The notes beneath the pieces were generated by a model. The model saw only the letters and a program-made list of their open reading frames with translations. It was not told the origin of the DNA and did no database searches. Below, piece by piece: positions 1-64,000 of a DNA stretch of 64,000 nt. Positions within the stretch are counted from its first letter, which is position 1, and each line of letters begins with the position of its first letter. Location: NCBI RefSeq assembly GCF_001746295.1, contig NZ_MJAH01000006.1:780187-844186 (forward strand). The letters run 5' to 3'. The DNA comes from Streptomyces sp. LUP47B (lineage in GTDB: Bacteria > Actinomycetota > Actinomycetes > Streptomycetales > Streptomycetaceae). The position numbers and the translations under genes are program-made.

Positions 1-87
1 CTGCACTTCGAGGCGCGCACCACCGCCGAGTACGGCTCGGACATCGACCCCGTCGCCTACCTGCGCTCGCACGGCGTGAACGTCTGA
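1..87 (+). CDS. C-terminus of probable M23 family metallopeptidase (partial)
   Basis: Only the last 28 codons are in the window, ending at TGA 85-87. The tail reads ...SDIDPVAYLRSHGV.., the usual ending of secreted actinobacterial M23 (LytM-like) peptidoglycan endopeptidases, where a (V/I)DPxxYL motif follows the catalytic beta-sheet. No catalytic residues are visible, so the family call rests on the tail and on context: such a gene commonly precedes the GntR/ptsH pair in Streptomyces. Confidence 0.55.
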   Translation: MHFEARTTAEYGSDIDPVAYLRSHGVNV

Positions 88-113
88 CGACCCACCGCGC
101 GATCTCCGCGAGG

Positions 114-139
114 CCCCGGCTCTCCCGAGCCGGGGTTTC
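114..139 (+). terminator. Intrinsic terminator after the peptidase gene
   Basis: A perfect 9-bp stem (114-122 with 127-135) encloses a 4-nt loop and is followed by TTTCGTCGTTT. It lies 27 nt after the peptidase stop codon. Confidence 0.8.
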
Positions 140-276
140 GTCGTTTCCGCGGCCCCGTTGTCCAAAAAATATCCTCGGATTCCGGTCCGCCGTCGGAAAT
201 TCCCGTTCATTGCAATAGAGTCACTGAACACACGTCAATCGGCGACGTTTCACGGGGATTAAGATGGAGGTCGGAC

Positions 277-972
277 ATGCGTATTCCGGCGCACTCGGTA
301 TGCACGGCGATCCGGGACGACATCGTCGCCGGTGTCTACGAGCGCGGCAGCCGGCTCACCGAGGAACTGCTCGCCCGCCGCTACGGCGTCTCCCGTGTCC
401 CGGTCCGGGAGGCCCTGCGCACGCTGGAGGCCGAGGGCTTCGTGGTGACGCGCCGGCACGCGGGCGCGTGCGTGGCCGAACCGACCGAGCAGGAGGGCGC
501 CGACGTCCTGGAGATGCGGATGCTCCTCGAGCCGCTCGGCGCCTCGCGGGCCGCCCAGCGCCGCACCGAGGCCCATCTGAAGGTGCTGCGCGGCCTGGTC
601 AGGCTGGGCCAGGAGCGGGCCAGGCGGGGCAACAGCGAGGATCTGCGCTCTCTGGGGGGCTGGTTCCACGAGACGCTCGCCCAGGCCTCCGGCAGCCCCG
701 CGCTGACCTCGATGCTGACCCAGCTGCGGCACAAGATCGCCTGGATGTACGTCGTGGACGCGCCGGCCAACCCCGCGGAGTCCTGGGCCGAACACGGCGC
801 GATCGTGGACGCGGTGGCGCGCGGGGACGGCGAGCGCGCGCGGGCGATCACGGCACTGCACACCGAGCGCTCGGGCGCCGTGCACCGGCTGCGGTTCGCC
901 TCCGGGCAGGACCGCACGGACCGTGTGAGGACCTCGCAACATCCTGTAAACGTGACAGGTCTGCGGCATTAA
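277..972 (+). CDS. GntR family transcriptional regulator (FCD type)
   Basis: A 231-residue DNA-binding regulator. The N-terminal winged helix (about residues 8-70) has the GntR signature: an I/V-x-G-x-Y/F entry, L-T-E-E-L-L-A-R-R-Y-G-V-S-R-x-P-V-R-E-A-L recognition region and an E-x-x-G-F/L-V wing. The C-terminal half (about 80-215) fits an all-helical FCD ligand-binding domain; its ligand is unknown. The start at 277 is supported by GGAGG at 266-270. Its stop faces ptsH, the HPr gene on the other strand. This pairing suggests, but does not prove, a role in carbon metabolism. Confidence 0.88.
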   Translation: MRIPAHSVCTAIRDDIVAGVYERGSRLTEELLARRYGVSRVPVREALRTLEAEGFVVTRRHAGACVAEPTEQEGADVLEMRMLLEPLGASRAAQRRTEAHLKVLRGLVRLGQERARRGNSEDLRSLGGWFHETLAQASGSPALTSMLTQLRHKIAWMYVVDAPANPAESWAEHGAIVDAVARGDGERARAITALHTERSGAVHRLRFASGQDRTDRVRTSQHPVNVTGLRH

Positions 973-1045
973 CACGGGCGCCGTATACAAAGAGAGGCTA
1001 ATTCGAGGGGGAGTATTTCTGCTGCCCGTAAAAGGGAAATGCGAA

Positions 1046-1073
1046 GGGCCCGCCCGGTAATTCGGACGAGCCC
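1046..1073 (-). terminator. Terminator of ptsH
   Basis: Read on the minus strand, an 11-bp stem (1073-1063 with 1056-1046), including G-U pairs, closes a short loop and leads into TTCGCATTTCCC. It lies about 25 nt after the ptsH stop. Confidence 0.6.
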
Positions 1074-1099
1074 CTCGATGCTTTTTAAGGCACCTTCCC

Positions 1100-1381
1100 T
1101 CAGACGGTCTCGGGAAGCTCCTCGAGCCCCTCGGCGACCAGCTTCGCGAGGCGGTCGAGGGCCGCGTCCGCGCCCTCGGCGTCGGAGGCGAGGACGACCT
1201 CCTCGCCGCCCTGCGCCCCCAGGCCGAGAACGGCCAGCATGGAGGCCGCGTTGACGGGGTTGCCGTCGGCCTTGGCGATCGTCACCGGGATACCTGCGGC
1301 CGTGGTGGCCCGGACGAAGATGGAAGCGGGGCGGGCGTGAAGGCCCTCGGCCCAGCCGACGTTGACGCGGCGCTCAGCCAT
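1100..1381 (-). CDS. ptsH: Phosphocarrier protein HPr of the PTS
   Basis: A 93-residue HPr. It carries phosphate from enzyme I to the sugar-specific EIIA components in the cytoplasm. The active-site motif G-L-H-A-R-P-A places the phosphorylated histidine at residue 15. The segment N-A-A-S-M-L-A-V-L-G-L-G puts a serine at residue 47, equivalent to the regulatory Ser46 region of Firmicutes HPr, but without the classic Firmicutes context. The length is normal for the family. The gene converges with the GntR gene and diverges from the acyltransferase gene. Confidence 0.95.
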   Translation of the reverse strand: MAERRVNVGWAEGLHARPASIFVRATTAAGIPVTIAKADGNPVNAASMLAVLGLGAQGGEEVVLASDAEGADAALDRLAKLVAEGLEELPETV

Positions 1382-1565
1382 GTGATGCTGCCCTTCGGTG
1401 TTCAGGGTTGTCTAGACCAGTTTCCCACACGTGAAGCGCCTCCGGACAGGACCCGAAGTCCCTCCGGGGGCAGTGGTCGGACCGCGGCCTCGGCCCGACG
1501 TGCGTCCTTGTGCGTTCTCGCGCGTTCTCCACAGACTGCCTCGCGCCGTTGTCGTACGCGAGCCG

Positions 1566-1571
1566 TACTCT
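1566..1571 (+). promoter_or_regulatory. -10 element, leaderless promoter
   Basis: TACTCT lies 7 nt before the ATG at 1579, with no ribosome-binding site in between. The predicted transcript starts at or next to the ATG. Confidence 0.55.
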
Positions 1572-1578
1572 GGGGCCC

Positions 1579-4422
1579 ATGCAGAGCGCGTCGGACCGGC
1601 ACGAGTATCCCGCCCACTGGGAGGCCGACGTGGTGCTGCGCGACGGCGGCACCGCGCGCATCAGGCCCATCACCGTCGACGACGCCGATCGCCTGGTCAG
1701 CTTCTACGAGCAGGTCTCGGACGAGTCGAAGTACTACCGCTTCTTCGCGCCCTACCCTCGCCTGTCCGCCAAGGACGTCCACCGCTTCACGCACCACGAC
1801 TTTGTGGACCGGGTGGGGCTCGCCGCCACGGTCGGCGGCGAGTTCATCGCCACCGTACGCTACGACCGCATCGGCACCGACGGCATGCCCGCCGCCGCCC
1901 CTGCCGACGAGGCCGAGGTAGCCTTCCTGGTCCAGGACGCCCACCAGGGACGCGGCGTGGCCTCCGCCCTCCTCGAACACATCGGGGCGGTCGCGCGCGA
2001 GCGCGGCATCCGGCGCTTCGCCGCCGAGGTGCTGCCCGCCAACGTCAAGATGATCAAAGTGTTCACCGACGCCGGGTACACCCAGAAGCGCAGCTTCGAG
2101 GACGGCGTCGTACGCCTGGAGTTCGACCTGGAGCCCACCGACCGCTCGCTCGCCGTGCAGTACGCGCGCGAGCAGCGCGCGGAGTCGCGGTCCGTGCAGC
2201 GGCTGCTCACCCCCGGTTCGGTCGCCGTCGTCGGTGTCGGCCGCACCCCCGGCGGGGTGGGCCGCAGCGTGCTCGGCAACATCCGGGACTACGGGTTCAA
2301 CGGCCGCCTGTACGCCGTGAACAAGGCGTTCCCCGACGAGCAGAAGGAACTCGACGGCATCCCCGCGCACCGCTCGGTGCGCGACATCGACGGCCCCGTC
2401 GACCTCGCGGTCGTCGCCGTGCCGGCCGAGCACGTCCACGAGGTCGTCGCCGAGTGCGGGGCACACGGCGTGCAGGGACTCGTCGTGCTCTCCGCCGGGT
2501 ACGCCGAAAGCGGCCCCGACGGACGCGAGCGCCAGCGGGAACTCGTGCGGCACGCGCGCGCGTACGGCATGCGGATCATCGGCCCGAACGCCTTCGGGAT
2601 CATCAACACCTCCCCCCAGGTCCGGCTGAACGCCTCGCTGGCCCCCGAGACACCCCGCCCCGGCCGGATCGGCCTGTTCGCCCAGTCCGGCGCCATCGGC
2701 ATCGCCCTGCTCTCCCGGCTGCACCGCCGCGGCGCCGGCGTCACCGGCGTGACCGGCGTCTCCACCTTCGTCTCCGCCGGCAACCGCGCGGACGTCTCCG
2801 GCAACGACGTCCTGCAGTACTGGTACGACGACCCGGACACCGACGTCGTCCTCATGTACCTGGAGTCCATCGGCAACCCCCGCAAGTTCACCCGCCTCGC
2901 CAGGCGTACGGCGGCCGCCAAGCCCCTGGTCGTGGTGCAGGGCGCGGGCACCGCCCCGCAGGGCCACGCCGTTCGCGCGACGCGACTGCCGCACGCCACG
3001 GTCTCGGCGCTGCTGCGGCAGGCCGGCGTGATCCGGGTCGACACCATCACCGAACTGGTGGACACCGGCCTGCTGCTCGCCCGCCAGCCGCTGCCCACCG
3101 GCCCCGACGTCGCGATCCTCGGCAACTCCGAGTCGCTCGGCCTGCTCACCTACGACGCGTGCGTGGCCGAAGGTCTCCGGCCGTCGACCCCGCTGGACCT
3201 CACCACGGCAGCCGCGCCGGAGGACTTCCACGCGGCCCTCGCGCGCGCGTTGGCCGACGACTCGTGCGACGCGGTGATCGTGACCGCCATCCCGACGGTC
3301 GGCGAGGGATCGGCAGGCGACGCCGCGCTCGCCGAGGCGCTCAGGTCCGCGGCGGAGCAGGTCCCCGGCAAGCCGGTCCTCGTGGTCCACGTCGAGCTCG
3401 GCGGCCTCGCGGAGGCCCTGTCCGCGGCGACCAGCACCGCGCCGCAGGCCGCCGCGGGTCCGCCGGCGATCCGCCCCGACCACCCGTTCCGCGCCCTGGA
3501 CCGGCTGCGCGCCACTCCGGCCCCCGCGGAACAGCCCGCCCCCGGGAACAGCGACCGCCTCATCCCCGCCTACCCCGCCGCCGAGCGCGCGGTGCGGGCC
3601 CTGGCCGACGCCGTGCAGTACGCCCAGTGGCGCCGGGAGGCCGCCGAACCCGGCAAGGTGCCCGAGTCCATCGACGCGGCCATCGACGAGAAGGGCGCCG
3701 CCGCCCTGATCGACGGCCTGCTCACGCGCGGGCAGGGCCTCACCCTCGGCAGCGAGGAGACCTGCGAGCTGCTCGCCATGTACGGCATCCAGGTCCACCG
3801 CGCCCTGCCCGCCACCACCGCCGACGCGGCCGTCCGGGCCGCCGCCGCCCTCGGCTACCCGGTCGCCCTCAAGGCCACCGCCCCGCACCTGCGTCACCGC
3901 GCCGACCTCGGCGGCGTACGCCTCGATCTCGCCGACGAGGAGCAGCTGCGGCGGGCGTACGCCGAGCTGACCGAGTTGTTCGGCACCCCCGACGAACTGC
4001 GGCCCGTGGTGCAGGGGATGGCCCCGCGCGGGGTGGACACCGTGATCCGGGCCGTCATCGACCCCGCCGCCGGCGCCGTGCTGTCCTTCGGGCTCGCCGG
4101 GGCCGCCTCGCAGCTGCTCGGCGACACCGCGCACCGGCTGGTTCCGGTCACCGACCGGGAGGCGGCGACCCTCGTCCGCTCGATCCGGACCGCACCGCTC
4201 CTCTTCGGCTGGCGGGGTTCCACCCCGGTGGACACACCGGCGCTGGAGGAACTCCTGCTGCGGGTGTCCCGGCTGGTCGACGACCATCCCGAGGTCGTCG
4301 CGGTCACCCTGGAGCCGGTCGTCGTCGCCCCGCGCGGTCTGAGCGTGCTCGGCGCCTCCGTGCGGCTCGCGCCGCCGCCCGCCCGCGACGACCTCGGCCC
4401 GCGGACACTTCCCGCGTACTGA
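1579..4422 (+). CDS. Pat-type GNAT acyltransferase fused to an NDP-forming acyl-CoA synthetase-like protein
   Basis: A 947-residue cytoplasmic protein that probably acylates lysines of metabolic enzymes such as acyl-CoA synthetases. An N-terminal GNAT domain spans about residues 15-190, with the acyl-CoA loop Q-G-R-G-V-A near residue 125. It is followed by a CoA-binding Rossmann domain (about 205-340, start V-A-V-V-G-V-G-R), succinyl-CoA-synthetase-like domains (N-x-F-G-I-I-N-T and an F-A-Q-S-G-A-I-G segment) and a C-terminal ATP-grasp domain (about 700-930). In Salmonella Pat the GNAT domain is at the C-terminus; here the order is reversed. The start at 1579 is chosen because a TACTCT hexamer lies 7 nt upstream; an in-frame extension to 1510 is open but would include the promoter. 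Confidence 0.9.
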   Translation: MQSASDRHEYPAHWEADVVLRDGGTARIRPITVDDADRLVSFYEQVSDESKYYRFFAPYPRLSAKDVHRFTHHDFVDRVGLAATVGGEFIATVRYDRIGTDGMPAAAPADEAEVAFLVQDAHQGRGVASALLEHIGAVARERGIRRFAAEVLPANVKMIKVFTDAGYTQKRSFEDGVVRLEFDLEPTDRSLAVQYAREQRAESRSVQRLLTPGSVAVVGVGRTPGGVGRSVLGNIRDYGFNGRLYAVNKAFPDEQKELDGIPAHRSVRDIDGPVDLAVVAVPAEHVHEVVAECGAHGVQGLVVLSAGYAESGPDGRERQRELVRHARAYGMRIIGPNAFGIINTSPQVRLNASLAPETPRPGRIGLFAQSGAIGIALLSRLHRRGAGVTGVTGVSTFVSAGNRADVSGNDVLQYWYDDPDTDVVLMYLESIGNPRKFTRLARRTAAAKPLVVVQGAGTAPQGHAVRATRLPHATVSALLRQAGVIRVDTITELVDTGLLLARQPLPTGPDVAILGNSESLGLLTYDACVAEGLRPSTPLDLTTAAAPEDFHAALARALADDSCDAVIVTAIPTVGEGSAGDAALAEALRSAAEQVPGKPVLVVHVELGGLAEALSAATSTAPQAAAGPPAIRPDHPFRALDRLRATPAPAEQPAPGNSDRLIPAYPAAERAVRALADAVQYAQWRREAAEPGKVPESIDAAIDEKGAAALIDGLLTRGQGLTLGSEETCELLAMYGIQVHRALPATTADAAVRAAAALGYPVALKATAPHLRHRADLGGVRLDLADEEQLRRAYAELTELFGTPDELRPVVQGMAPRGVDTVIRAVIDPAAGAVLSFGLAGAASQLLGDTAHRLVPVTDREAATLVRSIRTAPLLFGWRGSTPVDTPALEELLLRVSRLVDDHPEVVAVTLEPVVVAPRGLSVLGASVRLAPPPARDDLGPRTLPAY

Positions 4423-4460
4423 GCAGCGGCGAGCGGTGCCTCGCAGTCAGTGCGCCCCCG

Positions 4461-4466
4461 TAGGAT
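4461..4466 (+). promoter_or_regulatory. -10 element, leaderless promoter
   Basis: TAGGAT lies 7 nt before the ATG at 4474, in the short gap after the acyltransferase gene. No Shine-Dalgarno sequence is present. Confidence 0.6.
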
Positions 4467-4473
4467 GGACGTC

Positions 4474-5061
4474 ATGGCCAAGACCAGTACGACGACCCAG
4501 GGGCTGCGAACGGCGATCGAGCGCAGCGGCTACTACCCGGCCCTCGTGGCCGAGGCGGTGGAGTCCGCGCTGGGCGGCGAGCCCATCCGGTCGTACCTGG
4601 TCCACCAGGAGACGACGTTCGACCAGAACGAGGTGCGGCGGCACGTGACCGTGCTCGTCCTCACCGGCAACCGCTTCATTGTCAGCCACACCGACGAGCA
4701 GGCCGCCGACAGCACGTCCCCGACGCCGTACGCCACCACCTCCACGGAGTCCGTGAAGCTCGGCCGGATCTCGTCGGTCGTGGTCAGCCGGGTCGTCGCC
4801 AACCCGGAGCAGTACCAGCCGGGCAGCCTGCCCCGCGAGGTCGTGCTGACCATCGGCTGGGGCGCCGTCTCCCGCATCGACCTGGAGCCCGCCGCGTGCG
4901 GCGACCCCAACTGCGAGGCGGACCACGGCTACACCGGCAGCTCCACGGCGGACGACCTCAGCCTGCGCGTCAGCGAGGCGGGGGACGGCCCGGACACCGT
5001 GCGTCAGGCGCTCGCCTTCGCCCAGGCCATCTCCGAGGCGACCGCGGACGTCACCCGCTGA
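4474..5061 (+). CDS. DUF5998 family protein
   Basis: A 195-residue soluble protein conserved in Streptomyces, with no known function. There is no signal peptide or membrane segment. It has an A-L-V-A-E-A-V-E helix near the N-terminus, a probable beta-rich core, and a C-G-D-P-N-C-E-A-D-H-G-Y segment whose Cys and His could bind metal. The start at 4474 fits the TAGGAT leaderless promoter; an upstream in-frame GTG at 4450 lies in the promoter. The stop overlaps the next ATG by one base (TGATG), so the two proteins are probably translationally coupled. Confidence 0.8.
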   Translation: MAKTSTTTQGLRTAIERSGYYPALVAEAVESALGGEPIRSYLVHQETTFDQNEVRRHVTVLVLTGNRFIVSHTDEQAADSTSPTPYATTSTESVKLGRISSVVVSRVVANPEQYQPGSLPREVVLTIGWGAVSRIDLEPAACGDPNCEADHGYTGSSTADDLSLRVSEAGDGPDTVRQALAFAQAISEATADVTR

Positions 5062-6257
5062 TGGCGCAGCCCGCCGCCTGGGACCACCCGGAACCCCTCG
5101 CCCTCGACACCGCGCCCGTCCCCGAGTACGGCACCGGCTCCCTCGCCGACCTGCTGCCCACCCTCGCCGCCGGCATGGGCGTACCGGGCACGACCGCCGC
5201 GATCTCCGAGCTCACCCCCGCCGACCGGAACTGCGTGTTCCTGATCGACGGCCTGGGCTGGGAGCAGCTGAAGGCGCACCCGGACGAGGCGCCCTTCATG
5301 ACCTCCCTGCTGGCCAGCTCGCGCGGCGGCACCGGCCGCCCCCTGACCACCGGCTACCCGGCGACCACCGCGACCTCCCTCGCCTCCGTCGGCACCGGCC
5401 GCCCGCCCGGAGCCCACGGCCTGCCCGGCTACACCGTGCGCAACCCGGCCACCGGCGAGCTGATGAACCAGCTGCGCTGGCAGCCGTGGACCAAGCCGCA
5501 GGTCTGGCAGCCGTACCCCACAGTCTTCCAACTCGCCGACCAGGCCGGCGTGCACGCGGCCCAGGTCTCCTCGCCGACCTTCCAGAACACTCCGCTGACC
5601 AAGGTCGCGCTCAGCGGCGGCACGTTCCACGGCCGGTTGTCCGGCGAGGACCGCATGGACCTCGCGGCCGAGCAACTCGCTGGTGGCGATCGCTCGTTGG
5701 TGTATACGTACTACTCCGAGGTCGACGGCGCGGGCCACCGCTTCGGCGTCGACTCCGACACCTGGCGCGGCCAGCTGATGTACGTCGACCGCCTGGTCCA
5801 GCGTCTCGCCGAGCAACTGCCCCCGAACAGCGCGCTGTACGTCACCGCCGACCACGGCATGATCGACATTCCCTTCGACGAGCAGCACCGCTTCGACTTC
5901 GACGAGGACTGGGAACTGCGCGCGGGGGTCGCCCTGTTGGGCGGCGAGGGCCGCGCCCGCCATGTCTACGCGGTGCCGGGCGCCGCGGGTGACGTCCTGA
6001 CCTGCTGGCGCGAGGTCCTCGGCGAGCAGTTCTGGGTCGCCTCACGCGACGAGGCGATCGCCGCGGGCTGGTTCGGGCCGCCGGACCAGTGCGACGAGCG
6101 GGTGTACGACCGCATCGGCGACGTGGTCGCCGCCGCCCGCGACGACGTGCTCCTCATCGCCTCCGAGCGGGAGCCGAAGGAGTCGTCCATGGTCGGGAAC
6201 CACGGTTCGATGACCCCCGCCGAGCAGCTTGTCCCGCTGCTCGAAGTACGCTCCTGA
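5061..6257 (+). CDS. Alkaline phosphatase superfamily nucleotide pyrophosphatase/phosphodiesterase
   Basis: A 398-residue two-metal hydrolase of the nucleotide pyrophosphatase branch. Metal and catalytic motifs appear in family order: L-I-D-G-L-G-W (first Asp), T-G-Y-P-A-T-T-A-T-S-L (Thr nucleophile), Y-Y-S-E-V-D-G-A-G-H (Asp and His), T-A-D-H-G-M (Asp-His) and V-G-N-H-G-S-M (final His). No signal peptide is visible, so it is probably cytoplasmic. The substrate is unknown. The ATG at 5061 shares its A with the stop of the DUF5998 gene, indicating an operon. The thymidine kinase gene follows 50 nt later. Confidence 0.85.
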   Translation: MAQPAAWDHPEPLALDTAPVPEYGTGSLADLLPTLAAGMGVPGTTAAISELTPADRNCVFLIDGLGWEQLKAHPDEAPFMTSLLASSRGGTGRPLTTGYPATTATSLASVGTGRPPGAHGLPGYTVRNPATGELMNQLRWQPWTKPQVWQPYPTVFQLADQAGVHAAQVSSPTFQNTPLTKVALSGGTFHGRLSGEDRMDLAAEQLAGGDRSLVYTYYSEVDGAGHRFGVDSDTWRGQLMYVDRLVQRLAEQLPPNSALYVTADHGMIDIPFDEQHRFDFDEDWELRAGVALLGGEGRARHVYAVPGAAGDVLTCWREVLGEQFWVASRDEAIAAGWFGPPDQCDERVYDRIGDVVAAARDDVLLIASEREPKESSMVGNHGSMTPAEQLVPLLEVRS

Positions 6258-6307
6258 AACCGACCCGGCCCCATCCACCGCAGAAACCGAAAGGTGCTCG
6301 ACCTCCC

Positions 6308-6967
6308 ATGCCCGAGCTGGTGTTCTTCTCCGGAACCATGGACTGCGGGAAGTCCACACTGGCTCTCCAGATCGAGCACAACCGTTCGGCGCGTGGCCTG
6401 ACGGGCATCATCTTCACCCGGGACGACCGGGCGGGCGAGGGCAAGCTGTCCTCGCGGCTCGGTCTGGTCACGGACGCGGTCGAGGTCGAGGACGGCCAGG
6501 ACCTCTACGTCTACCTCGTCGACCACCTCTCCCAGGGCGGCCGGGCGGACTACGTGATCGCGGACGAGGCGCAGTTCCTCACGCCGGAGCAGATCGACCA
6601 ACTGGCCCGTGTGGTCGACGACCTGGACCTCGACGTCTACGCCTTCGGCATCACGACCGACTTCCGCTCCAAGCTGTTCCCGGGCTCCCAGCGCCTGGTG
6701 GAGCTGGCCGACCGGGTCGAGGTCCTCCAGGTGGAGGCACTGTGCTGGTGCGGCGCCCGGGCCACGCACAACGCCCGTACGGTCAACGGCGAGATGGTCG
6801 TCGAGGGTGCCCAGGTCGTCGTCGGGGACGTCAACCAGGCCGACGACATCGGCTACGAGGTCCTGTGCCGCCGGCACCACCGCCGCCGTATGACCGCGGG
6901 GACGGCCCGCGCGGCCGCGCTGTCCCCGGACGTGCTGCCGGTCCCGTCGGCGGGGGCCCACTTCTGA
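6308..6967 (+). CDS. tdk: Thymidine kinase (type II, TK1-like)
   Basis: A 219-residue salvage enzyme that phosphorylates thymidine with ATP. The P-loop S-G-T-M-D-C-G-K-S-T-L is at residues 8-18. The D-E-A-Q-F-L motif carries the catalytic Glu. A zinc-binding lasso region is indicated by L-C-W-C-G-A-R and the later V-L-C-R-R-H, so the last ligands are Cys and His. AAAGGTG at about 6289 serves as the ribosome-binding site. The short gap after the phosphodiesterase gene suggests co-transcription and a shared nucleotide-metabolism theme. Confidence 0.93.
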   Translation: MPELVFFSGTMDCGKSTLALQIEHNRSARGLTGIIFTRDDRAGEGKLSSRLGLVTDAVEVEDGQDLYVYLVDHLSQGGRADYVIADEAQFLTPEQIDQLARVVDDLDLDVYAFGITTDFRSKLFPGSQRLVELADRVEVLQVEALCWCGARATHNARTVNGEMVVEGAQVVVGDVNQADDIGYEVLCRRHHRRRMTAGTARAAALSPDVLPVPSAGAHF

Positions 6968-7015
6968 CCTGACGTGGTCAGGGCCGGTCCGCGCAACTCT
7001 CGACCGCACCGGGCC

Positions 7016-7807
7016 TCAGCGCGGGTCCTCGATCAGCGCGAACCGTGCCCCCTCCGGATCCGCCACCGTGGCCACACGGCCGTGCGGGCTGTCGTGCGGT
7101 GGGTGCAGGACGTGGCCGCCGAGGTCGGTGAGGAGGCGGGTGGAGGCGGTCGCGTCGGCCACCTCGAAGTAGGTCATCCAGTGCGGCCCCCGGTCCCGGG
7201 GAAGAGTGTGGCCGACGCCGTGAAGTCCGGCGACCGGACGGCCGCCGGCGTGCAGGGTGACGTAGTCGAAGTCGGCGGAGACCACCGGCTCCTCCTCGTA
7301 GCCGAACACCGTCTCGTAGAACTTGGCGACGCTCACCGTCTCGAAGGTGAGCAGCTCGTGCCAGGCGGGAGTGCCCGGTACGCCCGCGACGGACGTGCCG
7401 AGATGCGCCGCCGCCTGCCACACCCCGAAGACGGCCCCGGAAGGGTCGGAGCCGATCACCAGCCGCCCGGCGTCGCCTGCGTCCAGCGGTCCCACTCCCA
7501 CCGTGCCGCCGCACAGCCGTACCGTTTCGGCGGTCAGGTCGATGTCGTCCGAGGCGAGGTAGGGCGTCCATGCCACCGGAAGATGGCGGTCGGGCGGCAG
7601 CTGGCCGATCCCGGCGACCTCCTGGCCGTCCAAGAGGGCCCGCACATAGGGCCCGAGCTGCTGCGGGCCCGGCACGAACTCCCAGCCGAACAGCGATCCG
7701 TAGAACTCCTGGGTCGCGGCCATCCCGTGCACCATCAGACTCACCCAGCAGGGCGTACCGGGCGTGTGCCGAGCGGGCGGGGCGGCCGACCCCCTTGCCT
7801 CGGTCAT
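7016..7807 (-). CDS. VOC family protein with two glyoxalase/bleomycin-resistance domains
   Basis: A 263-residue protein made of two tandem vicinal-oxygen-chelate modules (about residues 18-130 and 140-260). The first opens with P-C-W-V-S-L-M-V and has E-F-Y-G-S-L-F-G-W; the second opens with P-A-W-H-E-L-L-T and has K-F-Y-E-T-V-F-G-Y. Both end in D-P-x-G-A-x-F. Members bind a metal and either an oxidised metabolite or a toxic ligand; the substrate cannot be read here. The ATG at 7807 has GAGGAGAG directly upstream; further in-frame extension upstream is not used. The gene converges with thymidine kinase. Confidence 0.85.
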   Translation of the reverse strand: MTEARGSAAPPARHTPGTPCWVSLMVHGMAATQEFYGSLFGWEFVPGPQQLGPYVRALLDGQEVAGIGQLPPDRHLPVAWTPYLASDDIDLTAETVRLCGGTVGVGPLDAGDAGRLVIGSDPSGAVFGVWQAAAHLGTSVAGVPGTPAWHELLTFETVSVAKFYETVFGYEEEPVVSADFDYVTLHAGGRPVAGLHGVGHTLPRDRGPHWMTYFEVADATASTRLLTDLGGHVLHPPHDSPHGRVATVADPEGARFALIEDPR

Positions 7808-8091
7808 CGTCACTCTCTCCTCGGCCCCTCGCGGTGGCCGTGTCGTGTCCGTGGTCCGGACCTCCGTGCCGATGCTCGCACCACCCGCGGTGCCGCGCGC
7901 TCCGGGCACGCCGCCGCGAGGCCACCCGTGCCAGGAGGGTGCCTGCCGCGCGGCTTCCTGACCGTTGCCACGCGATGGCCGACGGGTGTCGATCGGCGGT
8001 ACAGCATGTGCCCGGTCCCGTACGCCTCGTGATCGGGCCTGTCCGGCGGAGCACAGTAGCCGGAGCTGGACGACGCGGCCACCCCGTGCGC

Positions 8092-8097
8092 AAGGAT
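8092..8097 (+). promoter_or_regulatory. -10-like element, possible leaderless promoter
   Basis: AAGGAT lies 7 nt before the ATG at 8105. The same bases could also act as a weak Shine-Dalgarno sequence, so the reading is uncertain. Confidence 0.4.
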
Positions 8098-8104
8098 GGT
8101 GGCC

Positions 8105-8962
8105 ATGAACGCCATCATCTCCGCATCCGAACTCGCGAGCGACCTGGCGGGCCCGAACCCGCCCGTCCTGCTCGACGTCCGCTGGCAGTTGAGCGTGGCC
8201 AAGGCGGCCGGTGAGCCGCCCTTCGACGGCCGGGCCGAGTACGCGGCCGGGCACCTCCCGGGCGCGGTCTACGTGGACCTGGACCGGGAGTTGGCCGGTC
8301 CGGCCGGCTCCGGCGGGCGGCACCCGCTGCCCGACCTCGCCGAGTTCGGCGCTGCGATGCGCCGGGCCGGTGTCTGCTCGGGCAGGCCGGTGGTCGTGTA
8401 CGACGGCGGACAGGGCTGGGCGGCCGCCCGCGCGTGGTGGCTGCTGCGCTGGACAGGTCACCCGGATGTGCGAGTCCTCGACGGCGGGTTGACGTCCTGG
8501 CAGGGGCCGCTGCAGTCCTCCGTGCCGGGTCCGGCGCTTGCCGAGGGCGACTTCCAGCCGGTGCCCGCGGCGGCCGGTCTCCTCGACGCCGACGCGGCCG
8601 CGGCGCTGGCCCGCGCGGGGGTGCTGCTGGACGCACGCGCGGGGGAGCGGTACCGCGGTGAGGTGGAGCCGATCGACCGCGTCGGCGGCCACATCCCGGG
8701 CGCCCGGTCCGCGCCCACCACGGACAACGTCGGTCCGGGCGGCCGCTTCCTGCCCGCGGAGGAGCTCAACGCCCGCTTCAAGGCCCTCGGTGCCGGCGAC
8801 GACACCGAGGTCGGTGTCTACTGCGGTTCGGGCGTGTCCGGCGCCCACGAGGTCCTGGCCCTGGCGGTCGCGGGCATCCCCGCGGCGCTGTACGTCGGCT
8901 CCTGGTCGGAGTGGTCCTCGGACCCGGAGCGCCCGGTCGCCGTGGGACCGGATCCCCAGTAG
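8105..8962 (+). CDS. Thiosulfate/mercaptopyruvate sulfurtransferase (two rhodanese domains)
   Basis: A 285-residue tandem-rhodanese enzyme. It moves sulfane sulfur from thiosulfate or 3-mercaptopyruvate to an acceptor. The N-terminal inactive rhodanese domain spans about residues 8-135 (V-L-L-D-V-R-W and A-G-H-L-P-G-A). The catalytic domain spans about 155-275, with the active-site loop V-Y-C-G-S-G-V-S-G and catalytic Cys240. An alternative ATG at 8096 adds three residues; 8105 fits the upstream AAGGAT element better. It is transcribed divergently from the VOC gene, with about 300 nt between them that holds only promoters. Confidence 0.9.
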   Translation: MNAIISASELASDLAGPNPPVLLDVRWQLSVAKAAGEPPFDGRAEYAAGHLPGAVYVDLDRELAGPAGSGGRHPLPDLAEFGAAMRRAGVCSGRPVVVYDGGQGWAAARAWWLLRWTGHPDVRVLDGGLTSWQGPLQSSVPGPALAEGDFQPVPAAAGLLDADAAAALARAGVLLDARAGERYRGEVEPIDRVGGHIPGARSAPTTDNVGPGGRFLPAEELNARFKALGAGDDTEVGVYCGSGVSGAHEVLALAVAGIPAALYVGSWSEWSSDPERPVAVGPDPQ

Positions 8963-8987
8963 CCCGCCCCTGTCCGGAGCACGAGAA

Positions 8988-9014
8988 AGGGCCGCACTCG
9001 GTGAGCGCGGCCCT
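8988..9014. terminator. Bidirectional terminator between the rhodanese gene and sepH
   Basis: The hairpin has an 8-bp outer stem (AGGGCCGC with GCGGCCCT) plus an inner CTC/GAG pair. CTTCCTCG follows on the plus strand and CTTTCTCG on the minus strand, so it serves both converging genes. Confidence 0.75.
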
Positions 9015-9031
9015 CTTCCTCGTACGAGCGA

Positions 9032-10060
9032 CTACTCCTGCTTCTTCCTCCGCGTCCCGAACACGATCTCGTCCCAGCTCGGGACCGCCGCTCTGCGGCC
9101 CGGACGGACGCCGTCCGCCTCGGCCTGACGGTCGGTCGCGCCGACGAGGCGGTCGCGGTGGCTGGCCACCGAACGCGGCATGAGGACGTCCGCGTAGGCG
9201 GAACCGGCCGAGGCCGCGGGAGCGGGCGGCTCCTCCACCTCGGGCTCCGGATCGGGAGTCTCCTCGGCGGTCGCCGGCTCGGACGGCCGCTCCGGTACGA
9301 CCATGTCGCCCCGGAAACTCGGTACGGCCTCCAACAGGCTGGTCAGTGAGTCCCGTTCGGCGACCGTCTCCTCGACGGGCTCGGCCGGGGGCAGGCTCGG
9401 CCGGTCGAGGGCACGGTCCAGCGGACGGTCGCGCGGCAGCCGTGCGATACGCGGCACGAACGGAAAGCTGGGCTCCGGCGCGCCGAGGTCCTCGGACTCG
9501 CCGATCAGCGAGCGCGCCTCCTCGTCGACGGCCTGGACGAGCCGCCGGGGCGGGTCGTAGGTCCAGCTCGCCGAGTGGGGTTCGCCCGCGACGCAGTAGA
9601 CCAGCAGCACCTCCCAGGTGCCGTCGTCACGACGCCACGAGTCCCACTGGACGGTGTCCTTCTCGGCACCGCGCAGCAACAGCCGCTCCTGGACGGCCTC
9701 GCCGAGCTGCGGACCGGCGTTCTCGCCGGGCCGGCGGACCGGAGTCTTGCGGGCTCGTTCGGCCATGAAGGCGCGCTCGGCGAGCACAGGGCCCTCGAAG
9801 CGCCGTACACGGTCTACGGGGATACCTGCGAGCTGGGCTACCTCTTCCGCGGTGGCACCTGCGCGTATACGCGCCTGGATGTCGCGGGGACGGAGATGGC
9901 TTTCGACCTCGATCTCGATCTGGCCGAGGCGCGGACGGTCGCCGCGCACCGCTGCGCGCAGCCGCTCGTCGATCGGAAGCGTGTACTCCGTTGAGTCGGC
10001 AGCCTTCAGCACCAGCCGTGTGCCGTCATTCGAGACGGCCACGACACGCAGTTCGGGCAT
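9032..10060 (-). CDS. sepH: Cell division protein SepH (DUF3071)
   Basis: A 342-residue actinobacterial division protein that binds FtsZ and promotes its assembly at sporulation septa. The N-terminal DUF3071 region (about residues 1-170) begins P-E-L-R-V-V-A-V-S and contains a helix-turn-helix near 65-95 (E-E-V-A-Q-L-A-G-I-P-V-D-R-V). The C-terminal half is Pro/Glu-rich and disordered and ends in a conserved motif S-W-D-E-I-V-F-G-T-R-R-K. The ATG at 10060 is preceded by GGGAGGTCCCC, a good ribosome-binding site; the open frame continues further upstream without one. Confidence 0.93.
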   Translation of the reverse strand: MPELRVVAVSNDGTRLVLKAADSTEYTLPIDERLRAAVRGDRPRLGQIEIEVESHLRPRDIQARIRAGATAEEVAQLAGIPVDRVRRFEGPVLAERAFMAERARKTPVRRPGENAGPQLGEAVQERLLLRGAEKDTVQWDSWRRDDGTWEVLLVYCVAGEPHSASWTYDPPRRLVQAVDEEARSLIGESEDLGAPEPSFPFVPRIARLPRDRPLDRALDRPSLPPAEPVEETVAERDSLTSLLEAVPSFRGDMVVPERPSEPATAEETPDPEPEVEEPPAPAASAGSAYADVLMPRSVASHRDRLVGATDRQAEADGVRPGRRAAVPSWDEIVFGTRRKKQE

Positions 10061-10491
10061 GGGGACCTCCCGGGTGGTGCCTGCCGACGTCACGTGCGTC
10101 GCTGCTTCCGCTAGTCGAGTGTGACCTGCCCGGGTGCAGCCTGCCACAACCTTGCCGAGTTGCCCGGCGTGTCGGGCACAGGCCCTGGATCGCCGTTATG
10201 GCACGGTTACTTATTCGCAACGCTGAGTGACCAACTCCGTCACCCTGTGCAACTAGCCCCCTCCCGGCGTCCTTTGAAGGTCACGGACGCCCTGGCGGGA
10301 GACCGTACCCAGGGCTCGCAACAGTACTCCATTTGGGCCACGTGCGTGGATTGGCGCGCCACTCAACTTCGTTCAAGAAACGGCGTCCGGCCGTCCGTCG
10401 AGCGGTTGTCCGGATCTTGGGCGTGGCGTACTTCACGGAATCACCCGAAACGGAACTGCCGGCTTCCCGCATACGTCCGCCGATCATTGCG
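10061..10491. other. Intergenic region upstream of sepH
   Basis: A 431-nt gap between the sepH start and the end of the lactone oxidase gene. No convincing gene is visible on either strand. An AT-richer patch around 10195-10255 probably holds the sepH promoter, but no clear -35/-10 pair could be fixed. Confidence 0.4.
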
Positions 10492-11811
10492 CTACGCCCC
10501 CAACACCCGCCGCAAGTAGTCGTTCTGGAAGCGCCGGTCGGGGTCGAGCCGGTCCCGGAGCGCGGTGAACTCGCCGAAGCGCGGGTAGACACCGGCGAAG
10601 TACTCCGCGTCGCGCGTGTGCACCTTGCCCCAGTGCGGGCGCCCCTCGTGCGCCGTGAAGATCCGCTCGGCGGCCGTGAAGTACGCCTGGTACGGCGTCC
10701 CCTTGACCATGTGGACCGCTATGTACGCGCTGTCGCGGCCCGAGGCGGTGGACAGAGTGATGTCGTCGGCGGGCGCGGTGCGCACCTCCACGGGGAAGCT
10801 GACCCTCAGTCCGGAGCGCTCGATCATCGTCTTCAGCTCGCGCAGTGTCGCAACGACAGCCTCGCGCGGGACGGCGTACTCCATTTCCACGAACCGCACC
10901 CGGCGTGGCGAGGTGAAGACCTTGTACGGGATGTCGGTGTAGGTCCGTGCGGACAGCGCCTTGCTGGAGATCCGTGCGATCGAGGGGATCGTGCCCGGCA
11001 CCGCGCGGCCGACCCACTGGGCCACCTGGAACACGCCGTTGGAGAGGAACTCGTCCTCGATCCAGCCCTGCAGCTGAGGCACCGGCTTCTCGGGGCCCGT
11101 GCTGCGGTTGTTGCGCTTGGTGCTGGTGCTGCCGGTGTGCGGGAACCAGTAGAACTCGAAGTGCTCGTTCTCGGTCCAGAGTTCGTCGAAGGCGCTGGTG
11201 ACCTTGTCGAAGCTCATGGGCTCCTCGCGGGCCGTGAGCAGGAAGACCGGCTCGACGGCGAACGTGATCGCGGTGACGACACCGAGCGCGCCCAGGCCTA
11301 TCCGGGCGGCCGCGAAGACCTCGGGATTCTCCTTCTCGGAGCAGCTGAGGACCGAGCCGTCGGCCGTGACCAGCTCAAGTCCCCTGATCTGGGCGGCGAT
11401 CGAACCGGAGTCGCGGCCGGTGCCGTGGGTGCCGGTACTGGTGGCGCCGGAGACCGTCTGCTCCATGATGTCGCCCATGTTGGTGAGCGACAGGCCCTCG
11501 CGCGCGAGAGCCATGTTGAGCCTCTTGAGCGGCGTACCGGCCTCCACCGTGACGGTCATGGCGTCCCGGTCAATGTTGCGGATGCCGGTCAAGAGTTGAG
11601 GGCGGATCAACACACCGTCGGTCGCGGCGATCGATGTGAAGGAGTGCCCGGTGCCTACGGCCTTCACCTTGAGACCGTCCTCGGCGGCCTTCCGCACGGC
11701 AGCCGCCAGCTCGTCGACCGAGGCGGGCGTGACCTCCCGGGCGGGGCGCGCGGTCACATTGCCGCCCCAGTTACGCCACGTGCCGTTCTTCGCGCTCGCT
11801 GCCGTGCTCAA
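10492..11811 (-). CDS. FAD-linked sugar-1,4-lactone oxidase (D-arabinono/L-gulonolactone oxidase family)
   Basis: A 439-residue VAO-fold flavoenzyme that oxidises an aldonolactone. The N-terminal FAD-binding region has the motifs W-x-N-W-G-G-N, K-A-V-G-T-G-H-S-F and S-T-G-T-H-G-T-G; the C-terminal ALO domain has H-W-G-K-V-H and ends in D-P-D-R-R-F-Q-N-D-Y. The conserved H-W-G-K segment fits ALO-type catalysis. I choose the TTG at 11811 because GGGGAGG lies 6 nt upstream and the protein then begins just before the conserved W-R-N-W-G; the longer frame to 11922 lacks a ribosome-binding site. The start lies inside the 3' end of the MFS gene (41-nt overlap), implying coupling. Confidence 0.85.
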   Translation of the reverse strand: MSTAASAKNGTWRNWGGNVTARPAREVTPASVDELAAAVRKAAEDGLKVKAVGTGHSFTSIAATDGVLIRPQLLTGIRNIDRDAMTVTVEAGTPLKRLNMALAREGLSLTNMGDIMEQTVSGATSTGTHGTGRDSGSIAAQIRGLELVTADGSVLSCSEKENPEVFAAARIGLGALGVVTAITFAVEPVFLLTAREEPMSFDKVTSAFDELWTENEHFEFYWFPHTGSTSTKRNNRSTGPEKPVPQLQGWIEDEFLSNGVFQVAQWVGRAVPGTIPSIARISSKALSARTYTDIPYKVFTSPRRVRFVEMEYAVPREAVVATLRELKTMIERSGLRVSFPVEVRTAPADDITLSTASGRDSAYIAVHMVKGTPYQAYFTAAERIFTAHEGRPHWGKVHTRDAEYFAGVYPRFGEFTALRDRLDPDRRFQNDYLRRVLGA

Positions 11812-13009
11812 CGCTGCCTCCCCGACGTGGAGCCGGCCTGCTGAGCCGGCGGTACCCGAGGAAACCGACCGCGACCGCGACGGCCCCGGACACCGCCGGA
11901 ACCCCGTACCCGGCGCGCGCACCGGCCGCGTCGATCACCCAGCCGGCCACGGAGGAGCCGAGCGCGACCCCGACCGCGAGCCCGGTACTGATCCAGGTCA
12001 TCCCCTCGGTCAGCTGCGCGCGTGGTACGTGCTGCTCGATCAGGGACATCGTCGTGATCATCGTGGGAGCGATGGACAGGCCCGAAACGAACAACGCCAC
12101 GGCCAGAAACGGCAAGTTTCCGACCAGTAGGAGGGGGATCATACTCACGGCCATGGCGCATATGCCCAGCAGCCAGCGAGGTTCGGGCCGTCCCCCGAAG
12201 TGCAGCAGCCCGAACACGAGGCCCGCGAGGCAGGACCCCGCCGCGTAGAGGGCGAGCACGAGGCTCGCGGCGCCCTTGTGGCCCTGCTCGTCGGCGAAGG
12301 CCACGGTGACCACGTCCACCGCCCCGAAGATCGCCCCGGTCGCCACGAAGGTGGCCACCAGGACCTGCAGACCCGGCGCGCGCAGTGCCGTACGGCCGCC
12401 GTCGTGCTCGCGCGGGTGCGGGGCCGGTTCGGTGGCCCGCTGCGTGGTCAGCCAGAACACACCGACCGCCAGGAAGCAGGCGGCCAGCAGCGGACCCGCC
12501 TCCGGGAACCAGGCCGTGGACAGCCCGATGGAGATGATCGGCCCGAAGATGAAGCAGACCTCGTCGACGACGGACTCGAAGGAGTACGCGGTGTGCAGCT
12601 GCGGGGTGCCGCGGTACACGGCCGCCCACCGCGCGCGGATCATCGCGCCGAGACTCGGCACCGAGCCGATGCCGACGGCGCACACGAACAGCACCCAGTC
12701 CGGCCAGCGGAAATGCGCTGCGAGCAGCATCCCGGCGGACGCCACCAGCGCGACAAGCGTCGCCGGGCGCAGCACCCGCCGCTGGCCGTGCAGGTCCACC
12801 AGCCGGGATACCTGAGGGCCGATCGCCGCGGCGGCCAGCGCGATGGTCGCCGACAGCGAGCCCGCGAGGCCGTACCTGCCGGTGAGCTGGGAGATCATCG
12901 TGACCACGCCGATGCCCATCATCGACAGCGGCATCCGGCCGACGAAGCCCGCGGCGGAGAAACCCTTGGAGCCGGGGGCGGCGAACAGGGCGCGGTAAGG
13001 GCTGGGCAC
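11771..13009 (-). CDS. Major facilitator superfamily transporter
   Basis: A 412-residue integral membrane protein with about 12 hydrophobic segments in two halves, separated by a charged loop rich in H-P-R-E-H-D-G-G near the middle. Short cytoplasmic motifs such as S-R-L-V-D-L-H-G-Q-R-R resemble the MFS motif A. The substrate is unknown. GTG at 13009 with GGAG 7 nt upstream gives a protein starting P-S-P-Y-R-A-L-F, usual for this family. The overlap with the downstream lactone oxidase gene suggests one transcript. Confidence 0.85.
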   Translation of the reverse strand: MPSPYRALFAAPGSKGFSAAGFVGRMPLSMMGIGVVTMISQLTGRYGLAGSLSATIALAAAAIGPQVSRLVDLHGQRRVLRPATLVALVASAGMLLAAHFRWPDWVLFVCAVGIGSVPSLGAMIRARWAAVYRGTPQLHTAYSFESVVDEVCFIFGPIISIGLSTAWFPEAGPLLAACFLAVGVFWLTTQRATEPAPHPREHDGGRTALRAPGLQVLVATFVATGAIFGAVDVVTVAFADEQGHKGAASLVLALYAAGSCLAGLVFGLLHFGGRPEPRWLLGICAMAVSMIPLLLVGNLPFLAVALFVSGLSIAPTMITTMSLIEQHVPRAQLTEGMTWISTGLAVGVALGSSVAGWVIDAAGARAGYGVPAVSGAVAVAVGFLGYRRLSRPAPRRGGSVEHGSEREERHVA

Positions 13010-13165
13010 AAGGTCTCCGGTCGGCCGGCGAGCGGCGGCTCGTGTGGCGGTAAGGCGCGAATACGCCTCATACAGCTTACGGGTGGGGGACCCCGACGCA
13101 CCCGGCCGGACGGCCGGGAACCCGGTGGGCCACCCCGCCGTTTCCCGGCTGTCAGTACCGGATGA

Positions 13166-13171
13166 CAGGAT
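13166..13171 (+). promoter_or_regulatory. -10 element, leaderless promoter of hemH
   Basis: CAGGAT lies 6 nt before the hemH ATG at 13178, with no ribosome-binding site. Confidence 0.5.
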
Positions 13172-13177
13172 CGACCC

Positions 13178-14305
13178 ATGCGAGACGTGCTCGACGCCAC
13201 CCCCTACGACGCCCTGCTCCTGCTCTCGTTCGGAGGCCCCGAGGGCCCCGACGACGTGGTCCCGTTCCTGGAGAACGTGACGCGCGGGCGTGGCATCCCC
13301 AAGGAACGCCTGAAGGAAGTCGGCCGGCACTACTTCCTGTTCGGCGGGGTCAGCCCCATCAACGACCAGAACCGCGCCCTGCTGGACGCCCTGCGCAAGG
13401 ACTTCGCGGAGCACGGGCTGGGCCTGCCGATCTACTGGGGCAACCGCAACTGGGCGCCCTACCTCACCGACACCCTGCGCGAGATGATCGCCGACGGCCA
13501 CCGCCGCATCCTGGTCCTCGCCACCAGTGCCTACGCCTCCTACTCGGGCTGCCGCCAGTACCGCGAGAACCTCGCCGAGTCGCTGGCGGCCCTTGAGGCC
13601 GAAGGCCTGGAGCTGCCGAAGGTCGACAAGCTGCGGCACTACTTCAACCACCCCGGTTTCGTGGCGCCCATGGTCGACGGGGTGATCGAGTCGCTCGCCG
13701 AGCTCCCCGAGGACGTCCGCGACGGCGCCCACATCGCCTTCTCGACCCACTCGATCCCGAACGCGTCCGCGGACACCTCCGGCCCGGTCGAGGGCCATGG
13801 CGAGGGCGGCGCGTACGTCGCTCAGCACTTGGAGGTCGCCCGGCTGATCGCGGACGCCGTCCGTGAGCGCACCGGCGTCGACCACCCCTGGCAGCTCGTC
13901 TACCAGTCGCGCTCCGGTGCCCCGCACATCCCGTGGCTGGAGCCCGACATCTGCGACCACCTGGAGGAGCGCCACGCATCCGGCGTCCCGGCCGTGGTGA
14001 TCGCCCCCATCGGCTTCGTCTCCGACCACATGGAGGTCCTCTACGACCTCGACACGGAGGCGAAGGCCAAGGCCGAGGAGCTGGGCCTGCCGATGCGCCG
14101 CTCGGCGACCGTCGGCGACGACCCGCGGTTCGCCGCCGCGATCCGTGACCTGGTCCTGGAGCGGGCCGGGGTGGAGCGCGGGCAGGAGGTCACGCCCTGC
14201 GCCCTCGGCGCGCTCGGGGCGAGCCACAACGTCTGTCCGGTCGGCTGCTGCCCGGCCCGTGCCGCCAAGCCCGCAGCTGCGGGCGTCGACAGCCCGTACG
14301 CGTGA
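13178..14305 (+). CDS. hemH: Ferrochelatase, actinobacterial coproporphyrin type
   Basis: A 375-residue enzyme that inserts Fe2+ into the porphyrin; in Actinobacteria the substrate is coproporphyrin III of the coproporphyrin-dependent haem pathway (CpfC). The fold start [11 protein letters not shown], the F-S-T-H-S-I-P motif with metal-ligand His191, and the G-F-V-S-D-H-M-E-V motif with the catalytic Glu are all present. Cys125 in S-Y-S-G-C-R-Q-Y and the C-terminal C-P-V-G-C-C cluster match the [2Fe-2S] ligands of actinobacterial ferrochelatases. The start follows a leaderless -10 element. suhB begins 8 nt after the stop. Confidence 0.95.
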
Positions 14306-14313
14306 GGAGCGCC

Positions 14314-15129
14314 GTGACCGACCCCCTGCACGCGGAACTGCTTCGGCTGGCCCAGGAGGCGGCCCGTCGCGCCGGCGCCCTGCTGCGGGACGGCCGCCCG
14401 GCCGACCTCGCGGTCGCCAGGACCAAGTCCAGTCCCATCGACGTGGTGACCGAGATGGACATCGCGGCGGAGAAGCTGATCACGGACCTGATCTCCGAGC
14501 ACCGTCCGGACGACGGCTTCCTCGGTGAGGAGGGCGCCTCCACCGAGGGCACGAGCGGGATCCGCTGGGTGATCGACCCGCTCGACGGGACGGTCAACTA
14601 CCTCTACGGGCTGCCGACTTGGTCCGTCTCCATCGCGGCCGAGCAGGACGGCGAGACCGTCGTGGGAGTCGTCGACGCTCCGATGCGCGGCGAGACGTAC
14701 CACGCGGTCCGGGGCGAGGGCGCCTGGGCAACGGGTGCGTGGGAGGGCGAGCGCAGGCTGACGTGCCGCCCGGCGCCGCCCCTGGAACAGGCCCTGGTGT
14801 CGACGGGCTTCAACTACGTCACCGAGGTCCGTACCCATCAGGCCGAGGTGGCCCGGAAGCTGATCCCCCTGCTCCGTGACATCCGCCGCGGCGGCTCGGC
14901 GGCGGTCGACCTGTGCGATCTCGCCGCAGGCCGCCTGGACGGCTACTACGAGCGAGGCCTGAACGCCTGGGACTACGGGGCCGGTGACCTCGTCGCCCGG
15001 GAAGCGGGCGCCCTGACCGGCGGGCGCCCCGGAGAACGCCCGAACCCCAGCCTCACCGTCGCCGGCGCCCCCGGGGTCTTCGAGCCCCTCCAGGAGCTCC
15101 TGGAGGCCTTCGGCGCCTGGCACGACTGA
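14314..15129 (+). CDS. suhB: Inositol monophosphatase family protein
   Basis: A 271-residue Mg2+-dependent phosphatase that hydrolyses inositol-1-phosphate or a related sugar phosphate. Metal-binding motifs are present in order: D-x-V-T-E-M-D, G-E-E-G, W-V-I-D-P-L-D-G-T-V-N-Y and N-A-W-D-Y-G-A-G-D. The GTG at 14314 has GAGGAG 4 nt upstream; a GTG at 14302 overlaps the hemH stop and is less likely. The two genes are almost certainly co-transcribed and end at the strong hairpin at 15178. Confidence 0.9.
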   Translation: MTDPLHAELLRLAQEAARRAGALLRDGRPADLAVARTKSSPIDVVTEMDIAAEKLITDLISEHRPDDGFLGEEGASTEGTSGIRWVIDPLDGTVNYLYGLPTWSVSIAAEQDGETVVGVVDAPMRGETYHAVRGEGAWATGAWEGERRLTCRPAPPLEQALVSTGFNYVTEVRTHQAEVARKLIPLLRDIRRGGSAAVDLCDLAAGRLDGYYERGLNAWDYGAGDLVAREAGALTGGRPGERPNPSLTVAGAPGVFEPLQELLEAFGAWHD

Positions 15130-15177
15130 CGGACCGACTCCGGACGAACACGAGGTGAACGCGTCCGGACCGAGACG

Positions 15178-15216
15178 CAGCGGACCCCCGGCGCTGGATT
15201 CGCCGGGGGTCCGCTG
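15178..15216. terminator. Strong bidirectional terminator hairpin
   Basis: A perfect 16-bp GC-rich stem (15178-15193 with 15201-15216) closes a 7-nt loop. It separates the converging suhB and the small gene at 15241. Confidence 0.85.
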
Positions 15217-15240
15217 TCGTGCCGCGAAGCCGATCAGACG

Positions 15241-15405
15241 CTAGGCGCTGACCTCCACACCGTGTTCGGCGGCCAGGCGGCGCAGGTCGTCGAGCTCGCC
15301 CTGCTCCACCTCGACGAGGAAGTCGTCGCCCTCGTTGCGAGCCCGTGTCAGATCGGTCTCGGTCGCCCTTATGCGCTGCAGAAGTCCTGCGGTGAATGCG
15401 TCCAT
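15241..15405 (-). CDS. Small conserved hypothetical protein (54 aa)
   Basis: A 54-residue charged protein that starts M-D-A-F-T-A-G-L-L-Q-R-I and appears fully helical, with a heptad-like pattern of Leu/Ile suggesting a coiled coil. There is no signal peptide. GAGGGGG lies a few bases upstream of the ATG at 15405. The function is unknown. It lies on the opposite strand to cutRS and may share that promoter region. Confidence 0.65.
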   Translation of the reverse strand: MDAFTAGLLQRIRATETDLTRARNEGDDFLVEVEQGELDDLRRLAAEHGVEVSA

Positions 15406-15818
15406 GCTGCGCCCCCTCGTCCTGGGTCGTGGGTCGGTGGCACGGGGGTGTGCCGTTCGGAAGGGGCGATCACGTCTCCTGTGGGTGCCCAGCGCTGCCC
15501 TGCCGGGCGGCGACGGTGCCGGACACCCACGCCCGCTCTGCGGAAGCGGATCGCGTCGTGCCGCATGGTGGTACGGCACATGCAGAGCGTGATCGCGGGG
15601 TGTAAAGCCGTCCTCCCCCCGCTCCTTCCGACGGAAACCTCAACCGCGCGAGAAAATCCCGCATTCCCGCTCTCACACCCGTCTTTCAGCTGCCGCTCAC
15701 CCGCCTTACAGCCGACTTATGGCCGAAAAGGGCAGGATGGAGGCCAACACTCACCCGGCCCCCTGCCCGCGCGTGCCCGAAGCGCGCTACGCGGGTGGAC
15801 ACAGGAAGGACAAGCGAC
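15406..15818. other. Intergenic region upstream of cutR
   Basis: A 413-nt gap between divergent genes. No supported gene. It should contain the promoters for the 54-residue gene and for cutRS; around 15610-15720 the GC content falls, and GGAAGGA at 15804-15810 is the cutR ribosome-binding site. Confidence 0.4.
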
Positions 15819-16472
15819 GTGCGCGTACTCGTCGTCGAGGACGAGCAACTGCTCGCCGATGCGGTGGCCACCGGACTGCGCCGGGAGGCCATGGCCGTCG
15901 ACGTCGTGTACGACGGTGCGGCCGCCCTGGAACGCATCGGAGTCAACGACTACGACGTGGTGGTCCTCGACCGCGACCTCCCTCTCGTCCACGGCGACGA
16001 CGTCTGCCGCAAGATCGTCGAACTCGGCATGCCCACGCGCGTGCTGATGCTCACGGCGTCCGGCGACGTCAGCGACCGCGTCGAGGGCCTGGAGATCGGC
16101 GCCGACGACTATCTGCCCAAGCCGTTCGCGTTCAGCGAGCTGACGGCACGCGTGCGTGCCCTCGGCCGGCGCACCAGCGTGCCGCTCCCGCCGGTCCTGG
16201 AGCGCGCCGGGATCAAGCTCGACCCCAACCGCCGCGAGGTCTTCCGCGACGGCAAGGAGGTCCAGCTCGCCCCCAAGGAGTTCGCCGTCCTGGAGGTGCT
16301 GATGCGCTCCGAGGGCGCCGTCGTCTCCGCGGAGCAGCTCCTGGAGAAGGCCTGGGACGAGAACACCGACCCCTTCACCAACGTGGTGCGGGTGACCGTC
16401 ATGACGCTGCGCCGCAAGCTGGGTGAACCCGCAGTGATCGTCACCGTCCCCGGCTCCGGCTACCGGATCTGA
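15819..16472 (+). CDS. cutR: Two-component response regulator CutR
   Basis: A 217-residue OmpR-family regulator. The receiver domain (residues 1-115) has the acidic pair E-D-E at 8-10, phosphorylatable Asp in V-V-L-D-R-D-L, and conserved Thr and Lys in L-T-A-S and P-K-P-F. The DNA-binding winged helix covers about 125-215. CutRS of Streptomyces represses antibiotic production and is linked to extracellular protein quality control. GTG at 15819 follows GGAAGGA by 8 nt. cutS follows after 6 nt. Confidence 0.92.
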   Translation: MRVLVVEDEQLLADAVATGLRREAMAVDVVYDGAAALERIGVNDYDVVVLDRDLPLVHGDDVCRKIVELGMPTRVLMLTASGDVSDRVEGLEIGADDYLPKPFAFSELTARVRALGRRTSVPLPPVLERAGIKLDPNRREVFRDGKEVQLAPKEFAVLEVLMRSEGAVVSAEQLLEKAWDENTDPFTNVVRVTVMTLRRKLGEPAVIVTVPGSGYRI

Positions 16473-16478
16473 TAGCCC

Positions 16479-17714
16479 GTGGCCTCGACTCCCGCTCCTC
16501 CCCAGGCCCCTCCGAAGCCCACCTGGGACCCCAGGCGGCCGGCACCGCCGCTGCCGTGGCTGCGCCCGACCATCCGCATAAGGCTCACGCTGCTGTACGG
16601 CGGCATGTTCCTGATCGCCGGCATCCTGCTGCTGTCGATCATCTACCTGCTGGCCGCCCAGGCGCTGAATGTGGGCAGCGAGCTGCCCTTCAAGATCACC
16701 GAGGGCAGACTCGCCAGCACGACGTGCGATCTGCCCTCCACCGCCCAGTCCGACGTCATGAACAAGGCGATGGCCGACTGCGTCAATGTGCAGCGCCAGC
16801 ACGCCCTGGACAACCTCCTCAGCCGCTCGCTGCTGGCCCTGCTCGGCCTCGCGATCATCGCCTTCGCCTTCGGTTACGCCATGGCGGGACGCGTCCTGTC
16901 GCCCCTCGGCCGGATCCTGCGCACCGCGCGCTCGGTGGCCGGCTCCGACCTCTCCCGCCGTATCGAGCTGGACGGCCCGGACGACGAGATCAAGGAACTG
17001 GCCGACACCTTCGACGACATGCTGGAGCGCCTGGAGCGGGCCTTCACGGCCCAGCAGCGCTTCGTCGGCAACGCCTCGCACGAACTGCGGACACCGCTGG
17101 CGATCAACCGCACGCTCCTGGAAGTGCATCTGTCGGATCCGGGGGCGCCAGTGGAGCTGCAACAGTTGGGCAAGACGCTGCTGGCCACCAATGAGCGCAG
17201 TGAACAGCTCGTGGAGGGTCTGCTGCTGCTCGCCCGCAGCGACAACCAGATCGTCGAGCGCAAGCCCGTGGACCTCGCCGAGGTCGCCGAGCAGGCGGTC
17301 GACCAGGTCCACGGCGAGGCGGAGGCCAAGGGCGTGGCGATCCGCGGCGACCGGATGACGGCAGTGGTGCAGGGCAACGGCGTCCTCCTTGAGCGGATCG
17401 CCCTGAACCTGGTGCAGAACGCCGTGCGCTACAACGTGCCCGAGGACGGCTGGGTCGAGGTGACCACGGAGATCCAGCACGGCCAAGCGGTGCTCACGGT
17501 GTCCAACACGGGCCCCGTCGTGCCGGCGTACGAGGTCGACAACCTCTTCGAGCCCTTCAAGCGGCTGCGGGGCGCCGACCGCACCGGCAGCGACAAGGGC
17601 GTCGGGCTCGGTCTGTCCATCGTGCGGTCCGTGGCGCGGGCGCATGGCGGGCACATCACCGCTCAGCCGCGCGAAGGGGGTGGGCTCGTGATGCGAGTCA
17701 CCCTTCCGGTCTGA
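16479..17714 (+). CDS. cutS: Sensor histidine kinase CutS
   Basis: A 411-residue membrane kinase partnering CutR. Transmembrane helix 1 is at about residues 37-60, an extracytoplasmic sensor loop at about 61-112, helix 2 at about 113-133, then HAMP (about 135-190), HisKA with N-A-S-H-E-L-R-T-P, and HATPase_c with N-A-V-R-Y-N and G-V-G-L-G-L-S-I-V. The sensor loop contains exactly two cysteines, Cys83 and Cys101, the pair proposed to report disulfide status outside the cell. GTG start 6 nt after the cutR stop. Confidence 0.92.
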   Translation: MASTPAPPQAPPKPTWDPRRPAPPLPWLRPTIRIRLTLLYGGMFLIAGILLLSIIYLLAAQALNVGSELPFKITEGRLASTTCDLPSTAQSDVMNKAMADCVNVQRQHALDNLLSRSLLALLGLAIIAFAFGYAMAGRVLSPLGRILRTARSVAGSDLSRRIELDGPDDEIKELADTFDDMLERLERAFTAQQRFVGNASHELRTPLAINRTLLEVHLSDPGAPVELQQLGKTLLATNERSEQLVEGLLLLARSDNQIVERKPVDLAEVAEQAVDQVHGEAEAKGVAIRGDRMTAVVQGNGVLLERIALNLVQNAVRYNVPEDGWVEVTTEIQHGQAVLTVSNTGPVVPAYEVDNLFEPFKRLRGADRTGSDKGVGLGLSIVRSVARAHGGHITAQPREGGGLVMRVTLPV

Positions 17715-18118
17715 GACCATGGCCCCCGCACTGAGACCGATACACAGGGATGTTCGCTTTGCGCGGAATTTTCTGGGCACCCGAGGGGCTACCCCATGTG
17801 TGATCGATCACAAGGAAGGTTTTCCCGCCATCTACTCTCCGTGATCATGCACCCTGTCGGAAAGCCGGGAAAATCCGGGTTTTCAGGGGTCCTGATCACG
17901 GGAAGTACACGGTGAGACGCCTTTGAAGTGCGGGATTCGGACCGTGTACGGTCCCGATCGCCATCCAACCCGATCACTCAAGAGGAGTCCGGTTGGGTGT
18001 CGATTGAGTAACAGACCTTGATGTGAGGCAAAATCTCCGCCTCAGGTCGGGCACAAGTCCGGCCTCTCACGCGTTACGTGCGCTGAGACACCGCAGACAC
18101 CCAGAGGGGGAGAGCGAC
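17715..18118. other. 404-nt intergenic region with regulatory sequence
   Basis: No supported gene. The stretch is AT-richer than its surroundings and holds several TGATC-containing motifs (17801, 17842, 17891), one of them a perfect palindrome. TTGAGT near 18005 and CAAAAT near 18029 may form the promoter of the DUF4193 gene, although the spacing is long. A 62-codon minus-strand frame at 17789-17977 is not convincing. Confidence 0.5.
17799..17812. promoter_or_regulatory. Perfect 14-bp palindrome, Crp/Fnr-like operator
   Basis: TGTGATCGATCACA is its own reverse complement. It resembles the GTG-N6-xNCAC site bound by Streptomyces Crp. It lies about 300 nt upstream of the DUF4193 gene and 85 nt after cutS. 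Confidence 0.45.
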
Positions 18119-18415
18119 ATGGCTACGGATTACGACACCCCACGCAAGACCGACGACGACGTCGACTCGGACAGCCTTGAAGAGCTCAAGGCACGTAGGA
18201 ACGACAAGTCGACCTCCGCAGTGGACGTCGACGAGTTCGAGGCCGCCGAAGGCCTGGAACTGCCCGGAGCGGACCTTTCGAACGAAGAACTGGCCGTCCG
18301 GGTACTGCCCAAGCAGCAGGACGAGTTCACCTGCATGAGCTGCTTCCTGGTGCACCACCGCAGCCAGCTGGCCCGGGAGAAGAACGGCCAGCCGATCTGC
18401 CGCGACTGCGACTGA
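18119..18415 (+). CDS. DUF4193 family zinc-ribbon-like protein
   Basis: A 98-residue acidic actinobacterial protein of unknown function. The N-terminal 60 residues are Asp/Glu-rich and probably disordered. The C-terminal third has two Cys pairs, F-T-C-M-S-C-F and P-I-C-R-D-C-D, spaced to bind one zinc ion in a ribbon; it ends directly after the second pair. GAGGGGGAGAG at 18103-18113 is an unusually strong ribosome-binding site, which with the long leader suggests high expression. It is followed by the EcsC-like gene after 13 nt. Confidence 0.88.
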   Translation: MATDYDTPRKTDDDVDSDSLEELKARRNDKSTSAVDVDEFEAAEGLELPGADLSNEELAVRVLPKQQDEFTCMSCFLVHHRSQLAREKNGQPICRDCD

Positions 18416-18428
18416 GGGCGGGTCGGGC

Positions 18429-19325
18429 ATGACTGGCTCGACCCCTCCTTGGAAGCGCCGCTCTCTCCGGCAGGGAGCGGACCAGGGGCCGTCCGACGGC
18501 CCTCACCGCGCGCGTGACGACGAGCGGGGCTCTTCCGAAACGGGAGCCTCGCTCGAACCGGTGGCCGACCGGGCCGACCTTCCGGCGCCCACCGATACGA
18601 CCAGGACGCCCGCACCCGTCGCCGGACGACGGGGGGCGGCGGTCCGGGACAGGGCCCGGGAAGGGGTCCGCAAGAGCGGCAGCAGGGCCAGGGCGGCCCT
18701 GGCGTACGTGACCGACCGGATCATCGAGAACGCCCCGCGTATCCCCGTACGGGACCTCGCGACCCTCCGCCGCCAGTTCCCCGGCCTCGGTCCCGAGGAG
18801 CTCGCGGACAAGCTTGTCGCGGGCGCCGCGAGCGCCACGGCGACGGTCGGGGCGGGGGTCGGAGCGGCGGCGATGCTTCCCGTGCCGCCGGCGATGCCGA
18901 CCGAACTGGCCGCCGAGATCACCGGTGTGGCCGCGATCGAGCTGAAGCTGATCGCCGAACTCCACGAGGTCTACGGCGCACGGCCGCCCGGCAACCTCAA
19001 GGAGCGCAGCACCGCGTATCTGACCTCCTGGTCAGGAGAGCGCGGGATCGACGCGAAGAAGCCGTCGACCGTGAGCGTCGCGCTCAACAGCCAGATGAAA
19101 CAGCAGCTGCGGCAGCAGATCATGAAGCGCACGGTCCGCAACCTGCCGAACCTGATGCCGTTCCTGGTCGGCGCGGCCGTCGGAGCGGTCATGAACCGCC
19201 GGGAGACCAGAAAGCTCGCCGAGCGGATCCGCAAGGACCTGCGCAGGAGCCAGGTGCCGTGGGACGAACTGACCCGGCTCCCGGCCCTGGAGACGCCCGC
19301 CGATCCGCTTCGGCTGGAGACGTAA
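18429..19325 (+). CDS. EcsC-like conserved protein
   Basis: A 298-residue protein. The first 85 residues are polar and disordered. A hydrophobic Gly/Ala segment follows at about 135-165 (A-T-V-G-A-G-V-G-A-A-A-M-L), then an E-I-T-G-V-A-A-I-E-L helix and a second hydrophobic G-A-A-V-G-A-V-M segment near 255. This layout fits EcsC-family membrane-associated proteins, whose function in Actinobacteria is unknown. GAGGGCGGG precedes the ATG. It probably shares a transcript with the DUF4193 gene. Confidence 0.65.
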   Translation: MTGSTPPWKRRSLRQGADQGPSDGPHRARDDERGSSETGASLEPVADRADLPAPTDTTRTPAPVAGRRGAAVRDRAREGVRKSGSRARAALAYVTDRIIENAPRIPVRDLATLRRQFPGLGPEELADKLVAGAASATATVGAGVGAAAMLPVPPAMPTELAAEITGVAAIELKLIAELHEVYGARPPGNLKERSTAYLTSWSGERGIDAKKPSTVSVALNSQMKQQLRQQIMKRTVRNLPNLMPFLVGAAVGAVMNRRETRKLAERIRKDLRRSQVPWDELTRLPALETPADPLRLET

Positions 19326-19387
19326 GACTTCCGTGAGACTTCGGCCTCCACTGTCCGGACGGACGGGTGAAGTCCTGCACCAATGTT

Positions 19388-19852
19388 CTAGGCAGCGGCG
19401 GTTCGGGCTGCCTTCAGCGCCTCGGCCAGCCGCTCCGGCTCCCGCGTCGACAGATACAGATACGGCGTCGGGTCGTCCGGGTCGGTGACCTCCACCTTCA
19501 GCGCCCTGGGAATGTAGGAGCGCAGCAGCAGGAAGGCGCGGGTGTCCGCCTTGTGGGTCCGCCAGGCCCGGGCCTCCTCCGGGTCCAGGATCTCCGCCTC
19601 GCCCAGCGCCGCCACCGGGATCTTCGCCTCGCCCGCGATGAGGGAGTCACCGACGACGCGGATGCGCAGCGAGCCGTAGGCGCTCGCCATGATCGCCGCC
19701 ACGGCGGTGCCGCCGACCAGGCCGCCGAGCAGCGGAAGCGTTCCGAAGGGAAGCAGGATCAGCGCGAAGGCGACCCCGACCAGGAAGGAGATCAGCCACC
19801 AGGAGCGGGGGGCGGTGAGACGTTCGTCGTACGGGGCGGCGGAGGGCTGCAT
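19388..19852 (-). CDS. DUF3093 family membrane protein
   Basis: A 154-residue protein with two adjacent transmembrane helices (about residues 18-36 and 38-58) and a cytoplasmic beta-rich C-terminal domain of PH-like character ending R-E-P-E-R-L-A-E-A-L. The function is unknown. The ATG at 19852 has no ribosome-binding site, but AAGCTT (19859-19864) lies 6 nt upstream, consistent with a leaderless transcript. It is divergent from the thioesterase gene. Confidence 0.8.
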   Translation of the reverse strand: MQPSAAPYDERLTAPRSWWLISFLVGVAFALILLPFGTLPLLGGLVGGTAVAAIMASAYGSLRIRVVGDSLIAGEAKIPVAALGEAEILDPEEARAWRTHKADTRAFLLLRSYIPRALKVEVTDPDDPTPYLYLSTREPERLAEALKAARTAAA

Positions 19853-19951
19853 GGAACCAAGCTTGGCACGGTGTCCTCGCGCGGCCGATGTCAGGGGGAG
19901 TCGGCGCCAAGCGCCGTCAGGCACGGTGGCGGTGGGAGACGGGCGGGCGGG

Positions 19952-19957
19952 TAAGGT
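19952..19957 (+). promoter_or_regulatory. -10 element, leaderless promoter
   Basis: TAAGGT lies 8 nt before the GTG at 19966 of the thioesterase gene, with no ribosome-binding site. Confidence 0.55.
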
Positions 19958-19965
19958 CTGCGCCT

Positions 19966-20550
19966 GTGAGTGGTACTTCCCCGGCTCTCAAGCCTCCCGC
20001 CGACGCGGCGCAACCTGTGCGACACCCGGACGCTCCCGCGCCCGGTGAGCTGCTCGGTGCGCATTACGGCCAGTGTTTCGGCTGTGGCGGCGAGCAGCCC
20101 CACGGGCTGCACCTGGAGGCGCGGGCCGGCGAGGGGGTCTCGGTCACCGCCGAGTTCACGGTGCGCCCCGCCCATCAGGGCGCTCCCGGGCTCGCGCACG
20201 GCGGGGTGCTCGCGACCGCCCTCGACGAGACCCTGGGCTCGCTCAACTGGCTGCTGCGCACCGTCGCCGTGACCGGGCGGCTGGAAACCGACTTCGTACG
20301 GCCGGTGCCCGTGGGCACGGTGCTGTATCTGGAGGCCGAGGTGACGGCGGTGGCCGGGCGGAAGATCTACTCGAGCGCGACCGGCCGGATCGGCGGACCC
20401 GAGGGGCCCGTGGCGGTCCGTGCCGACGCCCTGTTCGTCGAGGTCAAGGTCGACCACTTCATCGACAACGGCCGTCCGGAGGAGATCCGGGCCGCCATGG
20501 ACGACCCGGACCAGGTCCGGCGTGCCCGTGCCTTCGAGGTGAACCCGTGA
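19966..20550 (+). CDS. PaaI-type hotdog-fold thioesterase
   Basis: A 194-residue acyl-CoA thioesterase-like protein. The entry motif C-F-G-C-G-G-E-Q-P-H-G-L and the hotdog helix A-H-G-G-V-L-A-T-A-L-D-E-T (His-Gly-Gly and the catalytic acidic residue) are both present. The substrate is unknown. GTG at 19966 is chosen because a TAAGGT hexamer sits 8 nt upstream. Its stop overlaps the dut start (GTGA), so the two genes are coupled. Confidence 0.85.
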   Translation: MSGTSPALKPPADAAQPVRHPDAPAPGELLGAHYGQCFGCGGEQPHGLHLEARAGEGVSVTAEFTVRPAHQGAPGLAHGGVLATALDETLGSLNWLLRTVAVTGRLETDFVRPVPVGTVLYLEAEVTAVAGRKIYSSATGRIGGPEGPVAVRADALFVEVKVDHFIDNGRPEEIRAAMDDPDQVRRARAFEVNP

Positions 20551-21098
20551 GCCGCGACCCCCTGAACGTGCTGATCCGGCGCGTCGACCCCGACGTACCG
20601 CTTCCGGCGTACGCGCACCCCGGTGACGCGGGGGCCGATCTGCGGACCACCGAGAGCCGTGAACTGAAGCCCGGAGAGCGGGCCGTACTGCCCACCGGAG
20701 TGTCTGTGGCGCTGCCGGAGGGGTACGCGGCCTTCGTGCACCCTCGATCCGGTCTCGCCGCCCGCTGCGGTGTCGCTCTCGTGAATGCCCCGGGGACGGT
20801 TGATGCCGGGTACCGTGGGGAGATCAAGGTGATCGTGGTGAACCTCGACCCGCACGAGTCGGTGCGGTTCGAGCGCTTCGACCGGATTGCCCAACTCGTC
20901 GTCCAGCAGGTCGAGAGGGTCCGCTTCCAGGAGGTCGCGGAGCTTCCCGACTCGGCGCGGGCCGAGGGGGGCTTCGGGTCCACCGGCGGTCACGCCGCCG
21001 TGGGCGACGGGGGCGATACAAGCGCTGAGGCCGCCGTGGGCGGCACAACGGGTGGGAATCGATACGCTTCGGTCGTATCCGACCGGGAAGGACAGTGA
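20547..21098 (+). CDS. dut: dUTP diphosphatase
   Basis: A 183-residue trimeric dUTPase that converts dUTP to dUMP and keeps uracil out of DNA. All five motifs are present: D-A-G-A-D-L, P-R-S-G-L-A, N-A-P-G-T-V-D-A-G-Y-R-G-E, R-I-A-Q-L-V and the flexible Gly-rich R-A-E-G-G-F-G-S-T-G. It carries an extra 30-residue low-complexity tail after motif 5. The GTG at 20547 overlaps the thioesterase stop by 4 nt. Confidence 0.95.
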   Translation: MSRDPLNVLIRRVDPDVPLPAYAHPGDAGADLRTTESRELKPGERAVLPTGVSVALPEGYAAFVHPRSGLAARCGVALVNAPGTVDAGYRGEIKVIVVNLDPHESVRFERFDRIAQLVVQQVERVRFQEVAELPDSARAEGGFGSTGGHAAVGDGGDTSAEAAVGGTTGGNRYASVVSDREGQ

Positions 21099-21099
21099 C

Positions 21100-21858
21100 G
21101 TGTTCGGACGTCGCAACAAGAAGGGTGCCGCCGAGGACGCGGCCGGCGAGGCCGAGCAGGTCGTCGACAGCGTCGACACTGAGGCGGACGAAGTAGAGCG
21201 CGAGCGCGTACGGCTGGAGCCGGAGCCGCGCCCCGACGGGCCCTGGGACGACACCGAGGTACGTGACCCCGCTGAGGGCCGCGTGGACCTGGGCGGAATG
21301 TTCGTGCCGGGCGTCGACGGCATGGAGCTGCGGGTCGAGGTCGCGGGTGACGCCATCGTCGCGGCCACCGTCGTGCTGCGCGACAGCGCCATCCAGTTGC
21401 AGGCCTTCGCGGCTCCCAAGCGCGAGGGCATCTGGGGCGAGGTGCGCGAGGAGATCGGCTCCGGCATCACCCAGCAGGGCGGCATCGTCGACGAGGTCGA
21501 GGGTCCGCTGGGTTGGGAGCTGCGGGCCCAGGTGCCGGTGCAGCTGCCGGACGGCACGGGCGGCTTCCAGGTCGTGCGGTTCGTGGGTGTGGACGGTCCG
21601 CGCTGGTTCCTGCGCGGGGTGATCTCGGGCCAGGGCGCCGTGCAGCCGCAGGCGGCCGGACTGCTCGAGCAGATCTTCCGGGACACGGTCGTGGTTCGCG
21701 GCGAGGGCCCGATGGCGCCGCGCGACCCGATCGTCCTCAAGCTGCCGAACGACGCCCAGATGGTCCCCGAGGGCGTCCAGCAGCAGGACGAGGGCTCCCG
21801 CTTCTCCGGCGGCATGGGCCAGCTCCAGCGCGGACCGGAGATCACCGAGGTCCGCTAG
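21100..21858 (+). CDS. DUF3710 family protein
   Basis: A 252-residue actinobacterial protein of unknown function. The N-terminal 55 residues are highly charged; a conserved core follows from about 60 (R-V-D-L-G-G-M-F-V-P), containing Q-A-F-A-A-P-K-R-E-G-I-W and W-F-L-R-G-V-I-S-G. There is no signal peptide or membrane segment. GGGAAGGA precedes the GTG at 21100, one base after the dut stop, so it belongs to the thioesterase-dut operon. Confidence 0.88.
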   Translation: MFGRRNKKGAAEDAAGEAEQVVDSVDTEADEVERERVRLEPEPRPDGPWDDTEVRDPAEGRVDLGGMFVPGVDGMELRVEVAGDAIVAATVVLRDSAIQLQAFAAPKREGIWGEVREEIGSGITQQGGIVDEVEGPLGWELRAQVPVQLPDGTGGFQVVRFVGVDGPRWFLRGVISGQGAVQPQAAGLLEQIFRDTVVVRGEGPMAPRDPIVLKLPNDAQMVPEGVQQQDEGSRFSGGMGQLQRGPEITEVR

Positions 21859-21872
21859 TAGAACGACATCGA

Positions 21873-21906
21873 GGGCCGTACCCCGTGAAGGGGTGCGGCC
21901 CTTTTT
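21873..21906 (+). terminator. Terminator of the thioesterase-dut-DUF3710 operon
   Basis: A 12-bp stem (21873-21884 with 21890-21901, one T-G pair) with a 5-nt loop is followed by five T residues. Confidence 0.9.
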
Positions 21907-21919
21907 CATGCGCGGGACC

Positions 21920-21948
21920 TTGACGCCGTATTGGTCTGTACCTACGGT
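21920..21948 (+). promoter_or_regulatory. Sigma-70 type promoter of the lyase gene
   Basis: TTGACG (21920-21925) and TACGGT (21943-21948) are separated by 17 nt, close to the housekeeping consensus of Streptomyces. Confidence 0.65.
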
Positions 21949-21960
21949 CATCCGCCAACG

Positions 21961-21974
21961 CCTATGTTCATAGG
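21961..21974. promoter_or_regulatory. Inverted repeat just downstream of the predicted transcription start
   Basis: CCTATGTTCATAGG has two 6-bp arms around TT. It lies 12 nt after the -10 hexamer, where a repressor would block the lyase gene. Confidence 0.45.
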
Positions 21975-22009
21975 GGCGCTTCACGTTCACATACGAGAAC
22001 GGAGCCGCT

Positions 22010-23176
22010 ATGCGTCATTCCGTCCGGCTGGTGGTCGTCACCGCGTTCGCGCTGGGTGTCCTCGCAAGACCCGCCGACGCCGCCCCCGCCGCATTCGTCC
22101 ATCCCGGAGTCACGGTCTCCCAAGGGCAGTTGGACTTCGCCCGCAGCAAGGTCAACGCCGGTGCCCAGCCCTGGAAGGGTGCCTTCGACGCGATGCTGGC
22201 GAGCAAGTACGCCGATCTGAACCGCACGCCCAAGCCGCGGGCCGTCGTCGAGTGCGGGTCGTACTCGAACCCCAACAATGGCTGCACGGACGAGCGCGAG
22301 GACGCGATCGCCGCCTACACCGACGCCCTCGCCTGGTACATCACCCGGGACGACCGGTACGCCAAGAAGGCCATCCAGCTCATGGACGCCTGGTCGGCGG
22401 TGATCACGGACCACACCAACAGCAACGCGCCCCTGCAGACCGGCTGGGCCGGCTCCTCGTGGCCCAGGGCGGCCGAGATCATCAAGTACACGTACACCGG
22501 GAGTTGGGCGAACTCCGGACGCTTCGCGACCATGCTGCGCGGCGTCTATCTCCCGGAGATCATCAACGGCTCGAAGTCCAACGGGAACTGGGAGCTGTCG
22601 ATGATGGAGGCGGCCGTCGGCATCTCCGTCTTCCTCGAGGACAAGTCGTCGTACGACAAGGCCGTGGCGAAGTTCCGCACCCGTACCGCGGCATACGTCT
22701 ACCTGGACTCCGACGGCGAGCTGCCGAAGACCGTGCCGAGCCAGAACCTCGACACCCGCGACAAGATCGTCGACTACTGGCAGGGGCAGTCCACCTTCGT
22801 CACCGGGCTCACCCAGGAGACCTGCCGGGACCTCACGCACACCGGATACGGCATCTCCGCGATCTCGCACGTCGCCGAGACGAGCCGTATCCAGGGTCAG
22901 GACCTGTACGGCACGGATGTGGGCGAGCGGCTGCGGCAGGCGCTGGGGTTCCAGGCCAAGTACGAGCTGGGGACCGCGGTGCCGAGTTGGCTGTGCGGCG
23001 GGTCGCTGAAACTCGGGCTCGGGCCGGTCACCGAGGTCGGGTACAACGCGCTGCACAACAGGCTTGGCATGGGCATGACCAACACGCAGACGCTGACCGA
23101 GCGGAACCGTCCGGCCGGCAGCAACAACCTCTTCGTGGCCTGGGAGACCCTCACCCACGGGGACAACCCGAACTGA
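22010..23176 (+). CDS. Secreted alginate-lyase-domain protein
   Basis: A 388-residue exported protein. The signal peptide has basic M-R-H-S-V-R, a hydrophobic core and cleavage after A-D-A near residue 24. The mature part is an alpha/alpha-toroid like alginate-lyase-superfamily (PL5-like) enzymes: W-K-G-A-F-D, an N-G-C-T-D-E-R-E-D segment, Y-T-D-A-L-A-W-Y, and the later N-W-E-L-S-M-M-E-A. A H-T-G-Y-G-I-S segment may contain catalytic His and Tyr. The polysaccharide substrate is not known. GGAG precedes the ATG. A good promoter and a palindromic operator suggest regulated expression. Confidence 0.8.
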   Translation: MRHSVRLVVVTAFALGVLARPADAAPAAFVHPGVTVSQGQLDFARSKVNAGAQPWKGAFDAMLASKYADLNRTPKPRAVVECGSYSNPNNGCTDEREDAIAAYTDALAWYITRDDRYAKKAIQLMDAWSAVITDHTNSNAPLQTGWAGSSWPRAAEIIKYTYTGSWANSGRFATMLRGVYLPEIINGSKSNGNWELSMMEAAVGISVFLEDKSSYDKAVAKFRTRTAAYVYLDSDGELPKTVPSQNLDTRDKIVDYWQGQSTFVTGLTQETCRDLTHTGYGISAISHVAETSRIQGQDLYGTDVGERLRQALGFQAKYELGTAVPSWLCGGSLKLGLGPVTEVGYNALHNRLGMGMTNTQTLTERNRPAGSNNLFVAWETLTHGDNPN

Positions 23177-23218
23177 AATCGTTGAAGGCCGGGCGTCGGG
23201 CAGTGATACTGGCGCCCG

Positions 23219-23275
23219 GTTCCACGAGTTCACGGGGTTCGCGGGTTCACGGGTTTCACGGTTTTCACGGGGGAG
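23219..23275 (+). repeat. Short imperfect tandem repeat (TTCACGGG-like)
   Basis: Five imperfect copies of a 9-11 nt unit (GTTCACGGG and variants TTCGCGGG, TTTCACGG, TTTTCACGGG) fill the leader just upstream of the ABC ATPase start. The last copy runs into GGGGGAGG, its ribosome-binding site. Confidence 0.7.
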
Positions 23276-23281
23276 GACGCA

Positions 23282-23974
23282 ATGACTCAGGTGGTCACGG
23301 AGACCATGGTGCGGGTCGAGGACATCCACAGGTCGTTCGGCGAGGGGGCCGCCGCGGTGCACGCGCTGCGCGGGGTCTCGTTCGAGGTGCCGCGCGGTGA
23401 ACTCGTTGCCCTCAAGGGGCGTTCGGGATCCGGGAAGACCACACTCCTCAACATCGTCGGCGGGCTCGACCGGCCCGACCGGGGACGGGTCGAGCTCGAC
23501 GGGGTCGACATCGCCGGGCTGGACGAGGACGGGCTGCTGGGGCTGCGCCGGGACCGTATCGGCTTCGTCTTCCAGTCCTTCGGGCTCATCCCGATCCTCA
23601 CCGCCGCGGAGAACATCGGCGTCCCGATGCGACTGCGCCGGGTGGACGCACGCGCGCGTGAGGAGCGCGTCGAGCTGCTGCTGGCCCTGGTCGGCCTCGC
23701 GGAGCACGCGAAGCAGCGCCCCGGTGAGCTCTCCGGCGGCCAGCAGCAGCGCGTCGCCATTGCCCGCGCCCTCGCCAACAACCCCTCGCTCCTCGTCGCC
23801 GACGAGCCGACCGGCCAGCTGGACGCGGAGACCGGCCACGCCGTCATGGAGCTGCTGCGAGCCGTCGTACGCAGCGAGAACGTCACCGCGCTGGTCGCCA
23901 CCCACGACGCGACCCTGCTGGACCTGGCCGACCGGGTGCTGGAGCTGGGGGACGGGGAGATCGTGGGGCACTGA
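23282..23974 (+). CDS. ABC transporter ATP-binding protein (LolD/MacB type)
   Basis: A 230-residue nucleotide-binding subunit. Walker A G-R-S-G-S-G-K-T-T-L is at about residues 46-55; the Q-loop F-V-F-Q-S-F-G-L, signature L-S-G-G-Q-Q-Q-R, Walker B L-L-V-A-D-E-P-T and H-loop A-T-H-D follow. The closest subgroup is the LolD/MacB/FtsE-like group, which works with an FtsX/MacB-type permease. No permease gene is adjacent on either side, which is unusual. GGGGGAGG is the ribosome-binding site. Confidence 0.9.
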   Translation: MTQVVTETMVRVEDIHRSFGEGAAAVHALRGVSFEVPRGELVALKGRSGSGKTTLLNIVGGLDRPDRGRVELDGVDIAGLDEDGLLGLRRDRIGFVFQSFGLIPILTAAENIGVPMRLRRVDARAREERVELLLALVGLAEHAKQRPGELSGGQQQRVAIARALANNPSLLVADEPTGQLDAETGHAVMELLRAVVRSENVTALVATHDATLLDLADRVLELGDGEIVGH

Positions 23975-24294
23975 GGGCGGGGCGGAGCTCGGCGCTCTGG
24001 TCGGCCACGGTCGGCTCCGGCGGTGCCGAGCAGATCGTGCGGCGTCTCGACCGGGGCGGCGGTCTCCGACGTGCCGTTCGGGCTCCCACTGCTCCTGAGT
24101 CGTGAGGGGCCACACCGCGGTGCCGTAGGCGCTGGAGAGGGCCGTGACGCACCGCCGCCGGTTGTACGGGAACGGCCCGGGAGCTCGTGGCCCTGGACGA
24201 GCGCCATGCCGCTCCGGCGCCACGTCCTGGTCTTCCCGCACCCTCCGCGCGGCGGTGACCCGCAACGGCGCCGGGCGCGACCGAGGACGCCGTG

Positions 24295-24429
24295 ATGTGG
24301 CCGGCCGAACTGATCGGAGCCCCGGACAGGCCCGCACCGGAGAAGCTGCGGCTACGGCAGGCGCTCGCGTGGCTTGTCGCTGCCGACCCCGGCCTGCGGG
24401 CGCTGTTGCGGACGGGGCGGGGCCGGTGA
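24295..24429 (+). CDS. Possible small protein (44 aa)
   Basis: An open frame starting M-W-P-A-E-L-I-G-A and ending in ...A-L-L-R-T-G-R-G-R, with Streptomyces-like third-position GC. There is no clear ribosome-binding site, and it may equally be the tail of a decayed gene. No family is recognised. Confidence 0.25.
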   Translation: MWPAELIGAPDRPAPEKLRLRQALAWLVAADPGLRALLRTGRGR

Positions 24430-24481
24430 CGCAGACTTTGCTGTCGTGCGGGTGTTCTGGGCGGGCTTCTGTCCGAGGGAC

Positions 24482-24498
24482 GCGTCAGAGTTGCGTCA
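24482..24498. promoter_or_regulatory. Direct repeat, candidate response-regulator site
   Basis: GCGTCA occurs at 24482-24487 and 24493-24498, an exact 11-bp period as used by OmpR/KdpE-family regulators. It is about 100 nt upstream of the kdpD start. Confidence 0.35.
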
Positions 24499-24583
24499 AA
24501 GGCGGGCCCCGCGTCGGTCCCGGCCCCCTTTGCCGGGATTGTTGGCCGTAGGGTCGACGCTGCGTAGGCAGTAGTGACCGGAA

Positions 24584-24589
24584 GACAAT
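24584..24589 (+). promoter_or_regulatory. -10 element, leaderless promoter of kdpD
   Basis: GACAAT lies 6 nt before the ATG at 24596, with no ribosome-binding site. Confidence 0.45.
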
Positions 24590-24595
24590 GGGCTC

Positions 24596-27160
24596 ATGGG
24601 ACGCGGCAGGCTTCGGATCTATCTCGGTGCGGCACCGGGCGTCGGCAAGACGTACGCGATGCTGTCCGAGGCGCATCGCAGGATCGAGCGGGGGACCGAC
24701 TGTGCCGTGGGCTTCGTGGAGCACCACGGGCGGCCGCGCACCGAGGTGATGCTGCACGGTCTTGAAGAGGTCCCGCGCAGGGAGCTGGAGTACCGCGACG
24801 CCGTCTTCACCGAGATGGACGTCGACGCCGTCCTGCGCCGGGCCCCCGCCGTCGCCCTGGTGGACGAACTCGCCCACACCAACATCCCTGGCTCGCGCAA
24901 CGCCAAGCGCTGGCAGGATGTCGAGGAACTGCTGGCGGCCGGGATCGACGTGGTCTCGACCGTGAACATCCAGCATCTGGAGTCGCTCGGCGACGTCGTC
25001 GAGTCGATCACCGGCGTACGGCAGCAGGAGACGGTGCCCGACGAGTTCGTACGGCGGGCCGACCAGATCGAGCTTGTCGACATGTCGCCGCAGGCACTGC
25101 GGCGGCGGATGGCGCACGGCAACATCTACCAGCCGGACAAGGTCGACGCGGCCCTGTCGAACTACTTCCGGCCCGGCAACCTCACCGCCCTGCGGGAGCT
25201 CGCCCTGCTGTGGGTGGCCGACCGGGTCGACGAGTACCTCAAGCAGTACCGCAGCGAGCACCGGGTCTCGAAGATCTGGGGTTCCAGGGAGCGGATCGTG
25301 GTCGGGCTGACCGGCGGACCGGAGGGCCGGACGCTGATCCGGCGGGCCGCGCGGCTGGCCGAGAAGGGCGCAGGCGGCGAGGTGCTCGCCGTCTACATAG
25401 CCCGCAGCGACGGGCTGACCTCCGCCTCGCCCAAGGAACTCGCCGTCCAGAGGACCCTCGTCGAAGACCTTGGAGGAACCTTTCACCATGTCGTCGGCGA
25501 CAACATACCGGCCGCGCTGCTCGACTTCGCCCGAGGCGTCAACGCCACCCAGATCGTCCTCGGCTCCTCCCGCCGCAAGACCTGGCAGTACGTCTTCGGA
25601 CCCGGCGTCGGCGCGACCGTGGCCAGGGAGTCCGGGCCCGACCTGGACGTGCACATCGTCACCCACGACGAGGTCGCCAAGGGACGTGGACTGCCCGTCG
25701 CCCGGGGCGCGCGGCTCGGGCGGGCCCGGATCCTGTGGGGCTGGCTGGTCGGCCTGGCGGGCCCGGCGCTCCTGACGATCCTCCTCACCACCGTCGAACT
25801 CGGCCTCGCCAACGACATGCTGCTGTTCCTGGCGGTCGTGGTGGCCGCGGCCCTGCTGGGCGGACTCTTCCCGGCGCTCGCCTCGGCCGCGGTCGGCTCG
25901 CTGCTGCTGAACTACTTCTACACACCGCCCCTGCACCGCTGGACCATCGCCGACCCGAAGAACATCGTCGCCATCGTGATCTTCGTGGGCGTCGGCATCT
26001 CGGTGGCCTCCGTGGTCGACCTCGCCGCCCGCCGCACCCACCAGGCCGCCCGGCTGCGCGCCGAGTCGGAGATCCTGTCCTTCCTCGCCGGGAACGTGCT
26101 GCGCGGCGAGACCCGTCTGGAGGAGCTCCTGGAGCGCGTCCGAGAGACCTTCGGCATGGAGTCGGCGGCCCTGCTGGAACGGGCGAGCGACGTCGAGCCG
26201 TGGACCTGCGCGGGCCGTGCGGGACTCGGACCGCCCGTGGAGCGGCCCGAGGACGCCGACGTGGACATGCCGGTGGGGGACCACATGGCGCTCGCGCTCA
26301 CCGGCCGGGTGCTGCCCGCCGAGGACCGCCGGGTGCTGGCCGCCTTCGCCGCCCAGGCCGCCGTCGCCCTGGACCGTCGCAGGCTCCAGGAGGAGGCCGA
26401 CCGGGCCCGCACGCTCGCCGAGGGCAATCGCATCCGTACGGCGCTCCTGGCCGCCGTATCGCATGATCTGCGGACGCCGCTGGCCGGCATCAAGGCGGCC
26501 GTCTCGTCGCTCAGGTCCGACGACGTGGCGTGGTCCGAGGAGGACCAGGCCGAGCTCCTGGAGGGCATCGAGGAGGGCGCCGACCGGCTCGACCATCTCG
26601 TGGGCAACCTGCTCGACATGTCCCGCCTCCAGACCGGCACGGTCACCGCGATCATCCGGGAGATCGACGTCGACGAGGTGGTGCCGATGGCCCTCGGCGG
26701 GGTGCCCGACACAAGCGTGGAGCTGGACGTCCCGGAGACCCTGCCGATGGTCGCCGTCGATCCGGGGCTGCTGGAGCGGTCGGTGGCCAACCTGGTCGAG
26801 AACGCCGTCAAGTACAGTCCGCCCGGCACTCCCGTCCGGGTGTCCGCCAGTGCCATCGCCGACCGCGTGGAGGTACGGGTCGTCGACCGGGGCCCCGGTG
26901 TCCCTGACGAGGCCAAGGAGCGCATCTTCGCGCCCTTCCAGCGCTACGGCGACGCCCCGCGCGGTGCCGGGGTGGGACTCGGGCTCGCGGTGGCCCGGGG
27001 TTTCGCGGAGGCCATGAACGGCACCCTCAACGCCGAGGACACGCCCGGCGGAGGCCTCACCATGGTGCTGACGCTGCGCGCGGCGGACGCGCACGCGGAG
27101 CTCCTCGACGCAGCCGTCGCGGAAGCAGAGGCAGCAGAACCCGAAAGGCAGGCCACATGA
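24596..27160 (+). CDS. kdpD: KdpD-type sensor histidine kinase
   Basis: An 854-residue osmosensitive K+ sensor kinase. Domain order is an N-terminal KdpD domain (about 1-210) with P-loop G-A-A-P-G-V-G-K-T-Y and D-E-L-A-H-T-N; a universal-stress-protein-like domain (about 235-360); four transmembrane helices (DUF4118, about 380-480); a GAF-like region (about 490-610); HisKA with A-V-S-H-D-L-R-T-P-L; and HATPase_c with N-A-V-K-Y-S and G-V-G-L-G-L-A. The length is close to normal. Its stop overlaps kdpE (ATGA). No kdpFABC genes are in the window, so its targets lie elsewhere or include the nearby K+ transport genes. Confidence 0.92.
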   Translation: MGRGRLRIYLGAAPGVGKTYAMLSEAHRRIERGTDCAVGFVEHHGRPRTEVMLHGLEEVPRRELEYRDAVFTEMDVDAVLRRAPAVALVDELAHTNIPGSRNAKRWQDVEELLAAGIDVVSTVNIQHLESLGDVVESITGVRQQETVPDEFVRRADQIELVDMSPQALRRRMAHGNIYQPDKVDAALSNYFRPGNLTALRELALLWVADRVDEYLKQYRSEHRVSKIWGSRERIVVGLTGGPEGRTLIRRAARLAEKGAGGEVLAVYIARSDGLTSASPKELAVQRTLVEDLGGTFHHVVGDNIPAALLDFARGVNATQIVLGSSRRKTWQYVFGPGVGATVARESGPDLDVHIVTHDEVAKGRGLPVARGARLGRARILWGWLVGLAGPALLTILLTTVELGLANDMLLFLAVVVAAALLGGLFPALASAAVGSLLLNYFYTPPLHRWTIADPKNIVAIVIFVGVGISVASVVDLAARRTHQAARLRAESEILSFLAGNVLRGETRLEELLERVRETFGMESAALLERASDVEPWTCAGRAGLGPPVERPEDADVDMPVGDHMALALTGRVLPAEDRRVLAAFAAQAAVALDRRRLQEEADRARTLAEGNRIRTALLAAVSHDLRTPLAGIKAAVSSLRSDDVAWSEEDQAELLEGIEEGADRLDHLVGNLLDMSRLQTGTVTAIIREIDVDEVVPMALGGVPDTSVELDVPETLPMVAVDPGLLERSVANLVENAVKYSPPGTPVRVSASAIADRVEVRVVDRGPGVPDEAKERIFAPFQRYGDAPRGAGVGLGLAVARGFAEAMNGTLNAEDTPGGGLTMVLTLRAADAHAELLDAAVAEAEAAEPERQAT

Positions 27161-27840
27161 CCAGAGTGTTGGTCATCGACGACGAGCCGCAGATCGTGCG
27201 CGCCCTCGTGATCAACCTCAAGGCGCGCAAGTACGAGGTCGACGCGGCGCACGACGGCGCCACCGCGCTCCGGCTCGCCGCCGCCCGCCACCCCGACGTG
27301 ATCGTCCTCGACCTGGGCCTGCCCGACATGGACGGCGTGGAGGTGATCAGGGGGCTGCGCGGCTGGACCCGGGTGCCGATCCTCGTGCTGTCCGCCCGGC
27401 ACTCCTCCGACGAGAAGGTCGAGGCGCTGGACGCGGGCGCCGACGACTACGTCACCAAGCCCTTCGGCATGGACGAGCTGCTGGCCCGCCTCCGGGCCGC
27501 CGTGCGCCGCGCGGAGCCCACCGGGGGCGGCGAGGAGGACGTCCTGGTGGAGACCGACGAGTTCACCGTCGACCTGGCCGCGAAGAAGGTCCAGAAGCAC
27601 GGCAGAGACGTACGCCTCACCCCGACCGAGTGGCATCTGCTCGAGGTGCTGGTCCGCAACACAGGCCGGCTGGTCGGGCAGAAGCAGCTCCTCCAGGAGG
27701 TCTGGGGGCCGTCCTACGGGACGGAGACGAACTACCTGCGGGTCTACATGGCCCAGCTGAGAAGGAAGCTGGAGGCGGACCCCTCGCATCCCAAGCACTT
27801 CGTCACCGAGCCGGGCATGGGTTACCGGTTCGAACGCTAG
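27157..27840 (+). CDS. kdpE: KdpE-type response regulator
   Basis: A 227-residue OmpR-family regulator paired with KdpD. The receiver domain has D-D-E at 8-10, the phosphorylatable Asp in V-L-D-L-G-L-P, and Lys in T-K-P-F. The winged-helix domain spans about 130-226, with L-T-P-T-E-W-H-L-L and the ending G-M-G-Y-R-F. The 4-nt ATGA overlap with kdpD shows translational coupling. Confidence 0.92.
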   Translation: MTRVLVIDDEPQIVRALVINLKARKYEVDAAHDGATALRLAAARHPDVIVLDLGLPDMDGVEVIRGLRGWTRVPILVLSARHSSDEKVEALDAGADDYVTKPFGMDELLARLRAAVRRAEPTGGGEEDVLVETDEFTVDLAAKKVQKHGRDVRLTPTEWHLLEVLVRNTGRLVGQKQLLQEVWGPSYGTETNYLRVYMAQLRRKLEADPSHPKHFVTEPGMGYRFER

Positions 27841-27873
27841 TGCTGCGGGTACAACGCTGTCGGCGCACCCCGG

Positions 27874-27879
27874 TAGGCT
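27874..27879 (+). promoter_or_regulatory. -10 element, leaderless promoter
   Basis: TAGGCT lies 7 nt before the ATG at 27887, with no ribosome-binding site. Confidence 0.6.
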
Positions 27880-27886
27880 TTCGGAT

Positions 27887-28285
27887 ATGAGTGCTGTTCC
27901 GCGTTCCGAGAAGCCGGCGGGCCGGTTCCGGCGCATGCTCGACCGGCTCTCCTCGTCGCAGGAGGACCTGGAGTCCGAGGAGCTGCGGGAGGACACCGAG
28001 ACCACCGGCTGCACCCGTATAGGCGACTGTCACGACCGCCAGATCGTGACCGTTACTGGTACCTTGCGCACGGTCACCCTGCGGCCGCGCGCGGGCGTCC
28101 CGGCCCTGGAGGCCGAGCTGTTCGACGGGTCGGCCGCCTTGGACGTGGTGTGGCTCGGCAGGCGCTCCATCGTCGGGATAGAGCCGGGGCGCAAGCTGAT
28201 CGCATCCGGGCGGATCTCGATGAGCCGGGGCCGCCGGGTGCTGTTCAATCCGAAATACGAACTCCGACCCGTGGGACGGGAGTAG
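27887..28285 (+). CDS. OB-fold nucleic-acid-binding domain protein
   Basis: A 132-residue protein. The first 45 residues are charged. An OB fold follows: a beta-strand V-T-V-T-G-T-L-R-T-V-T-L, then A-E-L-F-D-G-S-A-A-L-D-V-V-W-L-G, and A-S-G-R-I-S near the end. It resembles the anticodon-binding/RecG-type OB domain but is short. Function unknown. It uses a leaderless promoter and runs into the DUF3159 gene after 3 nt. Confidence 0.8.
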   Translation: MSAVPRSEKPAGRFRRMLDRLSSSQEDLESEELREDTETTGCTRIGDCHDRQIVTVTGTLRTVTLRPRAGVPALEAELFDGSAALDVVWLGRRSIVGIEPGRKLIASGRISMSRGRRVLFNPKYELRPVGRE

Positions 28286-28288
28286 CCG

Positions 28289-29053
28289 GTGACGTCTCTC
28301 GACAAGCCGACCGAAGACACTGAGGCCGATGACGCGCGGGCGGTGACCGAGGCGGCCCTGTTCGAGGCGTTCGGCGGCGTCCGGGGCATGGTCGAGACGG
28401 TTCTGCCGGGCCTGCTCTTCGTCACGATCTTCACGATCAACAAGGATCTGCACCTGTCGGCGATCGCCGCGCTCGCGGTGTCCCTGCTGCTGGTCGTGGT
28501 CCGCCTGGTGATGCGGGACACCGTCAAGCACGCCTTCAGCGGCGTCTTCGGCGTCGCCTTCGGTGTCGTCTTCGCGATGATGACGGGCAACGCCAAGAAC
28601 TTCTATCTGCCGGGCATGCTGTACACGCTGGGCCTCGGCCTGGCGTACGTGATCACGGCGTTCGCGGGTGTGCCGCTGATGGGGCTCATCCTCGGCCCGG
28701 TCTTCAAGGAGAACCTCTCCTGGCGGACCCGCAACCCGGGCCGCAAGAAGGCGTACTCCAAGGCCAGTTACGCCTGGGGCGCGATCCTGCTCGCCAAGTG
28801 CGCGATCCTCTTCCCGCTGTACTGGTGGGCCGACACCGCGCAGCTCGGCTGGGTCCTGGTCGCCCTCAAGATCCCGCCCTTCCTGCTGGCCGTATGGCTG
28901 ACCTGGGTCTTCCTCGCGAAGGCGCCGGCTCCGATCGACGTGTTCGCGGAGATGGAGGCGCAGGAGAAGGCCGAGGAGGAGCGCAAGGCGGCGCAGGCCG
29001 CGGAGCGTGGCGACACGGAGGCCGCGGCCGGGCGGCACCGGCGCGAGGCGTAG
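28289..29053 (+). CDS. DUF3159 family membrane protein
   Basis: A 254-residue polytopic membrane protein with about five or six hydrophobic segments (about 45-60, 65-82, 92-110, 120-145, 175-190 and 200-222) and a strongly charged C-terminal tail (about 225-254). The family is actinobacterial and functionally uncharacterised. It starts at GTG 28289, just after the OB-fold gene, and is probably co-transcribed with it. Position next to K+ transport genes hints at ion or osmotic physiology, but nothing in the sequence proves it. Confidence 0.82.
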   Translation: MTSLDKPTEDTEADDARAVTEAALFEAFGGVRGMVETVLPGLLFVTIFTINKDLHLSAIAALAVSLLLVVVRLVMRDTVKHAFSGVFGVAFGVVFAMMTGNAKNFYLPGMLYTLGLGLAYVITAFAGVPLMGLILGPVFKENLSWRTRNPGRKKAYSKASYAWGAILLAKCAILFPLYWWADTAQLGWVLVALKIPPFLLAVWLTWVFLAKAPAPIDVFAEMEAQEKAEEERKAAQAAERGDTEAAAGRHRREA

Positions 29054-29071
29054 TCCCGGTACTTCCACTGA

Positions 29072-29110
29072 CGACGTAGGGCGCCCCGCACACGCAGGGC
29101 GCCCTCCGTC
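29072..29110. terminator. Bidirectional terminator
   Basis: A 9-bp core stem (AGGGCGCCC at 29078-29086 with GGGCGCCCT at 29097-29105) is extended by CGACG/CGTCG. It lies between the converging DUF3159 and trkA genes. Confidence 0.75.
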
Positions 29111-29129
29111 GTCGTATGCCTCGAAGACC

Positions 29130-29807
29130 TCAGCCCGTCGCTTCCTCGCGGCGCACCGACAGCAGATCCTCCAGTTGCTCCTCGCGGGCCTGGGCGGCCA
29201 CGAACAGGAGTTCGTCGCCCGCCTCCAGGGAGTCCTCCCGCGACGGGGTGAGGACGCGGGTGCCGCGGATGATGGTGACCAGGGAGGTGTCCTCGGGCCA
29301 CTCCACGTCGCCGACCGTCGTGCCGGCCAGGGCCGACTCCTCCGGCAGGGTCAGCTCGACCAGGTTCGCGTCGCCGTGGCTGAAGCGGAGCAGGCGGACC
29401 AGGTCACCGACGCTCACCGCCTCCTCGACCAGGGCGGACATCAGGCGCGGGGTGGAGACGGCGACGTCCACGCCCCAGGACTCGTTGAACAGCCATTCGT
29501 TCTTCGGGTTGTTCACCCGGGCGACGACGCGCGGGACGCCGTACTCGGTCTTCGCCAGCAGGGAGACGACCAGGTTGACCTTGTCGTCGCCCGTCGCGGC
29601 GATCACCACGTTGCAGCGCTGGAGCGCGGCCTCGTCCAGGGAGGTGATCTCGCAGGCGTCGGCGAGCAGCCACTCCGCCTGCGGGACGCGCTCGACCGAG
29701 ATGGCGGTCGGCGCCTTGTCGATGAGAAGGACCTCGTGGCCGTTCTCCAGCAGTTCGCCCGCGATCGAGCGGCCGACCGCACCGGCACCGGCAATGGCGA
29801 CCCTCAT
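29130..29807 (-). CDS. trkA: TrkA/KtrA-like K+ channel regulatory subunit (second RCK protein)
   Basis: A 225-residue cytoplasmic regulator of K+ transport. The RCK_N Rossmann domain (about 1-130) has the nucleotide-binding A-G-A-G-A-V-G motif at 7-13 and an acidic L-L-I-D-K at the end of strand 2. The RCK_C domain (about 140-220) is the type that binds cyclic di-AMP in many Gram-positives, though binding cannot be judged here. Its ATG shares one base with the stop of the upstream RCK gene (TGATG), so the pair is made as a unit. Confidence 0.88.
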   Translation of the reverse strand: MRVAIAGAGAVGRSIAGELLENGHEVLLIDKAPTAISVERVPQAEWLLADACEITSLDEAALQRCNVVIAATGDDKVNLVVSLLAKTEYGVPRVVARVNNPKNEWLFNESWGVDVAVSTPRLMSALVEEAVSVGDLVRLLRFSHGDANLVELTLPEESALAGTTVGDVEWPEDTSLVTIIRGTRVLTPSREDSLEAGDELLFVAAQAREEQLEDLLSVRREEATG

Positions 29808-30478
29808 CAGTGACCGCTCTCCTCTTCGGGGCCCTCGGCGAAGGACGCCTCGACCTTCTCGATGTCGTCCGTGCGCATCATCACGTGGACCAGGTCGCCC
29901 TCCTGCAGCACCGTCTGCGAGGTGGGCAGCATCGCCTCGCCGAGGCGGGTCAGGAACGCCACGCGGACGCCCGTCTCCTCCTGCATCTTGCTGATCTTGT
30001 GGCCGACCCAGGCGGTCGAGGCGTGCACCTCGGCCAGCTGGACCCCACCGGTGGGATCACGCCACAGCGGCTCCGCGCCGGACGGCAGCAGCCGGCGCAG
30101 CATCTGGTCCGCGGTCCAGCGGACCGTGGCCACCGTCGGGATGCCCAGGCGCTGGTAGACCTCGGCGCGCCGGGGGTCGTAGATCCGGGCCGCGACGTTC
30201 TCGATGCCGAACATCTCGCGGGCCACGCGCGCGGCGATGATGTTGGAGTTGTCGCCGCTGGAGACCGCGGCGAAGGCGCCGGCCTCCTCGATGCCCGCCT
30301 CGCGCAGCGTGTCCTGATCGAAGCCGACCCCGGTGACACGGCGACCGCCGAAACCGGAGCCCAGTCGTCGGAAGGCGGTGGGGTCCTGGTCGATCACGGC
30401 GACCGTGTGCCCCTGTTGCTCCAGGGTCTGGGCGAGAGCGGAACCCACTCTCCCGCAGCCCATGATGACGATGTGCAC
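29807..30478 (-). CDS. trkA: TrkA/KtrA-like K+ channel regulatory subunit (first RCK protein)
   Basis: A 223-residue protein built like its neighbour: RCK_N with I-M-G-C-G-R-V-G (about 5-12) and A-V-I-D-Q-D, then RCK_C (about 140-215) with V-L-Q-E-G-D-L-V-H-V. GTG at 30478 follows GGAAGGAC; an upstream in-frame ATG at 30517 lacks a ribosome-binding site. The two RCK proteins probably form a hetero-octameric gating ring. No TrkH/KtrB channel gene is adjacent; the neighbour across the divergent gap is the KimA-type importer. Confidence 0.88.
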   Translation of the reverse strand: MHIVIMGCGRVGSALAQTLEQQGHTVAVIDQDPTAFRRLGSGFGGRRVTGVGFDQDTLREAGIEEAGAFAAVSSGDNSNIIAARVAREMFGIENVAARIYDPRRAEVYQRLGIPTVATVRWTADQMLRRLLPSGAEPLWRDPTGGVQLAEVHASTAWVGHKISKMQEETGVRVAFLTRLGEAMLPTSQTVLQEGDLVHVMMRTDDIEKVEASFAEGPEEESGH

Positions 30479-30601
30479 GACCGTCCTTCCGGTGTCATAA
30501 GTACTGCTCAGCCACATCAGGGTCTCAGACCGACGCCCAAGCTACACACGCGCGGTAGGACGACGGCACCCCCGTGCACGGTTGCCCTGACTTGATGTCG
30601 G

Positions 30602-30697
30602 TCAACGGCGGCTGATGCTGCGGACGCTTGCCAGAGTCAGGACTCCGAGGCCGACGAGGGTGGCCGCGGCGCCGATCAGCTCTGCGGTCGTGTGCAT
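30602..30697 (-). CDS. 31-residue membrane microprotein
   Basis: A short gene with a near-perfect ribosome-binding site AGGAGG 4 nt before its ATG. The product begins M-H-T-T-A-E-L-I-G, has one hydrophobic Ala/Leu/Val helix (about residues 7-24) and ends in the basic S-I-S-R-R. It is too short for normal gene calling. It lies between the RCK pair and kimA, so it may be an accessory subunit of a K+ transporter in the manner of KdpF, but that is inference from position and size only. Confidence 0.6.
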   Translation of the reverse strand: MHTTAELIGAAATLVGLGVLTLASVRSISRR

Positions 30698-30845
30698 GGA
30701 ACCTCCTGGGACCGTAGGGGGGCGAAGTCTTGTCATATAGGCATGCCGCTTCGCTCACCTGCGGAATCCGTAGCCGGAGCGGGTCCGGATTTCACCCGGA
30801 GAGCAGATGCGGGGTGCCGGGTGGTTGGGCGCCCGTTCGAACGCT

Positions 30846-30851
30846 TACGCT
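30846..30851 (+). promoter_or_regulatory. -10 element, leaderless promoter of the KimA-type gene
   Basis: TACGCT lies 8 nt before the GTG at 30860. TTGGGC at 30825-30830 may be the -35 element, though 15 nt is a short spacer. Confidence 0.5.
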
Positions 30852-30859
30852 TCACTGTT

Positions 30860-32908
30860 GTGTCCAAACTGACCGACGTGCCCAAGCGGATCCTGATCGG
30901 GCGCGCACTGCGCAGTGATCGGCTCGGCGAAACGCTCCTGCCGAAGCGCATCGCCCTCCCCGTCTTCGCCTCCGACCCACTGTCCTCCGTGGCGTACGCG
31001 CCCGGCGAGGTGCTGCTGGTCCTGTCCATCGCGGGCGTGTCGGCCTACCACTTCAGTCCCTGGATCGCGCTCGCGGTCGTCGTGCTGATGTTCACCGTGG
31101 TCGCCTCGTACCGGCAGAACGTGCACGCGTACCCGAGCGGCGGCGGCGACTACGAGGTGGCCAACACCAACCTCGGCCCCAAGGCCGGCCTCACGGTCGC
31201 CAGCGCCCTGCTCGTCGACTACGTCCTCACGGTCGCCGTCTCCATCGCCTCCGGCATCGAGAACCTCGGCTCGGCGGTGCCCTTCGTCGTCCAGAACAAG
31301 GTGCTGTGCGCGATCGCCGTGATCGTCCTGCTCACGCTGATGAACCTGCGCGGCATGAAGGAGTCCGGCTCGCTGTTCGCGATTCCGACGTACGTCTTCG
31401 TCACGGGCGTCTTCATCATGATCGCGTGGGGTGCGTTCCGCGGTCTGGTCCTGGGCGACACCATGCGGGCACCGACGGCGGACTACCACATCAAGGCCGA
31501 GCACCAGGGCCTGGCCGGATTCGCCCTCGTCTTCCTGTTGCTGCGCGCCTTCTCCTCCGGCTGCGCCGCGCTCACCGGCGTCGAGGCGATCTCCAACGGC
31601 GTACCGGCCTTCCGCAAGCCCAAGTCGAAGAACGCGGCGACCACGCTCGCGATGATGGGCCTGCTCGCCGTCACCATGTTCTGCGGGATCATCGCGCTGG
31701 CCATGGTCACCAAGGTCCGCATGGCCGAGAACCCGGCCGTCGACCTGATCCACAACGGCGTCGCGCTCGGCTCCGACTACGTGCAGAACCCGGTGATCTC
31801 CCAGGTCGCCGAGGCCGTCTTCGGCAAGGGCAGCTTCCTGTTCGTCGTACTGGCCGCGGCCACCGCGCTGGTCCTCTTCCTCGCCGCGAACACCGCCTAC
31901 AACGGCTTCCCGCTGCTCGGTTCGATCCTCGCCCAGGACCGCTACCTCCCGCGCCAGCTGCACACCCGCGGCGACCGCCTCGCCTTCTCCAACGGCATCG
32001 TGCTGCTGGCCGGTGCGGCCGGACTCCTGGTGTGGATCTACGGCGCCGACTCGACCCGGCTGATCCAGCTCTACATCGTCGGCGTGTTCGTGTCCTTCAC
32101 GCTCAGCCAGACCGGCATGGTCCGGCACTGGAACCGCCACCTGGCCACCGAGAAGGACGCCGCGAAACGCAGCCACATGGTCCGCTCCCGCGCGATCAAC
32201 GCCTTCGGCGCCTTCTTCACCGGGCTCGTCCTGGTCGTCGTCCTGGTCACCAAGTTCACCCACGGCGCCTGGGTGGCGCTGCTCGGGATGTGTATCTTCT
32301 ACGCGACGATGACGGCGATCCGGAAGCACTACGACCGGGTCTCCGAGGAACTCGCGGCGCCCGAGGGCCCGAGCGACGACAGCCTGCGGCCGTCCCGCGT
32401 CCACTCCGTCGTCCTGATCTCCAAGATCCACCGCCCGGCACTGCGGGCGCTGGCGTACGCCAAGCTGATGCGCTCGGACTCGCTGGAGGCGCTGAGCGTC
32501 AACGTGGACCCGGCCGAGACCAAGGCACTGCGCGCCGAGTGGGAACGACGCGGGATCGACGTACCGCTGAAGGTCCTGGACTCGCCGTACCGCGAGATCA
32601 CCCGGCCGATCATCGACTACGTGAAGGGGCTGCGAAAGGAGTCGCCGCGTGACGCGGTGTCCGTGATCATCCCCGAGTACGTGGTCGGTCACTGGTACGA
32701 GCATCTGCTGCACAACCAGAGCGCGCTGCGGCTCAAGGGCCGGCTTTTGTTCACGCCGGGGGTCATGGTGACCTCGGTGCCCTACCAGCTCCAGTCCTCG
32801 GAGGTGGCGAAGAAGCGCGCCCGCAGGCGCCAGGAGTGGAACGCGCCCGGCGCGGTGCGACGCGGTCCGGCCGAGCAGCGGGCGAAGGAGACGCCGGCGC
32901 CGAAGTAG
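30860..32908 (+). CDS. KimA (YdaO)-family K+/H+ symporter, APC superfamily
   Basis: A 682-residue importer with about 12 transmembrane helices (about 30-475) and a cytoplasmic universal-stress-like C-terminal domain. It matches Bacillus KimA closely along its length: A-S-D-P-L-S-S-V-A-Y, H-A-Y-P-S-G-G-G-D-Y, L-L-V-D-Y-V-L-T-V-A-V-S, and L-R-A-F-S-S-G-C-A-A-L-T-G-V. Residues equivalent to the KimA K+ site are kept: Asp39, Tyr46, Asp120, Tyr121, Thr124 and Ser128. The tail ends in H-N-Q-S-A-L-R-L-K and S-V-P-Y-Q-L as in KimA. Such genes are usually annotated only as amino-acid permease. The GTG at 30860 follows a TACGCT element; an in-frame extension to 30692 runs through the promoter. Confidence 0.85.
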   Translation: MSKLTDVPKRILIGRALRSDRLGETLLPKRIALPVFASDPLSSVAYAPGEVLLVLSIAGVSAYHFSPWIALAVVVLMFTVVASYRQNVHAYPSGGGDYEVANTNLGPKAGLTVASALLVDYVLTVAVSIASGIENLGSAVPFVVQNKVLCAIAVIVLLTLMNLRGMKESGSLFAIPTYVFVTGVFIMIAWGAFRGLVLGDTMRAPTADYHIKAEHQGLAGFALVFLLLRAFSSGCAALTGVEAISNGVPAFRKPKSKNAATTLAMMGLLAVTMFCGIIALAMVTKVRMAENPAVDLIHNGVALGSDYVQNPVISQVAEAVFGKGSFLFVVLAAATALVLFLAANTAYNGFPLLGSILAQDRYLPRQLHTRGDRLAFSNGIVLLAGAAGLLVWIYGADSTRLIQLYIVGVFVSFTLSQTGMVRHWNRHLATEKDAAKRSHMVRSRAINAFGAFFTGLVLVVVLVTKFTHGAWVALLGMCIFYATMTAIRKHYDRVSEELAAPEGPSDDSLRPSRVHSVVLISKIHRPALRALAYAKLMRSDSLEALSVNVDPAETKALRAEWERRGIDVPLKVLDSPYREITRPIIDYVKGLRKESPRDAVSVIIPEYVVGHWYEHLLHNQSALRLKGRLLFTPGVMVTSVPYQLQSSEVAKKRARRRQEWNAPGAVRRGPAEQRAKETPAPK

Positions 32909-33022
32909 ACTGGTTGGCTGTCGTGTCGGCCGCTCGCTTTTGTGTCCGGCCGATGCGTGTCCGGTCGTTTTCGTGGCCGGCCGTGTTCCCCTTTCCCCTT
33001 GACGTTGTGGAGTCACCCCGCC

Positions 33023-34351
33023 ATGCAGGCAGAACCGAAGAAATCGCTGGTGGGGCTGGAGTTCGAAGTCGAGATCGGCCCCGTCGCGCACGGCGGGCAC
33101 TGCATCGCCCGCACGGACGACGGCCAGGTGCTGTTCGTCCGGCACACGCTGCCCGGTGAGCGGGTCGTGGCCCGGGTGACGGAGGGCGAGGAGGGGGCGC
33201 GTTTCCTGCGCGCCGACGCGGTGTCGGTCCTGGAGCCGTCCAAGGACCGCATCGAGGCGCCCTGCCCCTACGCCGGTCCCGGCCGCTGCGGCGGCTGCGA
33301 CTGGCAGCACGCCAAGCCCGGCGCCCAGCGGCGTCTCAAGGGCGAGGTCGTCGCCGAGCAGCTGAAGCGGCTCGCGGGCCTGACCCCCGAGGAGGCCGGC
33401 TGGGACGGCACGGTGATGCCGGCCGAGGGCGACAAGCTGCCGGCGGGCGAGGTGCCGGCCTGGCGCACCCGCGTGCAGTACGCGGTGGACGCCGACGGCA
33501 ACGCCGGTCTGCGCCGCCACCGTTCGCACGAGGTGGAGCCGATCGAGCACTGCATGATCGCCGCGCCGGGCGTGAGCGAGCTGGGCATCGAGGACCGCGA
33601 CTGGTCCGGGATGGCGTCCGTGGAGGCGATCGCGGCGACCGGCTCCCAGGACCGCATGGTCATCCTGGAGCCCCGGCCGGGCGCCCGCCTGCCCCTCGTG
33701 GAACTCGACAAGCCCGTCTCCGTCATGCGCGTCGAGGAGCACGACGGCGGCATCCACCGCGTCCACGGCCGCGCCTTCGTACGCGAGCGGGCCGACGGCC
33801 GCACCCACCGGGTGGGCAGCGGCGGCTTCTGGCAGGTCCACCCGCAGGCGGCCGACACACTGGTCAAGGCGGTCATGCAGGGCCTGCTGCCGCGCAAGGG
33901 CGAGATGGCGCTCGACCTGTACTGCGGTGTCGGGCTGTTCGCGGGGGCGTTGGCCGACCGCCTCGGCGACAAGGGCGCGGTCCTCGGCATCGAGTCGGGC
34001 AAGCGCGCGGTCGAGGACGCCCGGCACAACCTCGCCGACTTCGACCGGGTGCGGATCGAGCAGGGCAAGGTGGAGGCCGTGCTGCCGCGCACCGGGATCA
34101 CGGAGGTCGACCTGATCGTGCTGGACCCGCCGCGGGCGGGGGCCGGCCGCAAGACGGTGGAGCACCTGTCGTCCCTGGGCGCGCGCCGCATCGCGTACGT
34201 CGCCTGCGATCCGGCCGCCCTTGCGCGGGACCTGGGGTACTTCCGGGACGGGGGGTACCGGGTGCGGATGCTCCGGGTGTTCGACCTGTTTCCGATGACG
34301 CATCACGTGGAGTGCGTGGCGGTGCTGGAGCCTGCGGCGAAAGGGCTCTGA
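33023..34351 (+). CDS. TRAM-domain class I SAM-dependent RNA uracil methyltransferase (TrmA/RlmD family)
   Basis: A 442-residue methyltransferase. An N-terminal TRAM domain (about 10-70) is followed by a 4Fe-4S cluster motif C-P-Y-A-G-P-G-R-C-G-G-C-D-W-Q-H with a fourth Cys in E-H-C-M-I. The SAM site L-D-L-Y-C-G-V-G-L-F is near residue 295, and the catalytic Cys lies in Y-V-A-C-D-P-A-A-L. The exact tRNA or rRNA target cannot be assigned. ATG at 33023 is chosen, since the frame upstream to 32942 has no conserved sequence. Confidence 0.9.
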   Translation: MQAEPKKSLVGLEFEVEIGPVAHGGHCIARTDDGQVLFVRHTLPGERVVARVTEGEEGARFLRADAVSVLEPSKDRIEAPCPYAGPGRCGGCDWQHAKPGAQRRLKGEVVAEQLKRLAGLTPEEAGWDGTVMPAEGDKLPAGEVPAWRTRVQYAVDADGNAGLRRHRSHEVEPIEHCMIAAPGVSELGIEDRDWSGMASVEAIAATGSQDRMVILEPRPGARLPLVELDKPVSVMRVEEHDGGIHRVHGRAFVRERADGRTHRVGSGGFWQVHPQAADTLVKAVMQGLLPRKGEMALDLYCGVGLFAGALADRLGDKGAVLGIESGKRAVEDARHNLADFDRVRIEQGKVEAVLPRTGITEVDLIVLDPPRAGAGRKTVEHLSSLGARRIAYVACDPAALARDLGYFRDGGYRVRMLRVFDLFPMTHHVECVAVLEPAAKGL

Positions 34352-35056
34352 ACTGCAGCTTTCCTAGGTTGCTCAGGCGATTCCAGGTGCGCTCGACGTG
34401 TTCCCCGAACTGCACGACGTGGAACGTGTACTGGTGCCGGGGAGTGGGCTGACCTACGACTTCGTGGGGCGTCTCGCAACGTGATGAGGGACGTGTTCTC
34501 CTCGGTCCATGGGGGCGTATGAGACCGTCCTGACGCTCAGTTGGCGCTGTTTCCCACGGAGCGGCAGGTGGGTGAGGCTGCTCAAGCGGTGTGTGACAAG
34601 AAGGGTCGCGTATCAGAGCGTCATCCGTGACGTCGATGACGGAAGCGGCAACTCCCAGGATCTGCCCGCGGGCATCCTCGAGCCGTCACCAGCGCATGAC
34701 GCTCAGCTGCCCGTCACCCAGGTCGAGCCCGCATGCGTCGCCGAGAGCATGCCGCACCCGCGTGGCCGCCACGAGAACACGGGACCCCGTCCACCGCGCG
34801 GAGCTCGGCCCCCGCATGCCCCGAAGCCCCTGCCTCACCACGCGCGTCGGGTCGTACGCGCGTCGGCTTGCCGTTCATCACACCGCCGCCCCCGGCCTCC
34901 TGGGGCCGTACCAGGTCGCTGAGCGCCGCCAGGGCGGCGGCACAGGCGCCAATGCTTAGCGGGGGCGCATCACGGGACGACCGTCCGACTCACTTGTACA
35001 CAAGGGCTTCGCTTCGGCTTACCCTGATTTTCCGCACGGGTGACGAGGGGGACGAC
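34352..35056. other. 705-nt gene-poor region with probable gene remnants
   Basis: No intact gene. On the minus strand about 34530-34810 a coding-like reading (G-S-R-V-L-V-A-A-T, then L-G-D-G-Q-L-S-V-M-R-W, then V-A-A-S-V-I-D-V-T-D) is broken by TGA at 34686-34688; the last part resembles the end of a PAS domain of SpoIIE-type phosphatases. At 34380-34484 the plus strand reads I-P-G-A-L-D-V-F-P-E-L-H before a stop, possibly another remnant. The region is the border between the conserved core and the accessory block. Confidence 0.4.
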
Positions 35057-36064
35057 GTGGGGTTACGGGACGCTGGTGCCTCCGTATCGCCGGGCGCGAG
35101 TACATGGCGGGCCCGGCTGCGGGACCGTCAGGGCGCGGGCATCGCCGGGGCCGGCCTGCTCCTCACCGACAACACCGTGCTGACCTGCGCGCACGTCGTC
35201 GAAGCGGCCCTGCGTCTCCCTCGTTCCGACACCGGCGACCCTCCCCGTGGAACGGTACTGGTGGACTTTCCGGCCGCACCAGAGGGGGCGGAGCCGATTC
35301 CGGCCCGCGTGTCCGAGGGCGGCTGGCTGCGCCACCCACCGGCCGGTGATCTGGCGGTACTGGAGCTGGACGCCCCGCCGCCGCGTTCCGTGAGACCGGC
35401 GCCTGTCGGACGGTGCGGCACGGAGTCCGGCGCTCTCGTGTCGGTGTTCGGGCACCCGGTGGCCGTACCGAACGGTCTGTGGGCCCGCGGGCGGGTGGTG
35501 GGGCAGGGCGGGCCGCTGCCCGGATGGCGGCAGATCGACGGGCTGGACGCGGTCGGCGCCGCGGTGGAGCGCGGCTTCAGCGGAGCTGGGGTGTGGGACC
35601 TCGGACGCGGCCTGGTGGTCGGTGTCCTCGCCTCCGTGCTGACCCCCCGCAGGACGGAACCGGCCGCGGCAACGCCACGGGTCGCCTGGATGATCCCCCT
35701 CGACGCGCTGGGCCCCGGCCACATCCCGGCGACCCTTGTCGTGGGTCCGGTCACCGACTGGGCGGCGCCGCCCAGTTCACTGTGGCCACTGGTGGACCGG
35801 CTGCTGGCCATGGAGTCGTTCCGGGTGGACGCCGGAACACAACTTCTCGCCCAGCTGCCTCCCGAGATCACCGCCGGCATCACCCGGTCGACCAGCCCCA
35901 GACTGCAGCTCTACCACGTGGTCAGCCGCTGCGGGGAGTTCACCATGGGGCCGACCGCTCTGGCGCGTGCGGTGCGATGGATGGAAGGGGACACCCTCGC
36001 TGTGACGGACTTCGTGGCACAGGCCAAGAAGACCTGGCCGGGCCGGCTGGACGACGATGACTGA
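35057..36064 (+). CDS. Trypsin-like serine protease with C-terminal effector-associated domain
   Basis: A 335-residue protease and likely effector of the conflict system that follows. The catalytic triad is visible: His in L-T-C-A-H-V-V, Asp in G-D-L-A-V-L-E-L and Ser in R-G-F-S-G-A-G-V. No signal peptide is seen, so it should act in the cytoplasm. The last 90 residues (about 240-330, L-W-P-L-V-D-R-L-L to F-V-A-Q-A-K-K) look like an effector-associated domain of the EAD2 kind, which docks effectors to partner proteins. GTG at 35057 follows AGGGGGA; codon 3 is TTA, rare in Streptomyces. The stop overlaps the next gene by 8 nt. Confidence 0.82.
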   Translation: MGLRDAGASVSPGASTWRARLRDRQGAGIAGAGLLLTDNTVLTCAHVVEAALRLPRSDTGDPPRGTVLVDFPAAPEGAEPIPARVSEGGWLRHPPAGDLAVLELDAPPPRSVRPAPVGRCGTESGALVSVFGHPVAVPNGLWARGRVVGQGGPLPGWRQIDGLDAVGAAVERGFSGAGVWDLGRGLVVGVLASVLTPRRTEPAAATPRVAWMIPLDALGPGHIPATLVVGPVTDWAAPPSSLWPLVDRLLAMESFRVDAGTQLLAQLPPEITAGITRSTSPRLQLYHVVSRCGEFTMGPTALARAVRWMEGDTLAVTDFVAQAKKTWPGRLDDDD

Positions 36065-37544
36065 GCCCGCCGCGGCGCGCGACCCGAATGCCGCTGCCCG
36101 GCTGGCGGACGCCCTGATGAAGGTGTCGGTCCTGGACACCGTCGACGCCCGCAGGCTCTGTGTGCTCGACGCGATGGAACGACTCCGACTGCGCCTGTCG
36201 GTAGCCGAGTTCGACGACAAGAAGATGCACATCGTGACCATGGTGCGCGCCTTCGGCAGCGTCGCCGCCGGCTGGCAGCGGCTGACCGAGGCGGTGCAGC
36301 ACCTCGCCGACTACGACCTGCCTTCCCGTCACGCGGCTTCCCTGGCACACCCCGTGGTGCCCCCCGTCCTGGACGACCGCACCCAGGAGCAGCTCAAGGC
36401 GTTGCTCGAAGGGCTCGACCGCACGAACGTGCCCGAACTCCCCGCCGTCTACCACGCGGCGGCCGGTGCGCACTTCGGGCCACTGCCGGATTTCGTGCAC
36501 ACCGCCTGGGACGCCCATCAACTGCTCGCCCACACCAACCGGCCCACCGACGGCGCGCCCCGCACCGTGCGCTTCTTGCAGGGCCTCGCGATGGTCCTCA
36601 CGCCAGAGCGGGGCGACGCGGTCCGCTCCTGGGTCAGCCACCAGGTCCGGGCCGGCGCGCGGGGCCACCTGGAGGCGCAGCGCATTCTGGACGACTCTCG
36701 TGAGTCCGCGGGCGGTTCGGCCGAGAAGTCGGTGCGCCCCGCCTACCTGCTGATCAGGCTGGCACCGTCCACGACGTCACCCGATCGGGTCGACATCAGC
36801 TGCTGGGCGAGCAGCGGCGCGACCTGGGAGCCCCGCCGCCGCGAGCAGTGCTCCGTGCCCGCGTCCACGGTGCGCCGTCATGTCGCCACGCTGATCGACC
36901 GCGAGGAGAGCCGGCTGCGCACTCACCGGGGCAGTCTCGTGCTGGAGTTCATACTGCCGCTCTCGATGATGAACGAACCCGTCGAGGAATGGTCCCGCCA
37001 CGCCGCCTTCGGTCAGCACTCGGTCTGGGACAGCGAACTCGGCGGTCCACCCATCGGCACGGACTACAAGGTGGTCGTACGCAGCAAGGAGCGCATCGAC
37101 GCACTGCAGTTGCACCGAGTGTGGAACGAGCGCTGGGACGTGCTGTCGACGGATGAGCAGCAGGCCGGCACGCACCATTGCGCCGCGGGTGACGGCGCGA
37201 GAGCCGAGTCGCTCTACGAATACCTCAGACGCACGCCGGACATCGTCCTGATGATCCTGGGCTCTCCGCCCGACGACGACAACGGCAGGAAGGAGTTGCT
37301 CGCCGGGTTGCAGGCGGGGCTTCCGCTGCTCCTGTGGAGGCGCCGGGGCGCGTCCGCCGGGCATCCGGTCACCTTGGCCGAAGGCTTACTGGAAGGGGAC
37401 CTGCACGAGGTTCTGGACCGGCTGACGTGCTTGCGCTCCGCTCCCCATCCGGGGGACCATGACGCTGGGGGTTCCGGCCCTCGTCTTGCCGTGCTGTGGG
37501 ACGATCCGAACCGGCTTCCGGAAGTCCCGGAGCCCATTGCTTGA
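36057..37544 (+). CDS. VMAP (vWA-MoxR-associated protein)
   Basis: A 495-residue protein. The N-terminal 80 residues look like a helical effector-associated domain (V-D-A-R-R-L-C-V-L-D-A-M). The middle (about 100-215) is helical. The C-terminal VMAP domain (about 225-485) has L-V-L-E-F-I-L-P-L-S-M-M-N-E-P-V, W-S-R-H, and Y-K-V-V-V-R-S-K-E-R, the hallmark pattern of this family. VMAP is thought to connect effectors to the MoxR-vWA switch. A TTA codon lies at 37386-37388. ATG overlaps the protease stop (ATGACTGA). Confidence 0.78.
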   Translation: MTEPAAARDPNAAARLADALMKVSVLDTVDARRLCVLDAMERLRLRLSVAEFDDKKMHIVTMVRAFGSVAAGWQRLTEAVQHLADYDLPSRHAASLAHPVVPPVLDDRTQEQLKALLEGLDRTNVPELPAVYHAAAGAHFGPLPDFVHTAWDAHQLLAHTNRPTDGAPRTVRFLQGLAMVLTPERGDAVRSWVSHQVRAGARGHLEAQRILDDSRESAGGSAEKSVRPAYLLIRLAPSTTSPDRVDISCWASSGATWEPRRREQCSVPASTVRRHVATLIDREESRLRTHRGSLVLEFILPLSMMNEPVEEWSRHAAFGQHSVWDSELGGPPIGTDYKVVVRSKERIDALQLHRVWNERWDVLSTDEQQAGTHHCAAGDGARAESLYEYLRRTPDIVLMILGSPPDDDNGRKELLAGLQAGLPLLLWRRRGASAGHPVTLAEGLLEGDLHEVLDRLTCLRSAPHPGDHDAGGSGPRLAVLWDDPNRLPEVPEPIA

Positions 37545-37714
37545 GAGCGACCGAGGCGCAGCGTTACCCACTAAGGTGTGACCGACTTGAGCACCGGTCA
37601 CAGCACCGTTGCGATGTGACTTGCCGGCACGACATTCGACCGACGCCCGGGCCCTGACCGGCCGGGACAGGTCGCCCAGTGAGCCCGCGAGGGTTCCGGG
37701 AAGAGGGGGTGGCT
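37545..37714. other. Leader of the MoxR gene with an inverted repeat
   Basis: TAAGGT at 37572-37577 could be a -10 element. GTGACCG (37578-37584) and CGGTCAC (37595-37601) form a 7-bp inverted repeat directly after it. GAGGGGG at 37703-37709 is the ribosome-binding site. An internal promoter here is plausible. Confidence 0.35.
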
Positions 37715-38836
37715 ATGAGCGGCGGCGAACCGCGGGAGCCGCGGGTACCCGAGGGAGCGTCCGATTTCACTGGCCGCGCCCGCGACTGGTGGATCTACCG
37801 TGGCACGGGCGACGAGCCACGTGCCGCTGACCGGCCCCTCGACCAGTTGCCGCCCCCACCGCCCTGGCGAGACTTCGACGGTGGCCCCGTCGTGACCGGC
37901 CCCACCCCCCGCGACGACGCGGAGATCCGCCGCCGTCTCGGCGCTCCCGGCTTCGGTGTCCACGCCTCCTCGTCGGAGGAGGTCGACATGGTCAACGCGG
38001 CCCTTTTCCTGCGGCGGCCGCTCATCGTCACCGGCCCTCCCGGCGTGGGCAAGTCCAGCCTGGCCCACCGTGTGAGCCGCGAACTCGGACTGGGCCGCGT
38101 GCTGCGGTGGACGATCACCAGCAAGTCGGTCCTGAAGGACGGTCTGTACGCGTACGACGCGATCGGCCGGGTGCAGGAGGCTTCCGCGCGCGGCGCAGGG
38201 GACGGCCGGGACGCGCACGACGGTTCGTTATCCGACGACCCCGCTCTGCACGGACTCGGTGACTTCATCCAACTCGGCCCACTGGGCACGGCGTTGGTGC
38301 CCCATGAAATTCCCCGGGTGCTGCTCATCGACGAGTTCGACAAGGCCGACACCGACCTCGCCAACGACATGCTGGAAGTGTTCGAGGACGGTGAGTTCCG
38401 CATCCCCGAGCTGGCCCGTGTCCGTTCGCGCATGCCGAGCGTGACAGTGCACACCGACGACCCGGACGACACCCATGAGGTGCTGCACGGGCGGATGCGT
38501 TGCCGGGCCTTCCCGTTCGTGGTGATCACCAGCAACGGCGAACGCTCGCTTCCCCCGGCATTCCTGCGACGCTGTCTGACGCTGGAGATGCCGCCGCCGG
38601 ACGCCGACCGGCTCGCGGCGATGCTGGCGGCGCAGTTCGCCGACGGCGGCGGAGCCGAACGCTCCACGATGATCCGTGACTTCCTCTCGCGCGCCCTGGC
38701 GGGCGGCACCCTGGCCGCCGATCAGCTTATGAACGCCGAGTACCTCCGCCTGTCTCCCAACGGCCCCGACGCGGACTCCCTGAACCGCCTGCTGCACTCG
38801 CTGTGGCATAGGCTCGATGAAGTTGGTTCTGCATGA
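37715..38836 (+). CDS. MoxR-type AAA+ ATPase of the conflict system
   Basis: A 373-residue ATPase. A Pro-rich N-terminal segment (about 1-85) begins with D-W-W-I-Y-R-G-T-G, which is recurrent in these systems. Walker A G-P-P-G-V-G-K-S-S-L is at about 112-121, Walker B V-L-L-I-D-E-F-D-K-A-D near 208, sensor 1 V-I-T-S-N-G-E-R, and the arginine finger in F-L-R-R-C. Codon 172 is TTA (38228-38230). ATG at 37715 follows GAGGGGG; an in-frame start at 37679 has no ribosome-binding site. The stop overlaps the next ATG (ATGA). Confidence 0.88.
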   Translation: MSGGEPREPRVPEGASDFTGRARDWWIYRGTGDEPRAADRPLDQLPPPPPWRDFDGGPVVTGPTPRDDAEIRRRLGAPGFGVHASSSEEVDMVNAALFLRRPLIVTGPPGVGKSSLAHRVSRELGLGRVLRWTITSKSVLKDGLYAYDAIGRVQEASARGAGDGRDAHDGSLSDDPALHGLGDFIQLGPLGTALVPHEIPRVLLIDEFDKADTDLANDMLEVFEDGEFRIPELARVRSRMPSVTVHTDDPDDTHEVLHGRMRCRAFPFVVITSNGERSLPPAFLRRCLTLEMPPPDADRLAAMLAAQFADGGGAERSTMIRDFLSRALAGGTLAADQLMNAEYLRLSPNGPDADSLNRLLHSLWHRLDEVGSA

Positions 38837-41800
38837 TCCTGCCGCCCTCCCGCCAAGGCAGGGTGAGCAACGGCTCCGTGCCGCCCGTCGCCTCGCTCGG
38901 GGAGGCATGCGCGGAATGGACCGTGCACGCCGCGGGCGAGGTCGTCTGGCTGGCCGCGCAGATCGACCAGCGGCTTCGCGCAGCGCGCGCGCCACGGACG
39001 GCGGACGTGGACGAGGACCGGGAGGATACGGGGCCCGCCGCCCCGCCCGTTCCGGACATCGCGCCGGACGAGTACCCGGACGACCGGCCGGAGCCGGGGC
39101 CGACCGCCGAGGAGGTGCCGAGCTCACCGGAACCGTGGCCGGAGCCGCACATCCCGTCGGCTCCCGTGCCCGCACGCCCGGACGTCGTCGTGCCTTCCGA
39201 GCGGTACAGGCCGGCCGACGCGTTCGTCGGCCCGGCCCTCAAGCGGTCCCGCCTCATCGAGAAGGGACTGCGGCCGCTGCGGCTGCGGCTGCCCTCGCGC
39301 AGTACACGTGTCCTGGACGAGGAGGCGACTGCCGAGTCGCGGGCCGAGCAGGGAAACTGGCTGCCGTTCTTCCAGCCGGCGCCGGAGCGCTGGCTGACGC
39401 TGACACTGGTGGTCGACAGCGGTGCCTCGATGGGCCTGTGGGCTCGGTCGGCCCGGGAGTTCGAGGCGGCGCTGGTCGGCTCTGGCGCTTTCCGCGACGT
39501 GCGGGTGTGCCGCTGGTCGTCTCCGCGGGGCGGCCGACGGCATGCCGTCGTACCGGAGGAGACCGACCGCCACACGGTGTTCGTGCTGACCGACATGTAC
39601 GCGCATCACTGGCGGGACGGCAGTGCTCACCGCCAGCTCGCCCGCTGGGCCTCAATGGTGCCGACGGCCGTCGTCAGCACGCTTCCCGAGCACCTCTGGT
39701 CGTACCTGTCGACGGTGCCCCTGCGCAGTCTCCTGCGCAGCCCTGAGCCCGCCGCCGCCAACGCGCTGTGGTGGCACCGGCCGGACGACTTCGCGCTTCC
39801 CGGGTTCCCCGAGGAGCGGAAGCCGGCCTGGCTTCCCGTCCCCGTGCTGGAACTGACGCCGGACGCCGTGTCGCAGTGGGCCCGGTTCGTACGTCGCGAG
39901 CACGCGGCGGAGTACACGATGCGGGTGCTGCCGGTGTCAGCCACCTCGCCGGTGGCGCCACTGAGGCCACCCGCCACACCCCAGCCCCTGTCGGCAGCCG
40001 ACCACGCGCGTCGGCTGCGGGCCCAGCTGAGCCCGGTCGCCCTTCATCTGGCCCAGCTCGGCGCCGCTGTTCCGCTCAACCTGACGATCCTCCAGCTGCT
40101 GCGGCGCGAACTGCTTCCCGAGGCCCGTCCGTGGCATGTCGCCGAATTGCTGGTGAGCGGACTTCTGGTGCCTACCCCGGCTGGCCCGAATGCCGAGAAG
40201 GCGCCCGCGTCGGCCCGGGTCGACCTGGAGTTCGCCACCGAGGGCCTGCGGCAGGAGCTGCTGGCGGAAGGCACCCGCAGGGACACGGCTCTCGCGATGA
40301 AGGTGGCGTTTGACCACCTCTCGAACGCTGTTCGGGACGCCACCGGGGACGTACTGCGCCAGGTCCTGGACCTCGTCGCGCATCCGGGCGGAGCCGTGCA
40401 TGTTCCCCTGGACGGGGTGCGGCCATGGCTCGTTCCCGCGCTACCGGCCCTGACCGCCCTGGACGGGCAGCACACGGCCGCCGCCGCGCTGCTCCATGAG
40501 CGATTGCGCCGCTTCGAGGACCGGGCTCGCGCGCCCGCGCCGACCGACGCCCATTCCAGCATAAGCACCGATTGTCACTACAGTGATACACAGGGTAATG
40601 ATCGCAGTAGTTCGAAGTCCGACCTGGTCCATGGCGAGACCCCGGATCTTCTCACGGGAGAAGGCGCGGTCGGCGCAGACCAAGATGATGGAGGGAACGT
40701 GTCCGTGAGTGGCGTGCAGTCCGATGCCGCGACGACCAGGGGTGATGGGGCTCGGAAACCGCCACCCGTCTGGGGCAACGTGCCTCCACGGAACCGCGCT
40801 TTCACCGGACGCGAACAGTTGCTCGAAGACCTGCACCGGCGGCTGCAGGAGGGAACCACGGCCGTCCTTCCCGAGGCCCTGCAGGGCATGGGCGGCGTGG
40901 GCAAATCCCAACTCGCGGTGGAATATGTGTACCGCCATTTGAACGAATACCAGGTCATCTGGTGGATTCCGTCCGAGCAGTCGCAACAGATCCGTCAGGT
41001 ACTGGTGGAACTCGCCAGGCGACTCGGACTGGATGTCGGAACCGGTGAGGCCAACACCGCCGTACCCGCGGTCATAGAAGCCCTGCGCGTCGGCGAGCCG
41101 TACAAGAATTGGCTCCTCGTATTCGACAATGCGGAAGTTCCCGAAGCCGTTCGCGAATTCTTCCCCACCAATGGCCCAGGACGCATTCTAGTGACTTCTC
41201 GCAACGCCCAGTGGGCGACGGCGGCACGACCTCTTGAGGTGGACGTCTTCGCCCGCGAAGAAAGCCGCCAGCTGCTGCAGCTGCGTGCCCCGAACCTCGA
41301 CGACGACACGGCCGACCGGCTCGCCGAGACGCTGGGCGACCTCCCGCTCGGCATCGAGCAGGCCGCCGTATGGCTGTCCGAGACCGGTATGCCGGCCGAC
41401 GAGTACCTGCGGCTGTTCGAGCAGCAGGCCGCCGACCTCATGGTCAGCGATCCTCCGCCGGACTACCCGCTGTCCGTGGCCGCCGCTTGGAACGTCTCCC
41501 TGGAGCGCCTGCAGAAGAACCATCCGGCCGCTCTGCAACTTCTGCAGGTATGTGCCTTCTTCGCTCCGGAGCCGATCTCCAGGCGCCTTCTCACCGGTGT
41601 CCGTGACGCTCCGGTGCCGCCCGAACTGGCCGCGGCCCTGAGCGATCCGATCCGGTTGAGTCGCGCCATCCGGGAGATCAACCGGTACGCGTTGGCCAGG
41701 ATCAATCACGCCACCAACACCATCCAGCTGCACCGACTGGTTCAGCGGGTGCTGATCAACCAGATGCCCGACCCCCTCAAGGAGCAGATGCGCAACGGGG

Positions 41801-43242
41801 CCCACCGCCTGCTGGCCAAGGGCGACCCGGGCGCACCGGCCGACTCCCGCCAGTGGAGCCAGTACGGCGAACTGCTGCCGCACGTCATCAACAGCCGTGC
41901 GGTGGAATCAACCGACCCGTGGGTGCGGCAGCTCGTCCTGAACGAGATCCAGTACATGTTCACGTGGGGCGACCATGAGGGCTCGCGCGATCTGGCGAAG
42001 CAGGCGTACGAGACGTGGCGCGGCATCGACGGGGAGCGGGCGGAGCCGGTGCTGATGGCCGCCAAGCTCTACAGCGACGCGCTGCGGATCCTCGGGCACT
42101 ACCGCGTCGCATACGAGCTGGACCAGCGCACGCACGAGCTGATGAGCGAAACCCTCGGTCCCGAGCACGAGATGACCCTGGAGATCACCGGCATGCTCGC
42201 CTGGGACCTGCGCATGCGCGGCGACTTCGGCGCGGCCTCCGAGCTCGACCGGCAGTCCTTCGAGACCAGTCGGCGTCTGTTCGGTCCCAACGACCTGTCC
42301 ACGCTGATCGTGGCGCACCGCGTGGCACTGAACCTGCGCCTGACCGGTGACTTCCGTGAGGCGCTGGATCTAGACCAGGACACCCACCGCCGCAAGGTGG
42401 AGGAACTCGGCGAGAACGCCCTCTCCACCCTGGGCACCCTGGCGGGCGTGGTCGTCGACCGTCAGGAGGCCGGGGAGTACATCGAGGCCCGCGACCAGCA
42501 GCAGGACGTGGTGGGGCGCTACGAGTACAACTACGGCCCCACCAACCCCACCACAGTCTCCGGCTACCGCGGACTGGCCGTCGCCGAGCGGCGGGCGGGG
42601 CGCCACGAGGAAGCCATCGAGCTGTCCGCCAAGGCGCTGACCCTGTTCCGCAACCGGTACGGCGACAACTACCCCGACACGTTGGCTGCGTTGCTCGCCC
42701 ACTCCGTCGACGTGCGGCACAGCGGCGACCTCCCGCGCGCGCTGGAGCTGAGCGGCCAGGGCTGCAAGGGGTACGAGCGGCTCTTCGGCGCCCACCACCC
42801 GCACACGCTCGGCGCCCAGGTCAACCACGCCATCTGCCTGCGCCTCCTGGGCCGTTGCGAGGAGGCGCGTGCGATGAACGAACGGCTGCTGTCGGCGCTG
42901 GCCGAGTCGCTGGGCGAGGACCACCCGAACACCCTGGCGTGCGCTACCAACCTCGCCGCAGACCTGTACGAGTTGGGCCAGGTACAGGCCTCCGTGGAGC
43001 TGAGCACCCGCACACTCGACCAGAGCCGCCGCCGCCTCGGCGAGGACCACCCGGCCGCGCTGGCCACGGCCGTCAACCTCTCGGTGGGCCTGCGGTTGCT
43101 GGGCCGCACGGAGGAAGCCGACGACCTCCACGCGGACACGATGACGCGCTATGAGCGAGCGCTCGGCGCCGACCACCCGGCAACGGCCGCCGCCGCCGCC
43201 CACAAGCCGGCGAACTGCGACATCGACCCGATGCCGCTGTAA
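38833..43242 (+). CDS. SAV_2336-type vWA-like region fused to NB-ARC ATPase and TPR repeats (FxsT-type STAND protein)
   Basis: A 1469-residue fusion. Residues about 1-580 match the SAV_2336 N-terminal type: a Pro/Glu-rich linker, then a vWA-like fold starting L-T-L-V-V-D-S-G-A-S-M near residue 193, where the MIDAS motif is degenerate (D-S-G-A-S for DxSxS). A polar linker (about 575-645) leads to an NB-ARC unit that opens V-W-G-N-V-P-P-R-N-R-A-F-T-G-R-E, with P-loop G-M-G-G-V-G-K-S near 685 and a kinase-2 motif W-L-L-V-F-D-N. About nine TPR-like repeats (about 1050-1455) follow, each with L-G-x-x-H-P-x-T-L. The second part alone is the FxSxx-COOH system TPR protein. It completes the vWA-MoxR-VMAP set. 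Confidence 0.85.
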   Translation: MILPPSRQGRVSNGSVPPVASLGEACAEWTVHAAGEVVWLAAQIDQRLRAARAPRTADVDEDREDTGPAAPPVPDIAPDEYPDDRPEPGPTAEEVPSSPEPWPEPHIPSAPVPARPDVVVPSERYRPADAFVGPALKRSRLIEKGLRPLRLRLPSRSTRVLDEEATAESRAEQGNWLPFFQPAPERWLTLTLVVDSGASMGLWARSAREFEAALVGSGAFRDVRVCRWSSPRGGRRHAVVPEETDRHTVFVLTDMYAHHWRDGSAHRQLARWASMVPTAVVSTLPEHLWSYLSTVPLRSLLRSPEPAAANALWWHRPDDFALPGFPEERKPAWLPVPVLELTPDAVSQWARFVRREHAAEYTMRVLPVSATSPVAPLRPPATPQPLSAADHARRLRAQLSPVALHLAQLGAAVPLNLTILQLLRRELLPEARPWHVAELLVSGLLVPTPAGPNAEKAPASARVDLEFATEGLRQELLAEGTRRDTALAMKVAFDHLSNAVRDATGDVLRQVLDLVAHPGGAVHVPLDGVRPWLVPALPALTALDGQHTAAAALLHERLRRFEDRARAPAPTDAHSSISTDCHYSDTQGNDRSSSKSDLVHGETPDLLTGEGAVGADQDDGGNVSVSGVQSDAATTRGDGARKPPPVWGNVPPRNRAFTGREQLLEDLHRRLQEGTTAVLPEALQGMGGVGKSQLAVEYVYRHLNEYQVIWWIPSEQSQQIRQVLVELARRLGLDVGTGEANTAVPAVIEALRVGEPYKNWLLVFDNAEVPEAVREFFPTNGPGRILVTSRNAQWATAARPLEVDVFAREESRQLLQLRAPNLDDDTADRLAETLGDLPLGIEQAAVWLSETGMPADEYLRLFEQQAADLMVSDPPPDYPLSVAAAWNVSLERLQKNHPAALQLLQVCAFFAPEPISRRLLTGVRDAPVPPELAAALSDPIRLSRAIREINRYALARINHATNTIQLHRLVQRVLINQMPDPLKEQMRNGAHRLLAKGDPGAPADSRQWSQYGELLPHVINSRAVESTDPWVRQLVLNEIQYMFTWGDHEGSRDLAKQAYETWRGIDGERAEPVLMAAKLYSDALRILGHYRVAYELDQRTHELMSETLGPEHEMTLEITGMLAWDLRMRGDFGAASELDRQSFETSRRLFGPNDLSTLIVAHRVALNLRLTGDFREALDLDQDTHRRKVEELGENALSTLGTLAGVVVDRQEAGEYIEARDQQQDVVGRYEYNYGPTNPTTVSGYRGLAVAERRAGRHEEAIELSAKALTLFRNRYGDNYPDTLAALLAHSVDVRHSGDLPRALELSGQGCKGYERLFGAHHPHTLGAQVNHAICLRLLGRCEEARAMNERLLSALAESLGEDHPNTLACATNLAADLYELGQVQASVELSTRTLDQSRRRLGEDHPAALATAVNLSVGLRLLGRTEEADDLHADTMTRYERALGADHPATAAAAAHKPANCDIDPMPL

Positions 43243-43271
43243 GGCCGCACCGTGCCCGGCACCATCGCGCA

Positions 43272-43302
43272 CCCCGGCTGTCCTCGTCCCGGACGGCCGG
43301 GG
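43272..43302 (+). terminator. Terminator of the conflict-system operon
   Basis: A 12-bp stem (43272-43283 with 43291-43302, one T-G pair) closes a 7-nt loop 30 nt after the stop. There is no long T tract. Confidence 0.6.
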
Positions 43303-43511
43303 TCGCGGCTGCCCCAACCGACCACGGCCATGGCAGGAAACACCACCGCACGCCCAGTCAGCCCCCGCCCAGCACCACAGGGCTCCGGACAGCTCCCATC
43401 GGCCACGGGGCCGGGCGCACTACCGCACACCGGGTCAACGACCTCCTCCCACCTCAGAGGCGTGGTTGACCCCGGCGGCCGCGGAGTGGTGCGCGTCCGC
43501 GTGCGCCCCGG

Positions 43512-45410
43512 TCAACCCGCGTCCCGTACCGCCGGAGTCCGGCCGATCCAGTCGGCCAGGGGCACGGGGTCGGGGGTGGCTCTGTGGGGCGCGGTCGTTT
43601 GTTCGTAGACGGCGCGGACCAGTTCCGGATGGGCGAGGAGGGCGTGGGCGGCGATGGGTTGACCGGTTTCGGCCAGTGCGAGCCCGAGGCCGGCCCAGGC
43701 CGACGCGGAGCCGGGGTGCTTGGCGAGGACGTCCCGGTAGCCTCGTACGGCCTGGTCGGCGGAGCCGCGCAGCAGGTCGACGTCGGCCGCGGCCAGGGTC
43801 TCGGGCCGGCCGTCCTGGGTCGATCCGAGGACCGCCCTCTGTTCCAACGCGCCGGAGTCGGCCAGCAGTACCCGTCGCAGTTCGCTGCGGAGGTCGGGGG
43901 TACCGGAGTGCGGGTCGGGGCGCAGCGAGGGCCGCACCACGCGGGCGGTCTCGGGCTCCGCGCCGCACCGCCATGCGTCGGCCACGACCGCGACCTGGTC
44001 GGGGGGCAGCCGTAGGTGCCGGGCTCGCCACACCGCGCGCAGGTCGGCGGTCTCGGACCGGGCCAGCGCAAGTGGGCGTCCCGGCACCGGCTCGGCGTGC
44101 CAGGCCGAGGTCTCCTCGGCCATGCGGGTGACGAACAGCCGTCCGGCGTCGGTCAGTCCGCTCGACTCCAGCAGGGCTTCGAGGGCGCCAGCGACCGCGT
44201 CCCGCCACACGGCGAACTCGAAGTGCGCCAGGTCGGCCGGGGGACCGCCGAGCGCCCCGCGCTCCACCCGCCAGAAATCCGCCACTCCGGCGAACGCGTA
44301 GGTGCCGTGCAGCAGGCCCGACAGCGGCCTCGGGTCGCCTCGCCAGGGGGCGTAGTGGAGCGGACCGTCGTCCTCACAGAGCGGAAGCTGGTGGAGGAGT
44401 GCGTTGAGGACGGAGTGCCGTGCCTCGTGCACCAGCGTGACGGCGAGTTCCGTGGCGTCGGTCGGCAGCGACAACAGGGCGCTGCCGACCGCCTCGTTGT
44501 AGGAGGCGCTCGCGGTGCGGAACCGGGAGTCGGTCGGTAACGGCACCACCACCCGCAGGGACTCGGTCAGCAGGCTCGCCGCCCGCGGGTGGCGGCCGTG
44601 CAGGACCTCACCGGCCTCACCCAGCAACCGCCGCCAACGGCGTGTCTCGGCGCCCGCCAGGCCCGCCGTGGAGGCCTGTGCCAGGTCCCCCCGGAAATCC
44701 CGGTAGGGGTCGCCGTCCTCGAGTACCAGCGGCGGATCCTGGGGCCGGGGGCTCCACGAAATGCGGTGCGACGGCTCCCACGCGCCGGACGGCTCGCGCA
44801 GATCGACGGGCAGACTCATCCGCCGCCCGCCGACGACAAGCCCCGCCGGGCCCTTCCCCGGGTGCGGAGCGGTCAGGGTCACGACATCCGGCGACTGCGC
44901 TCCGGGGCCGTCGGCGGCGGTCGCCGGAAGCCGGAAGCGGCCCAGAGTGGGCAGCGTCAACAGGGCCCCACGGACCGGTAAGCGAATCGTTCCTTCGACG
45001 CCGGCGCGCAGGGCTCCGGCGGCCGCCAGGCAGTGCAGGTACCCGGCCTCTGCCCACAGGGGCGTCGTGGCATGGGGATGTTCACCCGAGAGCAGTCGCT
45101 TGAGCGTACGAACGGCCCAGATCCCGGTGCCGGGGTGCTCCAGCAGGTCGGCGACCACGTCCGGGCGGGCCTCCTCCACGCGCAGCAGTACCTCCAGGGC
45201 GGCTGCGGGAGGCAGGGGCGTGCCGGCCAGTGGCTGCCGCGCGGATTCCACGACGGCACGCAGCATGAGCATGCGTCTGCTCCGCTCGACGGCCCACAGC
45301 CGACGGGCGGTGCAGGGTCCCACGCGCCCGACGGCCAGGTCGTCGAGGTCGGATCTCGGGGTGCGATGCTTGCCCAGCACGGCACGCGAACCTGAGGACG
45401 GCTGGATCAT
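43512..45410 (-). CDS. aKG-HExxH-type peptide beta-hydroxylase
   Basis: A 632-residue RiPP-modification enzyme. The zinc/iron motif H-E-A-R-H lies in T-L-V-H-E-A-R-H-S-V near residue 325, with further conserved parts W-R-G-D-P-R-P-L-S-G-L-L-H-G and W-R-D-A-V. Members are 2-oxoglutarate-dependent hydroxylases of precursor peptides in cyclophane/FxSxx systems. The C-terminal part (about 540-610) has a TPR-like repeat (Y-R-D-V-L-A-K-H-P-G). TTA codons occur at 44979-44981 and 44538-44540 (minus strand). ATG at 45410 lies 6 nt after the precursor gene stop, so both share a transcript. Confidence 0.85.
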   Translation of the reverse strand: MIQPSSGSRAVLGKHRTPRSDLDDLAVGRVGPCTARRLWAVERSRRMLMLRAVVESARQPLAGTPLPPAAALEVLLRVEEARPDVVADLLEHPGTGIWAVRTLKRLLSGEHPHATTPLWAEAGYLHCLAAAGALRAGVEGTIRLPVRGALLTLPTLGRFRLPATAADGPGAQSPDVVTLTAPHPGKGPAGLVVGGRRMSLPVDLREPSGAWEPSHRISWSPRPQDPPLVLEDGDPYRDFRGDLAQASTAGLAGAETRRWRRLLGEAGEVLHGRHPRAASLLTESLRVVVPLPTDSRFRTASASYNEAVGSALLSLPTDATELAVTLVHEARHSVLNALLHQLPLCEDDGPLHYAPWRGDPRPLSGLLHGTYAFAGVADFWRVERGALGGPPADLAHFEFAVWRDAVAGALEALLESSGLTDAGRLFVTRMAEETSAWHAEPVPGRPLALARSETADLRAVWRARHLRLPPDQVAVVADAWRCGAEPETARVVRPSLRPDPHSGTPDLRSELRRVLLADSGALEQRAVLGSTQDGRPETLAAADVDLLRGSADQAVRGYRDVLAKHPGSASAWAGLGLALAETGQPIAAHALLAHPELVRAVYEQTTAPHRATPDPVPLADWIGRTPAVRDAG

Positions 45411-45416
45411 GTGGTG

Positions 45417-45626
45417 CTAGGACTCATCGCCGTCACACTCGGCGGCCAGATAGGGGCTGCCCGCACCACCGCTGGCGCTCTGGAACGCCGACCTCTCGTC
45501 CAGGTGACGTACCAACGTCCGCAACGCGTCCGCGAGCAGGGGGTCGTGCAGGGTCATCACCCCGTGGAGCCCACATCGGCTGAGATCGACCAGATCAGTT
45601 TCGAACTCGGTCGCAGTAGTCGTCAC
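45417..45626 (-). CDS. FxSxx-type RiPP precursor peptide with extended C-terminus
   Basis: A 69-residue peptide. The leader T-D-L-V-D-L-S-R-C-G-L-H and D-P-L-L-A-D-A-L-R-T-L-V-R-H-L matches FxSxx-COOH precursors, which normally stop directly after F-x-S-x-x. Here the core A-F-Q-S-A-S is followed by a further 17 residues (G-G-A-G-S-P-Y-L-A-A-E-C-D-G-D-E-S). GTG at 45626 has GGGGG upstream. It is the first gene of the unit with the HExxH hydroxylase. No radical SAM enzyme, needed to make the Phe-Ser cyclophane, is encoded in the window. Confidence 0.75.
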   Translation of the reverse strand: MTTTATEFETDLVDLSRCGLHGVMTLHDPLLADALRTLVRHLDERSAFQSASGGAGSPYLAAECDGDES

Positions 45627-45877
45627 GTCCCGGTGCCCCCTAGTCGGCGCGTCGCGATCGCTTGCAGCACATCCACAGGCTTCCTTTCATACTGACCCTT
45701 CGATTGCGTCACCGAAAGGGCACCCTGAAGCCACATGAGCCGGAAGCGGGACGTTGGAAGGGTTAGTTCAGGCCACCGCTGCGCCGCCGCGAGGGGAGGT
45801 GGGGCAGGGTTGGTCGGACATGGCGGCGGGCACAGAGAACCCGTCGGAACGACGGAGCGGGACGGGGGGACACTACC

Positions 45878-46222
45878 GTGGGTGAGTTGCTGCGTTTCGA
45901 GTTGGAGGACGGCGGGTCCGTCGTTGCCCAGATGGACCACATCGGCGGCGGGGTCGTGGACGCGACCGGCGCGTCCGACTTGGTGGCTCGGGCGACCAGT
46001 TCGTTCGAGGGGGCGTTGGAAGGCGTGCGCCGCGCGGCGGCCGTCACGCTGCGCCGCATGAGCGAGTTGCCCCAGCGCCCGGACGAGGTCACGGTCCAGT
46101 TCGGGATCCAGTTGGACGCGGAGGTGGGAGCGGTCATCGCGCGTACCGGCGCGCAGGGCCACCTCCAGGTGCAGGTGACGTGGCGCCGTACGCCTTCGGA
46201 GGACGAGAGCGACACCGGCTGA
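45878..46222 (+). CDS. Trypsin-co-occurring domain 1 protein (CU044_2847 family)
   Basis: A 114-residue beta-rich protein. The pattern L-L-R-F-E-L-E-D-G-G-S-V-V, a central helix S-F-E-G-A-L-E-G-V-R-R-A-A, and V-T-V-Q-F-G-I-Q-L-D-A-E-V-G-A-V-I-A-R-T-G match the trypco1 domain, found as a partner of trypsin-like proteases in conflict systems. It probably acts with the protease at 35057. GTG start after GGGGGGA. Divergent from the precursor gene, sharing a 251-nt control region. Confidence 0.78.
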   Translation: MGELLRFELEDGGSVVAQMDHIGGGVVDATGASDLVARATSSFEGALEGVRRAAAVTLRRMSELPQRPDEVTVQFGIQLDAEVGAVIARTGAQGHLQVQVTWRRTPSEDESDTG

Positions 46223-46224
46223 CG

Positions 46225-46437
46225 CCCGGGCGCAACCGGCCGCGCACGCGGGACGCCCGCACCTTCGACAAGGGCGGCACGCAGTACGACCGGCTCCGGC
46301 TGCTGATGGGCGACAGCGTCGTGACCTGCCTGCACGCGGACCACCGTGGACAGCGCAGGCTGTTGCAGCGCGCATTCCGACCGTCCCGCGTCACCGGTCA
46401 CACCGAACTGATGGGCACCCATTGGGCGAGAGCCTGA
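46225..46437 (+). pseudogene. Cytochrome P450 fragment
   Basis: About 65 codons read F-D-K-G-G-T-Q-Y-D-R-L-R, then C-L-H-A-D-H-R-G-Q-R-R-L-L-Q-R-A-F, the helix B'-C region of bacterial P450s, before a stop at 46435-46437. The haem-binding Cys region and the rest of the enzyme are absent. Confidence 0.65.
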
Positions 46438-46702
46438 TGAACTGCGTCCTGCTCCAGCTCCCGCCTACGACCTGCTCTTCGGGCAACCGCCACCGGGCTG
46501 ACCACCACCGGTCGTCAATCGCACCGACGGAGCCAGCGCGACAGGCTCGGAGGAACGGAATCCGGGCAGCTCCGGGGATGCCGGGCAACTCTGGTACGCC
46601 TGTTCAACCAAGCAGCGGAATCTGGACACCGCGGGGAGGTGACCACTGCACTGGCAGGCGAGGAAGAGCAGGCGAGGAAGAGAAGGGGAAGGAGCAGTGG
46701 GT

Positions 46703-47170
46703 TCAGGACGGTGGCGCTGGCCGCGAGCGTGGCTGTCGCTGCGAGGACGTCCTGCGCTTCTCGACGAGGGCAGGGGTGACCTGGGCGCCGCGGTCGGCGA
46801 TGTCGTAGGCGTCGTTGTAGCCGGGCTTGTGGTTGGCGGCCAGTTCCGCGCCGAGCGCGGCCTCGATCATCCTCAGCTCCGCTGCCCGGCCGAGTACCGG
46901 GCGCAGACGGCCGGTCAGCCAGACGACGGTGATGCCCAGCAGCGCGCGCAGGCCGGTGGCGGCGATCACGGCCAGCTGCGGGGCGGCGTCCCACAGCCGC
47001 TCGGTGATAGCCCCCTCGGAGATCAGCGCGGTGATCGTGCCCGTGACGACCAGGAGGCCGAGGGCCGCGAGGACGCCGGTCCCGATCCGGCACACCAGCA
47101 GGCCGATGATCGCCGCCGCGGTCCACGCGCCAGACCCTCTGTGCCGAGTGCGGCACAAGCGAGGGCACAC
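46703..47170 (-). CDS. Hypothetical membrane protein (155 aa)
   Basis: Two hydrophobic segments (about residues 17-50 and 68-88) and a soluble C-terminal tail with K-P-G-Y-N-D-A-Y-D-I-A-D-R-G-A-Q-V-T. The tail looks evolutionarily constrained, so a real protein is likely. The GTG start at 47170 is uncertain; no good ribosome-binding site is seen and the gene may be 5'-truncated. No family is recognised. Confidence 0.45.
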   Translation of the reverse strand: MCPRLCRTRHRGSGAWTAAAIIGLLVCRIGTGVLAALGLLVVTGTITALISEGAITERLWDAAPQLAVIAATGLRALLGITVVWLTGRLRPVLGRAAELRMIEAALGAELAANHKPGYNDAYDIADRGAQVTPALVEKRRTSSQRQPRSRPAPPS

Positions 47171-48142
47171 GCCGCCCCATGGCGCGGGAGGTCAGCAGGG
47201 AGCCTCCACTCGCCGCGGTAGAGGCATCCTCCTCTCGAACACCGGCTTCCTGCGGATCGTCATCCGGCGCGGTCCCTATCAAACACACGTCATTCGGTCG
47301 TGCTGGGGAGCCCGCTGTTTCCTGCGTCAGAGAACCCCGCGGGCGTGGGACCCCTGGCCTGGCTTGGAACGGATGCGGACAGGAAATGGCCGAAACGTCG
47401 ACACCGCCCAACAGCGTGCGGCGGGCCATCACGGTCGCCCCTCCTGGCCGGGATCTGGTTCGCCTGCAGCAGCCATGGTGGCTCACACCTGCGGGCGCGA
47501 GGGTCAGCCCGGTGAGGTGTTGCCTTGGTGCGGTGGACCAGGGGGATGCGCCGAGGGGGCAGTAGAAGGTCCAGAAGCCTTCGGGGAGGTAGGCAGGGTG
47601 CACCATTGCGTTCTCCCTTTGCGATGATCCAACGGCGTGGGAGACCGGTGGGCGCTTCGACATCAGCGGTGCCCCTGATGGGTCAGTGGTCGCGGCGGGT
47701 GATCAGGTCGGGTGAGCCGCCAGCTCTGTCGAGGTCGACTTCCTTGGGCGCCGGCCGATCGATCCGATGTACCGGACGGCGGTTGACCGCATGGGCTATG
47801 GCAGGGGCTCGTCTCTCGGCCATGTGCTCGACCCGCAGCTGGACTCTTTCACCAAATGCGTCCCGGTCGGGTGAAGGCTGGCGAGTGCTGCGTCTATCCA
47901 CCGGCGGAGGGAGCGACCATACCGGTAATGGGTCATCCCGAGGTAAAGGGTCTCCGTGTGAACCCGCCGATGACCGCCGCACATTGGCCAGGTCCACTCC
48001 GCCGACCAGCAGGCCCGGGCCCCGCGAGGTTGTCGCCAGCCCTGCCGTGGTCGTCGCCACGCCGCTCCGACGCACCAGAAGGCACCCGCGGCCGGTTCGG
48101 TCACCACGTGGGCCGCGAGTAGGCGTCGTACGAGCTGAGCGG
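47171..48142. other. Gene-remnant region
   Basis: No intact gene. On the minus strand at 47601 an ATG with a good GGGAGA ribosome-binding site starts a reading M-V-H-P-A-Y-L-P-E-G-F-W that soon loses coding character. At about 47690-47990 (minus) a coding-like stretch (H-T-E-T-L-Y-L-G-M-T-H-Y-R-Y-G-R-S-L-R-R, then E-H-M-A-E-R-R-A-P-A) changes frame in the middle. These look like decayed genes. Confidence 0.4.
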
Positions 48143-49012
48143 TCAGTTGACAGGGGAGGAGGCCGGCAGGTCCTGGTCGGCGGCCCACGAGGCGAGGATG
48201 CGCAGTCGTTCGTGGGTGGGGGAGCCGGGTTCGGCGGTCCAGACGGTCAGATTCTGGTCGGGGTCCGTGTTGGCGGTGAGGGTGTCCCAGTCCAGGACGA
48301 GTTCGCCGACGACGGGATGGTTGAGGGTCTTCGTGCCCACGGTGCGGGCGGCGACGTGGTGATCGCCCCACCACTGTGCGAACTGCTGGTCACGCAGGGA
48401 CAGTTCACCGACCAGTTCGATCAGGCGGGGGTCCTCGGGGTACTTCGCGGCCTCCATGCGCAGCTGGGCGACGGCGATGTGCGCCGAGCTCTTCCAGTCC
48501 GCGTACAGGGTGCGCATGGCGGGGTCGGTGAAGATGATCCGCGGGTAGTTGCGGTGCTTTTCCGGGATGCCGGAGAAGTCGGTGACCAGGGCGGCGGCCA
48601 GCGCGTTCCAGGCGAGGATGTCCCCCCGCCGGCCCTGCACGATGGCCGGGGTGGCGGTGAGGTCGTCCAGGACCCGTTGCAGCTGCGGCTGGACCTTCTG
48701 CCGGCCACGGCGCCGGGTGCGGGTGGTGGTCTTGCCGGCGAGCTGGAAGAGGTAGCCGCGCTCGTCGTCGTCCAGGTGGAGCACCCGGGCGAGGACATCC
48801 AGCACGGGCGCCGACGCCTGCATACGGCCCTGTTCCAGACGCGTGTAGTAGTCGGTGCTGATGCTGGCGAGCTGGGCGACCTCCTCGCGGCGCAGCCCCT
48901 CCACCCGGCGGGGCCGGTCGGTCTCGGGCAGACCGACCGTGCGCGGGCTCAGCTCGGAGCGACGCTTCTTGAGGAATTCTCCCAGCTCATTGAGGGGAAC
49001 GTTGGCGGTCAT
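48143..49012 (-). CDS. MmyB-like helix-turn-helix transcriptional regulator
   Basis: A 289-residue regulator. An N-terminal Xre-type HTH (about 8-85) has the segments G-L-R-R-E-E-V-A-Q-L-A-S-I-S and Y-Y-T-R-L-E-Q-G-R. The C-terminal MmyB-type ligand-binding domain (about 100-280) has I-L-A-W-N-A-L-A, a fold that accommodates fatty-acid-like ligands. Regulators of this family often stand next to SDR and other dehydrogenase genes and control them, as here. It is divergent from the alcohol dehydrogenase gene, with an inverted repeat between them. GGGAAC lies before the ATG. Confidence 0.9.
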   Translation of the reverse strand: MTANVPLNELGEFLKKRRSELSPRTVGLPETDRPRRVEGLRREEVAQLASISTDYYTRLEQGRMQASAPVLDVLARVLHLDDDERGYLFQLAGKTTTRTRRRGRQKVQPQLQRVLDDLTATPAIVQGRRGDILAWNALAAALVTDFSGIPEKHRNYPRIIFTDPAMRTLYADWKSSAHIAVAQLRMEAAKYPEDPRLIELVGELSLRDQQFAQWWGDHHVAARTVGTKTLNHPVVGELVLDWDTLTANTDPDQNLTVWTAEPGSPTHERLRILASWAADQDLPASSPVN

Positions 49013-49041
49013 GGTTCCCAGGATGGCATCGATCGCACTCG

Positions 49042-49066
49042 CGTAAGGGGGGAGAATTTCCTCCCC
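49042..49066. promoter_or_regulatory. Shared inverted-repeat operator, copy 1
   Basis: CGTAAGGGGGGAGAATTTCC followed by TCCCC: the arms GGGGAG and CTCCCC flank a short AT centre. It lies in the divergent region between the MmyB-like regulator and the alcohol dehydrogenase gene. Confidence 0.6.
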
Positions 49067-49198
49067 GGATGTTCTTCTCCCGGGATGAATCCCTCCGCTT
49101 TTCGCGCCTGCCCCCGCGTGTGAGGCTCGATATCGGGCAGCCGGTTGCCATCACCGGCTGCGGCTCACCGACCCTCGCACCGAAGGAAGCACCCCATC

Positions 49199-50215
49199 AT
49201 GCGCGGAGCAGTCATCTACGCCCCCGGCGACGTGCGCTTCGAGACCCTGGACGACCCGAAGATCCTCCAGCCGACCGACGCTGTGATCCGTACGGTCGCC
49301 ACCTGTGTGTGCGGCTCCGACCTGTGGCCCTACCGCGGAGCCGAACCGGTGGACGAGCCTCATCCGATGGGCCACGAGTACGTCGGCATCGTCGAGGAGA
49401 CCGGCAGCGAGGTCACCCACGTCAGGCCGGGCCAGTTCGTCGTCGGTTCCTTCGCCACCTCGGACAACACCTGCGCGAACTGCCGGAACGGCTGGCAGTC
49501 CTCCTGTCTGCACCGCGAGTTCATGAGCACCTGTCAGGCCGACTACGTGCGCATCCCCAACGCCCACGGCACGCTGGTCGCCACCGACGAGCACCCGGCC
49601 GGCGAACTCGTGCCGAGCCTGCTCGCCGTCTCCGACGTGATGGGCACCGGCTGGTACGCCGCCCGCGCCGCCGAGGTGAAACCCGGCTCCACCGCCGTGG
49701 TCGTCGGTGACGGGGCGGTCGGCCTGTGCGGTGTCATCGCGGCCAAGGAGCTCGGCGCCGAGCGGATCATCGCCATGTCCCGGCACGAGTCGCGGCAGAA
49801 GCTCGCCCTGGAGTTCGGTGCCACCGACATCATCAGCGAACGCGGCGACGAAGGCATCGCCCGCGTCAAGGACCTCACCGAAGGGATCGGCGCCGACTCG
49901 GTGCTGGAGTGCGTCGGCACCGCCGAGTCCATGCGGCAGGCCCTGCACTCCACGCGCCCTGGCGGCAACGTCGGCTTCGTCGGCGTCCCGCACGAGGTGG
50001 CCGTCGACGGCCAGGAACTCTTCTTCTCCCACGTCGGCCTGCGCGGCGGCCCCGCCCCGGTGCGCCGCTACCTGCCCGACCTGATCGACCGCGTCCTCTC
50101 GGGCCGGATCAACCCGGGCAAGGTCTTCGACCTCACCCTGCCCCTCGACCAGGTCGCCGAGGGCTACCAGGCGATGGACGAGCGCCGCGCCATCAAGGCC
50201 CTCCTCAAGCCCTGA
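49199..50215 (+). CDS. Zinc-dependent alcohol dehydrogenase (MDR family)
   Basis: A 338-residue dehydrogenase. The catalytic zinc site is C-V-C-G-S-D-L-W and G-H-E-Y-V-G; the structural zinc segment is C-A-N-C-R-N-G-W-Q-S-S-C. The nucleotide-binding motif V-V-G-D-G-A-V-G-L-C is at about 169-178. The physiological substrate is unknown. ATG at 49199 follows GAAGGAAG by 11 nt; a longer in-frame start at 49145 lacks a ribosome-binding site. Probably controlled by the divergent MmyB-like regulator. Confidence 0.92.
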   Translation: MRGAVIYAPGDVRFETLDDPKILQPTDAVIRTVATCVCGSDLWPYRGAEPVDEPHPMGHEYVGIVEETGSEVTHVRPGQFVVGSFATSDNTCANCRNGWQSSCLHREFMSTCQADYVRIPNAHGTLVATDEHPAGELVPSLLAVSDVMGTGWYAARAAEVKPGSTAVVVGDGAVGLCGVIAAKELGAERIIAMSRHESRQKLALEFGATDIISERGDEGIARVKDLTEGIGADSVLECVGTAESMRQALHSTRPGGNVGFVGVPHEVAVDGQELFFSHVGLRGGPAPVRRYLPDLIDRVLSGRINPGKVFDLTLPLDQVAEGYQAMDERRAIKALLKP

Positions 50216-50232
50216 GGACAGACGCGTCCCCA

Positions 50233-50265
50233 CCTGTGGCCGCACCGAGGCGGTGCGGCCACAGG
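50233..50265. terminator. Perfect hairpin without T tract
   Basis: A 14-bp perfect stem (50233-50246 with 50252-50265) with a 5-nt loop lies between the alcohol dehydrogenase and SDR genes. No T run follows, so it may be an attenuator or mRNA-stabilising element rather than a full terminator. Confidence 0.55.
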
Positions 50266-50299
50266 AGCGGAAACCACCCCGCCCACTCAAGGACTGACC

Positions 50300-50965
50300 A
50301 TGACGACCTTCGCCCTCGTCGGCGCCGGCCCCGGTCTCGGGCTGGCCACCGCCCGCCGCTTCGGAACCGCCGGCCACACCGTCGCCCTCGTCGCCCGCGA
50401 CGCCGAGCGCCTGCAGGAGATGACCGCCGAGCTGGCCCGCGACGGCATCCAGGCCCGCGGTTACACCGCCGACGTCCTCGACATCGAGTCCCTGACCGCG
50501 GCGCTGCACACGGCCGCGGCCGACCTGGGCGCCGTCGAGATCCTCCAGTACAGCCCCGTGCCCCGCGCCGACTTCATGAAGCAGGTCCTCGACACCAGCG
50601 CCGACGACCTCGACGCACCGCTCGCCTTCTCCGTCAAGGGCCCCGTCACCGCGGTGCACGCAGTCCTGCCCGGCATGCGCGAACTCGGCCGCGGCACCTT
50701 GCTGTTCGTCAACGGCGCCAGCGCCGTACGCCCCAACCCGAGGGTCGCCGGCACCTCGATCGCCTTCGCCGCCGAGAGCGCCTACGCCCGCATGCTGCAC
50801 GACACGCTCGCCCCGGAGAACATCCACGCCGCCCAGCTGATCATCCCCGGAGCGATCCGGCCCGACGCCGAGCACAGCAGCCCCGAGGTGCTGGCCGAGC
50901 GCCTGTACGACATCCACGCGAAGCGGGACGGCTTCCGCCACTATGCCGAGCCCCTGCCCGACTGA
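50300..50965 (+). CDS. Atypical short-chain dehydrogenase/reductase family protein
   Basis: A 221-residue Rossmann-fold protein. The cofactor motif G-A-G-P-G-L-G is at residues 8-14, and a serine is present in V-N-G-A-S. The Y-x-x-x-K catalytic pair is absent: the aligned stretch reads S-I-A-F-A-A-E-S-A. It may bind NAD(P) without classic SDR catalysis. The gene follows the alcohol dehydrogenase and is 15 nt from the lipoprotein gene. Confidence 0.82.
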   Translation: MTTFALVGAGPGLGLATARRFGTAGHTVALVARDAERLQEMTAELARDGIQARGYTADVLDIESLTAALHTAAADLGAVEILQYSPVPRADFMKQVLDTSADDLDAPLAFSVKGPVTAVHAVLPGMRELGRGTLLFVNGASAVRPNPRVAGTSIAFAAESAYARMLHDTLAPENIHAAQLIIPGAIRPDAEHSSPEVLAERLYDIHAKRDGFRHYAEPLPD

Positions 50966-50980
50966 CGTACGGACGACACC

Positions 50981-51511
50981 ATGACCTCGGCCACCCTCCG
51001 CGCCGTCGCCCGTGCCGCCATGGCCACCACTGTCCTGCTGGCCGCGGCGGCCTGCGGCGACACCTCGTCGGTCTCCCCGCACAAGACATCCTCCGCGTCC
51101 TCCGCCCGCCAGCAGAAACCGACGGCCGAGGCACGCACCACACCGTCCGACAGGAACACCGCCATGGACATCCGGGTCACCCTCGACGGCCGCCCCGTCG
51201 ACGCCGCCTTGAACGACAGTCCGGCCGCCGGTGACTTCGCCGAGCTACTCCCGCTCACCCTGGATCTGGAGGACTTTCACCAGACGGAGCGGATCGCCGA
51301 CCTGCCGCGCAAGCTGACCATCTCGGGCGCTCCCGAGCCGCGCGCGCCGAAGGCCGGCGACCTGACCTACTACGCGCCCTGGGGCAACCTGGCCCTCTTC
51401 TACCGCGACGGCGACTCCGCCAACCCCGACCTGCTCATCCTCGGCCACATCGACGCCGACGCCGACCGGCTTGCCGGGGCAGACCGGATCACCATCGAGG
51501 CCGCGCCCTGA
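50981..51511 (+). CDS. Lipoprotein with cyclophilin-like domain
   Basis: A 176-residue exported protein. The signal sequence ends in the lipobox L-A-A-A-A-C-G-D, so Cys25 should be lipidated. A polar linker (about 28-60) leads to a cyclophilin-like domain (about 62-175): I-R-V-T-L-D-G-R-P-V, L-P-L-T-L-D-L-E-D-F, K-L-T-I-S-G-A, and Y-Y-A-P-W-G-N-L-A-L-F-Y, the typical core of the cyclophilin_like family found beside oxidoreductases. Function unknown. Confidence 0.85.
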   Translation: MTSATLRAVARAAMATTVLLAAAACGDTSSVSPHKTSSASSARQQKPTAEARTTPSDRNTAMDIRVTLDGRPVDAALNDSPAAGDFAELLPLTLDLEDFHQTERIADLPRKLTISGAPEPRAPKAGDLTYYAPWGNLALFYRDGDSANPDLLILGHIDADADRLAGADRITIEAAP

Positions 51512-51535
51512 CCCGCCCCACCGTTTGCCCCTGCA

Positions 51536-51559
51536 CGAAGGGGGGAGGAGATCCTCCTC
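51536..51559. promoter_or_regulatory. Shared inverted-repeat operator, copy 2
   Basis: CGAAGGGGGGAGGAGATCCT followed by CCTC has the same layout as copy 1. It lies 116 nt upstream of the MFS exporter gene. Confidence 0.55.
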
Positions 51560-51675
51560 TTTTCGTCCGGTTCGTCGCATGGGACCGTCGAAGAGGTGGC
51601 CGCGCCCTCCACCGTCCGCGACGGCCTCAGCCGCCACCATGATCCACCGATTTCCACGCAAGGAGAGACGCACGT

Positions 51676-52932
51676 ATGCCTTCCGCGTCCGGGACCACCC
51701 CCGGCAAGCTCCCCTTCGTCGTCTGGGTGCTCGCCGCCGGCACGTTCCTGATGGGGACCACCGAGTTCGTCGTCGCCGGCCTGCTGCCGGATCTGGCCGG
51801 TGACCTCGGCGTCAGCGTCTCCCACGCCGGCCTGCTGATCACCGCCTTCGCCCTGGGCATGATCGTCGGCGCGCCGACCATGGCCATGGCGACCCTGCGC
51901 CTTCCCCAGCGCAGGACGCTGATCCTGGCCCTGTCCGTGTTCTGCCTCGGACATCTGGTCGCCGCCCTCAGCACGTCCTTCACGATCGTCCTCGCCGCCC
52001 GCGTCGTCACGGCCCTGGCCACCGGGGCGTTCTGGTCGGTGGGCTTCGTCGTCGCCACGACCGCCGCGGGACGGCACAACGCCACCCGCGCCACGGGCGT
52101 CATGATCGGCGGCCTGACCCTCGCCAACGTCGTCGGCGTGCCGGTCGGCTCCTTCGCAGGCCAGTTCACCGGCTGGCGTGGCCCCTTCTGGGCGCTGGCC
52201 GTCCTCTCCGGGCTCGCCGCCGTGTTCATCGGCCGCTTCATCCCGGCCCGGGAGCAGCGCGTCGAGGTGTCCCTGCGGGCCGAGGTCCGGGCGCTGCGGC
52301 AGGGCCGGCTGTGGCTGGCGCTCGGCGCCGCGATGCTGATCATGGGCGGTGTCCTGGCGACGTACACCTATGTCACGCCACTGCTGACCGACCGCGCGGG
52401 CATCCCCGAAGGGGCCGTGCCGCTCGTCCTCATCGCGTTCGGCGTGGGCGCGCTGGGCGGGACCACCACGGGCGGCCACCTGGGTGACCGGCGTCCGATG
52501 GCCACCACCATCACGGCCGCCGCGGCCACCGCCGTGGTCCTCCTCCTGATGATCCCGCTGTCCGGCAACCCGGTCACGGCCACGCTCCTGGTCTTCCTCA
52601 TGGGCCTGACCGGTTTCACGGTCAACCCGGTGGTCACCGCGCTGGCCATGCGCTTCGCGGGCGATGCGCCCACCCTCACCTCGTCGCTGACCACTTCCGC
52701 CTTCAACACCGGTATCGCAGCCGGATCGGTGATCGCGGGTGCGGCCCTGGACTCCTCCCTCGGCCTGACCGGACCGCCCCTGGTCGGCACTGTCATCGCC
52801 GCCCTCACGCTGCTGCCCCTCATCGCCCTTGCCGTCCAAGGCTCGACCGGCAGGGGCCGGATCCTGGCCCGGAGCAATGCGCCCACGCACGCGCCACGCG
52901 ACGAACCCGCGCAGGCGCCGTCGCAGAACTGA
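51676..52932 (+). CDS. MFS drug exporter (Cmx/CmrA-like DHA1 family)
   Basis: A 418-residue exporter with 12 transmembrane helices. Signature sequences of the AraJ/CmlA-type group are present: F-L-M-G-T-T-E-F-V-V-A-G-L-L-P near the N-terminus and A-L-A-T-G-A-F-W-S-V-G in helix 4. Relatives export chloramphenicol, arabinose-like sugars or other small molecules; the substrate here is not known. GGAGAG upstream of ATG 51676. A copy of the regulon operator precedes it. Confidence 0.88.
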   Translation: MPSASGTTPGKLPFVVWVLAAGTFLMGTTEFVVAGLLPDLAGDLGVSVSHAGLLITAFALGMIVGAPTMAMATLRLPQRRTLILALSVFCLGHLVAALSTSFTIVLAARVVTALATGAFWSVGFVVATTAAGRHNATRATGVMIGGLTLANVVGVPVGSFAGQFTGWRGPFWALAVLSGLAAVFIGRFIPAREQRVEVSLRAEVRALRQGRLWLALGAAMLIMGGVLATYTYVTPLLTDRAGIPEGAVPLVLIAFGVGALGGTTTGGHLGDRRPMATTITAAAATAVVLLLMIPLSGNPVTATLLVFLMGLTGFTVNPVVTALAMRFAGDAPTLTSSLTTSAFNTGIAAGSVIAGAALDSSLGLTGPPLVGTVIAALTLLPLIALAVQGSTGRGRILARSNAPTHAPRDEPAQAPSQN

Positions 52933-53214
52933 CTCGAGCCCGGATCCGCGTCCTGCCGATCCGAACCGCCCGACGCACCAGCGAACAAGAGGGCTGCGCG
53001 CATGACGGTGAGCAGCGCGCGCTTCAGCGGGAAGGCGGCCTCCCCGGACGGCCTCCGAGAGACCGCACGGCCCAGCGAGGAAGCGGGCGGACAGGCGCCG
53101 ATCCCTCGTCTCGACGGCACCGGCGATGACGGTGTGCAGTCCCACGCAGATCATCCAGGCATCCCTGACATGCAGTTTTGCCCCACATTCCCCCCACCTC
53201 AAGGGAGAACAGCA

Positions 53215-53982
53215 GTGAATCCCACGTACGACTTCACCGGCCAGGTCGCCTTCGTCACCGGCGCCGGCGCCGGTATGGGCCTGGCTACCGCCCGCGCGTT
53301 CGCCGAGGCCGGTGCCGCCGTCGCCCTCACCGACATCGACGAAGCGGCCCTGAACGCCGGCGCGAAGGAACTCACCGACGCCGGCCACCAGGCCCTTGCC
53401 CTCGCCTGTGACGTCAGCGACGAGGACCAGGTCGCCGCCGCCGTCGACCGCACCGTGGAGACCTTCGGCCGCCTCGACATGGCCTACAACAACGCCGGCA
53501 TCCAGATCCCGCCCAGCGACGCCGCCGATGAACCCGCCGAACGCTTCGACCGCGTCAACGCCATCAACCTGCGCGGGGTCTGGGCCTGCATGAAACACGA
53601 ACTGCGCCACATGCGCGCCCAGGGCAGCGGCGCCATCGTCAACTGCTCCTCCCTCGGCGGCCTGGTCGGCCTCCCGGGACGGGCCTCCTACCACGCCTCC
53701 AAGCACGGCGTCATCGGCCTGACCAGCAGCGCCGCCCTCGAATACGCCCCGCGGGGCATCCGCGTCAACGCCGTCTGTCCGGGCACCATCGACACCCCGA
53801 TGGTCAGCGACATGATCGCCAAGGGCGAGCTCGACCGTGCCGAGGCCGAGGCCAGCCAGCCCATCAACCGGCTCGGCACCGCCGAGGAGATCGCCCAGGC
53901 CGTCCTGTGGCTGTGCAGCCCCGGAGCGGGCTTCGTCATCGGCGTCGCCCTCCCCGTGGACGGCGGATACGTCGCCCGCTAG
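53215..53982 (+). CDS. Short-chain dehydrogenase/reductase (classical)
   Basis: A 255-residue classical SDR. Cofactor motif T-G-A-G-A-G-M-G (about 14-21), N-N-A-G, and catalytic Ser (C-S-S), Tyr and Lys (Y-H-A-S-K) are all intact, unlike in the SDR gene upstream. Acidic D-I-D after strand 2 suggests NAD(H). The substrate is unknown. GTG at 53215 has AGGGAGA upstream; the longer frame from 53002 is not supported. Confidence 0.92.
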   Translation: MNPTYDFTGQVAFVTGAGAGMGLATARAFAEAGAAVALTDIDEAALNAGAKELTDAGHQALALACDVSDEDQVAAAVDRTVETFGRLDMAYNNAGIQIPPSDAADEPAERFDRVNAINLRGVWACMKHELRHMRAQGSGAIVNCSSLGGLVGLPGRASYHASKHGVIGLTSSAALEYAPRGIRVNAVCPGTIDTPMVSDMIAKGELDRAEAEASQPINRLGTAEEIAQAVLWLCSPGAGFVIGVALPVDGGYVAR

Positions 53983-54040
53983 AGCCGCGGAACCGGGGAA
54001 CCGGCGGCAACCCACGCATCGACAGCACCGGAGAGACATC

Positions 54041-54454
54041 ATGGAATTCATCAAGCAGCAGCCCAGCAGCAAGGCCCCGGCGGACTGGTTCACCGGCGAC
54101 GTCTGGTGGGACGTCATCGTGGCCGGCCAGGCCCCGTCCAGGATGCGCGCCAACCTGGTCCGCTTCTCGCCGGGCGCCCGCACCAACTGGCACTCCCATG
54201 TCCTGGGGCAGACCCTGCACGTCGTTTCCGGGATCGCCCTGATCGGCACCCGGGACGGCACCGTCTTCGAGGCCCACCCCGGCGAGACCGTCGCGTGTCC
54301 GCCGAACGAGGAGCACTGGCACGGCGCCGCCCCCGACCGGTTCATGGAGCACATCGCCCTGTGGGAGGGCACAGAAGACGGCTCCCCCGAGACCGCCTGG
54401 GCCGAGCCGGTCACCGACCAGCAGTACAACGGCCCGCGCACCCGCAAGCAGTAG
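54041..54454 (+). CDS. Cupin-domain protein, (R)-mandelonitrile-lyase-like
   Basis: A 137-residue single-domain cupin. Metal ligands are visible in the family pattern: N-W-H-S-H-V-L-G-Q (His, His, Gln) and E-H-W-H-G-A (His). Relatives include manganese hydroxynitrile lyases and other small metal enzymes. CGGAGAGA precedes the ATG. It follows the SDR gene by 58 nt and is probably co-transcribed. Confidence 0.85.
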   Translation: MEFIKQQPSSKAPADWFTGDVWWDVIVAGQAPSRMRANLVRFSPGARTNWHSHVLGQTLHVVSGIALIGTRDGTVFEAHPGETVACPPNEEHWHGAAPDRFMEHIALWEGTEDGSPETAWAEPVTDQQYNGPRTRKQ

Positions 54455-54507
54455 TCCCGGCCACGCGAAAACGCCTCCAGGACGTCGGCCACCCGCTCCT
54501 GACGGAG

Positions 54508-54531
54508 CGTAAAGGGGGAGAAAAGTCTCCC
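54508..54531. promoter_or_regulatory. Shared inverted-repeat operator, copy 3
   Basis: CGTAAAGGGGGAGAAAAGTC followed by TCCC. Its left arm matches copy 1 almost base for base. It lies 155 nt upstream of the molybdenum oxidoreductase operon. Confidence 0.55.
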
Positions 54532-54685
54532 TGCCACGGGCGGTGCCGGTGGTGCGAGACTCACGACGTGAGCGGTCGCCGCTGCCGAAGCGCGCGGTTG
54601 CCCCATTCCCCGCGGTGACGACGATCCCACTCTCCCGTCCCGCTGTTGTGTACGGCCGATCCGTCCGCGATACGAAGGCGTACGT

Positions 54686-55324
54686 ATGTCAACTGAACTC
54701 CCCGAGCCTGCCGCTCCACCCCCCACCGGAGCCGGCGAATCCGCCCCGGCGCCCACCCGGCGCACCTTCATCGCCACCAGCACCGCCGTCGTCGCGGGCG
54801 GCGTGATCGGAGGCACGTTCCTCGCCGATCCGGAGGAAGCGACGGCCGCCGAGAGGCCGCCGTCCAGCCGCGTCTCTCTGACGGTCAACGGCAGCCGCCA
54901 CACGGTGACGGTCGACAACCGCACCTCGCTGCTGGACCTGCTCCGCGAGCACCTCGGGCTCACAGGCTCCAAGAAGGGCTGCAACGCCGGCGCCTGCGGG
55001 GCCTGCACGGTCCTGGTCGACGGTCAGCGGCACAACGCCTGCCTGACGCTCGCCGTACGTCTGGAGGGCGCCGCCGTCACCACGATCGAGGGCCTGGCCG
55101 AGGGCGATCAACTCCACCCGCTGCAGCAGGCGTTCGTCGACCAGGACGCCTTCCAGTGCGGCTATTGCACCCCCGGCCAGATCGTCTCCGGTGTCGGCTG
55201 CATCCAGGAGGGACACACCGGCTCGCCGGAGGAGATCCGCGAGTGGATGAGCGGCAACATCTGCCGCTGCGGCTGCTACGTCAAGATCGTGCGCGCGGTG
55301 GAGCAGACCGCGGGCCGGAAGTGA
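54686..55324 (+). CDS. paoA: Aldehyde oxidoreductase 2Fe-2S subunit (PaoA/YagT type)
   Basis: A 212-residue iron-sulfur subunit that passes electrons from the molybdenum subunit to FAD. An N-terminal Tat signal, P-T-R-R-T-F-I-A-T at about 24-32 with a hydrophobic stretch after it, predicts export of the folded complex. The plant-type cluster site is C-N-A-G-A-C-G-A-C-T plus a later Cys; the second cluster is C-G-Y-C-T-P-G and C-R-C-G-C-Y. First gene of a three-gene operon. Confidence 0.92.
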   Translation: MSTELPEPAAPPPTGAGESAPAPTRRTFIATSTAVVAGGVIGGTFLADPEEATAAERPPSSRVSLTVNGSRHTVTVDNRTSLLDLLREHLGLTGSKKGCNAGACGACTVLVDGQRHNACLTLAVRLEGAAVTTIEGLAEGDQLHPLQQAFVDQDAFQCGYCTPGQIVSGVGCIQEGHTGSPEEIREWMSGNICRCGCYVKIVRAVEQTAGRK

Positions 55325-55331
55325 GGGCTTG

Positions 55332-56312
55332 ATGCATCCCTTCTCCTACACCCGCGTCTCCGACACCCGTGAAGCCCTCAACACCGGTCGCGGCGGCGGG
55401 CGTTACATCGCCGGTGGCACCACCCTGGTCGACCTCATGCGGGAGACCGTCGAACGCCCCGAGACCCTGGTCGACATCAGCGGTCTGCCCATGCGCGACG
55501 TCACGGTGACCGAGCGCGGGGGTCTGCGGATCGGCGCCCTGGTGACCATGTCCGAGGCCGCCGCCCACGCCAAGGTGCGCACCCTGTATCCCGTCGTCTC
55601 CGAGGCGCTGGAGCTGAGTGCGTCGGCCCAGCTGCGGAACATGGCCACCATCGGCGGCAACATCATGCAGCGCACCCGCTGCACGTACTTCCGGGACGTG
55701 AGCGCCGACTGCAACAAGCGCGAGCCCGGCTCCGGTTGCGCCGCGCTGCACGGCGTCAACCGCACCCACGCCATCCTCGGCACCTCCGACGCCTGCGTGG
55801 CCACCCACCCGTCCGACGCCGCCGTGGCCTTCGCCGCCCTGGAGGCACGGGTGCACCTGCTGAGCCCGGAAGGGGCACGTCAAATCCCCTTCGCCGACTT
55901 CCTGTTGCGACCCGGCAGCACCCCACAACATGAACAGGCGCTGCGCAGAGGCGAGTTGATAACGGCGGTCGAGATCCCCGCTCTTCCGCGCCCGCTCAGG
56001 TCCGGCTATCTGAAGGTGCGTGACCGTCAGTCGTACGAGTTCGCCCTGACGTCGGCGGCCGTCGCGCTGCACATACGCGGCGGGGTGATCCGCCAGGCCA
56101 AGGTTGCCGCCGGGGGCGTGGGCACCGTGCCCTGGACACTGCCCGCCGTCGAGCGGCACCTCGTCGGGGAACGCCCCTCGGGGGCCCTGTGGTCGGCCGC
56201 TGCCGCCAAGGCGGCGGACGGCGCCCGTCCCCTGCAGCACAACCGCTTCAAGGTCGAGCTGCTCCAGCGCACCGTCGAACGCCAGCTGCGCGTCGTAGGA
56301 GGTACCAAGTGA
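55332..56312 (+). CDS. paoB: Aldehyde oxidoreductase FAD subunit (PaoB/YagS type)
   Basis: A 326-residue FAD-binding subunit. The FAD site Y-I-A-G-G-T-T-L-V-D-L-M is near residue 25, with A-T-I-G-G-N further on. Cysteines in R-T-R-C-T-Y-F, A-D-C-N-K-R, G-S-G-C-A-A and S-D-A-C-V-A match the extra [4Fe-4S] site of Escherichia coli PaoB. ATG at 55332 has GAGGG upstream; it follows the 2Fe-2S gene by 7 nt. Confidence 0.92.
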   Translation: MHPFSYTRVSDTREALNTGRGGGRYIAGGTTLVDLMRETVERPETLVDISGLPMRDVTVTERGGLRIGALVTMSEAAAHAKVRTLYPVVSEALELSASAQLRNMATIGGNIMQRTRCTYFRDVSADCNKREPGSGCAALHGVNRTHAILGTSDACVATHPSDAAVAFAALEARVHLLSPEGARQIPFADFLLRPGSTPQHEQALRRGELITAVEIPALPRPLRSGYLKVRDRQSYEFALTSAAVALHIRGGVIRQAKVAAGGVGTVPWTLPAVERHLVGERPSGALWSAAAAKAADGARPLQHNRFKVELLQRTVERQLRVVGGTK

Positions 56313-58504
56313 GCCCTCAGCCGCAGGCAGCCGTGGGTGCGCCGCTGTCCCGGGTGGACGGCCGGCTCAAGGTCACCGGACAGGCGCTGTACGCCGCCGA
56401 GCACGACGTCGACGGATCCGTGCACGCCGTCATCGTCGACGCGGCGATCGGCCGCGGTCGCATCACATCGGTCGACAGCGCCGCCGCCGAAGCCCTTCCG
56501 GGCGTGCTGAAGGTGCTCCACCACCGCAACGCGCCGAAGCTGCCGTACCGCGACAACTCCGGGTCGAACAATCCGCCCGGCCGGCGACTCCGCGTCTTCC
56601 AGGACGATCTCGTCCGCTTCCACGGCCAGCCGGTCGCCGTCGTGGTCGCCACCACCCTGGAGGCCGCACAGCACGGCGCGAGCCTGGTCGAGATCGGCTA
56701 CGACGCCGAACAGCCCTCGACCGACCTGACCGAGGCCGAGCCGGACGAGCCGATCAACTACGCGCGCGGCGACGCCGAAGCGGCCCTGCGCTCGGCGGCC
56801 GTACGGCTGGACCTGACGTACCGCACGGCCCGCAACCACCACAATCCGATGGAGCCGCACGCCACCATCGCCCGCTGGAACGGCGACCAGCTCACCGTGT
56901 GGGACAAGACCCAGTGGGTGGTGGGCACACAGACCGAACTCGCCGCGGTGTTCGGCCTGGACACGGCCGCGGTGCGCGTCATCTCGCCGTTCGTCGGCGG
57001 CGGTTTCGGCACGGCGCTGCGCTGCTGGCCGCACGTGGTCGTCGCCGCGCTGGCCGCCCGCGAGACGAAGCGCCCGGTCAAGCTGGTCCTCAGCCGCAAG
57101 CAGATGTACCTCGGTACCGGTTTCCGGCCCTCGTACGAGTACCACCTGCGCCTCGGCAGCGACCGGCGCGGCCGGCTGTCCGCAGCGATCCACGAGCTGG
57201 ACGCCGAGACGTCGTCGTACGAGACGTTCACCGAGTCCGTCCTGGCGGCCGGGCAGATGCTCTACAGCATGCCCAACGTGACCCAGCGGTACCGGACGGT
57301 GCCGCTGGATGTGCCCACGCCGCTGTACATGCGCGGGCCCGGCTTCCAGACGGCCTCCTTCGTCATCGAGTCGGCCATGGACGAACTCGCCCACCAGCTC
57401 GGCGTCGACCCGATCGAGCTGCGCCGACGCAACGAACCGAACGAGGACGAGTCGTCGGGGCTGCCGTTCTCCACCCGTCGACTGCGGGAGTGCTACGCCG
57501 TCGGGGCCCGCGAGTTCGGCTGGCACCGCCGGGATCCCGAGCCCCGCTCGACGCGTGAGGGGGACTGGCTGATCGGCAGGGGCATGGCCGCCGGCGTCTA
57601 CGACACCGCCCGCATGCCCGCCCAGGCCCGGGCCCGGCTGGACGCCGACGGCACCGCGCTGGTCGAGGCCGCCGCCACCGACATGGGCCCGGGTACGTAC
57701 ACCTCTCAGACCCAGGTCGCCGCCGACGCCCTCGGGCTGACCGTGCGCGCGGTCACCTTCCGGCTGGGGGACTCCCTCTACCCGCCGACCCCACCCCACG
57801 GCGGCTCGATGACCATGGCCAGCGTCGGCTCCGCCACCCTCGACGCCTGCAACCAGGTCCGCCGCCAGGCGATCCGACTGGCCGTCGAGGACCGCGAGTC
57901 ACCGCTGTACGGAGTGGCGGCAGACGAGGTCGTGGTGCGGGGCGGCCGACTGCACGTGAAGAACGACCCCACGCGCGGGGAGACGTACCGCCGATTGCTG
58001 GCCCGCAACGACCGCACCCACCTGGAGGCGGACGGCTCCTTCGCCCCGCCGTCGGGTCCCGAGCGGCACTCCTTCTACGGCTACAACGCCACCTTCGCCG
58101 AAGTGGCCGTCGACGCGACACTCGGCCTGGTGCGGGTGCGGCGGGTACTCGGCGTGTACGACGCGGGCCGCATCATCAGCCCCAAGCTCGCCGACAGCCA
58201 GGCCCTCGGCGGCATGGTCGGCGGCATCGGCACGGCCCTGCTTGAACACACGGTCACCGACCACCGCGACGGACGCGTCGTCAACGCCAACCTCGCCGAC
58301 TACCTCGTCCCCGTCAACGCCGACGTCCCCGACCTCAAGGCGATCTACCTGGACGGCGAGGACCGCGAGGCCGACCCGCTCGGCGTCAAGGGCCTCGGTG
58401 AGCTGGTGATGATCGGGGTGGCGCCCGCCATCGCCAACGCGGTCTTCAACGCCACCGGCCGCCGCATCCGTGAACTGCCCATCACCGCCGAGGCGTTGCT
58501 CTGA
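56309..58504 (+). CDS. paoC: Aldehyde oxidoreductase molybdenum-binding subunit (PaoC/YagR type)
   Basis: A 731-residue catalytic subunit of the xanthine oxidase family. It has the N-terminal R-V-D-G-R-L-K-V-T-G-Q-A start, the cofactor-binding G-G-G-F-G and M-R-G-P-G segments, and the catalytic Glu in G-V-K-G-L-G-E near residue 695. PaoC-type enzymes oxidise aromatic and other aldehydes. GTG start overlaps the previous stop (GTGA). No signal peptide of its own; it would be exported with the Tat-bearing subunit. Confidence 0.93.
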   Translation: MSPQPQAAVGAPLSRVDGRLKVTGQALYAAEHDVDGSVHAVIVDAAIGRGRITSVDSAAAEALPGVLKVLHHRNAPKLPYRDNSGSNNPPGRRLRVFQDDLVRFHGQPVAVVVATTLEAAQHGASLVEIGYDAEQPSTDLTEAEPDEPINYARGDAEAALRSAAVRLDLTYRTARNHHNPMEPHATIARWNGDQLTVWDKTQWVVGTQTELAAVFGLDTAAVRVISPFVGGGFGTALRCWPHVVVAALAARETKRPVKLVLSRKQMYLGTGFRPSYEYHLRLGSDRRGRLSAAIHELDAETSSYETFTESVLAAGQMLYSMPNVTQRYRTVPLDVPTPLYMRGPGFQTASFVIESAMDELAHQLGVDPIELRRRNEPNEDESSGLPFSTRRLRECYAVGAREFGWHRRDPEPRSTREGDWLIGRGMAAGVYDTARMPAQARARLDADGTALVEAAATDMGPGTYTSQTQVAADALGLTVRAVTFRLGDSLYPPTPPHGGSMTMASVGSATLDACNQVRRQAIRLAVEDRESPLYGVAADEVVVRGGRLHVKNDPTRGETYRRLLARNDRTHLEADGSFAPPSGPERHSFYGYNATFAEVAVDATLGLVRVRRVLGVYDAGRIISPKLADSQALGGMVGGIGTALLEHTVTDHRDGRVVNANLADYLVPVNADVPDLKAIYLDGEDREADPLGVKGLGELVMIGVAPAIANAVFNATGRRIRELPITAEALL

Positions 58505-58665
58505 ACCGCGGACTTCGGTCCGGCGGAGTGCACACAGCTCGTCCGGCAGCCTGCCCCGTCCTGCCCGGAGGCTGCCGGACTTCCCAGGGCCGCCGCCGCA
58601 TGACGTTTCCCCGCGTCGTGGCGGCGGCCCGCTCACCTTCCCGTCCGGTCCCGCCCTGGAGAACC

Positions 58666-59790
58666 ATGCTGAACATCGCGGACACACTGCACCGCTGGTG
58701 CCGCGAGGCACGCCCCTTCGCCCTGGCCACCGTCGTCACCGTGCGCGGCAGCGCTCCTCTGCCGGTCGGCACGTCGGTCGCCGTGGGCGACGAAGGCGAC
58801 ACGGTCGGCAGCATCTCCGGCGGCTGCGTGGAGGGCGCGGTCCACGAACTGTGCCGACAGGTCCTGCATGACCGAGGTGCCCCTCAGCGCGTCTCGTTCA
58901 GCTACTCCGACGACGACGCCTTCGCCGTCGGACTGACCTGCGGCGGTGAACTCGACGTCCTCGTCCAGCGCATCGACCCCACGACCCGGCCGCACCTCGG
59001 CGACGCCCTGGCCGAGGTCGTACACGGCAGACCGGCTGCCGTGGCGCAGGTAGTCGACGGCCCTGACGACTTCCTCGGCTCAACCCTCGGTGTCTTCGGA
59101 GACGACCAGTCCGCCCACGGGCGCGTGGACGGCGGACCGGCGGACCGGGCGGTGGCCGACCGGGCCAGGGCTCTCTTGCGGGCCGGCCGCACCGCCCGCA
59201 CCGACATCGGGGGGACGGGGGAGGGGTGCCCCGAGCACCTGTCCGTCCTGGTCCACGTGGCGGCCGCCCGCCCCCGCATGCTGATCTTCGGCGCGGTCGA
59301 CTTCGCCGCCGCCCTCAGCCGGGCCGGCCGCTTCCTCGCTTACCGGGTCACCGTCTGCGACGCCCGCCCCGTCTTCGCCACCCCCGCCCGCTTCCCGCAC
59401 GCGGACGAAGTGGTCGTCGACTGGCCCCACCGCTACCTGGAACGCACCGAGGTGGACGAGAGAACCGCCGTCTGCGTCCTCACCCACGACGCCAAGTTCG
59501 ACATCCCCCTGCTGCGCCTGGCACTCGACCTGCCCGTCGCCTATGTGGGGGCCATGGGCTCCCGCCGCACCCACGACGAGCGCCTGCGCCTCCTGCGCGA
59601 ACAGGGCGTCACGGACGACGACTTGGCCCGGCTGCGCTCCCCGATCGGCCTCGACCTCGGAGCCCGAACGCCCGAGGAGACGGCCGTCTCCATCACGGCG
59701 GAGATCATCGCTGAGGCCCACCAGGGCACGGGCCGACCCCTGACCCGAACCACCGGCCCGATCCACCGGGCACCGACGGCGACGAGCTGA
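58666..59790 (+). CDS. XdhC family molybdenum cofactor chaperone
   Basis: A 374-residue protein that inserts or protects the modified molybdenum cofactor of xanthine-oxidase-family enzymes. The XdhC/CoxI domain (about 10-80) has V-R-G-S-A-P and S-G-G-C-V-E; the Rossmann domain (about 195-345) has M-L-I-F-G-A-V and V-L-T-H-D-A-K-F-D, then Y-V-G-A-M-G-S-R-R-T. It serves the oxidase encoded directly upstream. CTGGAGAA precedes ATG 58666; the longer frame to 58528 is less likely. Confidence 0.9.
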   Translation: MLNIADTLHRWCREARPFALATVVTVRGSAPLPVGTSVAVGDEGDTVGSISGGCVEGAVHELCRQVLHDRGAPQRVSFSYSDDDAFAVGLTCGGELDVLVQRIDPTTRPHLGDALAEVVHGRPAAVAQVVDGPDDFLGSTLGVFGDDQSAHGRVDGGPADRAVADRARALLRAGRTARTDIGGTGEGCPEHLSVLVHVAAARPRMLIFGAVDFAAALSRAGRFLAYRVTVCDARPVFATPARFPHADEVVVDWPHRYLERTEVDERTAVCVLTHDAKFDIPLLRLALDLPVAYVGAMGSRRTHDERLRLLREQGVTDDDLARLRSPIGLDLGARTPEETAVSITAEIIAEAHQGTGRPLTRTTGPIHRAPTATS

Positions 59791-59895
59791 GGGCCCCGGC
59801 CCGGGCAGCTCGGGGAACTGCTCGAGGAGGGCATGGCCGGCCCCTGTCAGCGGGACGCGCTGTCGCTCGTAACGCCCGTTTGACGCTCCGGCTGG

Positions 59896-59966
59896 GACGA
59901 CCAGCAGCGGCGGCACGCGGTTGAGCGCTGGATCAATCGCCTCAAGCGTCACCGGGCCGTGGCCGA
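59896..59966 (+). pseudogene. IS5-family transposase remnant (forward piece)
   Basis: A short stretch reads R-R-H-A-V-E-R-W-I-N-R-L-K-R-H-R-A-V-A, the C-terminal core of IS5-type transposases, and then stops matching. Confidence 0.65.
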
Positions 59967-60011
59967 CCTGCAGCCCCTGGGACTGCCCTGTGACAGTGCA
60001 GGTCACAGACA

Positions 60012-60074
60012 CCCATCGAGAGCTGCGATCAGCACGGTCGCTTCGTAGCGAACGGCGAGCTTGTCGTACCTGGT
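60012..60074 (-). pseudogene. IS5-family transposase remnant (inverted piece)
   Basis: On the minus strand the sequence reads T-R-Y-D-K-L-A-V-R-Y-E-A-T-V-L-I-A-A-L, which in intact elements directly continues the forward piece at 59896. Here it is inverted relative to it. Confidence 0.65.
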
Positions 60075-60153
60075 CAGCCTCAATGAGCTCGTTGACCCGG
60101 TCCGTCGTTGGGCGATGCCCTGCGTTCACCGAGTAGGCCGCAGCTCCGGCTGG

Positions 60154-60636
60154 TCAGCTTTCTGGTGTCCCGTGTGGCTCAGTGCCGCGCGTCGACGGGA
60201 TGGCAACGAGTTCGACCTCGAATTTGTCGCTGTTCTCCAGGTACGCCGCATGCTGATGTCTGCCGCCGGCGTGTGGGTGTTCGTCCGGGAACAGCAGTGT
60301 CCAGCCATGGTGTGGAGCCTCTCCGACGAGGCTGTCCAATGTGGCGGTGTCTGTTACGTGGAAGGCCAGATGATTCAGACCGGGCCGCATCCGGTCGTGG
60401 GTGCTCGCGCTGAGGGCGGGGGACTGCTCGAAGACGATGTACGTGGTACCGAGCCGCCAGCTGCAACCGTCTGGCCATTCCTGGAACGGCGTGTAGCCGA
60501 TCTGTTCCAGGAGCCATCCCCATTCGGAAATGGCTCGCTGAAGATCTGGAACCCACACCTCGACATGGTGGAGGAGGCCGGCGACGAGCGGGCTCCCCAT
60601 CGAGTGAGCGGATGACTGCGGCTGTGGTGGATTCAT
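60154..60636 (-). CDS. VOC family protein (single domain)
   Basis: A 160-residue protein with one glyoxalase-like domain. It has L-H-H-V-E-V-W-V-P-D-L near residue 20, G-L-N-H-L-A-F-H-V in the second half and Y-L-E-N-S-D-K-F-E-V-E-L-V near the end; His and Glu positions fit metal ligands. Function unknown. Start uncertain: ATG 60636 is used, ATG 60600 is possible; neither has a strong ribosome-binding site. Confidence 0.75.
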   Translation of the reverse strand: MNPPQPQSSAHSMGSPLVAGLLHHVEVWVPDLQRAISEWGWLLEQIGYTPFQEWPDGCSWRLGTTYIVFEQSPALSASTHDRMRPGLNHLAFHVTDTATLDSLVGEAPHHGWTLLFPDEHPHAGGRHQHAAYLENSDKFEVELVAIPSTRGTEPHGTPES

Positions 60637-61096
60637 GGCAACTGGCTCTTTGGATGGGCTTGGATCTCTGCGGATGGCCGCGGCAGCGCGACGCATGTCT
60701 GGCCCTTTTGGCCAAGGGGCTGACGAGCACTGAGCCGAGCTGGGAACACTGCACAAGCACAACCAGCGGCGGCAGGGAGGTCATCGCAGAGATGTCTGTA
60801 CATGATCGGTGAGCTGCGGGCCAGAGCGTGTTCTCGGGCAGTCTTCAACGAGTCTCGGACATCCTCCAGGCGCATTACACAACCGAAACACTAGCCCCTC
60901 GAGCCACGCCTAGGGTCTGTCCGTCGATCGATGCTCCGCCCTGCTCCACGCAGGTGGTGCCGTCGTCGTGCCGGCCAGGTATGGCAGTGGTGCCGGTCTG
61001 CTACCGCGTCACCGGGTCTTGGCCCGGTAAACGAGAGGATGCACAGCGACCACGGCGATAGAGATCTACTCCACGGACACCGACTCCGGACAGATT
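60637..61096. other. 460-nt region without a supported gene
   Basis: No intact gene. It has scattered short frames and, near 60910, a GGGTCTGTCC-like sequence reminiscent of IS ends in Streptomyces. GAGAGG ATG at about 61034-61042 looks like a real start signal but is out of frame with the propeller gene that follows. Confidence 0.35.
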
Positions 61097-61099
61097 ACG

Positions 61100-62119
61100 G
61101 TGGTGCGCAAGGACGGGCCCTCCGAGTACCGCACGCTCCAGCAGGTCGCGGTCGGTAACGCCCCGCGCGGAGGCGTGAAGTTCACCGCCGACGGCCGAGG
61201 TTTCGTGCCCAACACGAGCACGAACACCGTCTCGGAACTCGATGCCCTCACCCGGCGAGAGGTAGCACGCATCACCGTGGGCTCCGGCCCGCGCGGTCTG
61301 GGGATCGTGCCCGGCGAGCACTACCTGCTGGTGTCGAACTCCGGGTCCAACACAGTCTCCGTGGTCGACCTGGAGTCGCGCAGCGAAGTTGCCCAGGTCG
61401 CGGTGGGCCGTGACCCACGGCACATGGCCGTCACCGCTGACGGCAGGACCGCGTACGTGTGCATCTGGGGCTCCAGCTACATAGCCAAGTTGGACATCGC
61501 AGGCCTGGCGGAAGGACGCGTCGACAGTGTCCGCGAGGTCGGGCGGATCCGGATCACGCAGAACGCCCACCCGTACAGCATCAACATCGACCGGTCGGGC
61601 CGGCGCGCCTTCGTCGCGTGCAACTCCATCGCCGCGACGCCCGTCATCGACCTCGCCACGGACTCGGTCATCACAGAGGTCCCGGTCCAGAGCGACGGCG
61701 GCCGCGCGGTCGCGTTCACCCCGGACAACGAGTACGCGCTGCTGACGCTGGAGCGCGACTCGGCCATCGCAGTGATCGACATGCGTGAACTGGAGGTCAC
61801 CCGCTACATCCCGGTCGGCCCCGGCCCGCGCGGCATCGCGGTCGACGAGAACGACAACACGGTGTACTGCTCGTCCTTCGCGCGGGGCCAGACGGTCATG
61901 CCGAACTCCCCGAAGTTCGCCCCGCACACAGTCACCGTCGTCCACCTGGACGGGGTCGATCTGTCCAACCAGGACGGAAACCCGCAGTACGACGAGATCC
62001 CGGTCGGGTTCGGCCCCTGCAGCGTCGCGATCTTCGATCCGGATCGCATCGCCTACGACGGGTCCAAGCTGGATGCCGCAGCGGCGAAGCTGACCGAAGG
62101 CACCAAGGCCACCGCCTGA
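61100..62119 (+). CDS. YncE-type beta-propeller protein (YVTN repeats), 5' end doubtful
   Basis: A 339-residue propeller with about six repeats of the form V-A-V-G-x-x-P-R-x-x-x-x-T-x-D-G-R-x-x-x-V. No signal peptide is visible. Homology-like sequence continues upstream of the first start codon: the frame reads T-A-I-E-I-Y-S-T-D-T-D-S-G-Q from about 61055 without a start, while an ATG with a ribosome-binding site (61040) is in another frame. The true gene may therefore have a one- or two-base indel near 61045. Function unknown; relatives bind partner proteins or redox cofactors. Confidence 0.75.
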   Translation: MVRKDGPSEYRTLQQVAVGNAPRGGVKFTADGRGFVPNTSTNTVSELDALTRREVARITVGSGPRGLGIVPGEHYLLVSNSGSNTVSVVDLESRSEVAQVAVGRDPRHMAVTADGRTAYVCIWGSSYIAKLDIAGLAEGRVDSVREVGRIRITQNAHPYSINIDRSGRRAFVACNSIAATPVIDLATDSVITEVPVQSDGGRAVAFTPDNEYALLTLERDSAIAVIDMRELEVTRYIPVGPGPRGIAVDENDNTVYCSSFARGQTVMPNSPKFAPHTVTVVHLDGVDLSNQDGNPQYDEIPVGFGPCSVAIFDPDRIAYDGSKLDAAAAKLTEGTKATA

Positions 62120-62138
62120 CCGTCCTGCCCTCGTTACC

Positions 62139-62178
62139 GGGCGGGTTTCTCCGGGCCAAGGCCTGGGGAAACCCGCCC
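62139..62178 (+). terminator. Terminator of the propeller gene
   Basis: A perfect 11-bp outer stem (GGGCGGGTTTC with GAAACCCGCCC) and an inner GC-rich stem with a 2-nt loop make a very stable hairpin 20 nt after the stop. Confidence 0.75.
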
Positions 62179-62203
62179 CCGTCCCGAAAGCCAACACTGC
62201 CAC

Positions 62204-62892
62204 GTGTCTGTCTCGGTTGCCTTCCACCGCATCCACCCCTGGGCCCTGCCACCGCGAAAGCACACGGTCGACCGGTCCCAGGGGCGCACCGATGCAGGTG
62301 TGTACCAGGAGTCCTTCCGCTACGTGCGCTCCGAGCGCCGGGCTGAGCACTGTCCGCCCTGGGTGATGGGCCAGGAACCGGGCTGGCGGATACACAGCCC
62401 CGTCGATGTCACGCTCACTCCGCTCCCTCAGACGGAAGTCGCAGCCGACGCCGAACCCCAGGAGGTCGCTCGGATCACCGGCCAGAGCGAGGTATGGGGC
62501 AGGGAGAAGTCCCAGCTCGCGGTGGGCCGCACCAACTGGCTGCACCTTTTCCAGTTCCGCACCGAGCAAGGCTGGGAGAACATGTTCCTGCCCAATGGGC
62601 AGGGCAGCGTGGAATGGCGCCTGGGCTGGAGCGCGGAGATCCCACGCGGTTACTTCCTGCTGGTCCTGCCGTCAGAGCAAGGTCCGGAAGGACTGGAGAT
62701 TCCACCGGGATCCTCTCCAGCACGGTTGCCACCCGCATGGGCAAAGCGAGCGGCGGCGGCATCGCTGTCCGCCCCGGCGCGCCGGTCTCCCTTCGCCGAG
62801 GACAGGAAATCGCCCGGCTGGTGCTGCTGCATGCCGACAGCCTGCAGGCTGCGACCAGTTACCCCACCGCGGAGCTGACCGAGAATGCTTGA
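62204..62892 (+). pseudogene. Frameshifted gene, possibly DUF6065-like
   Basis: The first part (62204 to about 62702) encodes a protein that starts S-V-S-V-A-F-H-R-I-H-P-W and runs to E-G-L-E-I-P. The natural continuation T-G-I-L-S-S-T-V-A-T-R and ...S-L-R-R-G-Q-E-I-A-R-L-V-L-L-H-A lies in the next frame from about 62704 to the stop at 62890-62892. One missing base at about 62702-62704 explains this; restoring it gives about 229 residues. The F-H-R-I-H-P start and W-x-x-x-S-P-V-D-V resemble DUF6065 proteins, but this is tentative. Confidence 0.6.
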
Positions 62893-64000
62893 TCTCAGCC
62901 TTGCCGAAGCCCGTGCTCTGGCCGTCACGGCGCAGCACCTGCACACCGTCGACAGCGTCGACAGCACCCCGCGTGACATGCTGACTCTTCCGGGGTGTGT
63001 GCAACTCGACACCATTCACGTCGTGCGTCGCTCGCACGAGATGGTGCTCTTGTCCCGCCACGCGGCAGCCCCGTACGAAACCTCCTTTCTGGAACACTCC
63101 GGCCCGCCTTGGTTCTTCGAGTACTGGGCTCACGCCGCCTCTGTGCTCCCGCTCGAGACCTGGCCGCTGTTTGCCTTTCGGCGCCGGCACTTCGCGGCCA
63201 ACGGGTGGCGCGGCCCGGTTGTCGACCCGGCCGCCGTGGAACGAGTCCGCCAGCATGTCATCGATGCCGGGCCGGTGACGGTCACCGACCTCGGCGGCGC
63301 ACAGGGCAGCGGCTGGGAACGCGGATCACCCGCCAAATGGGCCGCTGAATGGCTCCTGGCCACAGGCGAGTTCGTGTGCGTACGCCGACGCGGATTCAGC
63401 CGTGTCTATCAGACCGCGGCATCCGCACTCCCTGCGGCTCTCCTCACCCGAGGACCCTCCGACCAGGAATGCCTGCGCTCTCTCACAGAGATTGCATTGA
63501 AAGCCCTGGGCGTAGCGACTGCCGACGACATCGCGGACTATTTCCGGCTGCCCAAGAGTGCCATCGCCGGATATCTCGCGGAGGACGGCACGGCTACGGC
63601 CGTACAGGTCGAGGGCTGGAAGGAACGCGCGTGGATGCACCGCGACCGGCTCGACCGCCCGGTGGTGGTACGCCCTGACGCGGTGACTCCGCTTTCCCCC
63701 TTCGACTCACTGATCTGGCACCGCCCGCGGATGCGGCGCCTCTTCGGCGTGGAATACCTCCTCGAGGCCTACAAGAAGCCTGCCCAACGCCAGTGCGGCT
63801 ACTTCGGAATGCCAGTTCTCGCCGGCACCAACATCATCGGGCGCCTAGCTCTGCGTGTCGCCGGCAAGCAGGCCACCGTCGAGGGCTACCAACTCCACGA
63901 CGGAGCCGACCGCGCGCATCTCACCCAGGCCGCCGCCCTCGCGGCCGCCTGGGCCGGCGTCGCACCTCCCGCCAGCCCTCACCCATGGGCACCCCAGCCA
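62885..64000 (+). CDS. YcaQ/AlkX-type winged-helix DNA glycosylase (partial at 3' end)
   Basis: 372 codons are open to the window edge with no stop. The product belongs to the HTH_42 winged-helix family (YcaQ/AlkX), which removes bulky alkyl adducts and unhooks interstrand crosslinks. The hallmark V-Q-L-D-T-I-H-V-V-R-R-S-H near residue 40 is present, then F-E-Y-W-A-H and L-S-P-F-D-S-L-I-W-H-R further on. Members occur as self-resistance genes in clusters for DNA-alkylating antibiotics and also as general repair enzymes. ATG overlaps the upstream frameshifted gene by 8 nt. Confidence 0.85.
   Translation, partial: MLDLSLAEARALAVTAQHLHTVDSVDSTPRDMLTLPGCVQLDTIHVVRRSHEMVLLSRHAAAPYETSFLEHSGPPWFFEYWAHAASVLPLETWPLFAFRRRHFAANGWRGPVVDPAAVERVRQHVIDAGPVTVTDLGGAQGSGWERGSPAKWAAEWLLATGEFVCVRRRGFSRVYQTAASALPAALLTRGPSDQECLRSLTEIALKALGVATADDIADYFRLPKSAIAGYLAEDGTATAVQVEGWKERAWMHRDRLDRPVVVRPDAVTPLSPFDSLIWHRPRMRRLFGVEYLLEAYKKPAQRQCGYFGMPVLAGTNIIGRLALRVAGKQATVEGYQLHDGADRAHLTQAAALAAAWAGVAPPASPHPWAPQP

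What the first reader, a model, noticed from the sequence alone, without database searches (positions are those of the whole stretch)
35057..43242. Four-gene ternary conflict-type system with a proteolytic effector
Protease-EAD, VMAP, MoxR AAA+ and vWA-like genes lie in tight order, with an 8-nt overlap, a 170-nt gap and a 4-nt overlap. This fits the architecture of vWA-MoxR-VMAP systems proposed as NTP-dependent immune or self-recognition switches. Here the vWA part is fused in one 1469-residue chain to an NB-ARC/TPR module that elsewhere is a separate FxSxx-system gene, and its MIDAS is degenerate (D-S-G-A-S). The fusion merges the sensor, the switch ATPase and the vWA scaffold. The sequence directly shows the motifs; the immune role is inference.
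Basis: partly seen in the sequence, partly recalled or inferred. Interest (0 to 1): 0.85.

Follow-up and report, generated by a model that had tools for sequence, protein, structure and literature searches.

The report
Peptide-linked VMAP conflict system, Streptomyces
This seven-gene Streptomyces locus belongs to a published but untested class of predicted bacterial immune or cell-death switches; the fusion that looked new is standard for its subtype, while a peptide, a peptide-modifying enzyme and a protease partner next door, missed at first reading, complete the system.

Summary
Profile searches confirm trypsin-EAD2, EAD2-VMAP, MoxR and a 1469-residue vWA-NB-ARC-TPR chain at the stated coordinates. 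The locus is larger than reported: it also holds an HExxH peptide-modifying enzyme (43512-45410, -), a 69-residue precursor-like peptide (45417-45626, -) and Trypco1 (45878-46222, +). Kaur et al. 2020 (PMC7159879) already describe this subtype: VMAP systems with a peptide-processing arm carry the AP-ATPase-TPR fused to vWA when the peptide is of RxD or acidic type. My survey found the fusion at 99 loci in more than a dozen actinobacterial genera. The 'degenerate MIDAS' is family-wide and both metal-binding aspartates are kept. The comparison adds something: NB-ARC-TPR, HExxH and peptide stay constant, while the EAD2-linked enzyme is swapped (trypsin, caspase-like, PNP-like, TIR, hydrolase). 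Minimal versions join EAD2-VMAP-M0 straight to NB-ARC-TPR without vWA, MoxR or VMAP-C. This favours 'vWA-side sensor, EAD2-side effector' (Dore et al. 2024) over Kaur's opposite direction. The HExxH enzyme, published as a peptidase, now belongs to an alpha-ketoglutarate hydroxylase family. The immune role is still inference.

The parts
35057..36064 (+). Trypsin-like protease with C-terminal EAD2 (335 aa from GTG; triad-like motifs TCAHVV, GDLAVLELD, GFSGAG): predicted effector
   Evidence: Pfam Trypsin_2 and EAD2; motifs; GAGGGGG ribosome-binding-like site upstream of the GTG
36057..37544 (+). VMAP: EAD2 - VMAP-M0 - VMAP-C (495 aa)
   Evidence: Pfam VMAP-C 1.7e-37, VMAP-M0 4e-15, EAD2 1.2e-8; only VMAP-C in the genome; AF2 model pLDDT 87
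37715..38836 (+). MoxR AAA+ ATPase (373 aa from ATG; alternative GTG at 37679); N-terminal WWIYRG and PPWRDF motifs, Walker A GPPGVGKS, Walker B VLLIDEFD
   Evidence: Pfam AAA_5; motifs match those Kaur et al. give for this MoxR class
38833..43242 (+). 1469-aa chain: vWA region (SAV_2336 N-terminal, residues 36-498) - NB-ARC (661-831) - DUF7779 - TPR repeats; predicted sensor/switch
   Evidence: NCBIfam SAV_2336_NTERM and FxSxx_TPR; Pfam NB-ARC, DUF7779, TPR; Walker A GMGGVGKS 685, Walker B LLVFDN
43512..45410 (-). HExxH peptide-modifying enzyme (mod_HExxH, 632 aa; HEARH 328, APWRGDPRP 354), convergent to the fusion gene
   Evidence: TIGR04267 6e-45; HExxH and PWRxDPRP conserved across relatives; relatives with solved structures 22nu/22ob and ChlH 8s5f; only copy in the genome
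45417..45626 (-). 69-aa precursor-like peptide (GTG start), upstream of and codirectional with the HExxH gene; leader ETDLVDLS, C-terminal GGAGSPYLAAECDGDES
   Evidence: Homologues next to HExxH genes in most relatives with conserved leader; no Pfam/NCBIfam model matches it
45878..46222 (+). Trypco1 (trypsin-co-occurring domain 1, 114 aa), divergent from the peptide gene
   Evidence: Pfam PF19493 1.6e-25; NCBIfam CU044_2847 family
34355..48140 (.). Segment present here and absent from relative G009, where 2.47 kb of unrelated DNA lies between the same flanks
   Evidence: tblastn and blastn of flanks against L105

Best explanation
It is a VMAP ternary conflict system of the peptide-associated subtype (shown by sequence). 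Proposed mechanism (inferred): the small peptide is made in the cell and oxidised, probably hydroxylated, by the HExxH enzyme. The NB-ARC-TPR half of the 1469-residue chain senses an intruder, or the loss or change of that modified self-peptide, and switches by nucleotide exchange. The vWA half passes the change to the MoxR ring, which remodels VMAP. VMAP, through EAD2-EAD2 contact, then assembles and unleashes the trypsin-EAD2 protease (with Trypco1 as its partner), which cleaves cell proteins and stops growth or kills the cell. Shown here: the parts, their conserved arrangement and the swapping of the EAD2 enzyme. Inferred: direction of signalling, peptide modification, trigger and outcome.
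For: All seven parts are identified by profiles or conserved homology. In the non-redundant survey, 99 fusion loci and 10 loci with NB-ARC-TPR but no vWA all have HExxH (mostly selected through HExxH). Among 40 VMAP loci chosen without a convergent HExxH, 29 have none of NB-ARC, HExxH or peptide, and 4 show the separate FxSxx-type arrangement. The EAD2-linked enzyme varies at fusion loci: trypsin 38, caspase-like 13, PNP 8, TIR 5, TCAD9-like 3, hydrolase 2, unknown 6; the caspase-like fold is supported by a model matching MALT1/metacaspases (E 6e-7). Minimal systems L129, L186, L188 and L189 fuse EAD2 and a VMAP-M0-like region directly to NB-ARC-TPR, lack vWA, MoxR and VMAP-C, and pair with PNP-EAD2, HExxH and an RxD peptide. 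L163 joins NB-ARC-TPR and HExxH in one 1623-codon frame. In many relatives trypsin-EAD2 sits in the peptide/HExxH operon. The segment is present or absent at a fixed chromosomal site.
Against: No experiment in the papers I could search shows phage defence or cell death by any VMAP system. The window peptide lacks the RxD end of many relatives and has no run of four acidic residues, so it fits none of the published peptide types strictly. PADLOC models find no known defence system. EAD2 contact, peptide modification and peptide recognition are untested. The loci were gathered mainly through HExxH, so its co-occurrence rate is not an unbiased estimate.
Confidence: 0.55

Rival explanations
1. Kaur et al.'s direction: VMAP senses the invader, MoxR activates the VMAP-side protease, and trypsin cleaves the vWA chain to release NB-ARC-TPR as the effector.
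For: Published proposal (as summarised by Dore et al.); Kaur et al. class EAD2 enzymes as signalling components and AP-ATPase-TPR as effector; trypsin is present here.
Against: In sibling systems the EAD2 enzyme is TIR, PNP-like or a hydrolase, which would not cleave the vWA chain. Minimal systems have no vWA chain to cleave. The vWA-fused part is constant within this subtype, whereas effectors usually vary.
Confidence: 0.2
2. A self-recognition, developmental or stress switch rather than antiviral defence: the modified peptide reports cell state (oxygen, iron, alpha-ketoglutarate) or kin identity, and the protease acts in programmed lysis or differentiation.
For: The peptide-modifying enzyme belongs to an Fe/alpha-ketoglutarate oxygenase family; hosts are actinomycetes, mostly filamentous; peptide cores differ between loci while leaders are conserved. 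No transporter is seen among the cassette genes.
Against: Presence/absence at a fixed site and swapping of TIR, PNP-like and caspase-like enzymes look like conflict biology.
Confidence: 0.2
3. The HExxH enzyme is a metallopeptidase that cuts the small protein to release a toxic or signalling C-terminal peptide, as Kaur et al. wrote (a rival for one step, compatible with either direction of signalling).
For: HExxH is the zincin motif, and the HExxH enzyme PflC shows hydrolytic cleavage under some conditions and oxidative cleavage under others (PMC12636437).
Against: The nearest solved or characterised relatives, ChlH and the FxsB C-terminal domain, belong to the alpha-ketoglutarate-dependent hydroxylase family and share HExxH and PWRxDxRP with this enzyme.
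Confidence: 0.15

Closest known systems
VMAP ternary systems with a peptide-processing arm, RxD/acidic subtype (Kaur et al. 2020, PMC7159879)
   Same: VMAP-MoxR-vWA order; AP-ATPase-TPR fused to vWA; HExxH gene plus small peptide; EAD2 pair; trypsin with Trypco1
   Different: The peptide ends in GGxGSPY...CDGDES, neither RxD nor four contiguous acidic residues; HExxH is now classed as an oxygenase, not a peptidase
FxSxx-COOH system (FxsA/FxsB/FxSxx_TPR; NCBIfam NF040586, TIGR04269)
   Same: NB-ARC-TPR domain (888 bits); a small peptide gene; HExxH domain related to the FxsB C-terminal extension
   Different: No C-terminal FxSxx motif and no radical SAM gene here; the same genome has a separate FxSxx system on contig 12
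DGR-diversified MoxR ternary systems (Dore et al. 2024, PMC10907252)
   Same: vWA-fused putative sensor, MoxR relay and trypsin-type effector on the VMAP side, in the authors' model
   Different: Sensor is NB-ARC-TPR instead of a C-type lectin; a peptide arm is present; I did not look for a retroelement
ChlH-type alpha-ketoglutarate HExxH peptide hydroxylases (PDB 8s5f)
   Same: HExxH and PWRxDxRP..GLLH motifs
   Different: Distant in sequence outside that region; the window enzyme has a different N-terminal region and a TPR-like C-terminal stretch, and sits beside a conflict system, not in a known natural-product cluster

Membership tests
VMAP ternary system | VMAP-C domain | tested here: met
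   PF20028 1.7e-37; 8.1e-38 in genome search
VMAP ternary system | Gene order VMAP, MoxR, vWA 5' to 3' | tested here: met
   36057-43242; order as defined by Kaur et al.
VMAP ternary system | MoxR N-terminal motifs WxhapG and PsWRxa | tested here: met
   WWIYRG at 25 and PPWRDF at 49, matched by eye; definition
VMAP ternary system | vWA with the two metal-binding aspartates | tested here: met
   D of VVDSGAS (starts 193) and D of LTDMYAHH (starts 252), conserved in all 58 proteins aligned
VMAP ternary system | Matching EAD on VMAP and on the adjacent enzyme | tested here: met
   EAD2 on both
VMAP ternary system | Trypco gene near a trypsin-containing system | tested here: met
   Trypco1 at 45878-46222
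Peptide-associated VMAP subtype | AP-ATPase-TPR fused to vWA, with HExxH gene and small peptide gene | tested here: met
   rule
Peptide-associated VMAP subtype | Peptide of RxD type or with four contiguous acidic residues | tested here: not met
   C-terminus SPYLAAECDGDES. 35 of 103 relatives are RxD, so this is a sequence subtype within the family rather than a strict published peptide type
FxSxx-COOH system | C-terminal FxSxx motif on the peptide | tested here: not met
   Sequence ends ...CDGDES; FQSAS is internal
FxSxx-COOH system | Radical SAM/SPASM FxsB in the cassette | tested here: not met
   None among the cassette and neighbouring genes scanned; FxsB is on contig 12
Alpha-ketoglutarate HExxH hydroxylase | Sequence family TIGR04267 with intact HExxH | tested here: met
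   153 bits against cut-off 40; HEARH
Alpha-ketoglutarate HExxH hydroxylase | Fe(II)/alpha-ketoglutarate-dependent peptide oxidation | not testable with these tools
   Needs in vitro reconstitution
Antiphage defence system | Protects against phage | not testable with these tools
   No PADLOC system match; no challenge data

The most novel reading that the evidence does not exclude
NB-ARC-TPR is the receptor for an intracellular peptide whose oxidation by the HExxH enzyme marks it as 'self' (or licenses it), and EAD2 contact is the output socket into which different death enzymes are plugged. VMAP-C, MoxR and vWA would then be an optional amplifier, as the minimal EAD2-VMAP-M0-NB-ARC-TPR systems suggest. 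That would be an immune guard keyed to a post-translationally modified self-peptide.
Probability: 0.25. Interest if true: 0.8.

Novelty: new member of a known kind. Interest (0 to 1): 0.45.

Why it matters
VMAP systems are common in Streptomyces (243 of 296 genomes), but I found no published experiment on any of them. The two published models point in opposite directions. The comparison here (constant receptor and peptide arm, swapped EAD2 enzymes, minimal systems without vWA/MoxR/VMAP-C) gives a concrete reason to prefer one, and the minimal four-gene versions would be simple test objects. It also corrects a step in the published model: the 'metallopeptidase' belongs to a peptide hydroxylase family.

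Tried and rejected
Fusion as a rare event: rejected, 99 deduplicated loci. Degenerate MIDAS as special: rejected. RxD peptide as MIDAS ligand: disfavoured, because minimal systems without vWA still have RxD peptides. Trypsin as the peptide's maturation protease: disfavoured, because relatives with TIR, PNP-like or hydrolase enzymes keep the peptide and HExxH. VMAP-C as a dead CHAT/caspase fold: the AF2 model's top PDB matches are Craspase TPR-CHAT/Csx29 and separase, but none reaches E 1e-3, TM is 0.2-0.3 at about 20 A rmsd, and profile comparison gives no support; kept only as a lead. The script ended in an error before its shuffle control, and the first CHAT alignment contained antisense frames. 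MadB membership: 64 bits against a cut-off of 475, rejected.

Full report
What is there. Gene 1 is Trypsin_2 plus EAD2. Gene 2 is EAD2, VMAP-M0 and VMAP-C. Gene 3 is a MoxR-type AAA+ ATPase. Gene 4 joins the SAV_2336/vWA region (residues 36-498) to a complete FxSxx_TPR-type NB-ARC-DUF7779-TPR module (650-1468, 888 bits).

The locus is longer than reported. Convergent to gene 4 is a 632-aa HExxH enzyme (43512-45410, TIGR04267, 153 bits). Just upstream of it on the same strand is a 69-aa peptide gene (45417-45626). Divergent from that is Trypco1 (45878-46222). In the window's genome, VMAP-C and mod_HExxH each occur only once, both here. The genus is Streptomyces by inference: the 'same genus' genome G032 has a 28,908-base contig with the same HExxH match as NZ_LIPP01000312.1 of Streptomyces aurantiacus.

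It is a known kind. Kaur et al. 2020 (PMC7159879) report that about 20% of actinobacterial VMAP systems carry a peptide-processing arm, and that the AP-ATPase-TPR is then fused directly to vWA when the peptide is of RxD or acidic type, but is a separate gene in the FxSxx type. I tested this by fetching neighbourhoods. In the genus, 243 of 296 genomes have VMAP-C. The gene order trypsin-EAD2 (or another EAD2 protein), VMAP, MoxR, vWA-NB-TPR, with convergent HExxH and peptide, recurs throughout. A profile scan of GTDB genomes gave 78 loci from Streptomyces, Actinoplanes, Amycolatopsis, Micromonospora, Frankia, Lentzea, Saccharothrix and others, 63 of them with the fusion. After removing duplicates there are 99 fusion loci, 10 loci with NB-TPR but no vWA, and 15 with vWA but no NB-ARC. 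Of 40 further VMAP loci chosen because no convergent HExxH was listed, 29 had no NB-ARC, HExxH or peptide; 4 had HExxH and a separate NB-TPR gene, the FxSxx arrangement; 2 had vWA-NB without TPR or HExxH; the rest were truncated or mixed. Loci were picked largely through HExxH and through top-scoring hits, so these are descriptive counts, not unbiased rates.

The 'degenerate MIDAS'. Across 58 vWA proteins the strand-1 aspartate and the strand-4 aspartate are always present. The third position of DxSxS is G, H, S, A, P and other residues across the family. The window protein is typical.

The peptide arm. Peptide homologues share a leader, roughly ES.LVDLSGVSLEALRS, and differ in their C-terminal core. 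Of 103 peptide frames, 35 end in or near RxD. Others end in forms such as GGYNPQRDE or ISTIGGSDGS. The window and its nearest relatives have GG..SPY followed by CD and acidic residues, so the window peptide does not strictly meet either published definition. The HExxH enzyme keeps HExxH and APWRxDPRP like its relatives. It is related to the solved chains 22nu/22ob (named radical SAM core domain-containing protein; 280 bits by profile; by its sequence probably an FxsB C-terminal domain) and to ChlH (8s5f), sharing the PWRxDxRP motif. This family has been shown to be alpha-ketoglutarate-dependent, mostly hydroxylating and sometimes cleaving oxidatively (PMC12636437; PMC13060819). The 'metallopeptidase' step in the 2020 model therefore needs revision.

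Direction of signalling. Two models are in print. Kaur et al.: VMAP senses, MoxR activates the VMAP-side peptidase, which frees the vWA-fused effector. Dore et al. 2024 (PMC10907252): the vWA-fused module senses, and the signal activates the VMAP-side effector. My comparison bears on this. Within the subtype, the vWA-fused module and the peptide arm stay constant while the EAD2-linked enzyme changes: trypsin at 38 fusion loci, caspase-like at 13, PNP-superfamily at 8, TIR at 5, TCAD9-like at 3, alpha/beta-hydrolase at 2, unknown at 6. The caspase-like group has GGHG and DAC motifs, and a predicted model whose best PDB matches are MALT1 and metacaspases (E 6e-7). TIR and PNP enzymes would not cleave the vWA chain. 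Four loci (L129, L186, L188, L189) dispense with vWA, MoxR and VMAP-C: one protein carries EAD2, a VMAP-M0-like region (above Pfam cut-off in two of four, weaker in the others), NB-ARC and TPR, next to PNP-EAD2, HExxH and an RxD peptide. In L163 an NB-ARC-TPR module (284.6 bits, just under the 300 cut-off) and HExxH share one 1623-codon open frame. Together these favour NB-ARC-TPR as switch and sensor, EAD2 as output, and the peptide/HExxH pair as tied to NB-ARC-TPR rather than to vWA.

Mobility. In relative G009 the same flanking genes (an RlmD-like methyltransferase on the left; xre, adh, sdr, cyclophilin-like, mfs and sdr genes on the right, mostly 85-93% identical) enclose 2.47 kb of unrelated DNA in place of 13.8 kb. 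The system is thus gained or lost at a fixed site, or replaced there, as is usual for conflict modules.

What is not shown. No phage or cell-death experiment on a VMAP system turned up in the searchable papers. Altae-Tran et al. report vWA-MoxR-VMAP domains beside type III CRISPR loci (PMC10910872), which is supportive context only. PADLOC finds no known defence system. The trigger, the peptide's modification, its receptor and the protease's target are all inferred.

Noticed in passing
window 36057-37544 (VMAP model mcc9fa6bd2d04): The top 12 PDB matches of the VMAP AF2 model (pLDDT 87) are Craspase TPR-CHAT/Csx29 and separase (best E 1.7e-3, TM 0.2-0.3). There is no profile support and no conserved Cys: only a lead that VMAP-C might be a dead CHAT/separase-like fold.
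   Followed up: partly
L129:13655-17092, L186:11755-15135, L188:13246-16680, L189:13349-16813: Minimal EAD2-VMAP-M0-NB-ARC-TPR proteins next to PNP-EAD2, HExxH and RxD peptide genes, without vWA, MoxR or VMAP-C.
   Followed up: partly
L163:7046-11914: NB-ARC-TPR and HExxH in a single 1623-codon frame, with a stretch between them that resembles the small peptide (Streptomyces olivochromogenes).
   Followed up: partly
L045, L046, L051, L128, L131, L136, L140, L143, L151, L161: Two peptide/HExxH pairs flank one trypsin-EAD2 gene; one peptide is RxD-like and the other ends in YNPQRDE-like sequence.
   Followed up: no
L101 (G000:C12:274500-294490): The same genome has a separate FxSxx system: MinD-like NB-ARC-TPR, FxsB radical SAM with lost HExxH, and an AAC(3)-like acetyltransferase gene between them.
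   Followed up: partly
L105:3196-5666: At the site where the window has the system, relative G009 carries unrelated DNA with a frame that looks like glycoside hydrolase sequence (unverified).
   Followed up: no
window 46703-47170 (-): Frame of about 155 aa with no Pfam match inside the variable segment.
   Followed up: no

What the first reader, a model, noticed from the sequence alone, without database searches (positions are those of the whole stretch)
43512..46222. FxSxx-like precursor with a tail, HExxH hydroxylase and no radical SAM enzyme
The precursor has the FxSxx leader pattern but its F-Q-S core is followed by 17 extra residues ending in C-D-G-D-E-S. The neighbouring gene is an aKG-HExxH hydroxylase. 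The radical SAM maturase normally needed for cyclophane formation is missing from the window. Either the hydroxylase works alone on this peptide, or the maturase is encoded elsewhere, or a protease trims the tail; the cluster already holds a trypsin-like protease and a trypsin-co-occurring protein.
Basis: partly seen in the sequence, partly recalled or inferred. Interest (0 to 1): 0.8.

Follow-up and report, generated by a model that had tools for sequence, protein, structure and literature searches.

The report
Peptide–hydroxylase pair without radical SAM
A small, fast-evolving peptide and the iron enzyme next to it belong to a known Streptomyces conflict system that normally has no radical SAM enzyme; the resemblance to cyclophane (FxSxx) peptides is accidental, and the supposed extra tail is the conserved working end of the peptide.

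Summary
The objects are real: a 69-aa precursor (45626-45417, -), an αKG-HExxH enzyme (45410-43512, -) and Trypco1 (45878-46222, +), beside trypsin-EAD2, VMAP, MoxR and a fused vWA–NB-ARC–TPR protein. The FxSxx reading fails. Among 12 aligned close precursors, F-x-S is intact in only 2, while Gln49, Cys64 and (11/12) Asp65 are kept: the "17 extra residues" are the conserved core. The genome does hold an FxsB, but on another contig, with its own precursor ending FNSAL-COOH. Nine of 13 distinct relative genomes with this locus have no FxsB at all, so missing radical SAM is normal here. This matches the radical-SAM-free peptide-processing modules that Kaur et al. 2020 (eLife) described for vWA-MoxR ternary systems, but the window's core (Q…GG…SPY.AA.CD.[DE]) fits none of their four core types. 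Core types follow the HExxH tree (14 changes, minimum 13, shuffled mean 27.8). The enzyme fold matches SjiH and ChlH, with catalytic residues invariant. Most likely the enzyme acts alone and β-hydroxylates the core, best candidate Asp65; site and biological role are inferred. New variant of a known kind.

The parts
45417..45626 (-). Precursor peptide, 69 aa, GTG start with a GGGGG ribosome-binding-like stretch upstream; leader E-T-D-LVDLS..GL, core Q49...GG...SPY.AAECDGDES
45420..45485 (-). Codons 48-69: the stretch read as FxS plus 17-residue tail; here the core, with Q49, C64 and D65 conserved and F48/S50 variable
43512..45410 (-). Stand-alone αKG-HExxH-type peptide hydroxylase (632 aa), HEARH at residues 328-332, PWRGDPR at 355-361, C-terminal TPR-like helices
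45878..46222 (+). Trypsin-co-occurring domain 1 (Trypco1) protein
38833..43242 (+). SAV_2336 N-terminal (vWA component) fused to NB-ARC (AP-ATPase) and TPRs; convergent with the HExxH gene
37679..38836 (+). MoxR-type AAA ATPase of the ternary system
36057..37544 (+). VMAP: EAD2 + VMAP-M0 + VMAP-C
34733..36064 (+). Trypsin-like peptidase fused to EAD2; His/Asp/Ser triad motifs visible (TCAHVV, GDLAVLEL, GFSGAGVW)

Best explanation
The pair is the radical-SAM-free peptide module of a vWA-MoxR-VMAP ternary conflict system with an AP-ATPase (NB-ARC) fused to the vWA protein. The peptide's conserved leader (E[ST]xLVDLSxxxL) is expected to be held by the HExxH enzyme, an Fe(II)/α-ketoglutarate oxygenase, which modifies the variable C-terminal core without prior cyclophane formation. 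The likeliest reaction is β-hydroxylation of the core, best candidate the near-invariant Asp65 of the C-D pair, then Gln49 or Pro58. The modified peptide then acts as a signal or toxin that tunes the NB-ARC–TPR and protease effectors. Shown here: gene order, conservation, fold, intact catalytic residues, independence from FxsB, and co-diversification of core and enzyme. Inferred: leader binding, hydroxylation, target residue and signalling role.
For: Family and fold: TIGR04267 153 bits; AlphaFold2 model pLDDT 91.8, best Foldseek hits SjiH (22ob, E 8.5e-20, target TM 0.89) and the ChlBH HExxH domain (8s5f, E 5.8e-8). H328, E329, H332, W356, R357, P360, R361 invariant in 50 homologues, D359 in 48. 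Context: VMAP, MoxR, trypsin-EAD2 and vWA–NB-ARC–TPR; a vWA–NB-ARC–TPR homologue lies near the HExxH gene in 37 of 39 genus loci, and FxsB in 0 of 39 plus 0 of 11 further loci, with the control locus detected. FxsB independence: 9 of 13 distinct genomes without FxsB. Core conservation. Core type tracks the enzyme tree: 14 changes, minimum 13, shuffled mean 27.8. One relative (L075) reads precursor and enzyme as one open frame. Precedent: stand-alone HExxH enzymes hydroxylate Gln (PMC12636437) and Pro (PMC13060819); ChlBH hydroxylates Asp and His (cited in PMC12636437). The rSAM-free class is in Kaur 2020 (PMC7159879).
Against: No modification was measured. ChlBH hydroxylation needs a preinstalled cyclophane (PMC12636437), which this system cannot be shown to make. 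HExxH enzymes have varied reactions that, per PMC13060819, cannot at present be predicted. In one subclade (L036, L074, L104, L105) the core is longer, and C-D aligns only across a large gap (C-H in L105). Clustering of core types on the tree also follows from shared ancestry.
Confidence: 0.62

Rival explanations
1. The HExxH enzyme cuts the peptide rather than, or as well as, hydroxylating it: oxidative backbone cleavage near the C terminus leaves an amidated peptide, as PflC/PosC do at a C-terminal ARMD.
For: PflC/PosC are αKG-HExxH enzymes that hydroxylate Gln and remove a C-terminal ARMD, with Ala the critical residue, and PflC shows hydrolytic activity without the leader. Many sister precursors end in xRxD (SRFD, ERYD, KRFD) and the window core holds Ala-Ala before the C-D pair. 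Kaur et al. also assumed cleavage.
Against: The window core has no RxD and no Arg or Lys at all. R, M and D of ARMD were not critical in PosC. The AA positions vary in relatives.
Confidence: 0.17
2. It is a true FxSxx peptide whose cyclophane is made in trans by the FxsB on contig 12; the tail is then trimmed or hydroxylated.
For: The genome does encode FxsB (580 bits). F-Q-S is present in the window and in L100.
Against: FxS is lost in most close relatives. 9 of 13 relative genomes lack FxsB. That FxsB has its own precursor ending FNSAL-COOH. There is no similarity to that precursor. 17 residues follow the FQSAS motif.
Confidence: 0.03
3. The local trypsin-EAD2 protease matures the peptide, for example by cutting after Arg45 and releasing a K/R-free 24-residue core.
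For: No K/R downstream of the E-R pair in the window, L098, L100 and L101. Trypsin and Trypco1 were detected in the CD-type loci held at sufficient length, but not in the extended-core loci L036, L104-L106.
Against: The wider HExxH family keeps precursors where no trypsin or Trypco1 was detected. L035 and L076 have Arg inside the core. The residue after Arg in L100 is Pro, a poor trypsin site. The association rests on about one evolutionary event.
Confidence: 0.1
4. The peptide is not an enzyme substrate but a small regulatory or antitoxin-like protein co-transcribed with a metallopeptidase.
For: No modification has been measured for any member found here; no library model recognises the peptide.
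Against: Leader-conserved, core-variable evolution, core type tracking the enzyme and similarity of the enzyme to αKG oxygenases rather than peptidases.
Confidence: 0.08

Closest known systems
Peptide-processing module of vWA-MoxR-VMAP ternary systems, RxD and acidic types (Kaur et al. 2020, PMC7159879)
   Same: HExxH gene plus small diverging peptide, no radical SAM, AP-ATPase directly fused to the vWA protein, VMAP, MoxR, trypsin/Trypco1
   Different: The core is neither RxD nor four contiguous acids but Q...GG...SPY.AA.CD.[DE]; and the HExxH protein is better read as an αKG oxygenase than as the metallopeptidase they assumed
FxSxx-COOH / FxsB / FxsBH cyclophane system
   Same: HExxH-domain homology, TPR protein family NF040586, small precursor next to the enzyme
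   Different: No FxsB at the locus, FxS not conserved and not at the C terminus, AP-ATPase fused rather than separate; the genome's real FxsA–FxsBH pair is on contig 12
PflC/PosC stand-alone αKG-HExxH enzymes (PMC12636437)
   Same: HExxH enzyme acting on a leader-bearing precursor without radical SAM
   Different: Those act with an MNIO-nitroreductase in Pseudomonas on poly-Gln/ARMD peptides
ChlBH HExxH domain (8s5f) and SjiH (22nu/22ob)
   Same: Fold and the HExxH and PWRxDxR motifs
   Different: 22nu/22ob are deposited as a radical SAM core domain-containing protein and ChlBH is a radical SAM fusion; the window enzyme is stand-alone with a C-terminal TPR-like region

Membership tests
FxSxx-COOH cyclophane peptide (FxsA) | F-x-S-x-x at the C terminus | tested here: not met
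   F is the 22nd residue from the C terminus; FxS intact in 2 of 12 close precursors
FxSxx-COOH cyclophane peptide (FxsA) | FxsB-type radical SAM/SPASM gene adjacent | tested here: not met
   0 of 39 plus 0 of 11 loci; 9 of 13 distinct genomes have none anywhere
FxSxx-COOH cyclophane peptide (FxsA) | Match to a curated FxsA model | tested here: inconclusive
   No NCBIfam hit, but the genome's evident FxsA (FNSAL end) also gets none
αKG-HExxH-type peptide β-hydroxylase (TIGR04267) | Profile match and intact HExxH plus WRxDPR residues | tested here: met
   153 bits against cut-off 40; invariance in A2; fold match to 22ob and 8s5f
αKG-HExxH-type peptide β-hydroxylase (TIGR04267) | Fe(II)/αKG-dependent oxidation of a peptide | not testable with these tools
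   needs biochemistry
vWA-MoxR-VMAP ternary system with peptide-processing module (Kaur 2020) | MoxR + vWA + VMAP genes with an AP-ATPase | tested here: met
vWA-MoxR-VMAP ternary system with peptide-processing module (Kaur 2020) | AP-ATPase fused to the vWA protein when the peptide is not FxSxx type | tested here: met
   SAV_2336 N-terminal + NB-ARC + TPR in one 1469-aa ORF
vWA-MoxR-VMAP peptide, RxD type | R-x-D near the C terminus | tested here: not met
   no Arg in the window core
[quoted passage not shown]
   the core ends AAECDGDES: at most two adjacent acids

The most novel reading that the evidence does not exclude
The CD-type core is a new peptide class on which a stand-alone αKG-HExxH enzyme does more than add oxygen, for example forming a Tyr59/aromatic–Cys64 crosslink or oxidatively cutting near the C-D tail, to make a signal read by the fused vWA–NB-ARC–TPR protein. 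An αKG-enzyme Cys–Tyr crosslink is reported in RiPPs (Xia et al. 2025, cited in PMC12636437), but Tyr59 is Phe in L076/L103, which weakens that version.
Probability: 0.1. Interest if true: 0.75.

Novelty: new variant of a known kind. Interest (0 to 1): 0.42.

Why it matters
It corrects the reading of a tempting but false FxSxx case. It shows that the radical-SAM-free peptide modules of these NLR-like bacterial conflict systems carry far more core types than the published FxSxx, RxD and acidic ones, and that these cores diversify with an αKG-HExxH enzyme that was taken for a protease in 2020. That makes a direct test possible: which residue is oxidised, and whether the modified peptide switches the NB-ARC–TPR protein.

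Tried and rejected
FxSxx with a tail: rejected by conservation. Maturase in trans: disfavoured. A frameshift restoring a normal FxSxx end in relatives: not found. L107 has an indel that moves its core out of frame, but the shifted end is not FxSxx and the other frame reads GSPYLAADCGNDDLPS. Profile search of the precursor (NCBIfam, Pfam): uninformative, since the true FxsA also misses. PADLOC: no meaningful match for the system, only weak AAA hits to MoxR. The paper searches found nothing on this core type.

Full report
What is there. The minus-strand ORF 45626-45417 (GTG start, 69 aa) is followed after 6 nt by the 632-aa HExxH ORF 45410-43512; Trypco1 is divergent at 45878-46222. Upstream on the plus strand lie trypsin-EAD2 (34733-36064), a VMAP (EAD2, VMAP-M0, VMAP-C; 36057-37544), a MoxR-type ATPase (37679-38836) and a 1469-aa SAV_2336/vWA–NB-ARC–TPR protein (38833-43242). 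This is the gene set of the vWA-MoxR-VMAP ternary systems of Kaur et al. 2020 (PMC7159879).

What Kaur et al. already say. They describe a peptide-processing module made of an HExxH-type (zincin-like) 'metallopeptidase' and a small, rapidly diverging precursor, with four C-terminal types: FxSxx, RxD, acidic and FtsH-associated. A radical-SAM/SPASM gene accompanies the FxSxx type (a different radical SAM goes with the FtsH type). In the RxD and acidic types the AP-ATPase is fused directly to the vWA protein. The window has the fused form, so the absence of radical SAM is what that scheme predicts.

The precursor is coding and conserved. Close relatives (HExxH 47-63% identical) were fetched from the genus and from public genomes; the named ones are Streptomyces. 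Nearly all have a precursor at the same place with the same GTG start context; L107 has an indel and L075 a fusion (below). In five close sequences the other two frames carry stops in most. Window against L098: 10 of 47 leader codons but 10 of 22 core codons differ in amino acid, the usual leader/core contrast of modified peptides.

FxS is chance. In a 12-sequence alignment, residue 48 is F in 2 sequences and A or G in the rest; residue 50 is S in 6. Q49 and C64 are in all 12, D65, P58 and G53 in 11. In the four longer-tailed rows the C-D alignment spans a large gap. The supposed tail is therefore the conserved part. The peptide has no BLASTP similarity to the genome's own FxsA but its leader aligns to an RxD-type precursor at E 3e-7. 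An alignment of nine other precursors of the wider family with two CD-type ones keeps L12, D14 and L20 (numbering of its first sequence) while the C termini differ entirely.

Where the genome's FxsB is. One FxsB (580 bits) lies at G000:C12:290072-291154. Directly upstream is an ORF ending ...RRPAPFNSAL-COOH, a textbook FxSxx end. Its HExxH extension is the inactivated form (NF040587, 308 bits; no HExxH in the sequence). It thus forms its own pair. Of 14 handles with a close relative of the window locus (13 distinct, since G431 and G594 give the same coordinates), nine genomes have no FxsB at E <= 1e-20. These include the one-contig G308 and the four-contig G285.

The wider family. Of 199 genus genomes, 135 have a match to the HExxH protein (this may include radical-SAM fusions). 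Of 39 loci read at length, 37 have a vWA–NB-ARC–TPR homologue nearby and none has FxsB, with the contig-12 control detected. Precursor ends include SRFD/ERYD (RxD), YNPQRDE, CVS, SGC, GDPKSS, EEMRF-type and CGTAP-type. I assigned these labels by eye. On a tree of 50 HExxH proteins the labels need 14 changes (minimum 13, shuffled mean 27.8, 0 of 200 as low), so core and enzyme diversify together, though shared ancestry alone also clusters labels. The window sits in a fully supported 13-row clade of CD-type and derived extended cores.

The enzyme. The model (pLDDT 91.8, pTM 0.92) matches SjiH (22ob, TM 0.89 by target) and the ChlBH HExxH domain (8s5f) far above anything else, and not a classical peptidase. 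HExxH and WRxDPR are invariant or nearly so in 50 homologues. ChlBH is an Fe/αKG β-hydroxylase (Morishita 2024, cited in PMC12636437). Stand-alone members act without a cyclophane radical SAM on Gln (PflC/PosC) and Pro (PesO). I therefore infer oxidation of the core, most likely β-hydroxylation, with Asp65 the first candidate. None of this was measured.

Role. Kaur et al. [quoted passage not shown] I adopt that as inference. Trypsin-EAD2/Trypco1 is not an obligatory partner: neither was detected at many loci that keep the peptide–enzyme pair. A relation between their absence and the extended core in L036, L104-L106 is seen, but it amounts to about one event; those detections used the window's proteins as tblastn queries, so distant homologues could be missed.

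Verdict. Real feature, mis-titled: a new core type in a known module. Interest is moderate because the family-level behaviour was predicted in 2020, while the core diversity and the αKG reading are worth testing.

Noticed in passing
L075:1477-3747 (-) (G285): Precursor leader and HExxH enzyme read as one continuous 756-aa open frame with no stop between them: an apparent natural precursor–enzyme fusion, or loss of the precursor stop.
   Followed up: partly
L053:7340-7580 (-) and L001:424-3021 (-) (G000 contig 12): Canonical FxSxx precursor (ends FNSAL) next to an FxsBH whose hydroxylase extension has lost HExxH, with a TPR/NB-ARC homologue about 5 kb away.
   Followed up: partly
L036, L074, L104, L105 precursors: Subclade with leader Cys18 changed to Trp/Arg and a long Pro/Glu-rich core ending (L/V)PC; neither trypsin-EAD2 nor Trypco1 was detected at L036, L104 and L105 (L074 was held only in short form).
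   Followed up: partly
L067, L086, L087, L089, L091 precursors: Another radical-SAM-free core class with AFGT at the leader/core junction followed by a long tail with (E/D)EMRF or EEMRY; it also looks FxS-like.
   Followed up: no
L037, L038, L042: Two divergent HExxH genes, each with its own precursor, share one locus.
   Followed up: no
RxD-type precursors (e.g. L043, L049, L070): Their xRxD-COOH ends resemble the C-terminal ARMD removed by PflC/PosC and the R(V/T)DN of PesA, all partners of αKG-HExxH enzymes; possibly a shared recognition element.
   Followed up: no
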